Shown piece by piece: positions 1 to 64,000 of a DNA stretch of 64,000 nt. The translations under genes and the position numbers were made by a program. The notes under the pieces were generated by a model, which did no database searches, was not told where the DNA came from, and was given only the letters and a program-made list of their open reading frames with translations. The stretch comes from Marinitoga aeolica (GTDB taxonomy: Bacteria; Thermotogota; Thermotogae; Petrotogales; Petrotogaceae), in contig NZ_CP069362.1 in the NCBI RefSeq assembly GCF_029910535.1, positions 558,001 to 622,000 of the forward strand, given 5' to 3'. How positions within the stretch are numbered: position 1 is the first letter of the stretch; the number at the start of each line of letters is the position of its first letter.

Positions 1-1395
1 TGAAACTAATTCATTTACAGTATTTACTGTTTTATTTGATTGTTCTACAGCATGAGATATTATTTCAACGATTTTTATAATTGATTCATTTCCTTCTTTT
101 GCAGTATTAGATACATCTAAAGCTTCTTTTGATAAATTTTGAGCGCTTGTTGATATATTTTGAGCTGCTGCTGTAATTTCTTCAACTCCAGAATTTATTT
201 CTTCTACAGATGCAGCGGCTGAATATGAACTTTCACTTATTTTTTCTGTTTTTTCATTAATATCCTTCATTTGTGCAGACTGAATATCTGCATTTTTGTT
301 TATGTCAAACGACATTTTCTCCAAATCTTCTGATGAATGTTTTATTTCTTTTAAATAATTAACAAGATTTTTAGACATATAATTCAATGATTTTGAAATT
401 TCAGCAATTTCATCCTTTCCTTTAATTTCAAATTTTTGAGTTAAATCACCTTCACCAAATTTTTTCACTTTATCTGCTAATGTAATTAAAGGTTTAGCTA
501 TAGAATTTCCCAATAATATTGAAACAAACAAGGCAACTATAACAGCTAATAAAACAATTATATTAAAAAATTGTATTAATTTTTTTGAATTTTCTAACAA
601 TATATTTTCTGGAATAGATATGGCAACAGTCCAATTTAATGATTTTACAGGAGTATAAAACAACATTCTTTTTCCATCATTAGCAACAATATTACCGTAT
701 CCTTTTTCACCATTAAGCATTTTCTTAGACAATTCATCCATACCCTTAAATTTAGATTCCAAAATATTACTGCCAATATAATCTTTAATTGAATGAGCAA
801 TTATAATTCCTTGGGAATCCGTAATAAAGCTATAAATATCTTTTTCATTATCAGTAGTTAAAAAATCCAAAAATCTATTTACGGAAATTGTAGCACCAAT
901 TAATCCAATAGTATTATTATTTTCATCTTTAATAGAATGTGCAATAACAATAATAGATGAACCATCAGCTTTTGAAATTAAAACATCACTAATTGCTATA
1001 TTTTTTCCAGACATTATTTCCTGAAAATATTTTCTATCTTTAATATTTGTTTTTACATCTGAAGTTGTATATGCATTACCATTTTTATCTGCAATAAAAA
1101 GCATCGAAAAATCGTTCAAAACTTTCAAATCGTTTTTCAATACATTAATAGAATCATCAATATTCATACTTTTAAATAACTTTTTATTAGAAATTATTTC
1201 CATCTGATGAATTAATCCATCAAAAAAATTTTCAATTTGTTTTGATTGTTGTTCTAAAATTGAAAAAGAAGAATCTGAAATCATTGTTTTTAATGAAGAT
1301 CCTAAATAAAAATATAAAAAAATACCAACAAATAATCCTGCTAAAATAATGATAATTGAAAAAGTTAAAGTAATTTTTGTTTTAATAGATTTCAC
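1..1395 (-). CDS. Methyl-accepting chemotaxis protein (3' end outside window)
   Basis: Transmembrane chemoreceptor, cut by the window edge; 465 codons are visible. The start is GTG at 1395, placed by a strong ribosome site (GGAGGG) a few bases upstream. Read from the start: a hydrophobic segment at about residues 8-30, an extracytoplasmic sensor region with features of a double-Cache domain (about 35-265), a second hydrophobic segment, a HAMP linker (KPLITLADKV followed by GEGDLTQKF), and then the first heptads of the coiled-coil signalling domain, rich in Ala, Ser, Glu and Asn. The highly conserved hairpin tip that binds CheA/CheW lies beyond the window. Ligand unknown; Cache receptors commonly bind small organic compounds. 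It lies behind the rRNA terminator and so should have its own promoter. Family call is firm; ligand cannot be inferred. Confidence 0.9.
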   Translation of the reverse strand, partial: MKSIKTKITLTFSIIIILAGLFVGIFLYFYLGSSLKTMISDSSFSILEQQSKQIENFFDGLIHQMEIISNKKLFKSMNIDDSINVLKNDLKVLNDFSMLFIADKNGNAYTTSDVKTNIKDRKYFQEIMSGKNIAISDVLISKADGSSIIVIAHSIKDENNNTIGLIGATISVNRFLDFLTTDNEKDIYSFITDSQGIIIAHSIKDYIGSNILESKFKGMDELSKKMLNGEKGYGNIVANDGKRMLFYTPVKSLNWTVAISIPENILLENSKKLIQFFNIIVLLAVIVALFVSILLGNSIAKPLITLADKVKKFGEGDLTQKFEIKGKDEIAEISKSLNYMSKNLVNYLKEIKHSSEDLEKMSFDINKNADIQSAQMKDINEKTEKISESSYSAAASVEEINSGVEEITAAAQNISTSAQNLSKEALDVSNTAKEGNESIIKIVEIISHAVEQSNKTVNTVNELVS

Positions 1396-1546
1396 TATAT
1401 CCCTCCTTAGCAAACTATATTATATAATGCATTGTTTATTTTATTATACCATATGTTATATAAATATATACAACATAATAGTAACAATGTTAAAAATTAT
1501 AACATTTATTAAGTTAATTTTTCAAAAATAAAGTAATAAATAAAAA

Positions 1547-1567
1547 CCCCTGTCATAGAGACAGGGG
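1547..1567 (-). terminator. Rho-independent terminator of the rRNA operon
   Basis: A perfect 8-bp stem (CCCCTGTC / GACAGGGG) with a 5-base loop is followed on the minus strand by a T-rich tract. It sits 12 bases beyond the 5S gene and closes the rRNA operon before the chemoreceptor gene. Confidence 0.9.
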
Positions 1568-1578
1568 AAAAATAAAAA

Positions 1579-1693
1579 GAGGGGCGCTACCTACTCTCGC
1601 ATGGATTGCCCATACTACCATCGGCCCAGATATGCTTAACGGTCGGGTTCGGCATGGATCCGCGTGTTTCCATATCTGGTATCTGCACCCCTC
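1579..1693 (-). rRNA. rrf: 5S ribosomal RNA
   Basis: About 115 bases. The two ends pair as the helix I of 5S RNA (AGGGGTGC with GCGCCCCT), and the conserved loop region with CCGAACC is present in the minus-strand reading. Ends are estimated from the terminal helix. It lies between 23S and the operon terminator. Confidence 0.93.
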
Positions 1694-1697
1694 AATA

Positions 1698-1725
1698 CTC
1701 ATTCACATGTGCATAGTTACTTAAT

Positions 1726-1735
<10 letters not shown>
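1698..1735 (-). repeat. 3' arm of the 23S rRNA processing stem
   Basis: This stretch is the inverted, imperfect complement of 4635-4671. Together they enclose the whole 23S gene and would form a long stem of about 37 bp with a few mismatches in the precursor. Such stems are the substrates of RNase III in bacterial rRNA maturation (known for the class; cleavage sites not determined here). Confidence 0.8.
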
Positions 1736-4634
<2,899 letters not shown>

Positions 4635-4642
<8 letters not shown>

Positions 4643-4671
4643 TTATCTTTCACTATGCACTTGTCAATGAG
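4635..4671 (-). repeat. 5' arm of the 23S rRNA processing stem
   Basis: Inverted complement of 1698-1735 with few mismatches. It begins right after the tRNA-Ala 3' end and runs into the 5' end of 23S, so the tRNA and 23S precursors are separated by this stem. Confidence 0.8.
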
Positions 4672-4672
4672 C

Positions 4673-4748
4673 TGGTGGAGTAGAGGGGACTTGAACCCCT
4701 AACCTTCTGCGTGCAAGGCAGACGCTCTCCCAGTTGAGCTACTACCCC
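4673..4748 (-). tRNA. tRNA-Ala (anticodon TGC)
   Basis: A 76-base tRNA in the 16S-23S spacer. The acceptor stem is GGGGTAG with CTACTCC, followed by an A discriminator and an encoded CCA. The D-arm region (AGCTCAACTGGGAGAGC), anticodon loop with TGC and T-arm (GGTTCAAGTCC) are all readable. It is the only tRNA in the spacer; many bacteria carry tRNA-Ile and tRNA-Ala together here. Confidence 0.96.
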
Positions 4749-4758
4749 TACTCCTTCA

Positions 4759-4776
4759 CTACTGAACAGAGACACC
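4759..4776 (-). repeat. 3' arm of the 16S rRNA processing stem
   Basis: Contains, in + reading, TGAACAGAGACACCCA, whose exact complement occurs on the other side of 16S at about 6379-6394. The pair can form a perfect 16-bp stem enclosing the 16S precursor, the normal kind of RNase III substrate. Confidence 0.85.
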
Positions 4777-4791
4777 CATTTTTTTCTCCTT

Positions 4792-6337
<1,546 letters not shown>

Positions 6338-6378
6338 ATTTCGAGTTCGATCTTAACTCTCACTTTTTTACTTCCGCT

Positions 6379-6394
6379 GGGTGTCTCTGTTCAC
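6379..6394 (-). repeat. 5' arm of the 16S rRNA processing stem
   Basis: TGGGTGTCTCTGTTCA in + reading, the perfect complement of the sequence just beyond the 16S 3' end near 4760-4775. It lies in the rRNA leader, between the promoter and mature 16S. Confidence 0.85.
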
Positions 6395-6463
6395 TTGTCA
6401 AGGAGCTTCTTCTTTTCCTCTTCTTTTTCTCTCGCAGACCTCTTCGTCCGCGTCCGAGTATAT

Positions 6464-6492
6464 ATATTACCACCTTTCTTCCATTTTGTCAA
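6464..6492 (-). promoter_or_regulatory. rRNA operon promoter
   Basis: On the minus strand there is a perfect -35 TTGACA (6487-6492), a 17-bp spacer and a -10 TAATAT (6464-6469). The start point would fall near 6455, next to an unusually G+C-rich stretch (ACTCGGACGCGGACG), which is the discriminator type associated with growth-rate control of stable RNA promoters. This is the best consensus promoter in the window. Confidence 0.85.
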
Positions 6493-6686
6493 CTTACAAT
6501 ACTGTTAATTTCGTTAAACCTACGTGAATTCATTTGAAAACCATATATATTGTTGGTTTTAACTCTTTATTTTTTATGCAATTAATGTTTTTTTAATTAC
6601 TTCAAACTTTTATTCTATATCATTAACATATATATGATAGAATAATTTATAAGAAAATCTCAAAGAACAAATATGGAGGTGTTTTA
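6493..6686. other. Intergenic region between the rRNA promoter and rseP
   Basis: A+T-rich spacer separating the minus-strand rRNA promoter from the plus-strand rseP gene. It contains an imperfect inverted repeat around 6611-6642 and a TTAACA at 6623-6628 that could be a -35 for rseP, but I could not identify a convincing -10. No gene or RNA is seen. The leader stretch on the other side (6338-6463) is transcribed rRNA leader. Confidence 0.5.
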
Positions 6687-8201
6687 ATGCTAACACTTTT
6701 TTGGTTTATGGTTGTTATAACAATCGTTGTATTTTTTCATGAATTAGGTCATTTTCTTTTTGCAAAATTATTTAAAACCAAAGTAGAAGAATTTTCTATT
6801 GGCATGGGTCCAAAATTATTTTCATATAAAGGAAAGGAAACAGAGTTTCGTTTTAATCTTATTCCGATAGGTGGATATGTTAGAATTGCAGGCGAAGAAC
6901 CAGAAAACGCAGAAGGACTATCTGATAACCCTGAACTTTTTTATAATAAAAAACCATGGCAAAAATTCTTGATCGCCTTTGCTGGACCATTATTTTCTAT
7001 AATATTAGGATATATTGTTTTATCAATTTCTGGGTTATTATATGGATTCCCTGAAGTTAAAATAGAAAAAGTTATAAAAGATTCACCTGCTTATTATGCT
7101 GGCATAAAACCTGGAGATGTTATTAAAAAGGTCGATGGGCACATTGTTTTTGATAGTTCAATTTTAAGCTTAGCTATTAAAGAGGGAAAAGAATTAAATT
7201 TAGAAATTATTAGAAATGGAAATCCCATTAATTTAAACATTAAACCGGGCTTTTTCGATCCTGAATATACTATAATATTTAAAAGTGATGAAGATATAAA
7301 TATTGATTCCTATAATATAAAATCATTCAATATGAATCCTCCAGAAAAAATTCAAGAAATTTTGCCTAATCTTGAAAAGGGAGATAAATTAATTATTGAA
7401 TTAGAAAATGGAAAAATTTTAAAAGGAAAAATTGAGGGATACTCAATATCTCCACAAAGATATGCCATAGGTGTTTATTTTGCAACTTTTTCAAATGTTA
7501 TAAATAAAGATATTTCTCCTTTTAAAAAAGAAGATAAAATTATCGCCATAAATGGCAAAAAGATAAGTAATGGTCTCGATTTAATAGATTTGTTATCTTC
7601 AATTTCTATGTCTCCAGATGATAATCTGATTACAATATCTAATAATAAAATCACTGAAGTTAAAAAAAGCATAAATTCCGAAACATTAAATATTATAACT
7701 TTAAGAAATGGCAAAAAAGCGGAAATTCAGCTAAGCAAATCTAAATTTCTATCTATTTTACAGGAACCATTAATCTTAAAGTTTGCTTTTGATAAGTGGA
7801 GACCAAAAGGATTAGAAGTCATATCTGTTTCTTTTCAATGGGCAAACACCTTGTTAAGAGCTATGGTGGATGTTATTGGTCAATTATTCACAGGAAAAGT
7901 TAAAACCACAGATGTTATGGGACCTGTTGGTATTGCAGGTGCAGTTGGTCAAGCCGCAAAAGCTGGCCCAGAAGCTTTAATTTCTTTAATAGCTTTAATC
8001 ACACTAAATTTAGGTATTGTCAATTTATTACCTATTCCTGCTTTAGATGGTGGAAGAATTGTGTTTTCAATTTATGAAATGATTACTGGAAAAAGAACAA
8101 ATCCTAAAATTGAAGCTACTATTCATACTATAGGGTTCCTCATACTTATGGGACTTTTCGTATATTTTACATATAATGATATTTTGAGATTTTTCAAATA
8201 A
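6687..8201 (+). CDS. rseP: Site-2 intramembrane metalloprotease RseP
   Basis: Membrane zinc protease of the S2P family that cleaves substrates within the membrane, typically membrane-bound anti-sigma factors and leftover signal peptides. The zinc motif HELGH is at residues 18-22 in the first membrane segment; the second metal-site motif (NLLPIPALDGGR) is near residue 446, followed by a last membrane segment. Between them are two PDZ-like modules (one around SPAYYAGIKPGDVI, the other around KKEDKIIAINGKKI), as in proteobacterial RseP. 504 residues. Start ATG is supported by GGAGGTG. It is followed 19 bases later by ispG, a common bacterial pairing. No anti-sigma factor gene is adjacent, so the substrate is unknown. 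Confidence 0.94.
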   Translation: MLTLFWFMVVITIVVFFHELGHFLFAKLFKTKVEEFSIGMGPKLFSYKGKETEFRFNLIPIGGYVRIAGEEPENAEGLSDNPELFYNKKPWQKFLIAFAGPLFSIILGYIVLSISGLLYGFPEVKIEKVIKDSPAYYAGIKPGDVIKKVDGHIVFDSSILSLAIKEGKELNLEIIRNGNPINLNIKPGFFDPEYTIIFKSDEDINIDSYNIKSFNMNPPEKIQEILPNLEKGDKLIIELENGKILKGKIEGYSISPQRYAIGVYFATFSNVINKDISPFKKEDKIIAINGKKISNGLDLIDLLSSISMSPDDNLITISNNKITEVKKSINSETLNIITLRNGKKAEIQLSKSKFLSILQEPLILKFAFDKWRPKGLEVISVSFQWANTLLRAMVDVIGQLFTGKVKTTDVMGPVGIAGAVGQAAKAGPEALISLIALITLNLGIVNLLPIPALDGGRIVFSIYEMITGKRTNPKIEATIHTIGFLILMGLFVYFTYNDILRFFK

Positions 8202-8220
8202 TTATACTGGAGGTAATTTT

Positions 8221-9270
8221 ATGTTTTCAAAAAATACTGTGTACATTAAAAATATTCCTATTGGAGGAAATAATCCTATTATTATTCAAAGCATGACAAA
8301 TACAGATACACTTGATACAGAAAAGACCATAAAACAAATTATAAATCTTTCAAACGCAGGAGCAGAGGTAGTTAGAGTTTCTGTAAGAACATTAGAAGAT
8401 ATACCTTCATTTAAAAAGATATGTGAAAATTCTACAGTACCGATAGTTGCTGATATTCATTTTGATTATAGAGTCGCAATAGAATCTATAAAAGCCGGAG
8501 CTGCAAAAGTTAGAATTAATCCGGGAAATATAGGTGAATCTTGGAAAGTAAAAGAAGTGGTTAAAATAGCAAAAGAATATAAAATACCTATAAGAGTCGG
8601 TGCAAACTCAGGATCAATAAAAAAAGAATATGAAAATAGTAATATGCCAAGGTATCAAGCTTTAGCAGAAAGCGCCTTACAGGAAGTTAAATTAATGGAA
8701 AATGCTGGTTTTCAAGATATTGTTATTTCAATCAAATCTACCGATGCAAAAGAAAACTTTCTTGCTAATAAATATATTTCAGAAAAAGTTCCATATCCTT
8801 TACATATAGGGATAACTGAAGCAGGAGTATATGAAGATGCTTTGGTTTTATCTTCTGCAGGATTAGGCGCCTTGTTGTTAAATAACATTGGCGATACTAT
8901 AAGAATATCAATTGCAGGAGATCCTATTCAAGAAGTATTAGTGGCAAAAAAATTATTAACTTTATTAGGGTTCAAAAAAGGCCCAAGAATTATAGCCTGC
9001 CCTACATGTGCAAGAACTGAAATAAAAGTCGAAGAATTAGCTACAAAAGTAAAAGAATGGACCAAAGACATAGAGAAAGATTTAAATATTGCCGTAATGG
9101 GATGTGTTGTTAATGGCCCCGGAGAGGCAAAGCATGCAGATATAGGAATAGCAGGCACTAAAACAGGTGGTGCAATTTTTATTAACGGTGAAATTGTAGA
9201 AACAGTTTCTGAAAATATGTTAGAAAATACTTTTAAAAAATACATTGAGAATTTAATAGAGAAAAAATAA
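8221..9270 (+). CDS. ispG: 4-hydroxy-3-methylbut-2-enyl diphosphate synthase IspG
   Basis: Converts MEcPP to HMBPP, the penultimate step of the non-mevalonate isoprenoid pathway, using a [4Fe-4S] cluster. The cluster cysteines are in ACPTCART (about residues 260 and 263) and MGCVVNGPGE (about 295). The N-terminal TIM barrel begins with the conserved IIIQSMTNTDT. 349 residues is the normal bacterial length. Ribosome site GGAGG precedes the ATG. It forms an operon with rseP; ispE lies at the far end of the window. The pathway feeds undecaprenyl phosphate, which the 34-37 kb cluster probably handles. Confidence 0.96.
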   Translation: MFSKNTVYIKNIPIGGNNPIIIQSMTNTDTLDTEKTIKQIINLSNAGAEVVRVSVRTLEDIPSFKKICENSTVPIVADIHFDYRVAIESIKAGAAKVRINPGNIGESWKVKEVVKIAKEYKIPIRVGANSGSIKKEYENSNMPRYQALAESALQEVKLMENAGFQDIVISIKSTDAKENFLANKYISEKVPYPLHIGITEAGVYEDALVLSSAGLGALLLNNIGDTIRISIAGDPIQEVLVAKKLLTLLGFKKGPRIIACPTCARTEIKVEELATKVKEWTKDIEKDLNIAVMGCVVNGPGEAKHADIGIAGTKTGGAIFINGEIVETVSENMLENTFKKYIENLIEKK

Positions 9271-9303
9271 AAACAGCTGAAAAGTTTACCTTTTCAGCTG
9301 TTT
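9271..9303. terminator. Bidirectional terminator between ispG and the exonuclease gene
   Basis: Perfect 14-bp stem (AAACAGCTGAAAAG and its complement) with a 5-base loop. A-rich and T-rich flanks let it work for ispG on the plus strand and for the converging exonuclease gene, whose stop codon lies inside it. Confidence 0.9.
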
Positions 9304-9845
9304 AATATTATATTTCTCATTTTAACAAATGCTTCTGTTGTAATTATCACATCACCTTCTGCAGAGTGACGACTTACTTGTTTACTAATATTCAATCTTG
9401 AAGCAATCGCATCAAGATTATGCTTCCTTTCTTTTTTAAAAATCTTTCTTGACATCATTATCGTATCTATAGTTTTATTACTCAAATTATTATATCCTAC
9501 TAATTCTAATTCTCTATTCAAAAATTTCATATCAAACCCTACATTTTGAATTACCAATATCTTATTATATATAAAATTCAAAAAGTTATCTGCTATTTCA
9601 AAAAATCGAGGAGCACCTATTACATGAAAATCCGATATCCCTGTCATTTTTGTAATAAAATAAGGTATAGATCTTTCAGGATTAATATATGTAACAAACT
9701 TATCTTTAACAAAATAATTACTTTCTTCAGTTATAATATTATAAACAGCTATTTCTATTATTCTATCACCATTTTGTGGATTAAGACCTGTAGTTTCTGT
9801 ATCCAAAATACAAAATTCATTATTATTTTTCAACAAATTTAGCAT
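9294..9845 (-). CDS. DEDD-family 3'-5' exonuclease (DNA polymerase III epsilon-like)
   Basis: A stand-alone exonuclease of the DnaQ/PolC-exonuclease type, about 183 residues. Exo I is FCILDTETTGLN (Asp and Glu near 15 and 17); a central FDMKFLNREL and a late SRHSAEGDV supply the remaining acidic and His positions of a DEDDh site. There are two adjacent ATG codons; I chose the second (9845) because the ribosome site AGGTGAT is better spaced from it. It follows the cupin gene by a few bases, with the ribosome site overlapping the cupin stop, so the two are probably cotranscribed. It could serve proofreading or repair; the sequence does not say which. Confidence 0.85.
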   Translation of the reverse strand: MLNLLKNNNEFCILDTETTGLNPQNGDRIIEIAVYNIITEESNYFVKDKFVTYINPERSIPYFITKMTGISDFHVIGAPRFFEIADNFLNFIYNKILVIQNVGFDMKFLNRELELVGYNNLSNKTIDTIMMSRKIFKKERKHNLDAIASRLNISKQVSRHSAEGDVIITTEAFVKMRNIILNS

Positions 9846-9853
9846 CATATCAC

Positions 9854-10165
9854 CTATTCAAATATTTTTATAACTAAAACATTAAATTTATCTTCCGAAT
9901 TATTTTTTAACCCATGTTCAAGATTTTTATCGCAAAAAATCATATCATTTTCATTTACAGAAATATCATTGTTTTCAAATTCAACTATACCCTTTCCTTT
10001 TGAAACAAAAAATATAGTATCAAAAGGAACAGCGTGTTTATTTACTTTTTCACCAGGTTCTAAACTTATTAAAACTAATTCTATTTTTTTTGATGTAAAT
10101 ATTTTTCTACCATCAAAATTAATACCAGGAATTTTATTCAGAGAATCATATTTTACTAATTCCAT
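9854..10165 (-). CDS. Small cupin-domain protein
   Basis: A single-domain cupin of about 103 residues. The first cupin motif is around PGEKVNKHAVPFDTIFFVSKGKG and the second around NENDMIFCDKNLEHGLKN. Histidines near both motifs could bind metal, but the set is incomplete compared with classical cupins. I place the start at ATG 10165, right after AAAGGAGTG; a longer frame from TTG 10192 would overlap the polB promoter and lacks a ribosome site. Function is not predictable from sequence; many such proteins bind small molecules. Likely cotranscribed with the exonuclease gene. Confidence 0.75.
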   Translation of the reverse strand: MELVKYDSLNKIPGINFDGRKIFTSKKIELVLISLEPGEKVNKHAVPFDTIFFVSKGKGIVEFENNDISVNENDMIFCDKNLEHGLKNNSEDKFNVLVIKIFE

Positions 10166-10186
10166 TTTTTCACTCCTTTTTAAATT

Positions 10187-10214
10187 TGACAATTTATATA
10201 TAAACTATATTATA
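10187..10214 (+). promoter_or_regulatory. Promoter of the family B polymerase gene
   Basis: Perfect -35 TTGACA at 10187-10192, 16-bp spacer, -10 TATTAT at 10209-10214, with the polymerase ribosome site and ATG about 20 bases downstream. Confidence 0.7.
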
Positions 10215-10233
10215 TCATAATGGAGATGAAGTT

Positions 10234-12696
10234 ATGATAACATCAATTTGGCAAGATCCTTCAACAAAGATTTTCTATTTTAAAGAAAATATAAATTCAG
10301 ATATAAAACAACAAAAAAGGTATTTTAATCTAATATTTGAGCATACTGAAATAAACAAAGTGCAAAAGATTCTGTCAAAGTACAGAATAAATAATTATGT
10401 TGATATAGATTTTGATTGGAAAGATATATATGGAAAAAAGTTAATAAACACTACACTTGATATAAATTATAATATTTTTAGAAAAATTATTGATGAAATG
10501 GAAAGAAACAATGTTTATGTGTATGGAAAAAATATAATGAACATATTTAACAGCCCCATTTCCGAAAAACCAGAAGATAAAAAAATATGGTTTTTAGATA
10601 TTGAAGTGAATAGTGAAGATATTAAAAATTATACAGGAAATATTACTTCTATCACATATTATGATACATATAAAAAAAATGAATATATACTCGTTGTTTA
10701 TGACAAAAAAATTAAATCCAACAGAAACATCATAAAATTCAAATCGGAAAAAGAAATGTTGATCTATTTCAACAAATTAATCTTTACTGAAAAACCGGAT
10801 ATTATAACTGGTTGGTTTTCAAATGGCTTTGATATACCTTATATTATAAGTAGAGCTAATTATTACAATATAAATCTAACTGCAATTCCTGGTTTAAGAC
10901 ATAATTCTTTTCAAAGAGATGGGAAATATTATAATTCTATTCCCGGTGTAAATTTAATTGATTTTCTGGAAATGTATAGAAGATATGTACTGGATAAACC
11001 AGCCTCATATAAACTGGATATTGTAGCCAAACATCATAATATAGAAGGAAAAACAGAAATAAAAGGATATAATTATTATAAAAGCGATATAAATAAGTTT
11101 ATTGAATATGCAGGCAGAGATGTTGAAATTCTGGTTGAGCTTGAAAATAAATTAAAACTCATAGGTTTAATCTGTTCTTTGCAGGCATTAATTAGAGTTC
11201 CTTTTCCTATTCTTTTTGGAACCTCAAATTCTATAGAACATTATATTCAACAATTTATTTTAAAGGACAAAATAACGTTTAGATTTTATGAAAGAGAAAA
11301 TACCGGTATTCATGTAAGTGGTGCCATTGTTTTAACTCCACCCAATAAAACATATGATAATGTTATAGTCCTGGATTTCACTTCACTTTACCCAAATATA
11401 ATTGCTACTTTTAATATTTCTCCAGAAACACTTATATATAATATCAATTATAATAAAAAACATATAGATCTCGGGAAAATATTGCCAGAAGAGGAAAACG
11501 ATAAATATCTTCCTATAAAATTCACATTAGAAAAAACTGGAATATTATCATCTTTAGTAAAACATTTGTTGAAAGAACGTTTATATTATAAAAACCTAAA
11601 AAAAGAAACTGATCCCAATAATCCTGATTATACAATTTATGACATAAAACAATATAATTATAAAATTCTTTTAAATTCAATGTATGGTGTTCTTGGTACA
11701 AATAATTTTGCTTTACATGATATTAGAATTTCTCTTGCTATATTAGCCGCTGCAAGATCTGCTTTAAGATATGTAAATAATACATTGAATAATCATCTCT
11801 TTGAAAACATAAAAATAAATAACCGCAATATAACTTTCAAAACTCATGTATTATATTCAGATACGGATAGTTCTTTTAATTATATTGAATGTAGCGAAAA
11901 TTTATCAAAAAAAGATATAATAGAAATCGGAAATTATTTAGCAGATTTTATTAACAAAAAACTTCCAGAAGAATTTATCCCTAAATTTACAGAAGAAAAA
12001 ATAGAATGCACATTAAATATAGAAGTAGATAAGATATATAAGAGAGTGCGTTTTTTTGGCATTAAAAAAAGATATTTTGGTTATGATTTTGATGGCAAAA
12101 TCATAACTCATGGTGTTGAAATAGTAAGAAAAGACACTCCGGAATCCATAAAAGAGATATTAACCACTTTATTTTTAAAAGCACTAAATAATGAATTAAC
12201 TATAGAAGATATTATTAGTCAATATAACAAAATAAAACAATATAATATTGAAGAAATTGCATTAATTAAAAGCATTAGAAGAAAGGATTTCACAAAATAT
12301 AAAACATTACCCAATCATATTAAATCCGCCATATTTATGGAAAGTGTATATAATTTCAAATATGCCTATGATGATAGATTATTGTATTACTATATTAAAT
12401 ATTATAATTATAAGCATTTTGAAAAGATTAAAAATATTTTTAACAAAATGCCCGAACATAATGTCTATTATATTTCTGCAAGTATTGAAAGAGAACATCT
12501 TGAAGAATTTAAAAAATTATTATATAATGATTTTGAAATTGACTATTACACTCTTTTCCAAAAACAAGTATTATCTTCTTTGAAGCAATTCTCTGAATAT
12601 AGAAATTTAATAGAAAAAGCTAATTTAAAAATTAAATTATTAGAAGGTTTTCCTTTAAAAGCAGAACAATTAAAATTATTTAGGGAGGAGACATAA
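10234..12696 (+). CDS. Family B DNA polymerase with proofreading domain
   Basis: An 820-residue DNA polymerase of family B (archaeal PolB / bacterial Pol II superfamily). The exonuclease domain is intact: Exo I FLDIEV (D122, E124), Exo II around GWFSNGFDIPYI, Exo III YAGRDVEIL. The polymerase domain has motif A DFTSLYPNI (near 380), motif B LNSMYGVLGT, and motif C YSDTDSS (near 541), plus KKRYFGY in the KxY region. Both activities should therefore be functional. Thermotogota replicate with a PolC-type enzyme and normally carry Pol I, so this is an extra polymerase, perhaps for repair or translesion synthesis (inference). Its own consensus promoter precedes it and the downstream aminopeptidase is translationally coupled. 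No phage genes surround it. Confidence 0.92.
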   Translation: MITSIWQDPSTKIFYFKENINSDIKQQKRYFNLIFEHTEINKVQKILSKYRINNYVDIDFDWKDIYGKKLINTTLDINYNIFRKIIDEMERNNVYVYGKNIMNIFNSPISEKPEDKKIWFLDIEVNSEDIKNYTGNITSITYYDTYKKNEYILVVYDKKIKSNRNIIKFKSEKEMLIYFNKLIFTEKPDIITGWFSNGFDIPYIISRANYYNINLTAIPGLRHNSFQRDGKYYNSIPGVNLIDFLEMYRRYVLDKPASYKLDIVAKHHNIEGKTEIKGYNYYKSDINKFIEYAGRDVEILVELENKLKLIGLICSLQALIRVPFPILFGTSNSIEHYIQQFILKDKITFRFYERENTGIHVSGAIVLTPPNKTYDNVIVLDFTSLYPNIIATFNISPETLIYNINYNKKHIDLGKILPEEENDKYLPIKFTLEKTGILSSLVKHLLKERLYYKNLKKETDPNNPDYTIYDIKQYNYKILLNSMYGVLGTNNFALHDIRISLAILAAARSALRYVNNTLNNHLFENIKINNRNITFKTHVLYSDTDSSFNYIECSENLSKKDIIEIGNYLADFINKKLPEEFIPKFTEEKIECTLNIEVDKIYKRVRFFGIKKRYFGYDFDGKIITHGVEIVRKDTPESIKEILTTLFLKALNNELTIEDIISQYNKIKQYNIEEIALIKSIRRKDFTKYKTLPNHIKSAIFMESVYNFKYAYDDRLLYYYIKYYNYKHFEKIKNIFNKMPEHNVYYISASIEREHLEEFKKLLYNDFEIDYYTLFQKQVLSSLKQFSEYRNLIEKANLKIKLLEGFPLKAEQLKLFREET

Positions 12697-13913
12697 TGGA
12701 AAAATTACTGGAAAAATATGCTGAACTTTTAGTAAAAGTAGGAATTAATGTTCAAAAAGGGCAAAGAGTTTTTTTAAGATCCACAATTGACGCTGTAGAT
12801 TTTACAAGAAAAGTTGCAGAAAAAGCCTATGAAGCTGGAGCAAAAGAAGTATACACGGTATATAATGATGAATATATGCTATTTTTAAAATTAAAATATG
12901 CTGATAAAGATTTGCTAAATGAATTTCATCAATGGGAAGTAGACATGGCAAAATATTTCTGTGATGACAAAGGAGCATTTTTAAGCATTATTGGTTCAGA
13001 TCCAGATATTTTAAAAACAATAGATCCACAAAAAATAGGGCAATATTCTAAAACAAGGCAAACAGCAATGAAAGAAGTATCAAAAGTTATAATGGCAGAT
13101 AAAGTTTCATGGTCAGTGGGAGCTGTACCTTCTGAAAAATGGGCTAAAAAAGTTTTCCCAAAATCTGAAAAACCTATAGAAGATTTATGGAATGCAATTT
13201 TAAAAACTGTTAGGGTAAACGAAAAAGACGACCCCGTAGAACTTTGGAATAAACATTTAAATAATCTTAAAACAAAGACTGAATATTTAAATAACAAACA
13301 ATATGATTACTTAAGGTACGAAGGTCCTGGAACAGACTTAATGGTTGGGCTTCCAGAAAATCATAAATGGCTTGGTGGTGCCCAAAAAAATGAAGATGGT
13401 ACGGTATTTTTACCTAACATTCCAACAGAAGAGGTATTTACCGCTCCACATAAAGATAAAGTAAATGGATATGTTAAAAATAGCAAACCATTAGTGTATG
13501 GTGGAAATATAATAGATGGTTTCACAATGGAATTTAAAGATGGAAAAATCATAAAAGTTACTGCTGAAAAAGGAGAAGATGTTTTAAAACAAGCTATTTC
13601 TCTCGACGAGGGAGCAAGCTACCTTGGAGAAGTTGCATTGGTTCCTGTCGACTCACCTATTTATCAATTAAATGTTGTATTTTACAATACATTATTTGAT
13701 GAAAATGCAGCTTCTCATTTTGCATTCGGAAGAGCTTATTCTACATGTGTTGAAAATGGGGAAAATATGAATGAACAAGAACTAAAAGAAGTTGGATTAA
13801 ATAATAGTATTACACATGTTGACTTCATGATAGGTAATGAAGAAATGAATGTATATGGTATTAAAAATGGTAAAGAAGAATTAATAATGAAAAATGGAAG
13901 ATGGGTTATATAA
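12696..13913 (+). CDS. M29-family aminopeptidase (thermophilic aminopeptidase)
   Basis: Cytoplasmic metal-dependent aminopeptidase of the AmpS/AmpT (M29) family, 405 residues, normal for the family. The C-terminal catalytic half holds the metal and catalytic residues in LDEGASYLGEVALV, FDENAASHFAFG and the terminal THVDFMIG segment. It removes N-terminal residues from peptides. Its ATG overlaps the polymerase stop codon by one base (TAATG) after GGGAGGAG, showing translational coupling with the polymerase gene, an odd functional pairing that may only reflect shared transcription. Confidence 0.93.
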   Translation: MEKLLEKYAELLVKVGINVQKGQRVFLRSTIDAVDFTRKVAEKAYEAGAKEVYTVYNDEYMLFLKLKYADKDLLNEFHQWEVDMAKYFCDDKGAFLSIIGSDPDILKTIDPQKIGQYSKTRQTAMKEVSKVIMADKVSWSVGAVPSEKWAKKVFPKSEKPIEDLWNAILKTVRVNEKDDPVELWNKHLNNLKTKTEYLNNKQYDYLRYEGPGTDLMVGLPENHKWLGGAQKNEDGTVFLPNIPTEEVFTAPHKDKVNGYVKNSKPLVYGGNIIDGFTMEFKDGKIIKVTAEKGEDVLKQAISLDEGASYLGEVALVPVDSPIYQLNVVFYNTLFDENAASHFAFGRAYSTCVENGENMNEQELKEVGLNNSITHVDFMIGNEEMNVYGIKNGKEELIMKNGRWVI

Positions 13914-13914
13914 T

Positions 13915-13942
13915 AAATAGCAGGCTTTAATGCCTGCTATTT
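13915..13942. terminator. Bidirectional terminator between aminopeptidase and pepD
   Basis: Perfect 11-bp stem (AAATAGCAGGC and complement) with a 6-base loop, flanked by A and T runs. It separates two converging genes; the pepD stop codon touches it. Confidence 0.88.
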
Positions 13943-15390
13943 TAATAATTTTTCATTTCTTTTAATACTTCCAATAAAAATTCCCATGTTCTTCTCACAG
14001 AAGATATACTCATTTTTTCTTGTGGTGTATGAACATCATATAGATTAGGGCCAAAGGAAATCATATCTACATCCTTCATTTTTCCAGAAAGAATTCCACA
14101 TTCCAAACCTGCATGTATTGCTGCTATTTCTGGATCTTTTCCATACATGTTTTTATATACCTTTTTCATTAACTCTCTTATTTTTGAATCTGGTTTATAT
14201 TCCCATGCTGGATATGGTGCATTTGTAGTTATTGAAGCTCCATTTAATTTAGCTATAATTTCTGATTTGTTATGTATAAAGTCTCTTAATGTTTCTACAG
14301 AACTTCTTGTTGCTGATGTGAATTCAATTCTATTTTCATATGTCTTTACAACACCTAAATTGCTTGAACTTTCAACAAGCCCTTCAATAGCCTTACTCAT
14401 TGTTTGAACACCATCATGAACTAACATTAAAATGTTTACTGCTTTTTCAAATGAGTAATTACTTAAAACCTTTGATGGTTTTTCTATTTCTTCTAGATCT
14501 ACCTTTACATTAGGATCTGAAATGCTTAACTCATTGCTAAATGTTCTTTGCCAATATTCAACTATTTCTTTTGTTTTTCTAATATCATTTACTACAATTT
14601 CAGCTTCTGCTTCTCTTGGAATAGCATTACTTTTATCTCCTCCATTTATTGTTGCACATTCCAAATCTGTTTTTTTCATTAAATCATATAATACTCTTCC
14701 CAATAATTTATTTGCATTTCCTCTTTGTTTAATTATTTCCATTCCGGAATGTCCACCTTGTAATCCAGAAATTTTTAATTTTAACCCATATTTATTTTTT
14801 GATTCCACATATTCTATTGGTAAGGTTATAATATCCCTTAATCCACCTGCACAACTAACATAAAATATTCCCTCTTCTTCTGAGTCTATGTTTAATAACA
14901 CTTTACCATTTAATAATTTAGGGTCTAATTCATTAGCACCAGTCATACCCGTTTCTTCTTCAGTTGTAAATAATGCCTCAATTGCAGGATGTTCAATATC
15001 ATTTGAGTCTAATAATGCTAATGCATAGGCAACAGCAATACCATTATCTGCTCCTAATGTTGTATTAGTAGCTTTAATATAATCTCCTTCGATTTGTAGC
15101 TTAATTGGATCTTTTGAAAAATCATGTGTTGAATCAGATGTTTTTTCACATACCATATCTATATGTCCTTGGATAATCACTCCAGGTATATTTTCATATC
15201 CTTTAGTTGCTGGTTTTTTTATAATAACATTTAATGCTTTATCTTGAATATATTCTAAATTTCTTTCCTTAGCAAAATTTACAAGATAATCACTTATTGC
15301 TTTTTCATTACCTGAACATCTTGGAATTTTACTAATTTCTTCAAAAAAATAAAATACCTTTTCTGGTTCTAACCCTTCTAAAACTCTCAT
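13942..15390 (-). CDS. pepD: Aminoacyl-histidine dipeptidase PepD (M20 family)
   Basis: Zinc dipeptidase with broad specificity, including Xaa-His dipeptides. 482 residues, the usual PepD length. Visible signatures: QGHIDMV with metal ligand H76 and D78, GADNGIAVAYALALL with a bridging Asp, TTEEETGMTGA with the catalytic Glu pair, and IHAGLECG near the C terminus. GGAGG precedes the ATG at 15390, and a good promoter lies upstream. The gene converges on the M29 aminopeptidase, so two peptide-degrading enzymes are neighbours, consistent with a peptide-using fermenter. Confidence 0.94.
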   Translation of the reverse strand: MRVLEGLEPEKVFYFFEEISKIPRCSGNEKAISDYLVNFAKERNLEYIQDKALNVIIKKPATKGYENIPGVIIQGHIDMVCEKTSDSTHDFSKDPIKLQIEGDYIKATNTTLGADNGIAVAYALALLDSNDIEHPAIEALFTTEEETGMTGANELDPKLLNGKVLLNIDSEEEGIFYVSCAGGLRDIITLPIEYVESKNKYGLKLKISGLQGGHSGMEIIKQRGNANKLLGRVLYDLMKKTDLECATINGGDKSNAIPREAEAEIVVNDIRKTKEIVEYWQRTFSNELSISDPNVKVDLEEIEKPSKVLSNYSFEKAVNILMLVHDGVQTMSKAIEGLVESSSNLGVVKTYENRIEFTSATRSSVETLRDFIHNKSEIIAKLNGASITTNAPYPAWEYKPDSKIRELMKKVYKNMYGKDPEIAAIHAGLECGILSGKMKDVDMISFGPNLYDVHTPQEKMSISSVRRTWEFLLEVLKEMKNY

Positions 15391-15429
15391 TTAAATTCCT
15401 CCTTTTGTAGGTATAATTATTTCTATGAT

Positions 15430-15457
15430 ATTATATCATAAATATTTAGCTTAACAA
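15430..15457 (-). promoter_or_regulatory. Promoter of pepD
   Basis: Minus-strand -35 TTGTTA (15452-15457), 16-bp spacer and perfect -10 TATAAT (15430-15435), about 40 bases before the pepD start. Confidence 0.65.
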
Positions 15458-15477
15458 ATTAAAAAAACACCTCCTCA

Positions 15478-15512
15478 GTAGTTAGTGTCATTTTTAGTAA
15501 TTACACTACTAC
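15478..15512. repeat. Imperfect palindrome in the pepD-exoA divergent region
   Basis: GTAGTTAGTGT (15478-15488) pairs with ACACTACTAC (15503-15512) with one bulged base. It could be an operator or an RNA hairpin. It is upstream of the pepD promoter and about 145 bases before the exonuclease gene. No family assigned. Confidence 0.4.
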
Positions 15513-15657
15513 ATTGGAGATATTATTAAATAATTATAGAGTTCCAAAATGCATAATAGAAGCAAAAACTAAAAGATTGTTTTATTTTATACTTTTTGAA
15601 CATAATAATATGTTATAATATGTATTGAAATCAAAAGTATGAAAACGGAGGTAGATT

Positions 15658-16422
15658 ATGAAAATATTATCTTGGAATGTTAATGGAATAAGAGCAGCAA
15701 TAAAAAAGGGATTTGTAGAATTTCTTGATGAGGAAGATCCTGATATATTATGTATACAAGAAACTAAAGCAAGAGAAGAACAACTCACCAAAAAGTTTCT
15801 TGAACACGGACCTTGGAAAAAATATTTTGTTTCTGCTGAAAAGAAAGGATATAGTGGTGTTGCAACTTTTACAAAAATTGAACCCAAAAATGTATTAAAA
15901 GGGTTTGAAAATGAAAAATTTGATTCAGAAGGTAGGACATTAATCACAGAATATGAAAATTTTTCATTATTTAATATCTACTTCCCTAATGGAAAGGCTC
16001 GCGATGAAAGATTACAGTATAAAATGGATTTCTACTATTTTTTATTAGAATTTTTAGAAGATTATAAGAAGAAACAACCAAACGTTATAATATGTGGAGA
16101 TGTTAATACTGCTCATACAGAAATCGATCTTGCAAGACCAAAAGAAAATGAAAACACTTCTGGTTTTTTACCAATTGAAAGAGAATGGATTGATAAGTTA
16201 TTAGACAGCGGTTTCATTGATACATTTAGGGTGTTTAATAAAGAACCTAATAATTACACATGGTGGGATTATAAAACCAGAGCAAGGGAAAGAAATGTTG
16301 GATGGAGAATAGATTATTTCTTTATAAGCACCCCATTAAAAAGTAAGCTTAAAAATGCATTTATTCTTTCAAATGTAATGGGATCAGATCATTGCCCTAT
16401 CGGCATCGAAATTGATTTATAA
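15658..16422 (+). CDS. xthA: Exodeoxyribonuclease III / AP endonuclease
   Basis: DNA repair nuclease of the exonuclease-endonuclease-phosphatase fold, 254 residues. It cuts at abasic sites and removes 3' blocking groups. Conserved elements: [11 protein letters not shown] (metal-binding Asn), CIQETKA (catalytic Glu), a GYSGVA segment, [13 protein letters not shown] (catalytic Asp and Asn), WRIDYFF and the terminal SDHCPIGI with the catalytic Asp-His pair. All active-site residues are present. GGAGG precedes the ATG. A -10-like TATAAT lies at 15614-15619 but no -35 at proper spacing is clear. It is a single gene between divergent pepD and the ribosomal operon. Confidence 0.95.
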
Positions 16423-16434
16423 TTTTAACATAAG

Positions 16435-16463
16435 TTTAATCAATGATTAGTGTGAAATATGAT
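16435..16463 (+). promoter_or_regulatory. Probable promoter of the rplU operon
   Basis: A -10-like TATGAT at 16458-16463 with a weak -35 TTTAAT at 16435-16440 and a 17-bp spacer, placed immediately upstream of the leader hairpin. Confidence 0.4.
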
Positions 16464-16471
16464 AAAATATT

Positions 16472-16530
16472 CCGGAAAGGGTCTAAGGTCTCAAAGCCAT
16501 AATGGTACCTTAGCCCACTATTATTATTTC
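16472..16530 (+). ncRNA. Leader hairpin before rplU (possible L21 autoregulatory leader)
   Basis: The transcript leader holds a strong stem in which GGGTCTAAGGT (16479-16489) pairs with ACCTTAGCCC (16507-16516) with one bulge; a short inner CCA/TGG pairing caps it. There is no T run and it is followed by the L21 ribosome site, so it is not a terminator. Its position directly before rplU resembles the ribosomal protein leaders known for L21 operons in Firmicutes. Identity with that Rfam class is a guess. Confidence 0.5.
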
Positions 16531-16546
16531 AAGAGGAGGTGACTAT

Positions 16547-16858
16547 ATGTACGCTATTATCGAAGTTGGCGGAAAACAGTACAAAGTTGAAGAAGGCATG
16601 GAACTTTACACAGAAAAATTAAACGGATATGAACCAGGTTCAGAAGTTATATTAGATAAGGTTTTATTCGTAAAAAGTGATTCTGCAAAAATAGGAAAAC
16701 CTTATGTAGAAAACGCTAAGGTTGTTGCTGAAGTTGTAGAACACGGAAAAGATAAAAAAGTATTAGTTGTAAAGTTCCAAGGAAGAAAAAATTATAGAAG
16801 AAAAAAAGGACATCGCCAACACTACACAGCTTTAAAAATCAAAAAAATTGAAGCATGA
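16547..16858 (+). CDS. rplU: Ribosomal protein L21
   Basis: Large-subunit protein that binds 23S rRNA, 103 residues. It begins with the family hallmark [17 protein letters not shown] and ends with the basic [19 protein letters not shown] segment. AGGAGGTG precedes the ATG. It is the first gene of the L21-Prp-L27-RibU-L13-S9 operon; its stop overlaps the prp start (ATGA). Confidence 0.98.
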
Positions 16859-17148
16859 TAGATGTAAAATTTAATTTTAAGAAAAAATTTGTTGAAATTA
16901 AAGGACATGCTGAATTTGATGAATTTGGAAAAGATATTGTTTGTAGTGCTGTAAGCGTATTAACTCAATTTGTAGCTGAAATAATCAAAAATGAAAAAAA
17001 TGGTAATTACAAGAAAAAAGATGGTTATTTAAAAATTAGCTGGAAAGATAATGAAATGTCTGATAAATTGATTATGTATTTACACGATGCATTAAAAGGT
17101 ATTGAAAAAAGTTATCCCGATAACTTGAAAGTGGAGGTGAATAAATAA
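16855..17148 (+). CDS. prp: Ribosomal-processing cysteine protease Prp
   Basis: 97-residue protease that removes the N-terminal extension of ribosomal protein L27. The catalytic pair is visible as H18 in [11 protein letters not shown] and C30 in DIVCSAVS, the family signature. It is encoded between L21 and its substrate L27 and overlaps both (4 bases with rplU, 1 base with rpmA). The presence of the protease agrees with the cleavable N terminus on the L27 encoded next door. Known for Firmicutes and some other phyla including Thermotogota. Confidence 0.94.
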
Positions 17149-17423
17149 TGAAAATAAATCTTCAGCTCTTTTCTTCTAAAAAGAGTGGAGGTACAGCAAA
17201 AAACGGAAGAGATTCCAAACCAAAGTACCTCGGAGTTAAAAAAAGTGATGGTCAAAAGGTAATTCCAGGAAACATTATTGTTAGACAAAGAGGAACACAT
17301 TTCCACCCAGGTAATAATGTAGGTATGGGAAAAGATCATACAATATTTGCTAAAATAGAAGGTTATGTAAAATTTGAAAAGAAAAACAACAGAAGATTAA
17401 TTAGCGTTTATCCCGAAAGATAA
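17148..17423 (+). CDS. rpmA: Ribosomal protein L27 with cleavable N-terminal extension
   Basis: 91-residue large-subunit protein whose N terminus reaches the peptidyl-transferase centre. The sequence starts [15 protein letters not shown], so the normal beginning (SSKKSGG) is preceded by eight extra residues ending in the Prp recognition motif LQLF. In bacteria with Prp this extension is removed and removal is needed for function. Signature [15 protein letters not shown] follows. Start codon overlaps the prp stop (TAATG) with GGAGGTG upstream. Confidence 0.97.
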
Positions 17424-17435
17424 GTTGGTGATAGC

Positions 17436-17966
17436 ATGAGCCGTGTAAAAATTTTATCCACGGCAGGAATATTAGGGGCTTTGTCTGTATTATTAATGTT
17501 TTTAGAATTCCCTATTTTTCCTTTCGCAAATTTTTTAAAGTTTGATCCAAGTGCTTTACTAATTATTGCATCTTTGTTTTTATTTGATTGGAAAACAGCT
17601 ATGTTTTCATTAATAACAAAAGATCTTGTTTTTTACTTTGTAAAATCAGGAGATTTAATTGGAGTTTCAATGGATTTTGTTGCTATTTTTACTTTTATAT
17701 CTATAATTTCTATCTTTAGATTAAACATAAATAAATATATTAAATATGTTGTAGCAGCGTTTTGTGTTGGAATTGCAATGGTTTTAATGAATATGGCTAT
17801 TATACCAATATATTTTAAAATGTCTTTTAGTGATGCAGCAAAATATTTTGGTTTAACTCCATGGACGCTTATTATCACTATAGTAAGCTTTAATTTAATA
17901 AAATTTATTGCGAATGCAATTTTAGGAGACTTGTTATATAAAAGAATTAAAAACTTTTTTTCCTAA
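17436..17966 (+). CDS. ribU: Riboflavin ECF transporter substrate-binding component RibU
   Basis: 176-residue membrane protein with about six hydrophobic segments, the size of ECF S components. The region [18 protein letters not shown] matches the riboflavin-binding RibU group, and the homologous gene occupies the same place next to L27 and L13 in Thermotoga maritima, where RibU has been characterised (from memory). It would bind riboflavin at the outer face and work with the shared EcfA/A'/T module, which is not in this window. GGTGAT precedes the ATG. There is no FMN riboswitch in the 12-base gap, so expression follows the ribosomal operon. Confidence 0.88.
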
Positions 17967-17983
17967 GAAAGGAGGACAGCAAA

Positions 17984-18430
17984 ATGGCTTCAATTATGAC
18001 TCAAAAGAGTTATTTAGCAAAAAATGAAGAAGTTGAAAGAAAATGGTATGTAGTTGATGCAGCAGGTATGTCATTGGGTAGATTAGCTGCACAAGTAGCA
18101 AAAGTGTTACAAGGAAAACACAAACCAACATATACACCTCATGTTGATACAGGTGATTATGTTATTGTAATAAATGCTGAAAAAATAGTATTGACAGGTA
18201 AAAAATTGACTCAAAAGAAATATTATAGACATACAGGTTATCCTGGAGGAATAAAAGAACAAACAGCAAAAGATATTTTAGAAAAATATCCTGAAAGATT
18301 AATTGAAAAAGCTGTTAAAGGTATGCTTCCTAAAACAACATTAGGAAGACATATGTTTAAAAAATTAAAGGTTTATTCTGGTTCTAATCACCCTCATGAA
18401 GCACAAAAACCAGAAAAGTTGGAATTATAA
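17984..18430 (+). CDS. rplM: Ribosomal protein L13
   Basis: 148-residue large-subunit assembly protein. Recognised by [19 protein letters not shown], the [12 protein letters not shown] core and the C-terminal [13 protein letters not shown] and HPHEAQKPE segments. AAAGGAGGAC precedes the ATG at 17984. L13-S9 is a nearly universal gene pair. Confidence 0.98.
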
Positions 18431-18444
18431 GGAGGGAATAATGC

Positions 18445-18852
18445 ATGGCTGAATTAATAGATTATTACGGCACAGGTAGAAGAAAAGCTTCTATCGCAAG
18501 AGTACACTTAAGACCTGGCGAAGGTAAAGTTAGAGTTAATAAAAAAGAATTTGAAAATCTAACACAATATTTTAATAACAATCCTGTTTGGTCCAAACAC
18601 GCTTTAGAACCATTAACAGTTACAGAAAACGAAGGAAAATTTGACTTAGTAATCACTGTTGAAGGCGGCGGAATGAACGGTCAAGCTGGTGCAATCAGAT
18701 TAGGTATCGCAAGAGCTTTATTACAATATGATGAAAATTTAAGACCTGTATTAAGAAAACACGGATTATTAACAAGAGATCCAAGAGAAGTAGAAAGAAA
18801 GAAATACGGTTTAAAGAAAGCAAGAAGGGCACCACAATTCTCAAAGAGATGA
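18445..18852 (+). CDS. rpsI: Ribosomal protein S9
   Basis: 135-residue small-subunit protein. The start [16 protein letters not shown], the [19 protein letters not shown] core and the C-terminal tail ending QFSKR, which reaches the P-site tRNA, are all typical. Start chosen at 18445 after AAGGAGGGA. Last gene of the ribosomal operon. Confidence 0.98.
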
Positions 18853-18884
18853 TTTTTGGATTATATCAAAATGTTGCATAATAA

Positions 18885-18905
18885 GGGAACGGTTTTTCCG
18901 TTCCC
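18885..18905 (+). terminator. Hairpin between rpsI and dnaG
   Basis: Perfect 8-bp stem (GGGAACGG / CCGTTCCC) with a T5 loop, followed by a weak T-containing tract. It probably terminates or attenuates the ribosomal operon before the dnaG-rpoD genes; readthrough is plausible. Confidence 0.65.
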
Positions 18906-18932
18906 ATCCTTTTGCTATATGGAGATGGTATT

Positions 18933-20663
18933 TTGATACCAAAAGAAATTATTGATGAAATAAACTCAAGATTAAATATCAAAGATATAGTTGGGAATTA
19001 TCTTTCCTTAAAAAGAACGGGAAAGAATTATACTGCTTTATGTCCTTTTCATCCAGAAGATACTCCTTCTTTTTTTATTTTTCCTGCAACTAACACATTT
19101 CATTGTTTCGGTTGCGGAGCTCATGGAGATCCTATTAGTTTTATTCAAAAATATGAACAACTAAGCTTTATTGATGCTGTAAAAAAAGCTGCATCATTAG
19201 CTGGTGTAAATATTTCTCAATATTTAAAACAAAAAGAATTACCTGTAGAATTACAGATATTTGAAAATTATCATAAAAAATACAAAGAAATCCTTTTAAA
19301 TTTATCAAAATCTCATCCCGCTTGGAAATATTTGAATAATAGAGGAATTACTATAGAATATGCTGATAAATTTGATTTAGGATTTTCAAATGGTTCTTTA
19401 AAATCTTCTATATTAGATGATTTTGATTTACCTATAACCCTCGGAAATGAATTAGGAATAATTAGAAAAAATGGTAGTGAAATTTTTTCTAATAGAATAA
19501 TAATTCCAATAAAAGATGATTTTGGAAGAGTTGTTGCTTTTGCCGGAAGAACTATAAATAACGAAAATCCTAAATATTTAAATAGTCCAGAAAATAAATT
19601 TTTCCAAAAATCTAATATATTATTTTTATATGAAAAATCAAAAAATATCATTAAAAGAGAAAAATATTCTATCTTAGTTGAAGGTTATTTCGATGCAATA
19701 AACATGCATATTAATGGTTTTGAAAACACAGTAGCTATCCTTGGTTCTGCATTCACCTCAAATCATGCAAAAAAATTAATTAAACTAACAGACAAAGTTA
19801 TTACTATGTTTGATATGGATTCTGCTGGACAAAACGCAACATTAAAATCATTGGATTATTTATTATCCTATGGTTTTCAAGTAGCTATTGCACAATACAA
19901 TTCCAAAGATCCAGATGAATTAATTAAAAAATCTGGTTCGAAAGGAATTTTAAACACCTTAGAAAATTCTACAAAATTCTATGAGTTTATTCCTGAGTAT
20001 TTTAAAGATAAATATAATTTAAATGATGAGTTTGGAATAGAACAATATCTTGAAAAAATGGCTGAATGGTACTTAAAATTTCAAAAATCAAAACATGCTG
20101 CAATCTTAGATACATTTATTAAAAGAATATCATTGATTCTTTTAAAACCCGAAAACAATATAAAAAAAGCCATAGATAATATATTAAAGTATAAAAAATT
20201 TAATAAAAAAATCCTCCCATATGTATCTCAAACAGAAAATACTATATCTTCTAAAATAAAAAAATATAATGAGCTTGATAAACAACTTATATGGTTATGG
20301 ATTAAACATAAAAGATTTAGAAACATTATAACGGAAAAACTTTCATCAAAAGATTTTGAAAGTTATGGAAAAGAATTTTTGGATTTTATAGAAAATGGAT
20401 ATGATTTATCTTATATCCTTGAAAATGGTAGCGAAGAACTGGTTGATTTAATAAAATTGACATGGAATTTTGATTATGATATAGAACCAGAAAAGGTATT
20501 TTCAAGTCTAATATTATCAGTGGAGAGATTTCGAAAAGAAAAAGAAATTAAAGAGCTTAGAAAATTATTAAACTCTACTGTAGATCCAAAAGAAAAAAAA
20601 GAGATAATGAAAAAAATTTTTGAAATACTCGCTACCCTCAAAAAGCGAGGAGGTGTTTTTTAA
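18933..20663 (+). CDS. dnaG: DNA primase DnaG
   Basis: Makes RNA primers for replication, about 576 residues. The N-terminal CHC2 zinc finger has C37, H40, C58 and C61 (CPFH and CFGC). The TOPRIM catalytic core includes [12 protein letters not shown] and [13 protein letters not shown] set the start at TTG 18933 because GGAG lies eight bases upstream and the usual primase N terminus ([13 protein letters not shown]) begins there; a longer frame from TTG 18912 would start inside the ribosome site region. The stop overlaps the rpoD ATG by one base, giving the classic dnaG-rpoD pair. The C-terminal helicase-interaction region is short and divergent. Confidence 0.95.
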
Positions 20664-21925
20664 TGGCAGATAAAAATTTAATGAAAGCCATCGAAGAGAT
20701 TGGCAATTTAGAAATTGGTGATGTTGACAAATCTAAAGAATTTGTTGAAGTTAAAAAGAAAAAGAAAAAAAGTTATAAACCTCCAAAACCTTTTGAAAAG
20801 ATTATTAAAGAATTAGTTAAAAAAGCAAAAAAGAATAATATGGTATTAACATATGAAGATATTGATAAAACTTTACCCTCTGAATTGGATACTGAATTAA
20901 TTGAAAAAGTATATGAAGCATTAGAAAAAGAAGGAATAATGGTTGATGATGGCTCTCAATTAGATGATGAAAGCATTCACGAAATTGAAGAAATTATTGA
21001 ATCCGAGGGTGCTGCTACAATTGAATTAATGGACTATTTAGAAGATGGGGTTACACAAGTATTTGATAACATGTCTCTGAAAGACCCTATAAAAGTTTAT
21101 TTAAAAGAAATTGGCAAAATAAAATTATTAACTCCTCAAAGAGAAAAAAGGTTAGCTAAAAGGGCTCATGAAGGCAACAAAAAAGCAAGAGATGAATTAA
21201 TAAGAGCTAATTTAAGATTAGTTATATCTATCGCAAAAAAATATGTTGGAAGGGGATTATCATTCCTTGATTTAATCCAAGAAGGCAATATAGGTCTTAT
21301 TAAAGCAGTAAATAAATTTGATTATAAAAAAGGATTTAAATTTAGTACATATGCAACATGGTGGATAAGACAGGCTATTACAAGAGCTATTGCTGATCAG
21401 GCAAGAACTATAAGAATTCCTGTTCATATGGTTGAAACTATAAATAAATTCAATAAAATAATAAGGGAATATCTTCAAGAATATGGAGAATATCCTTCTC
21501 CTGAAAAATTAGCCGAATTAACAGGAAAACCTATAGAAAAAGTAAATGAAATATTGCTCACAGCAAGGGAAACTATTTCTGCAGATTCACCACTTGGTTC
21601 ATCTGATGAAGATGACTCTACAATTGGTGATTTTATAGCTGATGATTCATTAGACAAACCTTCTGAAGTTGCTATGAAAATGTTATTAAGAGAAGAATTA
21701 GAAAAGATATTAGATACATTACAACCAAGAGAGGCTATGGTTTTAAAAATGAGATATGGCCTTCTTGATGGAAAAGTTAAAACATTAGAAGAAGTTGGAC
21801 AATATTTTAATGTAACCAGAGAAAGAATTAGACAAATAGAAGTAAAAGCTTTAAGAAAATTAAGACATCCAAGCAGAAGCGCTCAATTAAAAGAATTAAG
21901 TTCCATGTTAGGTAAAGAATTATAA
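20663..21925 (+). CDS. rpoD: Primary sigma factor of RNA polymerase
   Basis: Housekeeping sigma-70, 420 residues, the SigA size. An acidic/basic N-terminal region 1.1 is followed by region 1.2 ([11 protein letters not shown]), region 2 with the -10 recognition and melting helix ([18 protein letters not shown]), region 3 and region 4 with the -35 helix-turn-helix ([20 protein letters not shown]). These agree with the TTGACA/TATAAT-like promoters found in the window. ATG overlaps the dnaG stop (TAATG) after GAGGAGGTG. Confidence 0.97.
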
Positions 21926-21938
21926 TCGGAGGATTATT

Positions 21939-23918
21939 ATGGAAGAAAAAGTTTTTAATATAAAAAAAAGTGAATATGTTATTCCAGAGTTTTTCAAAGA
22001 AGAACTTGACGAAGAACAGTTAAAAGCAGTTACCAATTCTACCGGAAGGTCTCTTATAATAGCTGGCCCGGGTTCAGGGAAAACCCGGGTCATTACATAT
22101 AAAATAGCTTATTTATTATCACAAGGAATAAAACCAGAAAATATTCTACTTGTTACTTTTACAAGAGCGTCTGCTAAAGAAATGATAGAAAGGGTTAAAA
22201 ACGTTACTAACATAGACACTTCTTCATTAACCGCAGGAACATTCCATCACGTGTGTAATATGCTTTTAAGGCGATATGCTAAAATCCTTGGTTATGAAAA
22301 TAATTTTTCTATTCTTGATTCCGAAGATGCCAAAGATTTAATGAGGATTGCTAAAAATGAATATAAAGGCAATTTAACTAAAGAAGAGGCTAAACAAATA
22401 CCAAATGAAGGTGTTATTCTAAAAATTGTGGGATATGCTGCTAATACCATAAAATCATTAAGAGAAGCTATTTTAGATATAGCTCCATATTTAATAGATT
22501 ATGAAGATGATATAGAAAAAATTTATATGAATTATTTAGAATTAAAACAGAAAATAAATGCTATGGATTATGATGATATGTTAGTAAACACATTACGTCT
22601 TTTAGAAAATAATGAAGATATTAGAAATCATATTTCTTCAAAATATAAATGGGTATTGGTTGATGAATTTCAGGATACCAGTTTGGTTCAATTGAGAATA
22701 GTTGAATTTTTATCCAGTGTTCATAAAAATCTAATTGTAGTTGGTGATGATTCTCAAAGTATATATTCATTTAGAGGATCAAGATTTGAAAATGTTGAAG
22801 ATTTTCAAAATCACGAAGATGTAAAATTATTTAAAATTCAAACAAACTATAGAAGTGTTCCTGAAATAGTTGAACTTGAAAACTATTTAATTCCTACACA
22901 TTCTATACCAAAAAAACTAAAACCTTTTAGATCATCTTATAATTTTAAGCCAAAAATTGTAAAAACATATGATGAATTAGAACAGGCAGAATTTGTTGTT
23001 CAATTAATAGAAAATAAATTCGATGAAGGCATTTCACCAGAAGATATTGCTATATTATATCGTTCTCACAGTTTATCTATGACATTACAACAAAAACTTG
23101 ATGCAAATAAAATATCCTACAAATTATTATCTGGAAAAAGATTTATAGAAACAAGACATATTAAAGATATTATGGCATTTTTGAAAATAATAAACAACCC
23201 TTTTGATAATATATCTTGGTCAAGAGTATTAAAATTATTTCCTGGAATTGGTCAAAAAACAATGGTAAAAATCACAAATGAATTTTATGCGAATTTAATG
23301 GAGTATACTACACCATATGATGCTTTTGAACATATTAATTTAAAGAAATACCCTAAATTAAAAGACATTATATTATACCTATATGAAAACGAAACAGAAA
23401 ACCCACAAGATTTAATAGATTATATTTATTTAGAATTTTATAGAGAATATCTTGAATTAAATTTTAAAGATGCTTATTCAAGGAAATTAGATGTTGAAAG
23501 ATTATCAGAAATCGCCTCAAGATATGAAACTCTTGATAAATTCCTTGAAGAATTAGCCTTAAGTGAAAACATTGAAATACAAGGTGCAGAAAAGGATAGA
23601 AAAACTGAAAAAATAACTTTAACCACTGTTCATGGTGCAAAAGGGCTTGAATGGAAAGTTGTAATAATAATTTCAGTAAACCCTGGTGATTTTCCTAATG
23701 GCATGGCTTTAAAAGAAAAGAAATTAGACGAAGAAGAAAGGCTTTTTTATGTTGCAGTAACAAGAGCTAAGGATGAATTATATATTGTAAAACAATTAAC
23801 TGGTACTGCCAAACCTTATTATGGTAATTCATTTTATATGAGGCAAAAACTTCCAGACTTTACAGATAAAATACCAAATAGACTTGTCGAATATTGGAAA
23901 ATAGGATATACAGAATAG
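21939..23918 (+). CDS. UvrD/PcrA-family superfamily 1 DNA helicase
   Basis: 659-residue 3'-5' helicase of the UvrD/Rep group, used in repair and clearing replication forks. Motifs in order: Q-motif region LDEEQLKAV, Walker A AGPGSGKT, Walker B VLVDEFQDTS, motif III GDDSQSIYSFRG, motif IV TNYRS, motif V TTVHGAKGLEWKVV, motif VI FYVAVTRAKDELY. All catalytic positions are present. It is somewhat shorter than typical PcrA (about 730), lacking most of the C-terminal extension. It follows rpoD by 13 bases with a ribosome site (GGAGG) and ends at a terminator. Confidence 0.94.
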   Translation: MEEKVFNIKKSEYVIPEFFKEELDEEQLKAVTNSTGRSLIIAGPGSGKTRVITYKIAYLLSQGIKPENILLVTFTRASAKEMIERVKNVTNIDTSSLTAGTFHHVCNMLLRRYAKILGYENNFSILDSEDAKDLMRIAKNEYKGNLTKEEAKQIPNEGVILKIVGYAANTIKSLREAILDIAPYLIDYEDDIEKIYMNYLELKQKINAMDYDDMLVNTLRLLENNEDIRNHISSKYKWVLVDEFQDTSLVQLRIVEFLSSVHKNLIVVGDDSQSIYSFRGSRFENVEDFQNHEDVKLFKIQTNYRSVPEIVELENYLIPTHSIPKKLKPFRSSYNFKPKIVKTYDELEQAEFVVQLIENKFDEGISPEDIAILYRSHSLSMTLQQKLDANKISYKLLSGKRFIETRHIKDIMAFLKIINNPFDNISWSRVLKLFPGIGQKTMVKITNEFYANLMEYTTPYDAFEHINLKKYPKLKDIILYLYENETENPQDLIDYIYLEFYREYLELNFKDAYSRKLDVERLSEIASRYETLDKFLEELALSENIEIQGAEKDRKTEKITLTTVHGAKGLEWKVVIIISVNPGDFPNGMALKEKKLDEEERLFYVAVTRAKDELYIVKQLTGTAKPYYGNSFYMRQKLPDFTDKIPNRLVEYWKIGYTE

Positions 23919-23942
23919 CTCCTCAAATTTTGAGGAGCTATT
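23914..23942 (+). terminator. Terminator after the helicase gene
   Basis: Strong hairpin with an 11-bp stem (AATAGCTCCTC and complement) and 7-base loop, followed by a T-rich tract; it overlaps the helicase stop codon. Confidence 0.88.
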
Positions 23943-24088
23943 AATTTTATTAAAGAACATAAAATTGCTATCTATCCTCTTGCACTGGTATACCTTTTTA
24001 GTGATTTTTTTAACTATGAATAGAGGTTTCCAAAATCACATAGATATAATTTTGATTGAAGCCGAACATGGATGCGGTTCTGAAAGGA
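23943..24088. other. Non-coding flank left of the insertion sequence
   Basis: No gene is seen. If the insertion sequence and one copy of the target duplication are removed, this flank joins 25715 onwards and gives a short open stretch of roughly 45 codons starting near 24040 without an ATG or ribosome site. It may be the remnant of a gene disrupted long ago; I do not recognise it. Confidence 0.4.
24079..24088. repeat. Left copy of the IS target-site duplication
   Basis: TCTGAAAGGA here is repeated at 25705-25714 on the other side of the element. IS256-family elements duplicate 8-9 bp, so the true duplication may be 9 bp plus one chance match. Confidence 0.65.
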
Positions 24089-24123
24089 GACCATAAAAAA
24101 TTTTGTGTAAATAAAAAATAGAA

Positions 24124-24162
24124 CCCTCTTCTTGGTATGGTAAAATAAAACCAAGAAGGGGG
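24124..24162 (+). promoter_or_regulatory. Inverted repeat covering the transposase ribosome site
   Basis: CTTCTTGG (24128-24135) pairs with CCAAGAAG (24151-24158) and the flanking C and G runs extend it with one mismatch. The right arm contains the transposase Shine-Dalgarno sequence (AAGGGGG). Transcripts entering from outside would fold and hide the ribosome site, a known way insertion sequences limit transposase made from neighbouring promoters; its operation here is inferred. Confidence 0.6.
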
Positions 24163-24170
24163 TTTTTAAA

Positions 24171-25418
24171 ATGGCAAAGAGAAAGAAAAAAGAAGAAAGT
24201 AACATTGAAAAGTTAGCAAAGTTAATAGCAAGGGATCCTGAAGTAAATACAATGAAAGATGTATATGATAAGATTAAAGAATTGATGGGACCAATAATAC
24301 AAGAAATGTTAGAAGCTGAATTAGAAGATGAGTTAGGGTATGAGAAATACGATAAAGAAAATAAAGAAACAGATAATTCTAGAAATGGATACAGCTCAAA
24401 AAAGGTAAGATCAAGTATGGGTGAGATGGAATTAAAAATACCCAGAGATAGAAAAGGGGAATATGAACCGAAAATAATACCAAAATATAAAAGAGATATT
24501 TCAGATATTGAAGGTAGAATAATAGGAATGTATGGTTTAGGATTAAGTACGAAAGATATAGCTAAGAATGTAGAAGATATATATGGAGTAGAATTATCAG
24601 CTGAAATGATAAGTAAAATAACTAATAAGATATTACCCGAAATTAGAGAGTGGCAAAGCAGACCATTAGAAGAGATATATACTTTTGTTTTCATGGATGG
24701 AATAGTATTTAAAGTAAAAGATGATGGTGAAATAATTAAAAAGACTGCATATGTTGTAATAGGAGTAAATATTGATGGATTTAAAGAAGTCCTTGGTATA
24801 TACATAGGGGAAATTGAATCATCAAAATTTTGGTTAAGAGTATTGAATGATTTAAAAAATAGAGGAGTTAAGGATATATTAATAGCTTCAGTAGATGGAT
24901 TAACTGGATTTCCACAAGCAATTAAAGCTGCATTTCCTGATACTGTAGTACAAAGATGTATAATACATCAAATAAGAAATACATTAAAATATGTTAATTA
25001 CAAAGATAGAAAGGAACTTGTAAATGATTTAAAAAAAGTATATAAAGCACCGAATAAAGATATAGCTTATTCAAATCTACAGGATTTAAAAGAAAATAAA
25101 TGGACAAAATACAAATTAGCATTAGAAAGTTGGGAAAAACACTGGGAAACAATATCGCCATATTTTGATTATGGTGATGATGTAAGAAAAATAATGTACA
25201 CAACAAATGTAATAGAATCATTGAATAGACAATATAGAAAAGTGACTAAAAATAAAACTTCATTTCCAAATGATGATGCATTATTAAAAATATTATATTT
25301 AGCAACAATAGATGCAACAAAAAGATGGACAGCTCGATATAGAAACTGGAGTAAAGTCCTAAACGAACTATCCATCTTTTTTAAAGAAAGAATAACAAAA
25401 TACGTCTATAATTCTTAA
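24171..25418 (+). CDS. IS256-family (mutator-type) transposase
   Basis: DDE transposase of 415 residues, full length for the family. The acidic triad is visible: Asp in VFMDGIVFKVK, Asp in ASVDGLTGFPQAI followed by the signature VVQRCIIHQIRNTLKYV, and Glu in NVIESLNRQYRK. The N-terminal region with ELEDELGY and SRNGYSSKKVRS is the typical DNA-binding start. No stop or frameshift interrupts it. Starts at ATG 24171 after AAGGGGG. Confidence 0.96.
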   Translation: MAKRKKKEESNIEKLAKLIARDPEVNTMKDVYDKIKELMGPIIQEMLEAELEDELGYEKYDKENKETDNSRNGYSSKKVRSSMGEMELKIPRDRKGEYEPKIIPKYKRDISDIEGRIIGMYGLGLSTKDIAKNVEDIYGVELSAEMISKITNKILPEIREWQSRPLEEIYTFVFMDGIVFKVKDDGEIIKKTAYVVIGVNIDGFKEVLGIYIGEIESSKFWLRVLNDLKNRGVKDILIASVDGLTGFPQAIKAAFPDTVVQRCIIHQIRNTLKYVNYKDRKELVNDLKKVYKAPNKDIAYSNLQDLKENKWTKYKLALESWEKHWETISPYFDYGDDVRKIMYTTNVIESLNRQYRKVTKNKTSFPNDDALLKILYLATIDATKRWTARYRNWSKVLNELSIFFKERITKYVYNS

Positions 25419-25704
25419 TACAACTAAATTCAAAAACCTGAAATAATCAATAATACATAAAACTAAATGCTAAAAACTAACACTAAAAATATATTCTCAA
25501 TTTAATAATGTTAAATCTTGCAGTTAAAATTGCAAAAGAGTGTTTATTCCCAAAAATCACATCAAAAACTTCTGAAAATTACTACTAAAGCATATTACAA
25601 TATAGACGATAATTCATATGAAAATAATTTAAGAATAATAATCCAATTTAATTAATTTATTACCATCCAAGAAGAGGCATTTACACAAAATTTTACATGC
25701 TACC
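25419..25704. other. Unassigned 286-bp tail of the insertion sequence
   Basis: Longer than the usual non-coding end of IS256-type elements. It has no complete gene. Short frames such as the one giving YNIDDNSYENNLR near 25596-25640 vaguely recall the end of another transposase family but are interrupted by stops. The last 26 bases are the right inverted repeat. Confidence 0.4.
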
Positions 25705-25714
25705 TCTGAAAGGA
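25705..25714. repeat. Right copy of the IS target-site duplication
   Basis: TCTGAAAGGA, identical to 24079-24088. Confidence 0.65.
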
Positions 25715-25821
25715 ATCTAAGAATGATTAATTTTTTCAGATTAGCAATCATTTGTTTAAATAAGTTTTATTTTAATTCCACTTTAGACGCGAATATTATT
25801 TTATTTTATACTTTGTCTAAA

Positions 25822-25858
25822 AACTAAAATCCTCTTTTCAGGGAGATTTTAGTTTTAT
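25822..25858 (-). terminator. Terminator after the AAA/PD-(D/E)XK gene
   Basis: Perfect 12-bp stem (AAAACTAAAATC and complement) with a 13-base loop and a T run on the minus strand. Between 25715 and this hairpin nothing else is recognised. Confidence 0.75.
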
Positions 25859-25864
25859 TAATAA

Positions 25865-27391
25865 TTATATTTTTTCTATAATATAATCTTCAATATCCCT
25901 TTTTTCTGAGTTTATATTTATTCCTATTATGTATATTTCTTTACCTTCACTTATGTATTTTTCATAATATTTCTTTTCTTTTATTTGCTTTATTGCTTCT
26001 TTTGCACTTTTATCTAATTTTATTTCAAATAAATATATTTTATCATTATGTTCTAATACTAAGTCACTTCTTCCAAGATTTGTTAATTCTTCTGCTGTTA
26101 CATTCAATCCTGCTGATGCTAATATTGTATATATTAATGAGTGATAATAACTTTCTCTTTTTTGGTGTAAGTTATACGGTATCGCACTTATTATCCTTTT
26201 TATTTCTTCTATTTCATTTGCTTCTATTTTTTCATATATTTTATTTTCTATTTCTTCTATTTCTTCTAATCCATAATTTGCTTCTAATATTAATTCTGAA
26301 AAGCTATTTTTTACTTCTATGTTTGGATAGTCTAATATGTATTTTTTTCTTAGTCCATATCTTTTTATTCCTTTAAATGTTAAATAACCAGCCTGTGCGA
26401 AGAATATGTTTGCTTTTGCATCTTCTATTTCTCTTGTTGAGAAATCCATTGCACTTACTGGATATTTTGTTAATTCTTCATAGGTTACTTTTTTACCTTT
26501 TATATATTCATATATAAATGATGGTGACCCACTTTCAAACCAATAATTTTGAAATTCTTTTTTTTGGAAGAATTTTAATATTGAAAATGGATTATATACA
26601 AAGTGTTCCCCATCAAATGAGAACCCATTATAATATTTTTTCATTTCCTGTAATAGTTCTTTTTCTGTTATTTTTAATTTTTCTGCAGTTTCTTTTATGT
26701 ATTCAGCAAAATAACTTTCCAGTTCTTCTTGTGTGTATCCCAACATTTGTGAATAATCATTATCTAATGATATATCATTTAAATTATTCAATGCTGAAAA
26801 TACTCCTGTTTTTGTGAATTTTGTTATTCCAGTTAGAAAAACGAATTTTATATATTCATCCCTGGATTTAATTGTTACATAGAAATCTCTTAGTATTTCT
26901 CTATATCTTTCTGCTTTTTCTTTGTTATTTATATTATCTAATATCGGTTTTTCATATTCATCTACTAATATTACTACTTTTCCTTTTTTGGAAAGTTTTA
27001 TTATTAATTCATCAAATGCAAATTTATAATCTTCTTCTATTATTTCTACATTATTCCTTTGACCTTCTTGTTTTATTAATTTTGTCAAACTCTTTTTAAA
27101 TCTTTCTTCATTATCTGTTGCTGCTAATAGAACGTTTAATCTTATTATTGGATATTCTTTGAATTCCCATTTGTCATATATGTATGTATCTTTAAATAAT
27201 TCTTTTTCTCCATTGAATATGTAATATAATGTCGATATTGTTAAGCTCTTCCCAAATCTTCTTGGACGAGATAAAAAATAATATTTTCCATTATCTATTA
27301 AATCAAAAATGTATTTTGTTTTATCCACATATATGTAATTTCCTTCTATTATTTCCTTATAATCCTGTATCCCTATTGGTAGTTTTTTCAT
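25865..27391 (-). CDS. AAA-ATPase / PD-(D/E)XK nuclease-like protein of unknown role
   Basis: 508 residues. The N-terminal half is the AAA-ATPase-like domain found in this family (Pfam AAA-ATPase_like): YVDKTKYI, then a P-loop-like RRFGKSLTIS, and a Walker B-like VVILVDEYEKPI. The C-terminal part is a PD-(D/E)XK nuclease fold (PDDEXK_9 type) with SDLVLEHNDKIYLFEIKL, where Asp and the Glu-x-Lys triad are intact. Start taken at ATG 27391 directly after GGAGGTG; an upstream in-frame ATG at 27406 lies within that ribosome site. This family is multi-copy in many anaerobes, often beside mobile DNA, as here next to an IS. Substrate and role are unknown; defence or DNA processing are guesses. Confidence 0.88.
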   Translation of the reverse strand: MKKLPIGIQDYKEIIEGNYIYVDKTKYIFDLIDNGKYYFLSRPRRFGKSLTISTLYYIFNGEKELFKDTYIYDKWEFKEYPIIRLNVLLAATDNEERFKKSLTKLIKQEGQRNNVEIIEEDYKFAFDELIIKLSKKGKVVILVDEYEKPILDNINNKEKAERYREILRDFYVTIKSRDEYIKFVFLTGITKFTKTGVFSALNNLNDISLDNDYSQMLGYTQEELESYFAEYIKETAEKLKITEKELLQEMKKYYNGFSFDGEHFVYNPFSILKFFQKKEFQNYWFESGSPSFIYEYIKGKKVTYEELTKYPVSAMDFSTREIEDAKANIFFAQAGYLTFKGIKRYGLRKKYILDYPNIEVKNSFSELILEANYGLEEIEEIENKIYEKIEANEIEEIKRIISAIPYNLHQKRESYYHSLIYTILASAGLNVTAEELTNLGRSDLVLEHNDKIYLFEIKLDKSAKEAIKQIKEKKYYEKYISEGKEIYIIGININSEKRDIEDYIIEKI

Positions 27392-27447
27392 CAGTTCCAC
27401 CTCCATTTTAATTATACCATATAAGAAATAATAAAATTATTATAAAA

Positions 27448-27489
27448 AATAAAGTGCCTGATTTTTAAATCAAAATCAGACACTTTATT
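27448..27489 (-). terminator. Terminator after the EF-hand-type exported protein gene
   Basis: 18-bp stem with a single mismatch (arms 27448-27465 and 27472-27489) and a 6-base loop, followed by a T-rich tract on the minus strand. Confidence 0.9.
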
Positions 27490-27497
27490 AATGAATA

Positions 27498-28631
27498 TTA
27501 ATATAATATATTTTCTATAAATATTTTTAAAGTGTTAAATTCTTCTTCCAAAGTTGGCATTTGTATTTTCCATATTGGTTCTTTTTCAAAAATTTCTGCT
27601 TTAGTTTTATATACCATTTTATTATCTGGATTTAATATAATTATTGTATGTGGATAAAATAACTTCATTTTTTCTTGAATAATTTCATATTCATTTATTC
27701 CCTCAATTAAAGTAACTTCTAAATTAGAATATTCTTTTTCAAAAATTTCTTTTATATTATCTTTTTCTTCTTTATTTACTAAGAGTAAAATTTTAACTTC
27801 TAATTTATCAGAAACATTATCATTTAAATATCTAAATATCTTATTATATTCTTTATTCAATGGTACAAACAGTATTATTTCCCACTTTTTATTATTTTTT
27901 ATTTCTATTTTTTTATCTGCAAAATTTATATTTTCAGGAAATTCATAACCAACATTACCAATTATATTTTCATTAGTTTTATCAAAAATAATTTTTTCTC
28001 CATTTTTTGAAACTTCTGCTACTTCATAATTTTCTCCATTTATATTAATATACTTTTTAAATATTTCATTACTTTCATATTTGTTATCTGAATTTAAATC
28101 TATACCTAATACTATATTTTCCAAATCATATACACCATCTGAATTTGTATCTGCAATAAACATTTTATACCTTTTATCGTTAATATTAACATAATCCTCT
28201 TTTCTTGTTATTCCAAAATATCCAAATTTATCTAAAAAGTACTCTAATACAATCGTATATTCATAATTTTGACCTTCAAAGTTATAATTAATTGTTGTAA
28301 AATCATATATTTTATTATCCATACTTTCAAATATATAGTTATCGGTATAATCATCTGTCAAATTTTTATTATTATTCGAATCTACAATAATAACTCTTTT
28401 ATTATTTTTTATACCTGTAATTACATTAAAATAGCTATTTCCAATATTAATTTTACCAAATTGAATTTTTTCAAGGTTTGGATATACTAAAATTTCTGAA
28501 GGTTTTTGAGATAATACTATTGGCTTAAATAATGTCTGCATCATACCAACTTTTGTTTGATCTAATTTAACTGAAACTGACGCATAAACAAACACAGGTA
28601 ATAACAATAAAATAATAAGCAGCTTCTTCAT
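27498..28631 (-). CDS. Exported protein with calcium-binding-type loops, function unknown
   Basis: 377 residues from ATG 28631, which follows GGGGGTG; a longer frame from GTG 28664 runs through that ribosome site. The N terminus is a signal peptide (MKKLLIILLLLPVFVYAS). Three acidic loops resemble EF-hand or dockerin-type calcium sites: DSNNNKNLTDD, DTNSDGVYDLEN and DLNSDNKYESNE. The C-terminal third (about 265-365) alternates strands and helices like a thioredoxin-fold domain but has no CxxC. No family name can be given. It is probably in the same transcription direction as the preceding exported protein gene but separated by a terminator, so it is likely expressed on its own. Confidence 0.7.
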   Translation of the reverse strand: MKKLLIILLLLPVFVYASVSVKLDQTKVGMMQTLFKPIVLSQKPSEILVYPNLEKIQFGKINIGNSYFNVITGIKNNKRVIIVDSNNNKNLTDDYTDNYIFESMDNKIYDFTTINYNFEGQNYEYTIVLEYFLDKFGYFGITRKEDYVNINDKRYKMFIADTNSDGVYDLENIVLGIDLNSDNKYESNEIFKKYININGENYEVAEVSKNGEKIIFDKTNENIIGNVGYEFPENINFADKKIEIKNNKKWEIILFVPLNKEYNKIFRYLNDNVSDKLEVKILLLVNKEEKDNIKEIFEKEYSNLEVTLIEGINEYEIIQEKMKLFYPHTIIILNPDNKMVYKTKAEIFEKEPIWKIQMPTLEEEFNTLKIFIENILY

Positions 28632-28745
28632 CCTATCACCCCCGTTATTAATTATAAAAATCACAATCCACTTTAAGTATAAAACATTATTGTTAACAAT
28701 TAAGTTTTTTATGGTTACAAAATAATTAAAACAAGTTTTTATATA

Positions 28746-28775
28746 ATATACTCCTGGGAATTCCCAGGAGTATAT
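28746..28775 (-). terminator. Palindromic terminator after the OB-fold protein gene
   Basis: A perfect 30-base palindrome centred on GGGAATTCCC, ending one base before the upstream gene's stop codon. The T tract that follows is weak. Confidence 0.7.
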
Positions 28776-28776
28776 A

Positions 28777-30366
28777 TTATTTCATTAAATATTTAATTGT
28801 ATTTATTGCAAGTTGTGCATCATTTCCCCATTGCCAACCATTATGTAATAAATCACTGGTATCTCCAGTTCCATCATCAAATGGAGAACTATCCCCAATC
28901 GCAACTACTTTTCCTTTTCCATAATTAGTCACTATCATATATGGCTTTTTCTCTGAATTTGCAATTAATACTTTCACATTTTTATTTAGTATTTTGATAG
29001 ATGATCCATTCCAAACTCCTATATTTTTAATTCCTTGTGTAATCTCATCTTTATATACATATTTTAAAGGTGCTTCTTCTAAATCATCTCCAACAAATTT
29101 AAACCCAAAGGTTTCAACAAACGTATTAAATATTCTTGGTGAATCCCAACCATTTCCATTCCTGTCTGAATTTCCATGATCTGCAATTATGAATAATGAT
29201 CCTCCATTTTTAACAAAATTCAATATTGCAGCTATTTCTTCTTCCTTAAATGGTTTATTGGGTTCCGGAATAACTAATATTTTATACATCTGAAGTATAT
29301 TTTCATCTAAATTTTCTTTTATTTCATTAACACTTAATCCTAAATTTCTAACTGCATCAGCAAAATCCGAATATGCTCCATTTATTACCCAATCAGCATT
29401 TCCAGCAGTTTGCCCATGATAATTGTCAAATAATACTTTATTACTATAGCTGTCTTTTTCTTTATTCACTGGAATAATTTTCATACTTGTTTTATTTCCT
29501 TTTTTATCAGAAATAGCTCTTAAAACTAATTTGAAATTTTCTGGTATTGTTTCTAAATCGATTTTTATAATTGTATTATTTCTCAATAATTCTACATTTT
29601 TTATGTTACCTTTTAATATTCTAATAGATTTATTAGCTATAATACTTTTTTCATTTAATGGTTCATTAAATTCTATATAAATTGAATTATCTCTTATTGC
29701 ATATGTTTTCACTTCTGGAGGAAACACGTCATCGACAACTATATCTTTCATATCTCTTGGCCAAAGTTCATATGCTGACATATATTGACCTAAAACCCCT
29801 ACAACTTTCATATTTATTCCTGTTTTAAATAATGCTGGATTTATTCCTGTATTTTCACGAATAAATACCATCCCTTTTCCGCTTCCATCATCTATAAATA
29901 TTTTTCTCACATCGTATTTATCTATTTTTACTATTTTACCCTCAGTTTCTAAAAACATCCCTTCATATTCTTCTTTATTTATATCTTTAGTTTTTATTTT
30001 TATAGGGTTTGGTAAAGGATTATTTCTCGATATTATCTTATAATAATGAGATTTATTATCACTTTCTAAAACCAATTCTGTATTATTTCTATGTGTCCAA
30101 ATATATCCTCTTGCTTCCACCAAATCGCCTCTATTGACATTCTCAAATTGTCCTCCTCTATAATATAGATTTATTCCTCCTGTTTTATCTTGAATTATGA
30201 TTATGTTAACATCATATGGTCCAGGCTCAACAGTAACTATTCCTCTAACAGTCACTGTTTGCAAATCTTTTAATTGTCTCGCATCTGAGATACTAATAAC
30301 ATTATTAGATGAAAAGGCTATAATAATCATAAACAAAGTAACTAATACAAGGATATTTTTTTTCAT
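28777..30366 (-). CDS. Exported multidomain OB-fold protein, function unknown
   Basis: 529 residues with a signal peptide at 1-25. Next come two OB-fold-like modules: one at about 30-110 (TVTVRGIVTVEPG, IIIQDKTGGINLYY, GDLVEARGYI) and a second at about 125-210 (FLETEGKIVKID, IFIDDGSGKGMVFI). These resemble the OB modules of YhcR-type surface nucleases, but no nuclease domain is present. At about 213-310 there is an Ig-like module (SIYIEFNEPLNEKSI). The last 200 residues look like the DUF4350 / GATase-like Rossmann fold (ILVIPEPNKPFKEEEI, LNFVKNGGSLFIIADHG). AGGAGGG precedes the ATG. Possibly an envelope binding protein. Confidence 0.7.
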   Translation of the reverse strand: MKKNILVLVTLFMIIIAFSSNNVISISDARQLKDLQTVTVRGIVTVEPGPYDVNIIIIQDKTGGINLYYRGGQFENVNRGDLVEARGYIWTHRNNTELVLESDNKSHYYKIISRNNPLPNPIKIKTKDINKEEYEGMFLETEGKIVKIDKYDVRKIFIDDGSGKGMVFIRENTGINPALFKTGINMKVVGVLGQYMSAYELWPRDMKDIVVDDVFPPEVKTYAIRDNSIYIEFNEPLNEKSIIANKSIRILKGNIKNVELLRNNTIIKIDLETIPENFKLVLRAISDKKGNKTSMKIIPVNKEKDSYSNKVLFDNYHGQTAGNADWVINGAYSDFADAVRNLGLSVNEIKENLDENILQMYKILVIPEPNKPFKEEEIAAILNFVKNGGSLFIIADHGNSDRNGNGWDSPRIFNTFVETFGFKFVGDDLEEAPLKYVYKDEITQGIKNIGVWNGSSIKILNKNVKVLIANSEKKPYMIVTNYGKGKVVAIGDSSPFDDGTGDTSDLLHNGWQWGNDAQLAINTIKYLMK

Positions 30367-30417
30367 ACTAAATCCCTCCTAAAATTGTTTTAATTTAACA
30401 TAACATTATATCATAAA

Positions 30418-30465
30418 AAATAAAAAGTGGAGCACATTTATTTAAATGCACTCCACTTTTTATTT
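30418..30465 (-). terminator. Terminator after the PepSY gene
   Basis: Long hairpin (arms 30418-30440 and 30443-30465) with only a two-base internal mismatch, followed by T6 on the minus strand. It closes the regulator operon. Confidence 0.9.
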
Positions 30466-30499
30466 ATACTTTTTTAACAACTATTCATTTAATATGATT

Positions 30500-30913
30500 T
30501 TAGTCTTTTTCCTCATTGTCTTTTTCTGAATCATTTTCTAAATCATTATCTAATTCATCTTTTAATATTTTACCATTATTAGCATCAATTTTTACATCAT
30601 GAATTTTTTGACCATCATTTATTAATACTCCATACACTATATTACCATTCTCATCTTCAAGCTGTATATCAGTTATACTTCCATTAATATAATTTAACGC
30701 TACGCTTTTTGCTTCATCTTTTGTCAATTTTACTTTCACATTGATCAAATTATCATCATTTTTTTCTTCGTCTGAATCTTTCATATTTTTTGATTGTTCA
30801 ACAGTGGTAGATTTTTGACTTGGTAAAATATTTTTATTTGTTGCAAAAATAGAAACCGTACTTAAAATAATTAAAGCTGCTATCATACTTACAATAATTA
30901 ATTTTGATCTCAT
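30500..30913 (-). CDS. Membrane-anchored PepSY-domain protein
   Basis: 137 residues: a signal anchor (MRSKLIIVSMIAALIILSTVSIFA), a Ser/Asp-rich linker, one PepSY domain (LTKDEAKSVALNYI to IDANNGKIL, about 62-120) and a strongly acidic tail (DNDLENDSEKDNEEKD). PepSY proteins bind or inhibit peptidases and often accompany two-component systems in the envelope. It lies directly downstream of the histidine kinase gene with 140 bases between that contain two direct copies of TTCTCATA, so it may be the regulated output or a feedback modulator of the system. Strong ribosome site GGAGGGA before the ATG. Confidence 0.85.
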   Translation of the reverse strand: MRSKLIIVSMIAALIILSTVSIFATNKNILPSQKSTTVEQSKNMKDSDEEKNDDNLINVKVKLTKDEAKSVALNYINGSITDIQLEDENGNIVYGVLINDGQKIHDVKIDANNGKILKDELDNDLENDSEKDNEEKD

Positions 30914-30968
30914 AAAATCCCTCCTTTTGTTTTTTGTATTTTGTTTTTTTATTTATTTTTTAGCTTAT

Positions 30969-31053
30969 CGCATATTCTCACCTCCCAAACTTCCTACAAC
31001 TAGATACTATAATATGAATATGAGAATATGCTTAAAAAAATATGAGAATTTTA
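30969..31053 (-). promoter_or_regulatory. Probable regulator-binding repeats upstream of the PepSY gene
   Basis: On the minus strand TTCTCATA occurs twice with 22 bases between starts (complements at 31019-31026 and 31041-31048), i.e. two turns of helix apart, the geometry expected for OmpR/PhoB-type regulators. A -10-like TATTATAGT follows. A third, inverted copy (GCATATTCTCA, 30970-30980) lies downstream. The related TGAGAA-AA-TTCTCA occurs before the response-regulator gene. Confidence 0.5.
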
Positions 31054-32424
31054 TCAGTTTTGTTTTGTGGGGAAAACTATTATCATTTTTGTTCCTTTTC
31101 CCAACTCACTATCTGCATAAATTATTCCACCATGAATTTCAACAATCTGCTTAATAATTGATAATCCTAATCCAAATCCTCCAATTTCTCTAGATCTTGA
31201 TTTATCGGCTCTATAAAAACGTTCAAAAATAAAAGGTATATCATCTTTAGAAATCCCTATTCCGTTATCTTCTATTATTAATTCTATTTTTTCCCCATTT
31301 ATATATTTGCCTTTAATATTTATTATACAAATATCCTTAGAATATTTTATACTATTATCTATTAATCCTCTTATCATTTGTTTTATAAGCCTTTTATCTG
31401 CATTTATTAAGATATTTTCAGAAATTTCATTTTTTATTATTATTTTTTTATTCTTAATTATTTCAATTTCTTTTATAATTTCGTTTACTAAACTTTTTAT
31501 ATAGAAATTACTTTTTTCAATTTTTATGTTATTATCATCACTATTTGCTAAATATAATAATGTATCTATTAGCTTAGAAACATTATCTAATTCTCTTTTA
31601 ATAGAATTAATACTTTCATCCAAAACTTGAGGGTCTTTCTTTCCCCACCTACTTAAAATATCTATATAACCTTTAACAACAGCCAGGGGTGTTGTTAGTT
31701 CATGTGATGCATCCATAACAAATCTTTTTTGTTTTTTATACCCCTCTTCTATTCTACTAATAAAGGAATTAAATGTTTCAGAAAGTCTTTTTATCTCATC
31801 ATCTGGTCCTTTGATTTTTATTCTCTTTGATAAATCATTGATTGTTATTTTATTTGCTTGTTCAATTATATTATCAATAGGTTTAAGAACTTTTTTACTC
31901 ATAAGAAATCCCAAAAACATTGATATAAAAAAAGCTATTAAATTTATTATTATTAATATCCAAAATAGAGCTTTTAAAAAATTATTTTCATTATCAAAAT
32001 CTTTAACAATTTGAATATCATAAGAATTATTATTAAAATCTAAAAAACTACTATTAAAATAAATCAAATTACCTTCTTCACTATTTTCTACCAAAGTTTT
32101 AAATATATTTTTATTTTCTTTATAAGAATCTTTTTTTTCATTAGACTTATATATCAATTTCCCATTTTTTACTATATATAAGTCTATATTTTGATTAATT
32201 CCAAAAAGATCAATTAAATTTTGATTATAAAAATTACTATCTTTTAAAATATACTCTTTTAGTTTGTGTTCCAAATTCTTTATTTCTTGTGATACCTTAT
32301 AATAAATATAGTATTTAGTACTAAAATATGTTGTCCCACTCACAATTATTAAAGTTATTATAAACAAAACTGCATATATAATTGCTAATTTAAATGATAT
32401 TGTTTTAAATTTTTGAAGTTTCAT
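31054..32424 (-). CDS. Sensor histidine kinase of an OmpR-type two-component system
   Basis: 456 residues. Two membrane segments (about 12-34 and 152-176) enclose a small extracytoplasmic sensor region of about 115 residues; then HAMP (about 177-230), dimerisation domain with phospho-acceptor H241 in DASHELTTPL, and the ATPase domain with NSIKYS, IEDNGIGISKDD, ERFYRADKSRS and GFGLGLSIIKQI. All catalytic boxes are intact. It starts 4 bases after the regulator gene with its ribosome site (GAGGAGTG) overlapping that stop, so they are translated together. The stimulus is unknown; envelope state is suggested by the neighbours. Confidence 0.93.
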   Translation of the reverse strand: MKLQKFKTISFKLAIIYAVLFIITLIIVSGTTYFSTKYYIYYKVSQEIKNLEHKLKEYILKDSNFYNQNLIDLFGINQNIDLYIVKNGKLIYKSNEKKDSYKENKNIFKTLVENSEEGNLIYFNSSFLDFNNNSYDIQIVKDFDNENNFLKALFWILIIINLIAFFISMFLGFLMSKKVLKPIDNIIEQANKITINDLSKRIKIKGPDDEIKRLSETFNSFISRIEEGYKKQKRFVMDASHELTTPLAVVKGYIDILSRWGKKDPQVLDESINSIKRELDNVSKLIDTLLYLANSDDNNIKIEKSNFYIKSLVNEIIKEIEIIKNKKIIIKNEISENILINADKRLIKQMIRGLIDNSIKYSKDICIINIKGKYINGEKIELIIEDNGIGISKDDIPFIFERFYRADKSRSREIGGFGLGLSIIKQIVEIHGGIIYADSELGKGTKMIIVFPTKQN

Positions 32425-32428
32425 TCTA

Positions 32429-33103
32429 TCACTCCTCTATTTTATAACCAACACCACGAATTGTTTTTATTAATTTTGTACCATATGGGTAATCGATTTT
32501 TTTTCTAAGATATCTAATGTAAACATCCAATATATTTGGTTCTCCAAAAAAATCGTAACCCCATATTTTTTCTATTATTTGTTCCCTTGTTAGAACCCTT
32601 CCTTTATTTTTAACTAAATATTCAAGTAATTCGTATTCTTTTTTGGTAAGTTCAATAATTTCTCCCTTTTTAATTACCTGTCTTTTTATAAAATTAATAG
32701 TTAAATCCCCTATTTTTATTTCTAAATCTTTTTTCCCCATATTTCTTCTTCTTCTAATCGCCGCTCTAATTCTTGCTAGCAATTCTTCCATCTCAAATGG
32801 TTTTGTAACATAATCATCAGCTCCCATATCTAATCCAATGACCTTATCCATTATATCTCTTTTTGCAGTTAACATTATTATAGGGATATCAGATATTAAT
32901 CTGATTTTTCTACATATTTCTAGACCATTAATTTTTGGCAACATTAAATCAAGTAATATAATTTCATAATTATTTTCTTCAAACATCTCAAGCCCTTTTT
33001 TACCATCAAAAGCTACATCAAATGTATACCCCTCATGTAGTAATTCTAATTCTAATACTCTAACTATAGCTCTATCATCTTCTATTATCAATATGTTTTT
33101 CAT
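32429..33103 (-). CDS. OmpR/PhoB-family response regulator
   Basis: 224 residues. Receiver domain with acidic pocket (IEDD at 7-10), phospho-acceptor D52 in LLDLMLP, T in LTAKRD and K in TKPFEM; C-terminal winged helix with LTKKEYELLEYLVKNKGRV and the wing GTKLIKTIRGVGYKIEE. Partner of the following kinase. AGGAGGATT precedes the ATG. The upstream region shared with the metallophosphoesterase operon contains a TGAGAA-AA-TTCTCA inverted repeat, a candidate for its own operator. Confidence 0.95.
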   Translation of the reverse strand: MKNILIIEDDRAIVRVLELELLHEGYTFDVAFDGKKGLEMFEENNYEIILLDLMLPKINGLEICRKIRLISDIPIIMLTAKRDIMDKVIGLDMGADDYVTKPFEMEELLARIRAAIRRRRNMGKKDLEIKIGDLTINFIKRQVIKKGEIIELTKKEYELLEYLVKNKGRVLTREQIIEKIWGYDFFGEPNILDVYIRYLRKKIDYPYGTKLIKTIRGVGYKIEE

Positions 33104-33140
33104 TTATAATCCTCCTAAACACTTATTTCTCTATTTAAAG

Positions 33141-33193
33141 ATTATATAGTTTTCTTGTTAAAAACATATTATTCTATTCTGAGAAAATTCTCA
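33141..33193. promoter_or_regulatory. Regulator promoter element and inverted repeat in the divergent region
   Basis: TATAAT on the minus strand (33141-33146) is a likely -10 for the response-regulator gene. About 35 bases upstream lies TGAGAA-AA-TTCTCA (33180-33193), the same half-site as before the PepSY gene. On the plus side TATAAT at 33227-33232 may be the -10 of the metallophosphoesterase gene. No good -35 was found for either. Confidence 0.5.
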
Positions 33194-33272
33194 TTTTTAA
33201 TTTTTCTAATTTTAAAATTTATTTGTTATAATAAGAAAAATTATAAAAAATTTTATTTAGAGGGGGAATTTT

Positions 33273-34307
33273 ATGAAATTTATTAATCAAAAATTATTAA
33301 TAATATTTATTATGTTTATTGGAATAATTTCAATTTTTAAAGTTTCATATCCATTTATACAAGATAGAGATGAAAATCTGATATTTCAAAATACAAATTT
33401 AGCAAAAAATAATGTAACTTCTGATGATTATACTTTTGTTGTTCTTGGAGATAACAAAAACTCTATATCTACCTTTAATAAAATTATTCAACAAATAAAT
33501 AATGATAATTCTGTCAAATTTGTAATAAATACTGGTGATATGGTTTTTGATGGCAATCCTATAAAATATGATTTCTTCTTAAAACAAGTTAAAAAATTAA
33601 ATAAACCTATGTTACCTGTAGTTGGAAATCATGACGTCGCAGATGGTGGAGTTGATAGATATTTAAAAATATTTGGGCCGTTATATTATTCATTTCATTT
33701 AAAAAACTCCTATTTTATTATGTTAAATAATTCAAATGAAGAAGAATTAGACCCTTGGCAAATGAATTGGTTAAAAGATGAACTGGAAAAATCTAAAAAT
33801 TATAAATATACTTTCGTTTTTATGCATGTTCCTATATATGATCCACGAAATGATATTAATCATCAACCTGGGCATTCATTAAAAAATTTATCCAATGCTA
33901 AAGAATTGTTAGATCTTTTAAATAATTACAATATAACTCAAGTGTTTTTTGGACACATTCATGGTTATTATGTAGGGAAATGGGATAATGTTCCTTATAC
34001 TGTTACTGGTGGTGCTGGTGCAGAATTAGTTGGTAAAAATCCAAAACATGATTTTTACCATTATATAAAAGTTCATGTAAATAATAATAATGTTTCATAT
34101 GAGTTAATTAAATTGGATTCACCAGATTTTAATTTCATTGATAGAGTAGGTGCTTTTTTATGGATATATTTATACTCCACTATTGTTATTAATTTTTGGT
34201 TTATATTACTTTTAATTTCAACTTTAATTCTTTTAAAATTATATCTTAAAAAGTTTGGATTCTCCTATTTTTCTCTCGCTAAGAAATTTTTCAAAAGAAA
34301 GCATTAA
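33273..34307 (+). CDS. Membrane-anchored metallophosphoesterase, copy 1
   Basis: 344 residues. An N-terminal membrane segment (about 8-27), a calcineurin-like phosphoesterase domain (about 50-255), and a C-terminal membrane segment (about 295-318) followed by a basic tail. Metal motifs: TGDMVFDG, VVGNHDVADG, FMHVP and FGHIHGYY are intact; the first motif, normally GDxH, is GDNK here, so one metal ligand differs. The topology puts the catalytic domain probably outside the membrane. 407 bases of the gene are identical to copy 2. Flanked by genes for lipid-carrier handling, it may act on a polyprenyl or other envelope phosphate (inference). AGAGGGGGA precedes the ATG. Confidence 0.88.
   Translation: MKFINQKLLIIFIMFIGIISIFKVSYPFIQDRDENLIFQNTNLAKNNVTSDDYTFVVLGDNKNSISTFNKIIQQINNDNSVKFVINTGDMVFDGNPIKYDFFLKQVKKLNKPMLPVVGNHDVADGGVDRYLKIFGPLYYSFHLKNSYFIMLNNSNEEELDPWQMNWLKDELEKSKNYKYTFVFMHVPIYDPRNDINHQPGHSLKNLSNAKELLDLLNNYNITQVFFGHIHGYYVGKWDNVPYTVTGGAGAELVGKNPKHDFYHYIKVHVNNNNVSYELIKLDSPDFNFIDRVGAFLWIYLYSTIVINFWFILLLISTLILLKLYLKKFGFSYFSLAKKFFKRKH
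33696..34102 (+). repeat. 407-bp perfect repeat, copy A
   Basis: Identical to 35564-35970 by base-by-base reading. The surrounding parts of the two genes differ at numerous positions, so the identical tract is sharply bounded, as after gene conversion. Confidence 0.9.
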
Positions 34308-34343
34308 TTAAAAATTCATTATTTAAACTGGAGGTGTGATTTG

Positions 34344-35120
34344 TTGAAAGATTTTATACTTGGATTAATAATGGGAATTGCTGAGTTACTCCCAGGAATT
34401 AGTGGAGGTACAATAGCAGCCATCTCTGGAAGATATGAAATAATTTTAAAATCTGCATCCGATATTATTTCTTTAAAATGGACAAAAAAATCATTAAAAA
34501 TAATAATTTCTTTACTTACAGGAATGATGATTTCTATATTATTACTATCCAAAATTTTATCATTTATATTTAATAAATACCCTGAATATTCATATGGTAT
34601 TTTTACAGGATTAATTATAGGAGGTTTACTTTATTTATTAAAACGTGTAGATATTAAAAGAAAGTATAATTTTCTTATAACTATTTCAACTTTTATAATA
34701 GCTTTTGCGTTTTTGTCTTACATAAAAAATATTGAAAATTCTTCAGGAAATATTAATTTCTGGTATTTAATTTTCGGAGGAATTATAGCTGTTTCTGTTA
34801 TGGTATTACCAGGTGTAAGTGGTTCATCTATGCTTTTAATAATGGGGCTTTATAAACCCGTTATAGAATCTATTTCAAAATTCAATTTCAACATCATTAT
34901 TCCTATTGGAATAGGTATTTTTATTGGTTTAATTTTTATAATTAAAATATTAGAACATTTTATGGAAGTTTTTCATGATCAAGTTATGTCATTTCTAATA
35001 GGATTAACAATAGCAGGAATGGTTATTATTTTTCCAATAACTTCTAAATGGTTGACTTACGTATTTTTTATAATTGGCATTTTTTTATCAAGATATTTCG
35101 AAAAAATACTAAATAATTAA
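34344..35120 (+). CDS. DUF368 membrane protein (PopT-like polyprenyl-phosphate transporter)
   Basis: 258-residue integral membrane protein with about eight hydrophobic segments. Two related motifs, LLPGISGGTIAAISGRYE near the N terminus and VLPGVSGSSMLLIMGLYK in the middle, show the internal duplication typical of DUF368. Members of this family (PopT) have been reported to return undecaprenyl phosphate to the inner face of the membrane. Its location between two phosphoesterases and beside UppP fits that role. Start: TTG at 34344 (or the adjacent TTG at 34341) after GGAGGTG; the spacing favours 34344. Confidence 0.9.
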   Translation: MKDFILGLIMGIAELLPGISGGTIAAISGRYEIILKSASDIISLKWTKKSLKIIISLLTGMMISILLLSKILSFIFNKYPEYSYGIFTGLIIGGLLYLLKRVDIKRKYNFLITISTFIIAFAFLSYIKNIENSSGNINFWYLIFGGIIAVSVMVLPGVSGSSMLLIMGLYKPVIESISKFNFNIIIPIGIGIFIGLIFIIKILEHFMEVFHDQVMSFLIGLTIAGMVIIFPITSKWLTYVFFIIGIFLSRYFEKILNN

Positions 35121-35143
35121 AATTTAATTAAAGGAGTATAATT

Positions 35144-36121
35144 ATGAATTATACTAAAATTATAAGTATTATCTTTGCATTTATTTTAGGAATAATTTCA
35201 ATTTTTAAGGTCTCATATCCATTTATACAAGATAAAAATGAAAATCTGATATTCCAAAATACAAATTTAGTAAAAAATAATGTAACTTCTGATGATTATA
35301 CTTTTGTTGTTCTTGGAGATAACAAAAACTCTATATCCACTTTTGATAAAATAATTAAGCAAATAAACAGAGATAATTCTATCCGTTTTGTAATAAATAC
35401 TGGAGATATGGTTTTTGATGGTAACCCTATAAAATATGATTTCTTCTTAAAACAAGTTAAAAAATTAAATAAACCCATGTTACCTGTAGTTGGTAATCAC
35501 GATGTTGCAGATGATGGAGTAGGTAGATATTTAGAAATATTTGGACCATTATATTATTCATTCCATTTAAAAAACTCCTATTTTATTATGTTAAATAATT
35601 CAAATGAAGAAGAATTAGACCCTTGGCAAATGAATTGGTTAAAAGATGAACTGGAAAAATCTAAAAATTATAAATATACTTTCGTTTTTATGCATGTTCC
35701 TATATATGATCCACGAAATGATATTAATCATCAACCTGGGCATTCATTAAAAAATTTATCCAATGCTAAAGAATTGTTAGATCTTTTAAATAATTACAAT
35801 ATAACTCAAGTGTTTTTTGGACACATTCATGGTTATTATGTAGGGAAATGGGATAATGTTCCTTATACTGTTACTGGTGGTGCTGGTGCAGAATTAGTTG
35901 GTAAAAATCCAAAACATGATTTTTACCATTATATAAAAGTTCATGTAAATAATAATAATGTTTCATATGAATTAGTTAAACTAGATTCACCAAATTTTAA
36001 TTTTATTGATAGAGTAGGTGCATTTCTATGGCTCTATTCTTATTCTACTATTGTCATTAATTTTTGGCTTATATTACTTTTTTCCAATATAGCATTTATA
36101 ATATTTTTATTATACTTTTAG
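35144..36121 (+). CDS. Membrane-anchored metallophosphoesterase, copy 2
   Basis: 325 residues, paralogue of the gene at 33273. Same architecture: N-terminal membrane segment, phosphoesterase domain with GDNK, GDMVFDG, GNHDVADD, FMHVP and GHIHGYY, and a C-terminal membrane segment, but a shorter tail. The middle 407 bases are identical to copy 1 while both ends have diverged. Ribosome site AAAGGAG precedes the ATG. Keeping two copies around a PopT-like gene suggests a dosage or specificity need, or simply recent duplication followed by homogenisation. Confidence 0.88.
   Translation: MNYTKIISIIFAFILGIISIFKVSYPFIQDKNENLIFQNTNLVKNNVTSDDYTFVVLGDNKNSISTFDKIIKQINRDNSIRFVINTGDMVFDGNPIKYDFFLKQVKKLNKPMLPVVGNHDVADDGVGRYLEIFGPLYYSFHLKNSYFIMLNNSNEEELDPWQMNWLKDELEKSKNYKYTFVFMHVPIYDPRNDINHQPGHSLKNLSNAKELLDLLNNYNITQVFFGHIHGYYVGKWDNVPYTVTGGAGAELVGKNPKHDFYHYIKVHVNNNNVSYELVKLDSPNFNFIDRVGAFLWLYSYSTIVINFWLILLFSNIAFIIFLLYF
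35564..35970 (+). repeat. 407-bp perfect repeat, copy B
   Basis: Second copy of the tract at 33696-34102, offset by 1868 bases. Confidence 0.9.
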
Positions 36122-36141
36122 TTAAAGGTGGTGTTTTAATA

Positions 36142-36885
36142 ATGCAGGAAATTTTATTAGGAATTATTCAGGGTTTAACAGAATTCCTACCAGTTTCAAG
36201 TTCTGGCCATTTAGCTTTATTTTCTAAATTAATTAATTTTGATCCAAATGTTTCGTTCTTTGCTTTTCTTCATTTAATGACATTTTTTGCTGTTTTATTG
36301 TTCGTGTATAAGGAAGTATGGTTTATTTTAAAAGGAATGTTTACTGGTAAAAAAGATGCATGGAACTTAGCTTTAAAAATTATAGTATCTTCTATTCCTG
36401 CAGCTTTTATTGGATTAATGTTTGAAAATCAAATTAGTGAAGCTTTTTCATCACTAAAATTAGTAGGTGTATTTTTCTTATTCACTTCAATAGCTATGAT
36501 TTTATCAGACAGATTTAATGGAAAAAAAGAATTAATGGATATTACATATATTGACGCAATAATAATAGGGTTATTTCAGGCTGCTTCTATTTTCCCTGGA
36601 ATTTCAAGAAGTGGTTTTACACTATTCGGCGCTTTACTTATGAACACAAAAAAAGAAGCTGCATTAAAATATTCCTTTTTAATGAGTTTACCCGTAACAT
36701 TTGGGGCTGGAATGCTTGAAATACATAAAGTTAATTTTACTGCACCTGTTATTTATTCTGGAATATTTACATTTATTTTCGGCGTTTTAGGATTGTTTAT
36801 ATTAAAAAAGACTGTTATAAATGGAAAATTGAAATATTTCGGATATTATACTATAATAGCTGCTATACTGAGTTTTATAGTTTAG
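36142..36885 (+). CDS. uppP: Undecaprenyl-diphosphatase UppP (BacA)
   Basis: 247-residue membrane phosphatase that converts undecaprenyl diphosphate to the monophosphate at the outer membrane leaflet, recycling the lipid carrier of cell-wall synthesis and giving bacitracin resistance. Both signatures are present: LTEFLPVSSSGHL (catalytic Glu and Ser/His region, about 12-24) and PGISRSGFTLFGALLM (about 153-168). The ATG at 36142 follows AAGGTGGTG; the longer frame reaching into the previous gene is not used. It completes a metallophosphoesterase-PopT-metallophosphoesterase-UppP series. Confidence 0.95.
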   Translation: MQEILLGIIQGLTEFLPVSSSGHLALFSKLINFDPNVSFFAFLHLMTFFAVLLFVYKEVWFILKGMFTGKKDAWNLALKIIVSSIPAAFIGLMFENQISEAFSSLKLVGVFFLFTSIAMILSDRFNGKKELMDITYIDAIIIGLFQAASIFPGISRSGFTLFGALLMNTKKEAALKYSFLMSLPVTFGAGMLEIHKVNFTAPVIYSGIFTFIFGVLGLFILKKTVINGKLKYFGYYTIIAAILSFIV

Positions 36886-36898
36886 GGGAAATTTTATA

Positions 36899-37336
36899 AT
36901 GAAGATACTTTTAACTGGAAAAATGGGTATTGGCAAATCAACAATATTAAAAAAAGCCATGAAAAAATATAATATAAAAAATGGCGTTTTTACCAAAAAA
37001 ATTGGTGAAAATGTGTATGCCTGGTTATTAAATTCTGACAAAAAATATATTATAGGAAAGAAATCTAATTATGGCATGCAAATAAATGAAGAAGGTTTTA
37101 ATACTCTTGTTAATGAATTAAAGAAGATTAAATTTCCAGAGTTTTTTGTTATCGATGAAATCGGATATTTAGAAGAAAAGCATATCCCATTTTTAAATGA
37201 AATAAAAAGGTTAATAGAAGAATCAAATAACTTTATAGGAATTATAAGATTGTTTTTTCACGAACGATATTATTTTTTAAATGATTTACCTGTGATTGAA
37301 GTAACAGAAGAAAATAGAAATAATATTGAATTATAA
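36899..37336 (+). CDS. Small P-loop NTPase (THEP1-like)
   Basis: 145 residues. Walker A GKMGIGKST at about 7-15, and Walker B FFVIDEIGYLEE near 79-90, the layout of the THEP1 nucleoside-triphosphatase family, which hydrolyses NTPs to NDPs in vitro. It is somewhat shorter than typical THEP1 proteins (about 175) and lacks some of the conserved middle. It begins 13 bases after uppP with AGGGGAAA as ribosome site and is the last gene of this operon. Biological role is uncertain. Confidence 0.75.
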   Translation: MKILLTGKMGIGKSTILKKAMKKYNIKNGVFTKKIGENVYAWLLNSDKKYIIGKKSNYGMQINEEGFNTLVNELKKIKFPEFFVIDEIGYLEEKHIPFLNEIKRLIEESNNFIGIIRLFFHERYYFLNDLPVIEVTEENRNNIEL

Positions 37337-37337
37337 A

Positions 37338-37369
37338 ATAAAAGCTCCAGATTGCTCTGGAGCTTTTAT
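37338..37369 (+). terminator. Terminator after the NTPase gene
   Basis: Perfect 14-bp stem (ATAAAAGCTCCAGA and complement) with a TTGC loop. Immediately after it a short palindrome (CCATATA-TC-TATATGG, 37374-37389) is seen; nothing else is recognised before the next terminator. Confidence 0.9.
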
Positions 37370-37505
37370 GATGCCATATATCTATATGGAATCGGGGGAT
37401 GGGGATTTCGAAATTATTATATCTTAGATATATTAATTAAATATTACAGAAATAAGTTTTTTTTGTATTTTTAGTTACTTTATACCTTAAACTTTCCAAA
37501 AATCG

Positions 37506-37526
37506 ACGAGGCCAATATGGCCTCGT
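37506..37526 (-). terminator. Terminator of the molybdenum hydroxylase operon
   Basis: Perfect 9-bp stem (ACGAGGCCA / TGGCCTCGT) with a 3-base loop and a T5 tract on the minus strand. Confidence 0.88.
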
Positions 37527-37535
37527 AGTTTTATT

Positions 37536-39833
37536 TTATTTATTTTTTAATGCTTTTAATACTTTTTCTGGAGTTATTGGTAAATCTTTTATTCTAACTC
37601 CCACAGCGTTATAAATCGCATTTGCAATTGCTGCTGGAGGTGTATCAATTCCAATTTCTCCTACACTTTTTGCACCAAACGGACCTGTTGGTTCATAGCT
37701 ATCAACCAATTCAACTTCAAGATTTTTAATATCAACCCTTGATGGAATTTTATAGTTTAAAAGATTATTTGTTAATAAACGTCCATTCTTATCATATTTT
37801 ACTTCTTCATACATTGCCATACCTATTCCCTGTGCAAGACCACCTTCAACCTGAACTTTTGCAAGATTTGGATTAATTGGAGTCCCACAATCAACAACAG
37901 CTACATAATTTAACAAATCTATTTTACCTGTTTCTATATCTACTTCTACTTCAGCATATCCAGCCATAAATGGCGGTGGTGATTCTTCACCAACATAAGA
38001 ACCCGTAGCACTTAATTGTTTTTGATTTTCATTATAATACAAAATTTCTGCCAATTTTTGTAAAGTAATTTTATTATCCTTTGTTTTTATTTCCTTTCCA
38101 TCAAACTCAACTTCTTCTACTGGAACCTCAAAATATTCTGCTCCTGCTTTTATTATTTCCTCTTTCATTTTTTCTGCTGCTTTTCTTACTGCATTTCCTG
38201 ATACATATGTTGTAGATGATGCATATGCCCCTACATCAAATGGTGTTACATCTGTATCTGAAGAGTACGGTATTATATTTTCTGTTGGAACATTTAAAAC
38301 TTCTGCAGCTATTTGAGATAGTATTGTGTCACTTCCTGTTCCTATATCAGTAGCCCCTATTAACAAATTAAAAGAGCCATCTTCATTTAATTTTAATGTT
38401 GCTGCACCCATATCTATTTTTGCAATACCAGAACCCTGCATAGCAATTGCCATTCCAACACCTTTAACTTTTTTACCTTCTTTTTTAGTTTTAAATTTAT
38501 TTTCCCAATCTATTTTTTTAGCACCTTTTTCTACACATTCATCTAATTTACAACTTCTAACTATCATATCTACACCTTCTCTACCTTCACCCATAATCTT
38601 GAAGATAGGAGATGTCTCATTTTCCCTAATCATATTTATCTCTCTTAATTTTACAGGATCCATATTCAATTTATAAGCTAACATATCCATTGCGGATTCA
38701 ATTGCAAAATTTGCTTGAATTGCTCCATATCCTCTAAATGCTCCTGCTGGAGGATGATTAGTATATACTACATCTCCACCAAATCTAACGGCTTTTACTT
38801 TATTATACATTGGTAATACTTTAGAACCAGCAACCATGAACGTTGTTAAAGCATGTTCTCCATATGCTCCAGTATCGGACAACCCTCTAACATCTATAAC
38901 TTTTATTCTTCCATCTTTATCTGCTCCTATAGTTACGTCGAATCGCATAGGATGTCTTGTATAAGTAGATTCAAAAACTTCTTTTCTTGTATAATAAACT
39001 TTTGCCGGTTTACCCGTTTTTAAAGTAACTAATGCTACATATGGCTCACCATGGATAGCCTGTTTACCGCCAAAACCACCACCAACACGAGGTTTAATTA
39101 CCCTTATCTTTTTTATAGGCAATCCTAATGCTCTGGCTAAAATTCTTCTTACATGAAAGGGAACTTGTGTTGAAGTAACTACAACTAATCTCCCCTGCAT
39201 ATCCATATATGAATAAGCTGCATGTGGTTCCATCATAACATGTGCTTGAGCCTGTGTATAAAATCTATCCTTTACAACTACATCTGAATTTTCTATTTCC
39301 TTTTCAATATCCCCTATACTCATTTCATATGTTGCTGCTATATTATTTTTAGGATCTGAACTCACAAAGCTTTCGCTTTGATAATCTTTTTCTGGATGAA
39401 TAATTGACTTAGAACCTTTACTTTTTTCAAAATCAAGTACAGGTTCTAAAATTTCGTATTCTACCTCCAATAACTCTAATGCTTTTTCAGCAGTATATTC
39501 ATCTCGTGCAGCAACAACTGCTACTTCATCACCAACATATCTAACATATTCATCTAAAATATATTTATCATATGGAGATGGTTCTGGATATCCCTGCCCT
39601 GCTCTTGTGAAAATATTTCGAGGAACATTTTTATAAGTTAATATACATTCTACCCCATCTAATTGTTCTGCTTTTGTTGTATCTATATTTTTTATTTTTG
39701 CAAATGCATGAGGACTTCTCAAAATCTTTACTACCAATGAATTTTTAGGTGCTAAGTCATCTGTATATACCGGTTTTCCACTAACTAAACCATATCCATC
39801 AACTTTTTTTATTGAACTCTTTACTTCTTTCAT
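37536..39833 (-). CDS. Xanthine dehydrogenase-family molybdenum-binding subunit
   Basis: 765 residues, the catalytic large subunit of a molybdenum hydroxylase. Conserved parts: N-terminal ab hammerhead domain (YTDDLAPKNSLVVKILRSPHA), the RVGGGFGGKQ cofactor-binding loop, PPAGAFRGYGAIQ, QGSGIAKIDMG, and the C-terminal GAKSVGEIGIDTPP with the catalytic Glu. It binds the pyranopterin-molybdenum cofactor; electrons leave through FeS and FAD subunits. Substrate (xanthine, hypoxanthine, nicotinate or another N-heterocycle) cannot be fixed from sequence. It overlaps the upstream FeS gene by 4 bases (ATGA). Last gene of a six-gene coupled operon. Confidence 0.93.
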   Translation of the reverse strand: MKEVKSSIKKVDGYGLVSGKPVYTDDLAPKNSLVVKILRSPHAFAKIKNIDTTKAEQLDGVECILTYKNVPRNIFTRAGQGYPEPSPYDKYILDEYVRYVGDEVAVVAARDEYTAEKALELLEVEYEILEPVLDFEKSKGSKSIIHPEKDYQSESFVSSDPKNNIAATYEMSIGDIEKEIENSDVVVKDRFYTQAQAHVMMEPHAAYSYMDMQGRLVVVTSTQVPFHVRRILARALGLPIKKIRVIKPRVGGGFGGKQAIHGEPYVALVTLKTGKPAKVYYTRKEVFESTYTRHPMRFDVTIGADKDGRIKVIDVRGLSDTGAYGEHALTTFMVAGSKVLPMYNKVKAVRFGGDVVYTNHPPAGAFRGYGAIQANFAIESAMDMLAYKLNMDPVKLREINMIRENETSPIFKIMGEGREGVDMIVRSCKLDECVEKGAKKIDWENKFKTKKEGKKVKGVGMAIAMQGSGIAKIDMGAATLKLNEDGSFNLLIGATDIGTGSDTILSQIAAEVLNVPTENIIPYSSDTDVTPFDVGAYASSTTYVSGNAVRKAAEKMKEEIIKAGAEYFEVPVEEVEFDGKEIKTKDNKITLQKLAEILYYNENQKQLSATGSYVGEESPPPFMAGYAEVEVDIETGKIDLLNYVAVVDCGTPINPNLAKVQVEGGLAQGIGMAMYEEVKYDKNGRLLTNNLLNYKIPSRVDIKNLEVELVDSYEPTGPFGAKSVGEIGIDTPPAAIANAIYNAVGVRIKDLPITPEKVLKALKNK

Positions 39834-40288
39834 GCTTTCACCTCAAAATACTTTTTTATAGCTCTCATTTGTGGAACATAACCTGTACATCTACACAAAT
39901 TCCCAACTAAATATTTTTTCATATCTTCTTCACTTGGATTTTTTAATTCTTTTTTCATTGCATATACATTCAAGATCAATCCCGGACTACAAAAACCACA
40001 TTGATCTGCACCTTCTTCAAGTAAAGCGTTTGAAATTGCTTTAAATTCCGGATCTTCTGACAGCCCTTCAATTGTTGTTATTTCATGTCCATCAGCTGAA
40101 GCTGCTAAAACGGAGCAGGACAAAACGGGTTTCCCATCCATCAGAACTGTACACACACCACATGTCCCTGTATCACAACCTTTTTTTACACTCATATAAT
40201 CAAGCCTTCTTAAAACGTCAAGAAGAAATTCTGAAGGGGATATTTCTACTTCTTTTTTTACATTATTTATTGTTAATGCTATTTTCAT
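39830..40288 (-). CDS. Molybdenum hydroxylase [2Fe-2S] subunit, set 1
   Basis: 152 residues with two [2Fe-2S] clusters: the plant-ferredoxin type (GCDTGTCGVC ... LSC) and the helical type (QCGFCSPG ... LCRCTGY). All eight cysteines are present. It transfers electrons from the Mo site to the flavin. Its ATG overlaps the stop of the flavin gene upstream (ATGA) after GAGGAGG. A second, different FeS subunit is encoded at 41899, so the operon has two. Confidence 0.94.
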   Translation of the reverse strand: MKIALTINNVKKEVEISPSEFLLDVLRRLDYMSVKKGCDTGTCGVCTVLMDGKPVLSCSVLAASADGHEITTIEGLSEDPEFKAISNALLEEGADQCGFCSPGLILNVYAMKKELKNPSEEDMKKYLVGNLCRCTGYVPQMRAIKKYFEVKA

Positions 40289-41076
40289 TTTAAAACCTCC
40301 TCTAACCCTCTTCTTACAAGAACAGGTGCAATCATTTCTCTATATTCTTTTGAACCTTTAATATTAGAACCATACGTCATTTCTTCTGCTGCAATTTTTG
40401 CTCCTTCTTCAATATCATCATTTTCTTTTAAATATCCCATAGCTTTTTTAGCTAAAGAAGCAACACCTGGTCTTGCTCCAATTGCTATTCTAAAATCCTT
40501 ATTTTCATCAACCGAAACAGCTGCATTTAATATTGAAAAATCATAAAAAGAATTTCTCATATATTGAAATGACAATTTTCTATTTTCTTTTTTTATTATC
40601 AGTTCTACTATAATGTCTTTTCTTATTTTTTCTTCTAAAAAAACTTCTAATGGCATTCTTCCATTATTATATAAAACTATATCTGTATTTAAAGCTAATA
40701 ACACTGTAATCAAATCAGAAAAACCTAATCTTGGAAATACCGTTCCACCTATAGTTGCTATATTTCTTAATTGAACAGACCATATTGCCTGTAATGCTTT
40801 AACCAATTCTCCATTAAAAGATTCTTTTATTATTTCATTTTTTTCAATTTCACCTAATGTTGTTGCACCACCTATTCTTATTTCATTATTTTCTATCTTT
40901 ACATAATTTAATCCTGCCTCTTGCAGATCAATTGCAAGATTAATTTTTCTTGATGAAAGCCTCATAAAAGCTCCGCTTCCAATAATTTCTGCCCCTTCAA
41001 CATTCATCAATTTCTCATAAGCTTCTTCAACACTTTTGGCCCTATAATATTCTTTAATTTCAATCACACCTATCAC
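40285..41076 (-). CDS. FAD-domain subunit, divergent YgfM-like, set 1
   Basis: 263 residues related to the FAD subunit of xanthine dehydrogenases but divergent. Where canonical members have an AGGTDL loop, this one has GSGAFMRL, and the second flavin loop TIGGN is TIGGTVFPRL. This degenerate pattern resembles E. coli YgfM, part of a purine-related cluster (from memory). FAD binding is thus uncertain. Two in-frame GTG starts exist; 41076 overlaps the previous stop (GTGA) and 41067 has the better-placed AGGGTGAT. The C-terminal CO-dehydrogenase flavoprotein domain (IAIGARPGVASLAKKAM) is kept. Confidence 0.85.
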   Translation of the reverse strand: MIGVIEIKEYYRAKSVEEAYEKLMNVEGAEIIGSGAFMRLSSRKINLAIDLQEAGLNYVKIENNEIRIGGATTLGEIEKNEIIKESFNGELVKALQAIWSVQLRNIATIGGTVFPRLGFSDLITVLLALNTDIVLYNNGRMPLEVFLEEKIRKDIIVELIIKKENRKLSFQYMRNSFYDFSILNAAVSVDENKDFRIAIGARPGVASLAKKAMGYLKENDDIEEGAKIAAEEMTYGSNIKGSKEYREMIAPVLVRRGLEEVLK

Positions 41077-41909
41077 CCTTCCCTATTAAAATTATAATAA
41101 GCTTTAACTAATAAATTTTTCACCATTTTTTTTCTATATTCCGCAGTAGCTCTTACATCTGTTATAGGATTTATATTTTTCATATATATTTCTCCAAATC
41201 TTTCAAATGTCTCTTTTGAAAAAGACTTTCCGATCATTTCTTTTTCTACATCTTTAAATCTCATTACTGTTGGTCCAACTGAACCATAGGCAATTTTTAT
41301 GTCATCTATAATACCATTATCAAGTTTTAACAGTACACCTATACTAATTACTGAAATATTCATGGCATTTCTTTTTCCAACTTTTTCATAATAATATTTA
41401 TATTCGCTTCTATCTCTAAGTTCAATTGAATTTATAAATTCTTCTGGTTTTAGAGCTATTTTTCCAGGTCCTGTTACCAATTTAGAAATTTTTATTTTTT
41501 TATTGGATGGTTTTATTTCAGCATATCCTCTAAATAAATATGCTGCAAGAAGAAAATCTCCAGCCGGTGAGGCATTTGCAATATTACCGATAGGCGTAGC
41601 TCTATTCCTGATTTGTGGGGAACCTATTTTATTTATTATTTCAACTATCATAGGATACTTCTTGATAAATTCTTTATTTTCTGTTAAATCACTATATGTA
41701 GTATTTATTGGGATAACAACTTTCCCATCTTTAAATTCTATTTCTTTTTTTTCTAAACCTTTTGTATCTATAATAATTTCTGGCTTACATACCTTAGCTC
41801 TCATTTTTACCATTAAATCTGTTCCACCTGATAATAATTTGGCATCGTATTTTGATTTTAATTCACTAATTTCATCTATTGTATGAGGTTTAAAATATTT
41901 AAATTTCAT
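41073..41909 (-). CDS. FAD-binding subunit of molybdenum hydroxylase, set 2
   Basis: 278 residues. Canonical flavin loops are present: LLSGGTDL (GGT at 28-30) and PIGNIANASPAGD. The C-terminal domain has IKIAYGSVGPTVMRF. It should bind FAD and pass electrons to NAD+ or ferredoxin. I start it at ATG 41909, seven bases after GAGGTGAT; a GTG nine bases earlier lies in that site. It overlaps the upstream FeS gene by 11 bases. It and the set 1 flavin subunit are adjacent, an unusual doubling. Confidence 0.92.
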   Translation of the reverse strand: MKFKYFKPHTIDEISELKSKYDAKLLSGGTDLMVKMRAKVCKPEIIIDTKGLEKKEIEFKDGKVVIPINTTYSDLTENKEFIKKYPMIVEIINKIGSPQIRNRATPIGNIANASPAGDFLLAAYLFRGYAEIKPSNKKIKISKLVTGPGKIALKPEEFINSIELRDRSEYKYYYEKVGKRNAMNISVISIGVLLKLDNGIIDDIKIAYGSVGPTVMRFKDVEKEMIGKSFSKETFERFGEIYMKNINPITDVRATAEYRKKMVKNLLVKAYYNFNREG

Positions 41910-42372
41910 TATTATCACCTCGTTTTGTAGCAGCTAATTTCACAGCTTCTATAATTTTGGTATATCCTGTGCATCTACATAAATTCCCTTCTAACCCATT
42001 TTTTATATCTTCATCAGATGGATTCGGATTATTATCTAATAATACCTTTGTTGACATTATAAATCCAGGGGTACAGAACCCACATTGAATAGCTCCTTTT
42101 TCCACATATGATTCCTGAATATAGGTTTCTCCTTTTTCATTTAAACCTTCTAAAGTCCATACTTCCTGACCATCCAATTCAACAGCTAAAACCATACATG
42201 AATTTACATTTTTTCCATTTAAGATTATGGTACAAGCACCACATTCACCTTCTCCACATCCTTCCTTTACAGAAGTCATTCTCATATCATCACGCAAAAA
42301 ATCAAGAGCTCTTTTATATTCTTGAACATCATATTCAACATTTTTTCCATTTAATTTGAATTTAATTTTCAT
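41899..42372 (-). CDS. Molybdenum hydroxylase [2Fe-2S] subunit, set 2
   Basis: 157 residues. Both cluster motifs are complete: GCGEGECGAC with NSC, and QCGFCTPGFI with LCRCTGYTKI. It differs substantially from the set 1 FeS subunit. The start is ATG 42372 (GAGGTG ten bases upstream) rather than TTG 42381; it overlaps the threonine-synthase-like gene by 11 bases, so the two are translationally coupled. Confidence 0.93.
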   Translation of the reverse strand: MKIKFKLNGKNVEYDVQEYKRALDFLRDDMRMTSVKEGCGEGECGACTIILNGKNVNSCMVLAVELDGQEVWTLEGLNEKGETYIQESYVEKGAIQCGFCTPGFIMSTKVLLDNNPNPSDEDIKNGLEGNLCRCTGYTKIIEAVKLAATKRGDNNEI

Positions 42373-43588
42373 ATTCTTCAATCACCTCTCTAACTGCTTT
42401 TAAGTCTGGTTTTATTTTTCTTAATTTAACAAATTTTTCTATTGCTTTTATATCTTTTAATCCATTTCCAGTAATAACAATTGCTACTTTAGCTTCTTTA
42501 CCGAGTTTTTTAGCAATTTTCTTTAGCCCTGCATACGATGTTGCACCTGCAGGTTCACCAAATATTCCTGTTTTTAAGGATAATTCATATATTGCACTTA
42601 ATATTTCTTCATCAGAAACAGAAATAAAATATCCTCCACTTGCTTTTACATATTTACATGCTTTTATCACATCTCGTGGTTTTCCAACACTTATACTATC
42701 AGCAATGGTATTCGTCTCTATATCATCAGGTAAAAATGGTTCTCCTTTGTCAAAAACTCTTTTTACTGCTGAGGCCCCCTTTGCTTGAACACCTATTATT
42801 TTAGGTATTCTATCTATTAACCCTAATTGATAAAGATCATAAAAACCCTTATAAAAAGAGCTAATAACAGTTCCATCACCAACACTAACTAAAAGATAAT
42901 CTGGAATATTCCAATTATTTTGAATTGCTATTTCTAATGCCCCGGTCTTTTTACCTTCAAGTAAATAAGGATTTATTGCAGAGTTTCTGCAATACCATCC
43001 CTTTTCTTCACCTATTTTCATAGAAATATCAAAAGCTTCGTCATAACTTCCATCTATAGGAATTACTTTTGCACCATATATAAACAGTTGGGAAATCTTT
43101 GCAATTGGCGCTGAAGCTGGAAGAAATATAAAGGTTTTTAATTTTGTAGGTGCACTTAATCCTGCAAGAGAGCTCGCAGCATTTCCAGTTGAAGCACAAT
43201 ATATTGTATCGTAACCTTTTTCATATGCTTTTGTGATAGCTATAGCCGATGCTCTATCTTTATAAGAAGCTGTTGGGTTTGTTCCATCATATTTGATAAC
43301 TAATTCTTTTATTCCCAATTCTTCTGCTAACGAAGGAGTATTATAAAGTGGTGTCCCTCCAACATGCAAAGGTGTTCTGTAGCTTCCTTTTTCAATTGGT
43401 AAAATTTTCTCAAATTGCCATATATTTTCATATTTTGAAAATTCTTCCCTATAAATTTTTATATTTTCATAATCATATATAACCTCTAACGTTCCCATCC
43501 TATTACCACATTTAGGACATGTATATTCAACCTCAGATGACTCATATATTTTCCCACAAGTAATACATCGTAATTTATATTTTCCCAT
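42362..43588 (-). CDS. PLP-dependent threonine synthase-like enzyme with zinc ribbon
   Basis: 408 residues, fold-type II PLP enzyme. A zinc ribbon at the N terminus has C8, C11, C24 and C27. The PLP lysine is K110 in NPTASYKDRAS; phosphate-binding SVGDGTVISS and the STGNAASSLAGL loop are present. Threonine synthase converts phosphohomoserine to threonine, but this gene is not with hom or thrB; it heads the molybdenum hydroxylase operon and overlaps it. It could therefore be a lyase or synthase acting on a product of that pathway instead. AGGAGGATAG precedes the ATG. Confidence 0.85.
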   Translation of the reverse strand: MGKYKLRCITCGKIYESSEVEYTCPKCGNRMGTLEVIYDYENIKIYREEFSKYENIWQFEKILPIEKGSYRTPLHVGGTPLYNTPSLAEELGIKELVIKYDGTNPTASYKDRASAIAITKAYEKGYDTIYCASTGNAASSLAGLSAPTKLKTFIFLPASAPIAKISQLFIYGAKVIPIDGSYDEAFDISMKIGEEKGWYCRNSAINPYLLEGKKTGALEIAIQNNWNIPDYLLVSVGDGTVISSFYKGFYDLYQLGLIDRIPKIIGVQAKGASAVKRVFDKGEPFLPDDIETNTIADSISVGKPRDVIKACKYVKASGGYFISVSDEEILSAIYELSLKTGIFGEPAGATSYAGLKKIAKKLGKEAKVAIVITGNGLKDIKAIEKFVKLRKIKPDLKAVREVIEEYEN

Positions 43589-43628
43589 TCCTATCCTCCT
43601 TGTTTTTTTATTTTTTCATCTGTATTAA

Positions 43629-43672
43629 ATTTTACATTATTTTATACTTAAATTAAACCTTATTTAAACCTT
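43629..43672 (-). promoter_or_regulatory. Putative promoter and 11-bp tandem repeat of the hydroxylase operon
   Basis: Two tandem copies of an 11-base unit (AATTAAACCTT at 43651-43661 and ATTTAAACCTT at 43662-43672) overlap a weak -35; a minus-strand -10-like TAAAAT lies at 43629-43634 with a 17-bp spacer. One-turn spacing of direct repeats at a -35 fits an activator or repressor site. Confidence 0.4.
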
Positions 43673-43750
43673 TTTGCAAATGAATATAATCAATAATATT
43701 TAATTATTCCCTCTTAATAGCTTTTTTTGTAATATCTTATATTAAACAAT

Positions 43751-43778
43751 AAATGGCTCCGATGATACGGAGCCATTT
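43751..43778 (-). terminator. Terminator of the hydCBA operon
   Basis: Perfect 11-bp stem (AAATGGCTCCG and complement) with a 6-base loop, 30 bases beyond the hydA stop. Confidence 0.85.
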
Positions 43779-43810
43779 AAAAGCATATTTTTTGTAAACT
43801 CGTATTATTA

Positions 43811-45520
43811 TTAATTTCTAGCCACATAATGCGTATGTAGCAAATGATGCGCAATTTCACTATTTGGTTCTTCAAGAAAATCTTCATATAACTTTTTAAC
43901 AGCTGGATTTTCATGAGACTTCCTTAATTTTGAATCATAATCAATTTCATATATTGCTTCCATTCTCTTAAGCAACACTTCTTCTGTAGTTGGAATTGGC
44001 TGTCCTCCACCACCTATACATCCACCAGGACATGCCATAAATTCAACAAAGTGATATTCTACTTCGCCATTTTTCATCTTTTCAAGTAATTGTCTTGCTT
44101 TTCCTAATGTATTGACAACGGCAACTTTTATTATTTTTCCATTAATTTCAACTTCTGCTTCTTTTACTCCTGCTAAACCCCTTACCGATGTAAAGTCTAA
44201 TTTTTCAAGTTCCTTTCCTGTTAATATCTCGTATGCAGTTCTTAAAGCTGCTTCCATAACTCCACCTGATGCTCCAAATATTGCTCCTGCACCTGTTGAT
44301 ATTCCAAATGGATCGTCATATTCTTCTTCAGGAAGATTTTTAAAGTCTATTCCTGATTCTTTTATCATCTTTGCTAACTCTCTTGTGGTTAATACAAAAT
44401 CAACATCGCCAGCTAATTCTGGTCTATGCATTTCATATTTTTTTGCAGTACATGGCATTATAGAAACAACTACTAATTTTTCTTTAGGAACACCTAATTT
44501 TTTTGCATAATAATGTTTTGCAACTGCTCCAAACATTTGTTGTGGTGATTTTGCAGAAGAAAGATGTGGTAAAAATTCAGGATAATTATGTTCAATAAAT
44601 TTTATCCATCCAGGACTACATGATGTAAATAATGGCAGCTTTCCACCTTCCTTAAACCTATGGATAAATTCTGTTCCTTCTTCCACTATAGTTAAATCAG
44701 CAGTGAAATTGGTATCAAAAACTTTATCAAAACCTAATAACCTTAAAGCCGCAACCATTTTTCCAGTAGAAATAGTCCCAGGTTCCAGTCCAAATGGTTC
44801 TCCAATAGCCACTCTAACTGCAGGTGCTGTTTGTACAACAGTAATTTTTTCTGGGTCATTAATTGCTTTCCATACTCCATCAATATGATATACTTCATGC
44901 AAAGCACCTGTCGGGCAATTCATAACACATTGACCACAATTTGTACAATCAACATTTCCCATACCTTCATCCATAAATGTTGTTACTATTGTATTTGGTC
45001 CTCTATTTGCAAATGTAAATATATTAACACTTTGAACTTCAGAACATGTTCTAATACATCTTCCACACACAATACATTTTGTTGGCTCTCTAACTATGGA
45101 ATAACTCGAAAAATCGGTAGGTAAGTTTTTTTCTACTGGGGGTATATTTATTTTTGTTACTCCTATCTCTTCTGCTATTGTTTTCAATTCACAACTTGTA
45201 GCTTTAGGACATGTCAAGCAATTTAATTCGCAACTTATACCATGTGAAGCTACTATCAACTGCATTATTGTTTTTCTAACTTTTCTTACTTTTTCGGAAT
45301 GTGTTTTTATTTTCATTCCTTCACTAATTTTTACTGCGCAAGATGGCACTAACGTTTTTGAACCTTCAACTTCAACAACACATAATCTACATCCTCCATA
45401 TGGTTCTTTACCTTCTATATAACATAGTGTTGGTATTTTTATATTAGCTTTTTTTACCGCTTCTAAAATAGATATATTTTCTGGCATATTATATTCCCTA
45501 TTATTAATAGTAATTTTCAT
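43811..45520 (-). CDS. hydA: [FeFe]-hydrogenase catalytic subunit HydA
   Basis: 569 residues. Makes H2 at the H-cluster. From the N terminus: [2Fe-2S] domain with C33, C44, C47, C61; a [4Fe-4S] site with C97, C101, C104, C110, where the usual His ligand position is Cys (H93 is nearby); two ferredoxin clusters (CIVCGRCIRTC and CTNCGQCVMNCP); the H-cluster motifs FTSCSPGW, MPCTAKK and FMACPGGCIGGGGQ; and a small-subunit-like C terminus ending HHLLHTHY. It lacks the C-terminal [2Fe-2S] domain of T. maritima HydA (about 645 residues). Works with HydB and HydC, taking electrons from NADH and perhaps ferredoxin. Ribosome site GAGGTGAG ends in a TAGATG junction. Confidence 0.95.
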   Translation of the reverse strand: MKITINNREYNMPENISILEAVKKANIKIPTLCYIEGKEPYGGCRLCVVEVEGSKTLVPSCAVKISEGMKIKTHSEKVRKVRKTIMQLIVASHGISCELNCLTCPKATSCELKTIAEEIGVTKINIPPVEKNLPTDFSSYSIVREPTKCIVCGRCIRTCSEVQSVNIFTFANRGPNTIVTTFMDEGMGNVDCTNCGQCVMNCPTGALHEVYHIDGVWKAINDPEKITVVQTAPAVRVAIGEPFGLEPGTISTGKMVAALRLLGFDKVFDTNFTADLTIVEEGTEFIHRFKEGGKLPLFTSCSPGWIKFIEHNYPEFLPHLSSAKSPQQMFGAVAKHYYAKKLGVPKEKLVVVSIMPCTAKKYEMHRPELAGDVDFVLTTRELAKMIKESGIDFKNLPEEEYDDPFGISTGAGAIFGASGGVMEAALRTAYEILTGKELEKLDFTSVRGLAGVKEAEVEINGKIIKVAVVNTLGKARQLLEKMKNGEVEYHFVEFMACPGGCIGGGGQPIPTTEEVLLKRMEAIYEIDYDSKLRKSHENPAVKKLYEDFLEEPNSEIAHHLLHTHYVARN

Positions 45521-45532
45521 CTATCTCACCTC
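45515..45532 (-). repeat. 18-bp direct repeat at the hydA start
   Basis: On the minus strand GAGGTGAGATAGATGAAA, containing the hydA ribosome site, a stop codon and the hydA ATG. The identical 18 bases occur at the hydB end (45584-45601). Confidence 0.9.
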
Positions 45533-45589
45533 CGGTGAAAAAAATAATTTTAAAAAAATTCCTATTTTTATTTTAGAGATAGATTTCAT
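45521..45589 (-). CDS. Possible 22-codon coupling peptide between hydB and hydA
   Basis: A small frame beginning with ATG right after the hydB stop (TAGATG) and ending with a stop directly before the hydA ATG (TAGATG again). It has the same ribosome site as hydA. The predicted peptide is basic and hydrophobic (MKSISKIKIGIFLKLFF, ending EVR like HydB). It probably arose by duplication of the junction. Whether it is translated is unknown. Confidence 0.4.
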   Translation of the reverse strand: MKSISKIKIGIFLKLFFSPEVR

Positions 45590-45601
45590 CTATCTCACCT
45601 C
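45584..45601 (-). repeat. 18-bp direct repeat at the hydB end
   Basis: Identical to 45515-45532; includes the last codons and stop of hydB followed by ATGAAA. Confidence 0.9.
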
Positions 45602-46798
45602 TTCATAAAAAAATTTATCCAGCACAGAATAAATAAAGTTAACTGAAGATTGCCCAAATCCACATCTAGCAGCAAGTAATATAGCTTCCCTCAATTCACC
45701 TATTATCTTTTTATATTCTTCTTTGTAGCCTTTTTTCTTCAATTCTAATAATATTTCTTTTATATTTCTATTGCCTTCTCTACATGGAAAACATGTTCCA
45801 CATGTCTCTTTTACAAAGAAATCAGAAACATTCAATAAAATATCTATTAAATCATGTTTTTGTGATACAACTATCATTCCACCAGATCCTACTGATGAAC
45901 CTGCATTTTCTAAATCCTCATATGTATATGGAATATTAATTTCATCATATTTTAATATTGATGTTGCCAACCCGCCTGGAACAACAAAATTTAATTCATC
46001 CTTTGTTCCACCAGCCAATTCAATAATATCTTTTAATGTTCCACTACCAAATTCTATTTCATAAATACCGGGTAATTTGACATCTCCACTAATTGAAACT
46101 AATTTTGTTCCTCTGCTTTTCTCTGTACCTAATTTTGCAAAAATATTATCTTCATACTTCATTATTTCTGCTACTGTTGTTAAAGTTTCTACATTATTTA
46201 CTACAGTAGGCTTATCATACAACCCTCTTTGAACAGGATATGGAGGTTTTATTCTTGAAAAGCCTCTTTTCCCTTCAATTGAATTAATTAAAGATGTTTC
46301 GTCTCCACAAACATATGCACCTGCACCTTTAATAAGTCTTAATTCGAAATTAAAATTGCTACCCAAGATATTTTTACCAAGTAAACCTCTATGATATGCT
46401 TCTTTTATAGTCTTTTCAAAAATATCTATTGCTTTTGAATATTCTCCTCTAATATATATATATCCAAAATTTGCTTTAACAGCATATGCTGCTATTATTA
46501 TTCCTTCCAATACTTTAAATGGCATATTTTCTAGTAAAAATCTATCTTTAAATGTTCCAGGTTCACCTTCATCAGCATTACATATTAAAAATTTCACATC
46601 ATTTTTTTGAGCTAAAGCAAATTCCCATTTTTTACCTGTTGGAAATCCAGCTCCTCCTCTTCCTCTTAAACCAGAATCGGTTATTTTTTTCACAATATCT
46701 TCAGATTTCATTTCCAATGATTTTTTTAACCCCAAAAATTCATAATTATCCATTGTCTTTTCAACATCTGATTTTAAAAAGATCTTTTCTTCTAACAT
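45590..46798 (-). CDS. hydB: Hydrogenase flavoprotein subunit HydB (short NuoF-like form)
   Basis: 402 residues. NuoF-like core with the FMN/NADH-binding GRGGAGFPTGKKW and the CNADEGEPGTFKDR segment, SVGSGGMIV, and the [4Fe-4S] motif CGTCFPCREGN with the fourth Cys in AARCGFG. In T. maritima HydB (about 626 residues) there are also an N-terminal thioredoxin-like [2Fe-2S] domain and a C-terminal two-cluster ferredoxin domain; both are missing here and no frameshift hides them. The start is ATG 46798 after AAGGTGG; upstream GTG codons lie in the ribosome site. It oxidises or reduces NAD(H) for HydA. Confidence 0.93.
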   Translation of the reverse strand: MLEEKIFLKSDVEKTMDNYEFLGLKKSLEMKSEDIVKKITDSGLRGRGGAGFPTGKKWEFALAQKNDVKFLICNADEGEPGTFKDRFLLENMPFKVLEGIIIAAYAVKANFGYIYIRGEYSKAIDIFEKTIKEAYHRGLLGKNILGSNFNFELRLIKGAGAYVCGDETSLINSIEGKRGFSRIKPPYPVQRGLYDKPTVVNNVETLTTVAEIMKYEDNIFAKLGTEKSRGTKLVSISGDVKLPGIYEIEFGSGTLKDIIELAGGTKDELNFVVPGGLATSILKYDEINIPYTYEDLENAGSSVGSGGMIVVSQKHDLIDILLNVSDFFVKETCGTCFPCREGNRNIKEILLELKKKGYKEEYKKIIGELREAILLAARCGFGQSSVNFIYSVLDKFFYEEVR

Positions 46799-46811
46799 CA
46801 ATCCCACCACC

Positions 46812-47231
46812 TTATATACATTCTTTTAGAATAGAAATGGCTTGTTGTGGAGTTAATTTAGTATAAACTTTATTATTTACTAACATAACTGGTCCTTCTC
46901 CACAATGCCCTAAACATTCTACAATTTCCAGAGTAAATTTTTTATCAGCCGTTGTTTCACCCGACTCAATTCCCAAATATTCCTTTATCGTTTCTACAAC
47001 ATTTTCCGCATTATTTAAATGACAGGATAAACTATCGCAAACCCTTATAATATACCTTCCTCTGGGTTCAACATGAAACATCGAATAAAATGAAATAACT
47101 CCATATAACTGCGATTTCGGCATATTCCTCGACTTAGCAATTCTAATAATTTGTTCTTCTGGTATATATCCATATGTATCTTGAATATCATGAAGCTCTT
47201 CTAATAAGGTTTTTTCATAAAATTTTTCCAT
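46812..47231 (-). CDS. hydC: Hydrogenase [2Fe-2S] subunit HydC (NuoE-like)
   Basis: 139 residues with a thioredoxin-like [2Fe-2S] fold. Cluster ligands are in RVCDSLSCHLN and VECLGHCGEGP. The N-terminal helices match NuoE. It connects to HydB. Start ATG 47231 after GGGGGTG. First gene of the hydCBA operon, preceded by a good promoter. Confidence 0.94.
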   Translation of the reverse strand: MEKFYEKTLLEELHDIQDTYGYIPEEQIIRIAKSRNMPKSQLYGVISFYSMFHVEPRGRYIIRVCDSLSCHLNNAENVVETIKEYLGIESGETTADKKFTLEIVECLGHCGEGPVMLVNNKVYTKLTPQQAISILKECI

Positions 47232-47252
47232 AATATTCACCCCCTCAATTAT

Positions 47253-47281
47253 ATATTACTCTTAAATTAAAAAAATAACAA
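47253..47281 (-). promoter_or_regulatory. Promoter of hydCBA
   Basis: Minus-strand -35 TTGTTA (47276-47281), 17-bp spacer, -10 TAATAT (47253-47258), followed by the hydC ribosome site. Confidence 0.7.
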
Positions 47282-47322
47282 ATGTATTTATATTCAATTA
47301 AATGAAATTATTCACGATTATT

Positions 47323-47345
47323 CTCATTAACAAGTTATTAATGAG
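47323..47345. promoter_or_regulatory. Palindrome upstream of the hydCBA promoter
   Basis: Perfect 8-bp inverted repeat CTCATTAA-7-TTAATGAG, about 45 bases upstream of the -35. It contains TTAACAAGTTA, partly like redox-regulator sites, but no regulator can be named. Confidence 0.4.
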
Positions 47346-47375
47346 TATTTTTTCACTTTGTAAATTTTCACAAAT

Positions 47376-47411
47376 AAAAAACAGAGAGCCTTTTTAAGCT
47401 CTCTGTTTTTT
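47376..47411 (-). terminator. Terminator after the PpiC foldase gene
   Basis: Perfect 14-bp stem (arms 47376-47389 and 47398-47411) with an 8-base loop and T run on the minus strand. Confidence 0.92.
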
Positions 47412-47417
47412 ATTATA

Positions 47418-49394
47418 TTATTTATTTGTTGTAGTTGCTTCTGTTGTTGTTGCATTTTTTGATTCTTGATATTCCTTTTCTGCATCAGCAATCATTTTAT
47501 CTATTCCAGGATATTTTGGATCAAGTTTCTTAATTTCCTCTAAATATCCTATTTTTGAAAATTTATCTTGAGAGAATGTGTCATTGAAATCAATTAATGT
47601 TTCTAATGCTTCTATTCTTGTTTCTGTTGATGCTTTTGAGAAAGCCACTCTATTTAAATTAAAGCTTATTTCTCTTAATTGCTGTCCAAAATATTGGAAC
47701 ATAGCATTTGCATCGATATATTTTAAATATTGTTTATATGTGTTTATTTTATTCTCTGAATATTTTAAAGCAACTTCAGGTTTTTCAGGTGCTTCCTGAT
47801 AATAATAATCAATTGTTTTTGTTGAGCTTGGATATTCTGCAAATAATTCATCTAATACTTTTATTCTTTTTGATTTTAATTCATCTAATTCCTTTTGCAA
47901 TTCTGTTTTACCTTTTACTATTTCTTCATCTGTATATCCTTTTAATTCATTTTTGAGATTTAAGAAATCTCTTGCATCTTCGTATTTAAATCTTTCTTTT
48001 AATAATTTTGTATATTCTTCTCCAGATACATTTTTCATTTTAGCACTAATTTCATCATATTTTTTATTTATTTCGTCAATACCTAATTTGAGAATATTTT
48101 CATCAACATCATCTTTTAATGTTAAATATTTTGTGAATTTATCTAATCTTTCACTTAAAATACTTTTTAATAAATTAGTAGCATTTATATACAGTGCCAT
48201 TTCGTTAGCAGATGCATCAACAGCTAATTCTCCATTGTCAAATACTATCTTTTCAATTGAAGATATATATTCTCTTATTTTATTTTCATCTTTTGATTTT
48301 GACAATTCATTATATTCATCATATGCTTTTAAATCTTCATCAAGAAAATTCAATCCTAATTTTTCTTTTTCTTTGTATTCTTTTAACCAGGAAACAAATT
48401 TATCATTTTTTAAAGTTTTTTCAATCTCAGAATATATTTCTGGATATTTATCCATAATGTCTTCTGGCTTATTAAATACTTTTTTATCCTGTACTCTAAT
48501 TATATGATATCCATAATTAGTTTTTACTGGGCCTACTAATTCTCCTACCGTAGCATTAAATGATGCATCCTCGAATTCTTTTACCATTGTATTGTGTTTA
48601 AACCATCCTAATTCTCCACCACTTGTTGCATTTGAAGTATCTTTCGAATATTTTTTTGCAGCATCTTCAAATGTAATTTCTTTATTTTTTATCATTTCCA
48701 TTATTTTATTAGCAGTGGCTTCATCTGATACAAGAATATGTTGTGCTTTTACTTCTTCGTATTTGCTTTTTAAATCATTAAAATTATCTTTTAAATATTT
48801 TAAACCTTCTTCTTTGGATATATTTGAAACACTATTTTTTACTCTATCAAGGATAAATTGTGTTTTATATGCATTTTTATAGTTCGCTTTAATCAAGTTT
48901 CTTAAATTATCTTCACTTTTGTAATAATCTAAATATTTTTTCCAGTTATCAGGATTTTCTTTTAATTTTGCTATTTGATCATCAATATATTTATCAAATG
49001 CTTCTTCAACTTCTTTATCAGTTGGCATCAATCCATTGTTTTCAGCATAATATTCAATTACTTTTATGTCGAATAACTGTTTTGCTGCAGTATATGATAG
49101 CATTAACTCATCAAATACAGGATCTAATTTTTGACCATATGATGTATATTGTTGTCTCATTTGTGAAACTTCATCATTTACTTCATAATCCATTATCCAA
49201 TATGGGTAATCTAATTCTGTTCCATCTTTTGTAATAATAGCTACTGCATTATCTTTTGATGGTTTATTGGAAGTTGCTTTTGCTTTGGATGCACCTAAAT
49301 ATGCCGCAATTGACCACCAAACAATACCAGCTGTGAATAATACTACAATTATAATTACAATTGTCTTTTCCCATTTAACAAACCAGTCTCTCAT
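47418..49394 (-). CDS. Membrane-anchored PpiC-type peptidyl-prolyl isomerase / foldase
   Basis: 658 residues. One N-terminal membrane segment (about 10-33) anchors a periplasmic protein. A SurA-like N-terminal region is followed by a parvulin domain at about 210-310 (VKAQHILVSDE, TSGGELGWF, VKTNYGYHIIRV). The C-terminal 340 residues are helical, Lys/Glu-rich and probably coiled or TPR-like; their role is unknown. It would assist folding of exported or outer-envelope proteins. GAGGGGG precedes the ATG, with a TATAAT at 49420-49425 (minus) just downstream of the por terminator as a possible -10. Confidence 0.9.
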   Translation of the reverse strand: MRDWFVKWEKTIVIIIVVLFTAGIVWWSIAAYLGASKAKATSNKPSKDNAVAIITKDGTELDYPYWIMDYEVNDEVSQMRQQYTSYGQKLDPVFDELMLSYTAAKQLFDIKVIEYYAENNGLMPTDKEVEEAFDKYIDDQIAKLKENPDNWKKYLDYYKSEDNLRNLIKANYKNAYKTQFILDRVKNSVSNISKEEGLKYLKDNFNDLKSKYEEVKAQHILVSDEATANKIMEMIKNKEITFEDAAKKYSKDTSNATSGGELGWFKHNTMVKEFEDASFNATVGELVGPVKTNYGYHIIRVQDKKVFNKPEDIMDKYPEIYSEIEKTLKNDKFVSWLKEYKEKEKLGLNFLDEDLKAYDEYNELSKSKDENKIREYISSIEKIVFDNGELAVDASANEMALYINATNLLKSILSERLDKFTKYLTLKDDVDENILKLGIDEINKKYDEISAKMKNVSGEEYTKLLKERFKYEDARDFLNLKNELKGYTDEEIVKGKTELQKELDELKSKRIKVLDELFAEYPSSTKTIDYYYQEAPEKPEVALKYSENKINTYKQYLKYIDANAMFQYFGQQLREISFNLNRVAFSKASTETRIEALETLIDFNDTFSQDKFSKIGYLEEIKKLDPKYPGIDKMIADAEKEYQESKNATTTEATTTNK

Positions 49395-49432
49395 CTAAAA
49401 ACCCCCTCTATTCCTGCATATTATAATAGTCT

Positions 49433-49458
49433 AAAAACCGGGGGAATCCCCGGTTTTT
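49433..49458 (-). terminator. Terminator of the por operon
   Basis: Perfect 11-bp stem (AAAAACCGGGG and complement) with a GAAT loop; T5 follows on the minus strand. Confidence 0.93.
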
Positions 49459-49466
49459 GTTTTTTA

Positions 49467-50441
49467 TTATCTTAAATACATACCTTTTGTTACTTCCTCT
49501 AACTTTAACAATCTTTCCCATCTTGTATCTACATATTTTTGCATTTCTTCAATCATTTCTTTGTATTCTGGATGTTGTAATGCTTTTCTAAATCTTCCAA
49601 TTGATTTTATGTATTCTTCTATTGGCTTAAAGTTTCTTGGTTTTCTTGTAATCTTGTATACTCCTCTATCAATTTCATATAATGGCCAATATTTTGTTTC
49701 TACAGCTAATTTTGTAACTTTAGGTCCTGTGCTTTCAGGAATTCTCCAAAATCTTACACAAGGAGCTAATACAGCAATAAATGCTGGTCCTTCATGTTTT
49801 AAACCTTTTTCAACTTTTGCCATAAAATCAAATGGATCTGATGTTGAAGCTGTTGCTGCATAAACATTTTCATGTGCTCCAATTATTTCAACAATATTTT
49901 TCTTGAATTGTACTTTACCAGTTTTTACTTTTCCAACAGGTTCAGTTGTTGCATCTGCACCTGGAGGTGTAGAACCTGATCTTTGGTTACCTGTATTCAT
50001 ATAACCTTCATTATCATATAAGATGTATAAGAAATCGTGTCCTCTTTCTACAGCTCCTGATAATGATTGAAGACCAATATCATATGTTCCACCGTCTCCA
50101 CCAAATGCAATAAATTTAATTGGTTTATCTGTTTTCAATTTTCCTCTATTTTTCAATGATCTATATGCTGCTTCTGCACCAGAAATTGTTGCTGCAACAT
50201 TTTCAAAAGCATTGTGTATATAAGGAATATTCCAAGCTGTAAATGGATATATTGTTGTAGAAACTTCTAAACATCCAGTTGCTGCACCTACTACTGGCTC
50301 ATATCCTAAAGCTTTTGCTGTCATTGTTGCCCATTTTGCAACCATTGGCGCATTACATCCTGGACATAATCTATGTCCTTGTGTAAATGGCCAATCTTCT
50401 TTTTCTACCAAATTAATTAATTGTTTCATATTTACAGGCAC
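49467..50441 (-). CDS. porB: Pyruvate:ferredoxin oxidoreductase beta subunit
   Basis: 324 residues; the TPP-binding subunit. RLCPGCNAP supplies cluster cysteines at the N terminus; the TPP motif is FGGDGGTYDIGLQSL with DNEGYMNTGNQRSG. With PorA, C and D it oxidises pyruvate to acetyl-CoA, CO2 and reduced ferredoxin, the main source of ferredoxin for H2 production in this group. The start is GTG 50441 after GGAGGTG with a 7-base spacer. Confidence 0.97.
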   Translation of the reverse strand: MPVNMKQLINLVEKEDWPFTQGHRLCPGCNAPMVAKWATMTAKALGYEPVVGAATGCLEVSTTIYPFTAWNIPYIHNAFENVAATISGAEAAYRSLKNRGKLKTDKPIKFIAFGGDGGTYDIGLQSLSGAVERGHDFLYILYDNEGYMNTGNQRSGSTPPGADATTEPVGKVKTGKVQFKKNIVEIIGAHENVYAATASTSDPFDFMAKVEKGLKHEGPAFIAVLAPCVRFWRIPESTGPKVTKLAVETKYWPLYEIDRGVYKITRKPRNFKPIEEYIKSIGRFRKALQHPEYKEMIEEMQKYVDTRWERLLKLEEVTKGMYLR

Positions 50442-50456
50442 TATTATTCACCTCCA

Positions 50457-51626
50457 TTATTCTTTTAAACCAAGATATCTTTCTTCGTTTGGATCCAATT
50501 CACCTTTAATTGCGTCTTCAAATGGAACATGTAGCATTGTTGGTGTAACGTCTCTTCCACCCAAACCATATACATAAGTTCCCATCATTGGTCTTTCCTT
50601 TGCTTCGTATAATGCTGATTTAACTAATGAATATAATGGTGCTTCTTTACCAAATGACATTGCTCTATCAAGTACCATAACTGCTTTTCTACCATCAAGA
50701 GCTTCTAAAATTTCTTTTTTAGGGAATGGTGTAAATACCCATGGTTTTACTAATCCAGCTTTTATGCCTTTTTCCCTTAATTCATCAACTACATATTTAG
50801 CTGTTGATGCTGCAGAATTCATAACTACCATTACATATTCTGCATCTTCCATTCTATATAAATCTAAGAAGTCATATTTTCTTCCTGAAATTTTTTCATA
50901 TTCTGCAAATACTTCTGGTAATGCTTTATATGCATTTTTTAAACCTTCTTGTTGTTGTCTATGGTGTTCAAAGTAATAGTCAAATAGATCTAATGGACCA
51001 TGTGTAATAGGATTATCAATATCTAATAATGGATATTTTGGTTCCCATTGTCCAACAAATTCTCTTACTACTTCATCATCTAATATTTCTACACCCTCAA
51101 CCCCATGAGATGTAATAAATCCATCTAAGTTAACCATAGCAGGAGTTAAAACTTCTTCCCTTTCAGCTAATTTTGTTGCAATAATTGTCATATCATATGC
51201 TTCTTGAGAATTTTCACTGAATAATTGAATCCATCCTGAATCTCTTACTGCATATGCATCTGAATGATCACCATGGATATTGATAGGTCCTGATAATGCC
51301 CTATTAACTATAGGCATAACAATAGGTAACCTCATTGATGCTGCTATATATACAATTTCAAACATTAATGCTAAACCATTAGCTGCTGTTGCTGTCATAG
51401 TTCTTGCACCAGCTGCTGCTGACCCAACAACAGCACTCATTGCTGAATGTTCTGATTCAACTGGTACCATTACTGTATCTACAACTCCATCTGCAACAAA
51501 TTGTGCAAAATATTCAACTATTGGAGTTTGTGGTGTTATTGGATATGCAGCTACAACATCTGGATTAATTTGTCTCATTGCATGAGCAACTGCAGCTGCA
51601 CCAGTAATTGCTAACTTTGTAGGCAT
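50457..51626 (-). CDS. porA: Pyruvate:ferredoxin oxidoreductase alpha subunit
   Basis: 389 residues. Recognised by GAAAVAHAMRQINPDVVAAYPITPQTPIV at the N terminus, a PVESEHSAMSAVVGSAAAG segment that closes over TPP (its Glu activates the cofactor), and the transketolase C-terminal-like domain. AAGGAGGTTG precedes the ATG. It sits between porD and porB. Confidence 0.97.
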   Translation of the reverse strand: MPTKLAITGAAAVAHAMRQINPDVVAAYPITPQTPIVEYFAQFVADGVVDTVMVPVESEHSAMSAVVGSAAAGARTMTATAANGLALMFEIVYIAASMRLPIVMPIVNRALSGPINIHGDHSDAYAVRDSGWIQLFSENSQEAYDMTIIATKLAEREEVLTPAMVNLDGFITSHGVEGVEILDDEVVREFVGQWEPKYPLLDIDNPITHGPLDLFDYYFEHHRQQQEGLKNAYKALPEVFAEYEKISGRKYDFLDLYRMEDAEYVMVVMNSAASTAKYVVDELREKGIKAGLVKPWVFTPFPKKEILEALDGRKAVMVLDRAMSFGKEAPLYSLVKSALYEAKERPMMGTYVYGLGGRDVTPTMLHVPFEDAIKGELDPNEERYLGLKE

Positions 51627-51641
51627 TTATACTCAACCTCC

Positions 51642-51950
51642 TTATTTTAAAAATTCCGTTTCAGGTTTCATTGTAATTGCGTTTACAGGACATACTTCTG
51701 CACAGGTTCCACAACCTTTACAGTAATTATAATCGAAACCTAGCATTTCTGTTTTTCCATCTTCTTTTACTTTACCATTAATTGCCATATCTGGACAATA
51801 TAACCAACATTGCATACAATTTATACATGCATCTTTATCTACAATAGGTCTCATTATTCTCCATGTACCTGTATTGTATTCCCTTGCTGTAGCTGGTTTA
51901 TCTATTACTCCAGCAATTGGCATTTCTTTCCAGCTATCATATTTAGGCAT
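51642..51950 (-). CDS. porD: Pyruvate:ferredoxin oxidoreductase delta subunit
   Basis: 102-residue ferredoxin-like subunit with two [4Fe-4S] motifs, CINCMQCWLYCPD and CKGCGTCAEVCPV, passing electrons from the TPP site to ferredoxin. It overlaps porC by 8 bases and has AGGAGGTG upstream. Confidence 0.97.
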   Translation of the reverse strand: MPKYDSWKEMPIAGVIDKPATAREYNTGTWRIMRPIVDKDACINCMQCWLYCPDMAINGKVKEDGKTEMLGFDYNYCKGCGTCAEVCPVNAITMKPETEFLK

Positions 51951-52518
51951 CGCCTTTCACCTCCTGATAACCTCTTTCAACTGCTCTAATATTTGCTTCA
52001 ACTACTTCAGGTCCAAATTTTTTCTCGAATGTTTTCTTAACTTTTTCTTTAACTACTTCTAGAGGAACAACGTGTGTTAATTTAACCAAAGCACCAATCA
52101 TAACGGTATTTGGAATACCTCTTTTAATTTCTTCTAATGCAATGTCTGTTGCTGGAATTGTATATATTTTTCCTTTGAATCCTGTTTTTTCTCTTACTTC
52201 TTCAGGAGACATAACTGTGTTAACCAACATAAGTTTGTCTTCTGTTAATCCTGCAGTTAAATCTGGTAATCCTAACATCGTGTCATCAAATACAACAACA
52301 ACATCTGGATTTTCAATACCGCTTCTTATTCTAATTGGAACATCTGCAATTCTGTTAAATGCTTTCATCGGTGCTCCTGATCTTTCAGCACCATATTCAG
52401 GGAATGCTGTAGAATATTTTCCTGCTTCTACGGCTGCTTCTGTCAAGAATTGTGAAGCACTTTTTGCTCCTTGACCAGCTCTTCCATGCCATCTGATTTC
52501 AAAATATTTTTCTGGCAC
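51943..52518 (-). CDS. porC: Pyruvate:ferredoxin oxidoreductase gamma subunit
   Basis: 191 residues. The family opening IRWHGRAGQGAKSASQFLTEAA and FPEYGAERSGAPMKAFNRI are clear. GTG start at 52518 after AAGGAGGG. It is the first of the four por genes and lies only 26 bases after the branching enzyme gene, with no terminator between, so cotranscription is likely. Confidence 0.96.
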   Translation of the reverse strand: MPEKYFEIRWHGRAGQGAKSASQFLTEAAVEAGKYSTAFPEYGAERSGAPMKAFNRIADVPIRIRSGIENPDVVVVFDDTMLGLPDLTAGLTEDKLMLVNTVMSPEEVREKTGFKGKIYTIPATDIALEEIKRGIPNTVMIGALVKLTHVVPLEVVKEKVKKTFEKKFGPEVVEANIRAVERGYQEVKGDA

Positions 52519-52544
52519 TCTTATGCCCTCCTTTCAAATATTGA

Positions 52545-54131
52545 TCACATAATGTCACTATAATCAATGTTATCAAAAATTTTATCCACCCACATATAAT
52601 ATTTTAACTTATTTTTTTCGATTTTTCCACTCTCAAGCATTGCATTAAGTTCAAAAAAACGTTTCACATGTGTTTTTATTCTGTTAACTGCATATTCTAC
52701 TGTTGTACCCGAACTTATAATAAATGCCCAATCACTTGATTGTGCCAGCATTAGCTCTTTTATCATCAATAATATAATATTTTTTTCCTGTTCATTCCAT
52801 TTTTTATTAATTTTCTTTTTCAATATTTCTACCATTTCATAAATAGCTGGATATATCCAATCATTATTGCCATTTATCCATTCTTCAAAAAAACCATTTA
52901 TTCCCCATGAAGATTTTGCTGGTGTCATCATCTGAACTTCCTCTATTTCAGATAAAATATTTTGCGGATGTTTTAATTCAATATTATTAGAATTATACAC
53001 ATATTCTATTACTTTTTCTAAAAACATGATGCCCTCATACCACCAATGTCCAAAAAATTCTGTATCAAAAGCATATGTCATAACAGGATTTAATCCTGGA
53101 TACTTTTCATTTAATTTCCTTAACTGATTTACTCTTTTTTGAACAAAATCATCTGCATCCTCTTTCACTGCAGCATATGCTTCATCAATATCATACAATA
53201 ATTTATCGTACAGCTCTTTGTCTTTACCTGTAATCTTATGATATTTTATTCCAGTGTTACATCTTACACCACTTTTATCAATATAATCTTTTATATATTC
53301 ATAGTCTCTATCAAATCCTATATCTCTATAAAATTCTCTATATCTTGGGTCATTTAAATATCCTGATTCTGTATCAAAAATTTCTATATTATTTTCCTTA
53401 TCTCTTGAAAAAACAAACATTTTCGAATTGGTAATAACAGGATTATATACATCATAAATTGGATATGGATTTCCATATATTAATCCTTCTTTTTCAACAA
53501 AAAAGTATTCAAGGCCAAATTCTTTTAAATAATTATCAAGCCCTTCATAATACCCCATTTCCGGTAACCAAAAACCTTTAGGATAATGTCCAAAAAATTT
53601 TTTAAATGTTTCTAATCCATATTTAATTTGCATTTTTATAACTTCTGGATATTCTGAATACAATGGCAATACCGCATGAGTTGCTGACGTTGTAATTAGC
53701 TCTAAGTAACCTTTTTCTTCATATTCTTTAAAAGCATTTAATATATTTTTATTGTATTCTTTTTCAAAAATTTCCAAAATCTCTTTAAAATTATTTTTAT
53801 AATAATCTGCCATTTTATGTTTTATTAATTCTTCATCCTTAGTTTTTTCGTATTCTTTTTCTGACAATTCGATAATTTTTTTTAGATATCTAATATATTT
53901 CTCCTGTAAATCTATACTATTCAACATTTCAATTAAAGTTGGAGAAAAACTCATAGTTAATTTAAAATCAATTTCTTTTCTTTCAAGATTTTTAAACATT
54001 CTAATGAGAGGAACATAAGTCTCTGTTATAGCTTCAAATAACCATCTTTCTTCCATAAATTCTTCATAGTCCGGATGTCTAACATATGGTAAGTGTGAAT
54101 GTAACACAAAAAGTATTTTTCCTTTATTCAT
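52545..54131 (-). CDS. GH57 1,4-alpha-glucan branching enzyme
   Basis: 528 residues, the same length as the T. maritima GH57 branching enzyme (from memory). It makes alpha-1,6 branches in glycogen-like glucans. GH57 motif 1 HSHLPY (11-16), nucleophile E191 in GFWLPEMGY, and acid/base D356 in AFDTEFFGHWW are in place, followed by the DUF1957 helical C-terminal domain. ATG 54131 follows GGGGGA and overlaps the DUF4912 gene stop (ATGA); a longer frame from 54167 would read through that site. Storage glucan synthesis next to pyruvate oxidation fits a saccharolytic fermenter. Confidence 0.93.
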   Translation of the reverse strand: MNKGKILFVLHSHLPYVRHPDYEEFMEERWLFEAITETYVPLIRMFKNLERKEIDFKLTMSFSPTLIEMLNSIDLQEKYIRYLKKIIELSEKEYEKTKDEELIKHKMADYYKNNFKEILEIFEKEYNKNILNAFKEYEEKGYLELITTSATHAVLPLYSEYPEVIKMQIKYGLETFKKFFGHYPKGFWLPEMGYYEGLDNYLKEFGLEYFFVEKEGLIYGNPYPIYDVYNPVITNSKMFVFSRDKENNIEIFDTESGYLNDPRYREFYRDIGFDRDYEYIKDYIDKSGVRCNTGIKYHKITGKDKELYDKLLYDIDEAYAAVKEDADDFVQKRVNQLRKLNEKYPGLNPVMTYAFDTEFFGHWWYEGIMFLEKVIEYVYNSNNIELKHPQNILSEIEEVQMMTPAKSSWGINGFFEEWINGNNDWIYPAIYEMVEILKKKINKKWNEQEKNIILLMIKELMLAQSSDWAFIISSGTTVEYAVNRIKTHVKRFFELNAMLESGKIEKNKLKYYMWVDKIFDNIDYSDIM

Positions 54132-54925
54132 TTTTTTATCCCCCTGTTTAAGGAATACAAATTCCACACAAAAGATCCTCCACCAGATATTGGTGGTCTA
54201 TCTCCTAATTGAGGTAACGTCATATTACCATTTGCTATGCTAGGAATTTTTTCTATAATATTAATATTTACTTTTTTTCTTATTTTTTTCTTTTTAGATG
54301 TTTTTACATCGTAAAAAATTATATTTTCTGAAATATTCAAGTTGTCAGAAGGCATCTTTAATTTATTGCTTCTAATCAATGGTATAAAATTCTTATCATA
54401 ATCTAAATATCCTATTTCTCCTATATATTCTGTATTTGAGGATGGCACAAAAAAATAATAACTTTTATATTCTCTTAAATCATTAATAGATTCATAAATC
54501 CTATTTGCCTCATCAATTGGAAAATCTTTATTGGTTATATCATAAAATCTCATAATCATTTTGGCATTTTCTGGTATTTTATTTATTTTCTTCAATAATT
54601 CTTTTGAAAAGTTCCAGAATGCAAATATCCAGTTTGCATTAACACTAGTTATTACAAGTAAATTTTCATTAAGTAGTTCATTTTTATTCTCTACTAAATC
54701 TATCCTGCTAATTTTTGGCATTTGATATGATAATTGGTTAGTTGTATCTGTTATTAAACCTTCTTCTTTTAGCTGCAATAATTTATTTTTAATTACCTTT
54801 ATTATATCTTTTTTTCTCATTGATCTTTTCAGCTTAATACCCATATTCTTTGCTATGTTTCTTAATTCCTGAATACTTGGTTCCTCATTTTCTAAAAGCC
54901 TGGAAAGTTTCTTGTCAATTATCAT
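54128..54925 (-). CDS. DUF4912 protein with N-terminal SAP/Rho-N-like domain
   Basis: 265 residues. Residues about 16-50 (SIQELRNIAKNMGIKLK, KKDIIKVI) resemble the Rho N-terminal/SAP helix-hairpin, and the middle (LLVITSVNANWIFAFWNFS, MRFYDITN, EIGYLD) is DUF4912. The end is Gly/Pro-rich. Function unknown; DUF4912 genes are often found beside GH57 branching enzymes, as here, where the stop and start codons overlap. A minus-strand promoter-like TTTGCT-16-TACAAT lies at 54962-54989. Starts at ATG 54925. Confidence 0.8.
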   Translation of the reverse strand: MIIDKKLSRLLENEEPSIQELRNIAKNMGIKLKRSMRKKDIIKVIKNKLLQLKEEGLITDTTNQLSYQMPKISRIDLVENKNELLNENLLVITSVNANWIFAFWNFSKELLKKINKIPENAKMIMRFYDITNKDFPIDEANRIYESINDLREYKSYYFFVPSSNTEYIGEIGYLDYDKNFIPLIRSNKLKMPSDNLNISENIIFYDVKTSKKKKIRKKVNINIIEKIPSIANGNMTLPQLGDRPPISGGGSFVWNLYSLNRGIKK

Positions 54926-55065
54926 AATTCAACCCCCAATTAATTTTTTCCAACCTTTTAAATTGTATCATATATTTTTTTTTAGCAAACAGTAAAAATA
55001 AAAAGTATTTTAATCCTAATCTTATTTATTTAATAATAATAACATGAATTCATATTTATTAAAGG

Positions 55066-55689
55066 TTATACATTTTTTACATTTCTGCAAAGAATAATAG
55101 GAATAACTTCCCCTTCTATAATATTAATCGCTTCTCTGATAGTTGCTCCAGTGGTATAAACATCATCTATTAATATGTATCTTTTGTTTTTATTACTATT
55201 CCCTTCAAAAATAAATTTATTCTTCACTTGCTGTGTCCTTTCAAAGTATGATTTTGTTTCAACTTGAGCTTTTGAATATCCTTTTTGTATTTTTAAATTT
55301 TTTCTTAATGGGAATCCTGTAATTTTGGAAAATTCTTTTGCTATTAAATAAACAGGATTGTACCCTCTTATTTTTAAATGCTTTTTTGTTGATGGTATAT
55401 ACAATATTTCTGGAAGATCATTAAATTCAATATTATAATATTTATATGTTTTGTATATTAATTTTGCAAAAATATTTGCAAAATGTGTATTTTGCTTAAA
55501 TTTAAATTCTTTAATAAGTCTTGATAGTGGTTCTTCATATAATCCTGCAAAATAAATTATTTTATTATTTTTATTTATAAATGAAGACTGAAAAAGCGAG
55601 TCTTCACAAGACTCGCAAATTAATTTTCTAAAATTTATATTTTTACCACAAACCATACATTTGTTTGGAAATAATTCATTCAAGAACAC
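55066..55689 (-). CDS. comF: ComF-family phosphoribosyltransferase-like protein
   Basis: 207 residues. An N-terminal zinc finger (C11, C14, C25, C28) and a C-terminal PRTase fold with the PRPP loop LIDDVYTTGAT. ComF is required for DNA uptake in naturally competent bacteria. GTG start at 55689, with GAGGTAG upstream inside the HEAT-repeat gene, which it overlaps by 14 bases. A pseudopilin-like gene two places upstream supports a competence link, though this is inference. Confidence 0.9.
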   Translation of the reverse strand: MFLNELFPNKCMVCGKNINFRKLICESCEDSLFQSSFINKNNKIIYFAGLYEEPLSRLIKEFKFKQNTHFANIFAKLIYKTYKYYNIEFNDLPEILYIPSTKKHLKIRGYNPVYLIAKEFSKITGFPLRKNLKIQKGYSKAQVETKSYFERTQQVKNKFIFEGNSNKNKRYILIDDVYTTGATIREAINIIEGEVIPIILCRNVKNV

Positions 55690-56950
55690 TTGGTACTACC
55701 TCAGGATTTAATTTTAATAATGTTGTTAATGCTGTTAATTTTAAATTTCCATTTTCACTTTCATCTTTTAAAATGTTATATGGTATTTCCCAAAAATTAT
55801 TTGCTTTTAATATTTTCAATATACTCAAAGCATTTTTCCTCAAATTTAATGGATACATTTTATTTTCAGCAATTTTAGCTACTTCCATAAGAAATTGTTC
55901 TGCTTTTAGTTTTTTTATTATCTGTAAAGCATAATTTTTTCTTTTTACAGATAATGATTCTAAAAATTCTGGCACTTTTTCAAGAAGTGTATAATCAAGA
56001 AAATGTAAAAGGTATGAAACAGCCCCAGCTAATAATTCATCTTCCACAACATCCAATAATGTTCTTGCATAGTCAACATAATTCATATCATCCTTTTCCA
56101 TTGCTAATCTAAAACCAAAATTCTTTATTTTTGATATTTCAGAATTAATGAACTTATCTACAACCCAATCCTGCACTATATCATTCCCACAAATTTTTTT
56201 ACCTTTATTAACTAATTCAAATAATATTTCTATATCATCTTCTTCATCTATATTTTTTGTAAAAAATGTTTTTGAAATTTCGCAAGGTAATCCTGAAATA
56301 TATTTTATTAATAATAATTTTATTTGTTTATCTGCATTTATATAAATTTCATTAAATGTATTATAGACAGTTACAGAATCATTTGATTCAAAATATCGCT
56401 TCAATATTAATTTTTTCAATGATAAAGGAACTTCTTCTGATAATATAATCTCACTAATATTATCAAACCCACTTATTAAAATTTTTATTTGTGGGTTAGG
56501 ATCATCTTTAAATTTATCACTAATTTTATCCAAATCTTCAGGATAAAATTCTATAAACGAGTTTACTAATTGGAATCTTACTTTAAAATCAGGATCTTTA
56601 GCTAATGGGTATAAACTTCCAAAATCTTCACAACCTAAAGATAAATAAAGTCTTATTGCTTCTTTCCTTATTGACGGTGATATATCAGTAAACAAATCTT
56701 TTAATATTTCACAATCCAATCTTCCTAATTTTTCAAGATATTTTAATGCAGATAGTCTTACATCAGGACTATTATCTTTTAACATTTCATGCATATGTGT
56801 AATTTCTACCTTTTGTTTAGATAATTCCTGTATAGATTTAGCTTTTACAGTTGAAACTTTAGATTCTAATAATTCGAGATAGAGTCTCATATTATCATGT
56901 CTTATTTTTTCCTGTAAAATCTTATATGCTTCTATAATTGGATTTGACAT
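55676..56950 (-). CDS. HEAT-repeat protein, function unknown
   Basis: 424 residues made largely of alpha-helical repeats of about 35 residues; the HEAT pattern is clearest at about 50-160 (NSPDVRLSALKYLEKLG, SPSIRKEAIRLYLSLG, DPDFKVRFQLVNSFIEF) and again near the C terminus. Such solenoids mediate protein-protein contacts. No signal peptide, so likely cytoplasmic. GAGGAGTGG precedes the ATG. It sits between a pseudopilin-like gene and comF in one operon. Confidence 0.8.
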   Translation of the reverse strand: MSNPIIEAYKILQEKIRHDNMRLYLELLESKVSTVKAKSIQELSKQKVEITHMHEMLKDNSPDVRLSALKYLEKLGRLDCEILKDLFTDISPSIRKEAIRLYLSLGCEDFGSLYPLAKDPDFKVRFQLVNSFIEFYPEDLDKISDKFKDDPNPQIKILISGFDNISEIILSEEVPLSLKKLILKRYFESNDSVTVYNTFNEIYINADKQIKLLLIKYISGLPCEISKTFFTKNIDEEDDIEILFELVNKGKKICGNDIVQDWVVDKFINSEISKIKNFGFRLAMEKDDMNYVDYARTLLDVVEDELLAGAVSYLLHFLDYTLLEKVPEFLESLSVKRKNYALQIIKKLKAEQFLMEVAKIAENKMYPLNLRKNALSILKILKANNFWEIPYNILKDESENGNLKLTALTTLLKLNPEVVPSVLE

Positions 56951-56951
56951 T

Positions 56952-57389
56952 TTACCACTCCTCAGAATAAATATTTAATCCATAATTTTCTAGTTGAAAT
57001 TTTAATATTTTATCCTCTTTTTCTATATCAACATTTTTGCCTATATATAAATATTCATATGTTTTTCTATTATATTCATCTACAAATACCATTTTTAAAT
57101 AATTTGAATATTTTTCTATTTGTAATTTTTCTCCATTTTTACGTTCAAATTCAAAATATTTTTTATATCCTACATCTTTAAAATCAACTGTTTCAACTTT
57201 TATATCATCTCTAAAAAATCGAAATACATTTACAATGCTATTTTCTATATTTATTATATTAAAATTTATATATAAAATTTGTTTAAACATAATAATTGTC
57301 CTTGCAAATAAAGCAAGGACAATTATAGATAATATTGAAATTAAAATTAATGATATTGATGTTTCTAACATAAGATATCCTTTTTTCAT
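56952..57389 (-). CDS. Type IV pseudopilin-like protein
   Basis: 145 residues. The N terminus MKKGYLMLETSISLILISIL is a textbook prepilin: short basic leader, cleavage after Gly4, aromatic residue at +1, Glu at +5 and a long hydrophobic helix. The rest has no recognised domain, as in minor pseudopilins such as ComGF. It overlaps the upstream exported protein gene by 4 bases (ATGA) and lies two genes before comF, hinting at DNA uptake or a type II-like secretion role. A separate prepilin peptidase would be needed and is not here. Confidence 0.75.
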   Translation of the reverse strand: MKKGYLMLETSISLILISILSIIVLALFARTIIMFKQILYINFNIINIENSIVNVFRFFRDDIKVETVDFKDVGYKKYFEFERKNGEKLQIEKYSNYLKMVFVDEYNRKTYEYLYIGKNVDIEKEDKILKFQLENYGLNIYSEEW

Positions 57390-57928
57390 CCTATTGGCTC
57401 CGAAAAGAATAGTGAAAAATCTTTTCTTCCATTTAAAAATCGAAATTGAATTTTTAAATCATCAATAAAATCTTCTGGTGGTGGAACTATATATGTTATC
57501 TTAAAAAACATATAATCTACAAGATTTGTAGAATACTCTTTTTGAGATAATGGATATCCAAATCCTGCTTTTATAGAAAAGTTTTTTTCTTTTAATTTTA
57601 ATCCTGAATACATCAAAAAGATACTTCTATTTTCAGTAGCTTCTTTAGTTATTCTATCATTAAACCATGCGATACCAAAATCAATATTACTGTTATTGTT
57701 TATCTGTAAAATAGAAGTACTAACATCTATTACTGTCAAGAAATTAAAAGAGGGTGTACTAACATAAGTTATATCACTGGAAAATTCAAAATTGCTCTCT
57801 TCAAGCCCTAACATTAATGCCATATTCCAGTTATTTTCACCCGTCAATATAGTCATTCCTATATCAAAATTAATAGAAAAGATTACTAACCCAAACAAAA
57901 GAAATAAGGAAAGAAAAATTTTTTTCAA
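57386..57928 (-). CDS. Exported protein, probably beta-rich, function unknown
   Basis: 180 residues with signal peptide MKKIFLSLFLLFGLVIFS. The remainder alternates polar and hydrophobic residues with many aromatic ends, as in small outer-membrane or envelope beta-sheet proteins; no family recognised. TTG start at 57928, seven bases after GAGGTGA, which lies at the rpoZ stop. It is cotranscribed with rpoZ upstream and the pseudopilin downstream. Confidence 0.65.
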   Translation of the reverse strand: MKKIFLSLFLLFGLVIFSINFDIGMTILTGENNWNMALMLGLEESNFEFSSDITYVSTPSFNFLTVIDVSTSILQINNNSNIDFGIAWFNDRITKEATENRSIFLMYSGLKLKEKNFSIKAGFGYPLSQKEYSTNLVDYMFFKITYIVPPPEDFIDDLKIQFRFLNGRKDFSLFFSEPIG

Positions 57929-57929
57929 G

Positions 57930-58172
57930 TTATTTCACCTCAGGCTTATATTCCTCGAGTTTATCTTTATTTTTTAATCTCACATGGCCCTTTTCAATTT
58001 CTTTAAAAGCTATTGTAACTAAATTATTGTCAGAAGTTTTAACAAGTGGCTTCGCGGTTGCATCAAATCCTTCTTCTTTCAAAATTTGAACCCTTTTAGC
58101 AACCATAATAGGAACAACATATTTAAATCCTACTTTTTTCATAATTTCATCATAATTGAAATCCATCGACAT
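57930..58172 (-). CDS. rpoZ: RNA polymerase omega subunit
   Basis: 80 residues. Matches omega in length, in the N-terminal YVVPIMVAKRVQILKE helix (family pattern of Ala-Lys-Arg) and in LVTIAFKEIEKGHVRL. It stabilises RNA polymerase assembly. Directly downstream of gmk (2-base gap), the conserved gmk-rpoZ pair. Confidence 0.92.
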   Translation of the reverse strand: MSMDFNYDEIMKKVGFKYVVPIMVAKRVQILKEEGFDATAKPLVKTSDNNLVTIAFKEIEKGHVRLKNKDKLEEYKPEVK

Positions 58173-58174
58173 GT

Positions 58175-58798
58175 TTATTCCTCCTCAAATTTAAAAAATG
58201 AATATTTCCCAAGGTGTTCTGTTACTCTTTCTGTTTTTATCTGTTCAGCAATAAAAATAGATATTAATTGATTTATTGCTTCGTTCAAATCTTCATTTAC
58301 TATTAAATAATCAAATTCATTGATTTTTGAAAGTTCCCATTTCGCATCTGCCAACCTAATTTTTAGGTCTTTTTCTTTTTCTGTTCCTCTATTCATAAGT
58401 CTTTTCTTTAATTCAGAATAAGATGGCGGTGCTATAAAAATTAAAACTGTTTCTTTAGGCATTTTTTTTACAACGTTCAAAGCTCCTTGAACATCAATAT
58501 CTAAAACGATATTCATCCCTTCATTAATTTTATCTTTTATGTACTTTTTAGAAGTTCCATATTTATGACCATGAACTTCAGCATATTCTAAAAATTCATC
58601 ATTTTCAACCATTTTATCAAATGTTTTCTCATCAATAAAAAAATAATCTTTCCCATCCTTTTCACCAGGTCTCGGTGGTCTTGTTGTATATGATATAGAA
58701 AAAGAAAATCCTTCTAATTTTGACATTGCATTTTTTATAATTGAAGATTTCCCTACACCGCTTGGGCCACTCACTACGTAAAGAATACCTTTGGTCAT
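58175..58798 (-). CDS. gmk: Guanylate kinase
   Basis: 207 residues. Phosphorylates GMP to GDP. P-loop GPSGVGKSS at 11-19, the GMP-binding [21 protein letters not shown] and [10 protein letters not shown] are intact. Overlaps remA by 4 bases. Confidence 0.97.
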
Positions 58799-59088
58799 TT
58801 AGAATATACCTCTCTCCTTATTTTTTCCAACGCACTCTCAACATCATAGAAATTCTGCATAAATCTTCCACTTATAGTTTCTGGTTGAATAGCACTTAAA
58901 ATAATATGATTGCTATCTGTAATCACTATAGCTCTTGTCTTTCTTCCATATGTTGCATCTATTAATTTACCTTCTTCTTTTGCTATATCCTTTAATCTTT
59001 TTAATGGCGATGATTCAGGATTAACAATAGCGATTACCCTATCACCAATAACGACATTACCAAAACCAATATTTATTAAACCGTACAC
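58795..59088 (-). CDS. remA: RemA/DUF370-family regulator
   Basis: 97 residues. The family opening [24 protein letters not shown] and the [23 protein letters not shown] core are clear. In Bacillus, RemA is a DNA-binding activator of matrix genes. Here it sits in the conserved yicC-remA-gmk-rpoZ order. GTG start after GGAGGTG. Confidence 0.93.
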
Positions 59089-59117
59089 AACTTACACCTC
59101 CGATAATAAATTTATTA

Positions 59118-59993
59118 TTAATGAATATTTTGTACCTGCTCTTTTATTTTATTCACATGTAATCTACCATCAATAGATAATGCTGTTATTTCTTTTAATT
59201 TGGATTTTGAAGCTATTGTATTAAATTCTCTATGCATCTCTTGAGCCAAAAAATCAAGATTTTGTCCCAATGACTCCAAATTTGATGAAGAAACTTCTCT
59301 AAATTTTTTCACATGCATTTTCAACCTATCGATTTCTTCTGTAATATCTCCTCTTTCCAATATAAGTGCTATCTCATATTCTAATCTTTCTTTATTATAA
59401 TCTATTTCTAAATCCAGATCTTTTAATGATTCTTTTAATTTTTCTTTATAATATTCTTTCATTTTAGAAGAATGCTTTTCTATTTGAATTGTAATTTCTT
59501 CTATTTTATCAACATATCCCATTAAAACCTTATATATTTTTTCTCCTTCAGACTCTTGCGTTTCTATCGTTTTACTAATTGCTTTCAACAATACTTTTTC
59601 CAACCCATTCCATATATATTCTAAATCTTTTTCATCAATTGAATACCTCATTATCTCTTTAAATTTAATCAGCAAATCAAGGTTAGGTAAATCACTTAAA
59701 TGAAGATATTGTGCAAGCTCATTTAATGCATCATAGTAAGATTTTGCAAGTGCTTTATCTATTTTTATTATATCTTTTGGCTGTAATAGTCTGATATCTA
59801 TATATACATTTAGGGATCCTCTTTTAAAATGTTTTTTTAAAATATCATTCACCTTTAACTCTAAAGACGAATATATCCATGGTAAATTTGTTTTTATGTT
59901 TAAGTGTTTCCCATTTAATGATTTTATTTCTACTGTATAACTATAATTCTCGATATTTTCCTCTATTCTCCCGTAACCTGTCATACTTCTCAT
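59118..59993 (-). CDS. yicC: YicC-family endoribonuclease
   Basis: 291 residues. N-terminal YicC domain (MTGYGR, VEIKSLNGKHLNIK) and C-terminal DUF1732 domain (EIDRLKMHVKKF, GQNLDFLAQEMHREFNTI ASKS). E. coli YicC has been reported as an RNase involved in small-RNA turnover. Start at ATG 59993 after GAGGTG. First gene of the eight-gene yicC-to-comF operon. Confidence 0.94.
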   Translation of the reverse strand: MRSMTGYGRIEENIENYSYTVEIKSLNGKHLNIKTNLPWIYSSLELKVNDILKKHFKRGSLNVYIDIRLLQPKDIIKIDKALAKSYYDALNELAQYLHLSDLPNLDLLIKFKEIMRYSIDEKDLEYIWNGLEKVLLKAISKTIETQESEGEKIYKVLMGYVDKIEEITIQIEKHSSKMKEYYKEKLKESLKDLDLEIDYNKERLEYEIALILERGDITEEIDRLKMHVKKFREVSSSNLESLGQNLDFLAQEMHREFNTIASKSKLKEITALSIDGRLHVNKIKEQVQNIH

Positions 59994-60050
59994 ATTCTCA
60001 CCTCTTTTTACTATACATTATACACCAAATTCTTTAAAAAATCAAAATAT

Positions 60051-61385
60051 TTAAGAAAATTTAATCTTAAATGTACTACCTTTGCCCATATCACTTATAA
60101 CCTCTATTTTCACCTTAATTTTCTCACTTATCCTTTTAGCAATAGACAATCCTAAACCAAAACCTTTTGTTGAACGAGATTTATCAGATTTATAAAATCT
60201 CTCAAATATTTTAGGTATTTCTTCCTTTGCAATCCCAGGCCCCTTATCAATAATTTCAATAGAATTGTCTAATAATTTTATAAAAATTTCATTTTCATTA
60301 TTTAATTTAGTATATTTTATAGCATTTTCAATAATAACCTTAAGTAATATGCTCAGATAATCTTTATTAGTATTTATATATATATCTTTTAATTCTGTAT
60401 TTATTTTTATGTTTTCATTTTTATAAATTCCTATAATCTTTTCTATTACTTCTTTCAAATTTACTTTTTCAAATTTTATTTCTTCATCTGCTTTAGTCAA
60501 TAATAATAAATTCTCTACCATTTCTTTTAAATAATTAGATGATTCTTTCATATTATTCAATGATTCATAAAAAACCTCTTCATCTTCCTTTCCCCATCTC
60601 TCAATTAATTTAATATATCCAACTATTGAGGTTAAAGGAGTTCTTAACTCATGAGATACGTCAGAAACAAATTGTTTTTGTAATTCATACCCTTTATTTA
60701 TCTTTTCTAACATTGAATTAATATTTTTTGTTAATGTATGAAATTCTATAAATTTTTGTTCTGGTATTCTTTTATCCAAACTTTCTACATTTATTTCGGA
60801 TATTTCTTTTGATATTTCCAATAAAGGTTTCAAAGACTGTTTTGCAAAGTAATAAGAAATAAAAATAGAAATTAAAACACTTATCAAACTAAGTCTAAAA
60901 GATAATAAATTAAATGTTCCAAGTAAAGCCGTATATTCTAATGAAGGTCCACCTATTATTAAATTAGAATCTCCAAAAATTCTGGTTTTAATAAAAATAT
61001 AATATAACCCATCTTTTTTATAAACCGCAAAATCTTTTTTTATATGATAAATTTCATCATTTACAATGCCATATGGATCATTTAATACAATACCATCTAA
61101 AATCACTACTTTATTTGATATTATACTATTTTTTAGTCTTTCAGAATCCTTTAATACATTCATATTTCTCATCATAACTCCCATTCTTTCAGACGGAAAC
61201 GGTTGAGAAATCTTTTCTATCTGCTGTTTTAATATAACAGCATAAGATCTTACAGATATTCTTTCAACAAAATATCTTAATGAAAAAATAATTGCCAATA
61301 AAACAACCATCATTACCATTGTATATATAATTGTAAGATTTACAACAACACTTTTTTTACTCTTCTTTAAAAACGTAACCAACAC
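60051..61385 (-). CDS. Sensor histidine kinase of second two-component system
   Basis: 444 residues. Two membrane segments (about 18-40 and 158-180) with a periplasmic sensor between, HAMP, phospho-acceptor H245 in SDVSHELRTPL, and the ATPase boxes ENAIKYT, IIDKGPGIAKEE, ERFYKSDKSRS and GFGLGLSIAKRI. It overlaps the regulator gene by 29 bases; start taken at GTG 61385, which has only a weak ribosome site, so translation probably depends on coupling. Related in layout to the kinase at 31054 (both have ERFY-K/R-xDKSRS). Confidence 0.92.
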   Translation of the reverse strand: MLVTFLKKSKKSVVVNLTIIYTMVMMVVLLAIIFSLRYFVERISVRSYAVILKQQIEKISQPFPSERMGVMMRNMNVLKDSERLKNSIISNKVVILDGIVLNDPYGIVNDEIYHIKKDFAVYKKDGLYYIFIKTRIFGDSNLIIGGPSLEYTALLGTFNLLSFRLSLISVLISIFISYYFAKQSLKPLLEISKEISEINVESLDKRIPEQKFIEFHTLTKNINSMLEKINKGYELQKQFVSDVSHELRTPLTSIVGYIKLIERWGKEDEEVFYESLNNMKESSNYLKEMVENLLLLTKADEEIKFEKVNLKEVIEKIIGIYKNENIKINTELKDIYINTNKDYLSILLKVIIENAIKYTKLNNENEIFIKLLDNSIEIIDKGPGIAKEEIPKIFERFYKSDKSRSTKGFGLGLSIAKRISEKIKVKIEVISDMGKGSTFKIKFS

Positions 61386-62019
61386 CTCTCACTGTTTTTA
61401 TTTTTTTCCCTTCATTACCTAATTTTTTTCTTAAATAATTAACATAAACTTCTACCAAATTAATATTTTCAGGATCATCATATCCCCATATTTCTTCAAG
61501 TAATTTTTCTTTTGAAATAACATTATTTTTGTTAATTATCAAATATTTCAACAAGTTAAACTCAGTAAGTGTCAAATTTATTTCTTTTCCATTTACTTTA
61601 ACTTCCATTTTTTCGGAATCAATTTCTATATTAGAAGCTATTAAAACTTCATGTTTCCCCAATCTTCTTAACAGTGCTTCTATTCTGGCTAAAAGCTCTT
61701 CTATTTCAAATGGTTTTACAACATAATCATCAGCACCAGTTTTTAACCCTTCAACCCTTGAACTTACATCCCCTCTTGCTGTAAGCATTATTATTCCAAC
61801 ATTGTGATCATAACCTCTTATTGATTCTGCAACTTCTATCCCATCAATTTCTGGTAACATTAAGTCTAAAATTATTATATCTGGTTTAAATAATTCATAT
61901 TTTTCCAAGCCTTCCTTACCATCATTAGCTATTTCAACCTGAAATCCCTCGTGCTTTAACTCTAATTCCAATAATCTCGAAATACTTTTATCATCTTCTA
62001 CTACTAAAATTTTAAACAC
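61357..62019 (-). CDS. OmpR/PhoB-family response regulator of second two-component system
   Basis: 220 residues. Acidic pocket VEDD, phospho-acceptor D52 in LDLMLPE, LTARGD and KPFEIEEL; C-terminal winged helix with TEFNLLKYLIINKNN and KIKTVRGVGYVFKEE. GTG start at 62019 after AAGGTG. It follows an exported protein gene by 12 bases. Confidence 0.95.
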   Translation of the reverse strand: MFKILVVEDDKSISRLLELELKHEGFQVEIANDGKEGLEKYELFKPDIIILDLMLPEIDGIEVAESIRGYDHNVGIIMLTARGDVSSRVEGLKTGADDYVVKPFEIEELLARIEALLRRLGKHEVLIASNIEIDSEKMEVKVNGKEINLTLTEFNLLKYLIINKNNVISKEKLLEEIWGYDDPENINLVEVYVNYLRKKLGNEGKKIKTVRGVGYVFKEE

Positions 62020-62031
62020 ATAATCACCTTC

Positions 62032-62481
62032 TTAATATGTAAATCCAATATATAGTTCCTTCAATGTTGTTTCAATTATCATATAACCCCCAAAATTTTC
62101 TAAAAAGAATTTTATGCCATACTTTGTCGAAAAATCCAAATTAGATGATACTGGCTGTTCAATAATAATTGACGCTTCTCTCTTTCCAAATGTTGCCATT
62201 ATAGAAAATTTCGTGTTATAATCCACAGTATCTATCAACGTACTAAAATCAAATGTCCCTTTTAAATCATATAAATAATATTTGATAAACGGAAAGGAAA
62301 AACCTGAATCAAAACCATATTTAATATTGGAAACATCTTTAAAAGATAAAATTCCATCAAATCTTCCTGTCACATCATTAAGGGTAGGAATAACTATATC
62401 CAACGAGAATACTGACTTCGCCGCAGTTCCTACATTAATCATCATTATCAATAATACAAAAATTAAAAATACCTTTTTCAT
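62032..62481 (-). CDS. Small exported protein upstream of the two-component genes
   Basis: 149 residues: signal peptide MKKVFLIFVLLIMMINVGTAA, then beta-rich sequence without a known domain (alternating aromatic and polar residues, FDFSTLID, YGIKFFLENFGGYMIIE). It heads the operon with the regulator and kinase, so it may be an envelope component sensed or controlled by them. GGGGGG precedes the ATG. Confidence 0.7.
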   Translation of the reverse strand: MKKVFLIFVLLIMMINVGTAAKSVFSLDIVIPTLNDVTGRFDGILSFKDVSNIKYGFDSGFSFPFIKYYLYDLKGTFDFSTLIDTVDYNTKFSIMATFGKREASIIIEQPVSSNLDFSTKYGIKFFLENFGGYMIIETTLKELYIGFTY

Positions 62482-62524
62482 CTTTTTACCCCCCTATGTT
62501 ATAATATATTTGTAATCTACTAAA

Positions 62525-62552
62525 ATTATAGTTTATTTATTTTACAATACAA
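62525..62552 (-). promoter_or_regulatory. Promoter of the exported protein / second two-component operon
   Basis: Minus-strand -35 TTGTAT (62547-62552), 16-bp spacer, perfect -10 TATAAT (62525-62530). Confidence 0.6.
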
Positions 62553-62581
62553 TTAAAACATATTATAACTAATTATAATAT
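62553..62581 (+). promoter_or_regulatory. Promoter of hslV
   Basis: -35 TTAAAA (62553-62558), 17-bp spacer, -10 TAATAT (62576-62581), directly divergent from the promoter of the preceding operon. Confidence 0.5.
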
Positions 62582-62627
62582 ATTATTCTTAGAAATTACT
62601 TAAAATCAAAATAGCGAGGTGTTTAAC

Positions 62628-63161
62628 ATGGAATTTAGAGGAACCACAATCGTTGGAGTTAGAAAAAATGGAAAAACTGTAATTGCTGGTGATGGTCAAA
62701 TTACACTTGGCAATACAATATTTAAAGGAACTGCAAGAAAAGTTAGAAGATTAGGAGAAGGTAAAGTTATTGCTGGTTTTGCTGGTTCAGTTGCCGATGC
62801 TTTAGCTTTATTTGAAAGATTCGAAACCAAATACAGAGCAAATGCAGGAAATTTATTAAAAGCTGCTGTTGAACTTTCTAAAGATTGGAGAACAGATAAG
62901 GTTTTAAGAAAATTAGAGGCTATGTTATTGGTAGGAGACAAAGATTATTTACTATTAATTTCAGGAAATGGTGAAGTTATTGAACCAGAAGAAAATGTAA
63001 TGGCTATTGGTTCTGGCGGTCCATATGCTTTAGCTGCTGCAAAGGCATTATTGCAAAATACAGATTTAGATGCAGAAGAAATTGCAACAAAAGCTTTAAA
63101 AATAGCTGGAGATATATGTATATATACTAATCAAAATATCACTGTGGAGGTTATTGAATGA
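62628..63161 (+). CDS. hslV: ATP-dependent protease peptidase subunit HslV
   Basis: 177 residues. Proteasome-like threonine peptidase. The mature N-terminal nucleophile is T6 after a short propeptide ([11 protein letters not shown]). [20 protein letters not shown] and [15 protein letters not shown] are family hallmarks. ATG 62628 has GAGGTG nine bases upstream; the in-frame GTG at 62619 is part of that site. The ATPase partner HslU is not in the window, although it usually adjoins hslV. The stop overlaps the next gene by 4 bases. Confidence 0.95.
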
Positions 63162-63742
63162 AAGAAAAAGTTTGGGTAGTAAATAATGAAATTTTACAGG
63201 ATATCGAATTTTATAATGGATTTACTATAGTAGAACAAAATATGCTTGAAAAAATTTTTAAAAATGCCTATTTTATCGATAGAGAATTAGCAGAAACTGA
63301 TGAATCAAAAAAACAAATTATTCCATATGTTGTTATAAAAGATGAAAAAGGTAAAATTTTAGTTGTACAAAGAACAAAAAAACAAACAGAAAAAAGATTA
63401 CATAATTTATACAGCGTTGGAATTGGCGGTCATATAAACCCTATTGATGAAAGCAACAATCCTGAATTGACATTTTATAATGGATTAAACAGAGAATTAA
63501 ACGAAGAATTATATATTGACAAATTAAAATCATTAGAATATGTTGGTTTGATTTTAGATGATTCAACAGAAGTTTCCAGAGTTCATCTTGGAATTCTGTT
63601 TATTGCTTATGTTACAACCGCAGATATTAGAGAAAAAGAAAATTTCAATGAATTATGGTTAGATGAATTAGAATTTAGAAATTTCAATGGTAATTTTGAA
63701 GGTTGGTCTCATATTGCATTAAGAGCTCTTGAGGTGATTTAA
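63158..63742 (+). CDS. Nudix-like hydrolase
   Basis: 194 residues. The segment [18 protein letters not shown] and [14 protein letters not shown] lead into a Nudix-type helix ([11 protein letters not shown]), with the box Glu residues present although the spacing is longer than in classical members. Family proteins hydrolyse nucleotide-linked pyrophosphates; some related proteins are annotated as phosphoesterases. Substrate unknown. Start overlaps hslV (ATGA after GGAGG), stop overlaps ispE (TAATG). Confidence 0.8.
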
Positions 63743-64000
63743 TGCTCTTAAAAGCATATGCAAAAGTCAATCTTTTTTTAGATGTGGTGAATAAAAGAGA
63801 TGACGGATATCATGACATTTTAACTTTATTTAATAGTATTCCATTATACGATGAAATTGATGTTGAATTTTCTGAAAAAGAAATATTTACATCTACTCCT
63901 AAATTAGATTTTCCATGGGAAAATAATCTAATAAAAAAAGCAATAGATACTTTTAAAAAACTAACTGGTTATAATTTCAATTTGAAAATTCATTTAAATA
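63742..64000 (+). CDS. ispE: 4-diphosphocytidyl-2-C-methyl-D-erythritol kinase IspE (3' end outside window)
   Basis: The first 86 codons are visible. The start LLKAYAKVNLFLDVVNKRDDGYHDI is the GHMP-kinase opening typical of IspE, with Lys and Asn of the substrate site; it catalyses the ATP-dependent step of the non-mevalonate pathway, two steps before IspG's MEcPP substrate. GAGGTGAT precedes the ATG, which overlaps the previous stop by one base. Confidence 0.93.
   Translation, partial: MLLKAYAKVNLFLDVVNKRDDGYHDILTLFNSIPLYDEIDVEFSEKEIFTSTPKLDFPWENNLIKKAIDTFKKLTGYNFNLKIHLN

Follow-up and report, generated by a model that had tools for sequence, protein, structure and literature searches.

A conserved DUF368–UppP operon core with accessory membrane-tethered phosphoesterases and a divergent PepSY two-component system in Marinitoga aeolica

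We analysed a stretch of 64,000 nucleotides of the Marinitoga aeolica genome (hereafter the window), in which a PepSY, kinase and regulator gene set is read divergently from a run of five genes. Pfam and NCBIfam profile searches place all nine open reading frames at the positions and in the families reported in an earlier note on this DNA. The features are as follows.

30418–30465, minus strand: terminator-like hairpin 3′ of the PepSY gene (inverted repeat)
30500–30913, minus strand: PepSY-domain protein, 137 aa (Pfam PF03413, 4e-12)
31020–31057, minus strand: putative regulator operator upstream of the PepSY gene (TTCTCAT-N15-TTCTCAT)
31054–32424, minus strand: membrane sensor histidine kinase (HK) with HAMP, HisKA and HATPase_c (profile matches)
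32429–33103, minus strand: OmpR/PhoB-type response regulator (RR; profile matches)
33179–33194, no strand assigned: putative operator CTGAGAAAATTCTCAT between the divergent promoters (motif and shuffle comparison)
33273–34307, plus strand: MPE1, membrane-tethered metallophosphoesterase with a basic C-terminal tail (PF00149, 4e-18)
34341–35120, plus strand: DUF368 / PopT-type polyprenyl-phosphate translocase (PF04018, 2.6e-50)
35144–36121, plus strand: MPE2, a short-tailed paralogue of MPE1 (DNA identity to MPE1)
36142–36885, plus strand: UppP/BacA undecaprenyl-diphosphate phosphatase (PF02673, 9e-67)
36899–37336, plus strand: NTPase_1 (THEP1-like) protein (profile match)
37338–37369, no strand assigned: terminator-like hairpin at the 3′ end of the operon (sequence)

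The plus-strand genes from MPE1 to NTPase_1 are separated by only 13–36 bp, and the PepSY–HK–RR set is flanked by an OB-fold/GATase-like gene and by MPE1. An alternative start of UppP is possible at a TTG at 36064. The sole match in an Rfam search was sub-threshold and fell on the terminator hairpin.

The best conserved part of the locus is the pair formed by DUF368 and uppP, each a single-copy gene genome-wide. The two genes adjoin in all seven Marinitoga genomes and in five further genera of the family (G021, G028, G035, G036 and G037), and in G101/G102 they lie inside one five-gene run, which bears out their pairing as first proposed. DUF368 matches PF04018 over its full length (residues 11–235, 171.7 bits with a cut-off of 26) but falls below the NCBIfam equivalogs PopT and VIBCH (127.9 and 114.2 bits vs a cut-off of 400); by these profiles it is a member of the family and not either named equivalog. 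UppP scores 225.9 bits against PF02673 (cut-off 33.4) and likewise lies below its equivalog undec_PP_bacA, TIGR00753 (160 bits vs 217.5). Like known UppP/BacA proteins it carries the family domain, while its link to DUF368 and its scores under the NCBIfam subfamily cut-offs set it apart. The NTPase_1 gene is kept downstream of uppP in Marinitoga, with a frameshift in G024. Conservation thus shows DUF368–UppP(–NTPase) to be a real operon core, predicted from its gene families to serve carrier-lipid recycling. By analogy with known family members, UppP, working at the outer face, would convert undecaprenyl diphosphate to the monophosphate, which DUF368 would return to the inside. PopT and DUF368 (VCA0040) proteins are described as undecaprenyl-phosphate translocases in the portion of the source available to us, which makes no mention of DUF368–uppP adjacency (PMC9876793); the window protein shares their domain and differs in having uppP and a phosphoesterase in its operon.

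The two phosphoesterases are close to each other in sequence. Positions 33696–34102 of MPE1 and 35564–35970 of MPE2 form a block of 407 bp with 100% DNA identity, indicating that the copies were recently homogenised; this block was absent from the first account of the locus. The PF00149 match reaches 66.9 bits with a cut-off of 21.5, and the metal-ligand motifs GD, GD, GNH, the histidine preceding VP (H-V-P) and HIH are invariant in 27 sequences, as the motif GDNKNS is in the family. In a structure model of MPE1 (pLDDT 89) the nearest folds are GpdQ (Z 23), Rv0805, purple acid phosphatases (PAP) and SMPDL3, with Z of 20–23 for the first three, so the family is modelled as having a purple-acid-phosphatase/GpdQ-like fold. 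MPE shares this fold and most metal ligands with GpdQ, Rv0805 and PAP, and is unlike them in its anchors at both ends and its invariant GDNKNS. Both window copies also lack the motif-1 histidine (DxH), reading GDNK, and the charge-transfer tyrosine (GDxxY) that marks purple acid phosphatases proper, reading GDMVF; among the relatives, GDLVY is found only in L124, L128 and L159. With the DxH histidine and the PAP tyrosine both absent, the catalytic activity of MPE is uncertain. Two hydrophobic anchors flank the domain here and in all 27 relatives, whose C-terminal tail is positive in 26 and whose N-terminus is positive in 25. This charge pattern at both termini places the catalytic domain outside, and the outward-facing arrangement that the earlier note had predicted is supported, at the level of sequence, across the 27 relatives.

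The distribution of the phosphoesterase family is patchy, with 20 of 103 Thermotogota having it. Within Marinitoga, the phosphoesterase occurs in the carrier-recycling operon of four of the seven genomes; three are without it, and no remnant was found in G025, where the interval from DUF368 to uppP was inspected, or in G022 and G026, where the DNA upstream of DUF368 was. One Marinitoga copy is a clear pseudogene, at least one genome thus having a broken copy, and only the window genome among the seven has the gene doubled. Outside the genus, none of the 19 lineages has the phosphoesterase next to DUF368 or uppP. By the earlier note's own refuting criterion, the linkage that it foresaw is real at the level of the genus and stops there, and a conserved module with the phosphoesterase as a member is not supported. 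Patchiness and decay in Marinitoga together indicate that the enzyme is dispensable, and at this locus it is accessory.

These observations also bear on a reading in which the phosphoesterases are ordinary outer-face scavenging enzymes of the GpdQ/PAP type, acting on glycerophosphodiesters, nucleotides or phosphate esters, that were recombined into the operon with no tie to carrier lipids. The closest folds named above, the patchy presence and the decaying copies all fit it, as does the fact that most MPE relatives stand alone among unrelated genes, with no lipid-carrier gene nearby in at least 14 of the 19 lineages. It sits less well with the neighbours seen in the other lineages: LPG_synthase_TM lies within two genes of the phosphoesterase, together with glycosyltransferases, in three of the 19 (at a base rate of about 1–4 PF03706 genes per genome), and two PAP2 genes follow the phosphoesterase in L114. 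Nor does scavenging readily explain anchors that keep the domain near the membrane in every relative, or for the position of the gene inside the carrier-recycling operon of four Marinitoga genomes. On balance we consider scavenging rather unlikely.

The divergent gene set is more restricted still. A search of 37 further genomes from the order gave no HK homologue at E<1e-60, and the two-component system occurs within the order only in the window genome, so its inclusion in a conserved module did not hold up. A plasmid source of the kinase was considered and rejected: on plasmids its nearest homologues, at 33–43% identity, are kinases of clostridia and other Bacillota, and the one annotated plasmid-kinase neighbourhood holds no PepSY or phosphoesterase gene. 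The PepSY gene lies within four genes of HK and RR (30500–33103), and its product has a single N-terminal hydrophobic segment (residues 5–23) and is probably exported. PepSY–regulator–kinase modules are widespread and include DbfQRS of Vibrio cholerae (PMC12714742), which likewise encodes a small PepSY protein with RR and HK (135 aa, 137 aa here). The window set differs in its order (RR–HK–PepSY), in a PepSY gene behind its own gap with a putative operator, and in its carrier-lipid neighbours.

The TGAGAA/TTCTCA half-sites previously noted do exist. In the RR/MPE1 gap and just upstream of PepSY we found the pattern CTGA[G/T]AAAATTCTCAT, of which the 2.44-Mb genome has three perfect copies, the third inside a gene. 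The central site, CTGAGAAAATTCTCAT, sits about 32–33 bp from each divergent TATAAT. Upstream of PepSY, the putative operator consists of CTGATAAAATTCTCAT and, 22 bp further along, another TTCTCAT, and it overlaps the HK stop codon; its TTCTCAT-N15-TTCTCAT is the only perfect instance in the genome. The common 20-mer beats 300 of 300 shuffles when rare G/C matches are weighted, while the unweighted identity of 15/17 is not significant (P = 0.11) and TTCTCAT alone occurs at chance frequency in the window; the operator stands out only by G/C-weighted matching and genome-wide rarity. A wider regulon was sought and discarded, the third perfect copy and a one-mismatch copy both being inside genes. 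RR probably controls the operon through this putative operator common to both promoter regions, and control by envelope stress, as first suggested, is plausible.

Since the putative operator stands directly upstream of MPE1, the unit could instead consist of the two-component system and its main target, the phosphoesterase, with DUF368, uppP and NTPase as read-through passengers. OmpR-type regulator and kinase genes do adjoin the phosphoesterase in three of the 19 lineages (L121, L116/L117 and L159), at loci with no DUF368 or uppP. In L121 a PepSY–RR–HK set is divergent from the MPE relative, and its RR and the window RR are best matches (201 vs 168 bits in this genome). This arrangement also speaks for control of the operon by RR. 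The linkage to two-component systems in three lineages is within chance, however (P of about 0.05–0.13 under assumed base rates, taking each genome to have about 2,000 genes, with n=21; the collapse to 19 lineages changes this little), and other Marinitoga genomes have no two-component system beside the phosphoesterase. We regard such a unit as improbable. Less probable again is a recombination patchwork without functional logic, in which the two-component system landed here and the phosphoesterase was doubled by accident. The uniqueness of the system in the order, gene conversion between the MPE copies, pseudogenes in relatives and differing groupings (DUF368 groups with G022/G026, UppP with G024) speak for such a history; two intact MPE copies with all shared motifs retained, and a putative operator common to the promoter regions on either side of the two-component system, speak against it.

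Taken together, the locus is best explained as three layers (core, accessory phosphoesterases and control), of which the core is conserved and the phosphoesterases and two-component system are recent additions; the evidence does not support reading the whole as one full, conserved and regulated module. Our preferred interpretation, held tentatively and at somewhat less than an even chance, joins ecto-phosphoesterases to the conserved carrier core under inferred RR control. MPE1 and MPE2, each held by two anchors, would act at the outer face and cut phospho-linked lipid intermediates there, candidate substrates being polyprenyl-diphosphate glycans or a related glycolipid; cleavage would release carrier or lipid, and UppP and DUF368 would recycle the product. 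The PepSY–regulator–kinase set would drive the operon and itself from the one central site, and a second site would drive PepSY, probably a kinase modulator.

In this interpretation MPE would be the outer-face counterpart of UpsH (YpbG) of the Bacillus subtilis SigM regulon, a membrane-associated metallophosphoesterase under envelope-stress control whose proposed role is the release of undecaprenyl phosphate from UndPP-linked polymers (PMC11898649). UpsH belongs to COG1408, has a single membrane segment and, by a protease test, faces the cytoplasm (PMC11898649). Compared by description and not by sequence, both are membrane-associated metallophosphoesterases; MPE differs in its two anchors, its outward domain (from the charge pattern), its PAP/GpdQ-like fold and its flanking two-component system in place of SigM. 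Activity on polyprenyl phosphates, by which the phosphoesterases would be a new component, is plausible. A joint claim that a previously undescribed, twice-anchored GDNKNS family frees carrier from stalled outer-leaflet glycans, wired with UppP, a DUF368 flippase and PepSY two-component control so that liberation, dephosphorylation and return lie in one regulated operon, seems to us unlikely as a whole. We found no description of this operon in the literature searched.

Whatever the phosphoesterase does, the DUF368–uppP operon gives gene-neighbourhood support for pairing a C55-PP phosphatase with a C55-P translocase. If MPE does free carrier at the outer face, it would be the mirror image of UpsH in the cytoplasm, cells would be able to rescue carrier trapped after flipping, and the finding would bear on the survival of drugs that sequester lipid-linked precursors.

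The window spans positions 558001-622000 of a complete 2.44-Mb Marinitoga genome, and the genes that the earlier note named in it are all present where the note puts them, each with a significant family match:

30500-30913 (-), PepSY gene
31054-32424 (-), kinase (HK) of the two-component system
32429-33103 (-), response regulator (RR) of the two-component system
33273-34307 (+), metallophosphoesterase MPE1
34341-35120 (+), DUF368
35144-36121 (+), metallophosphoesterase MPE2
36142-36885 (+), UppP
36899-37336 (+), NTPase

The plus-strand genes are tightly packed (spacing of 13-36 bp), with a plausible ribosome-binding site ahead of each, and a terminator-like hairpin closes their operon. A second such hairpin lies 3′ of the PepSY gene.

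DUF368 and UppP, both single copy in this genome, form the conserved core of the locus. In their known roles, UppP generates C55-P at the outer face, and DUF368 proteins carry it back (PMC9876793, PMC12826051). The order DUF368, uppP, NTPase is found in all seven Marinitoga genomes, with DUF368 and uppP contiguous or separated by one interposed stretch; the NTPase gene is frameshifted in G024. In G025, DUF368 and uppP are separated by roughly 550 bp (locus L094, 9604-10152) that are non-coding and look repetitive. Five other genomes of the family, from four genera (G021, G028, G035 and G036/G037; genus labels g4, g5, g7 and g8), have the two genes adjoining in the opposite order. In G101 and G102, uppP and DUF368 lie about 3 kb apart inside one five-gene run. 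This run (L169, L170) reads uppP, a 207-225-aa protein, glycogen-synthase-like, galT-like and DUF368, the middle genes being named by eye only. DUF368 and uppP are apart in the remaining 75 of the 89 Thermotogota genomes having both. The pairing is thus real and recurrent but lineage-limited, and the core idea of the earlier note, DUF368 paired with UppP, was right.

Among the seven Marinitoga, only this genome has two MPE copies at the locus. Three others (G023, G024, G027) have one copy each, ahead of DUF368, and a search at the locus in G022, G025 and G026 found neither copy nor remnant. The G024 copy is a pseudogene with 5-, 1- and 7-nt deletions, and that of G027 has a 7-nt deletion that changes its C-terminal anchor; the breaks in G023, a draft with many split genes, may be sequencing errors. 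MPE1 and MPE2 are 88-89% identical, but unevenly so: codons 141-275 are unchanged, whereas the stretch ahead of them differs at 19 codons synonymously and at 11 in other ways. The longest identical DNA run is 407 bp (33696-34102 and 35564-35970), and such perfect identity against diverged flanks bears the signature of recent gene conversion. Since the DUF368 tree places the window with G022/G026 (support 93/99) and the UppP tree places it with G024 (support 84/83), the operon is probably a recombinational mosaic, and this reshuffling is plausibly tied to the MPE doubling.

Outside Marinitoga, 19 MPE lineages were counted, with genus mates merged. The linkage to DUF368 or uppP does not extend to them: neither gene lies within four genes of an MPE relative in any lineage (0/19). 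Three of the 19 (G003/G004, G101 and locus L114) have a PF03706 LPG_synthase_TM gene within two genes of the MPE relative, together with a glycosyltransferase. As genomes carry one to four PF03706 genes, this linkage, a post hoc observation, is unlikely to arise by chance (P ~1e-4 to 2e-3 with assumed base rates). At L114, the glycosyltransferase and a further phosphoesterase domain form a single 754-aa protein (2468-4732), encoded opposite MPE-PAP2-PAP2 and next to LPG_synthase_TM; the two PAP2 genes follow the MPE relative directly. The window genome also has two tandem LPG_synthase_TM genes amid glycosyltransferase-like genes (L166, G000:C1:53710-55710).

Of 103 Thermotogota genomes, 20 carry MPE homologues; others come from MAGs assigned to Spirochaetota, Bipolaricaulota, Neomarinimicrobiota, candidate-phyla bacteria and one DHVE2 archaeon. 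Across 27 family sequences, the PAP-like metal-centre residues and the unusual GDNKNS motif are invariant. The AlphaFold model (pLDDT 89) matches GpdQ (Z 23.3) and Rv0805, Lmo2642 and purple acid phosphatases (Z ~22); a PDB sequence search again returned purple acid phosphatases. With lysine replacing the DxH histidine of GpdQ-type enzymes and phenylalanine the PAP tyrosine (tyrosine in some relatives) in both MPE1 and MPE2, the first metal site looks one ligand short and activity is uncertain. A hydrophobic segment stands on both sides of the domain in 27/27 sequences, the C-terminal tail is positive in 26 and the N-terminus in 25; under the positive-inside rule, this pattern predicts an external domain.

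Roney and Rudner reported that UpsH, a B. subtilis metallophosphoesterase of the SigM regulon, acts at the cytoplasmic face to release UndP from UndPP-linked polymers, and predicted that such enzymes can be found via membership in envelope-stress regulons (PMC11898649). The context of the window MPE fits this prediction. Nonetheless, we do not file it as UpsH because it is predicted on the other membrane face, with a different topology.

No homologue of the window HK was found at E<1e-60 in the 37 other genomes of the order. MPE-bearing relatives have an OB-fold/GATase-like gene directly opposite the operon, at the position of the two-component system in the window, which suggests that the PepSY/RR/HK set was either inserted here or lost elsewhere. 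In the window, an OB-fold plus GATase-like protein is encoded at 28777-30366; five of the six other Marinitoga genomes have its gene next to the DUF368 operon, on the upstream side. OmpR-type two-component genes lie within four genes of an MPE relative in 3 of the 19 lineages (L116/L117, L121 with PepSY, and L159), which is within chance (P ~0.05-0.13). The sets in the window and L121 are both divergent from the phosphoesterase, and the L121 RR has the window RR as best match among this genome's 14 receiver proteins (201 vs 168 bits).

Midway in the RR/MPE1 gap lies CTGAGAAAATTCTCAT, 32-33 bp from each of two divergent TATAAT boxes, whose promoters have poor -35 boxes. Ahead of PepSY, CTGATAAAATTCTCAT is followed 22 bp on by a second TTCTCAT, the only perfect such pair genome-wide. 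There are three perfect copies of CTGANAAAATTCTCAT genome-wide, the third inside a coding region. The element common to both gaps beats 300/300 shuffles when G/C matches are weighted, with the best shuffle close, and is not significant by plain identity. The RR probably acts on both putative sites. Modules that combine a PepSY protein with a two-component system have been described before; in one of them, DbfQ binds its kinase DbfS and the pathway responds to outer-membrane stress (PMC12714742).

The regulated module proposed in the earlier note is not retained as a conserved unit, because two of its three parts were added only at the level of the strain or the genus. In the most economical reading, a housekeeping carrier-recycling operon would have acquired an outer-face phosphoesterase, presumably with lipid-linked phosphates as substrates; this strain would also have gained a regulator that responds to stress. 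The analysis establishes the gene content, the conserved core, the pattern of topology, the fold as predicted, the gene conversion and the lack of a conserved linkage; substrate, regulation and signal are deduced from these. The phosphoesterase family is the question of most bench interest at this locus.
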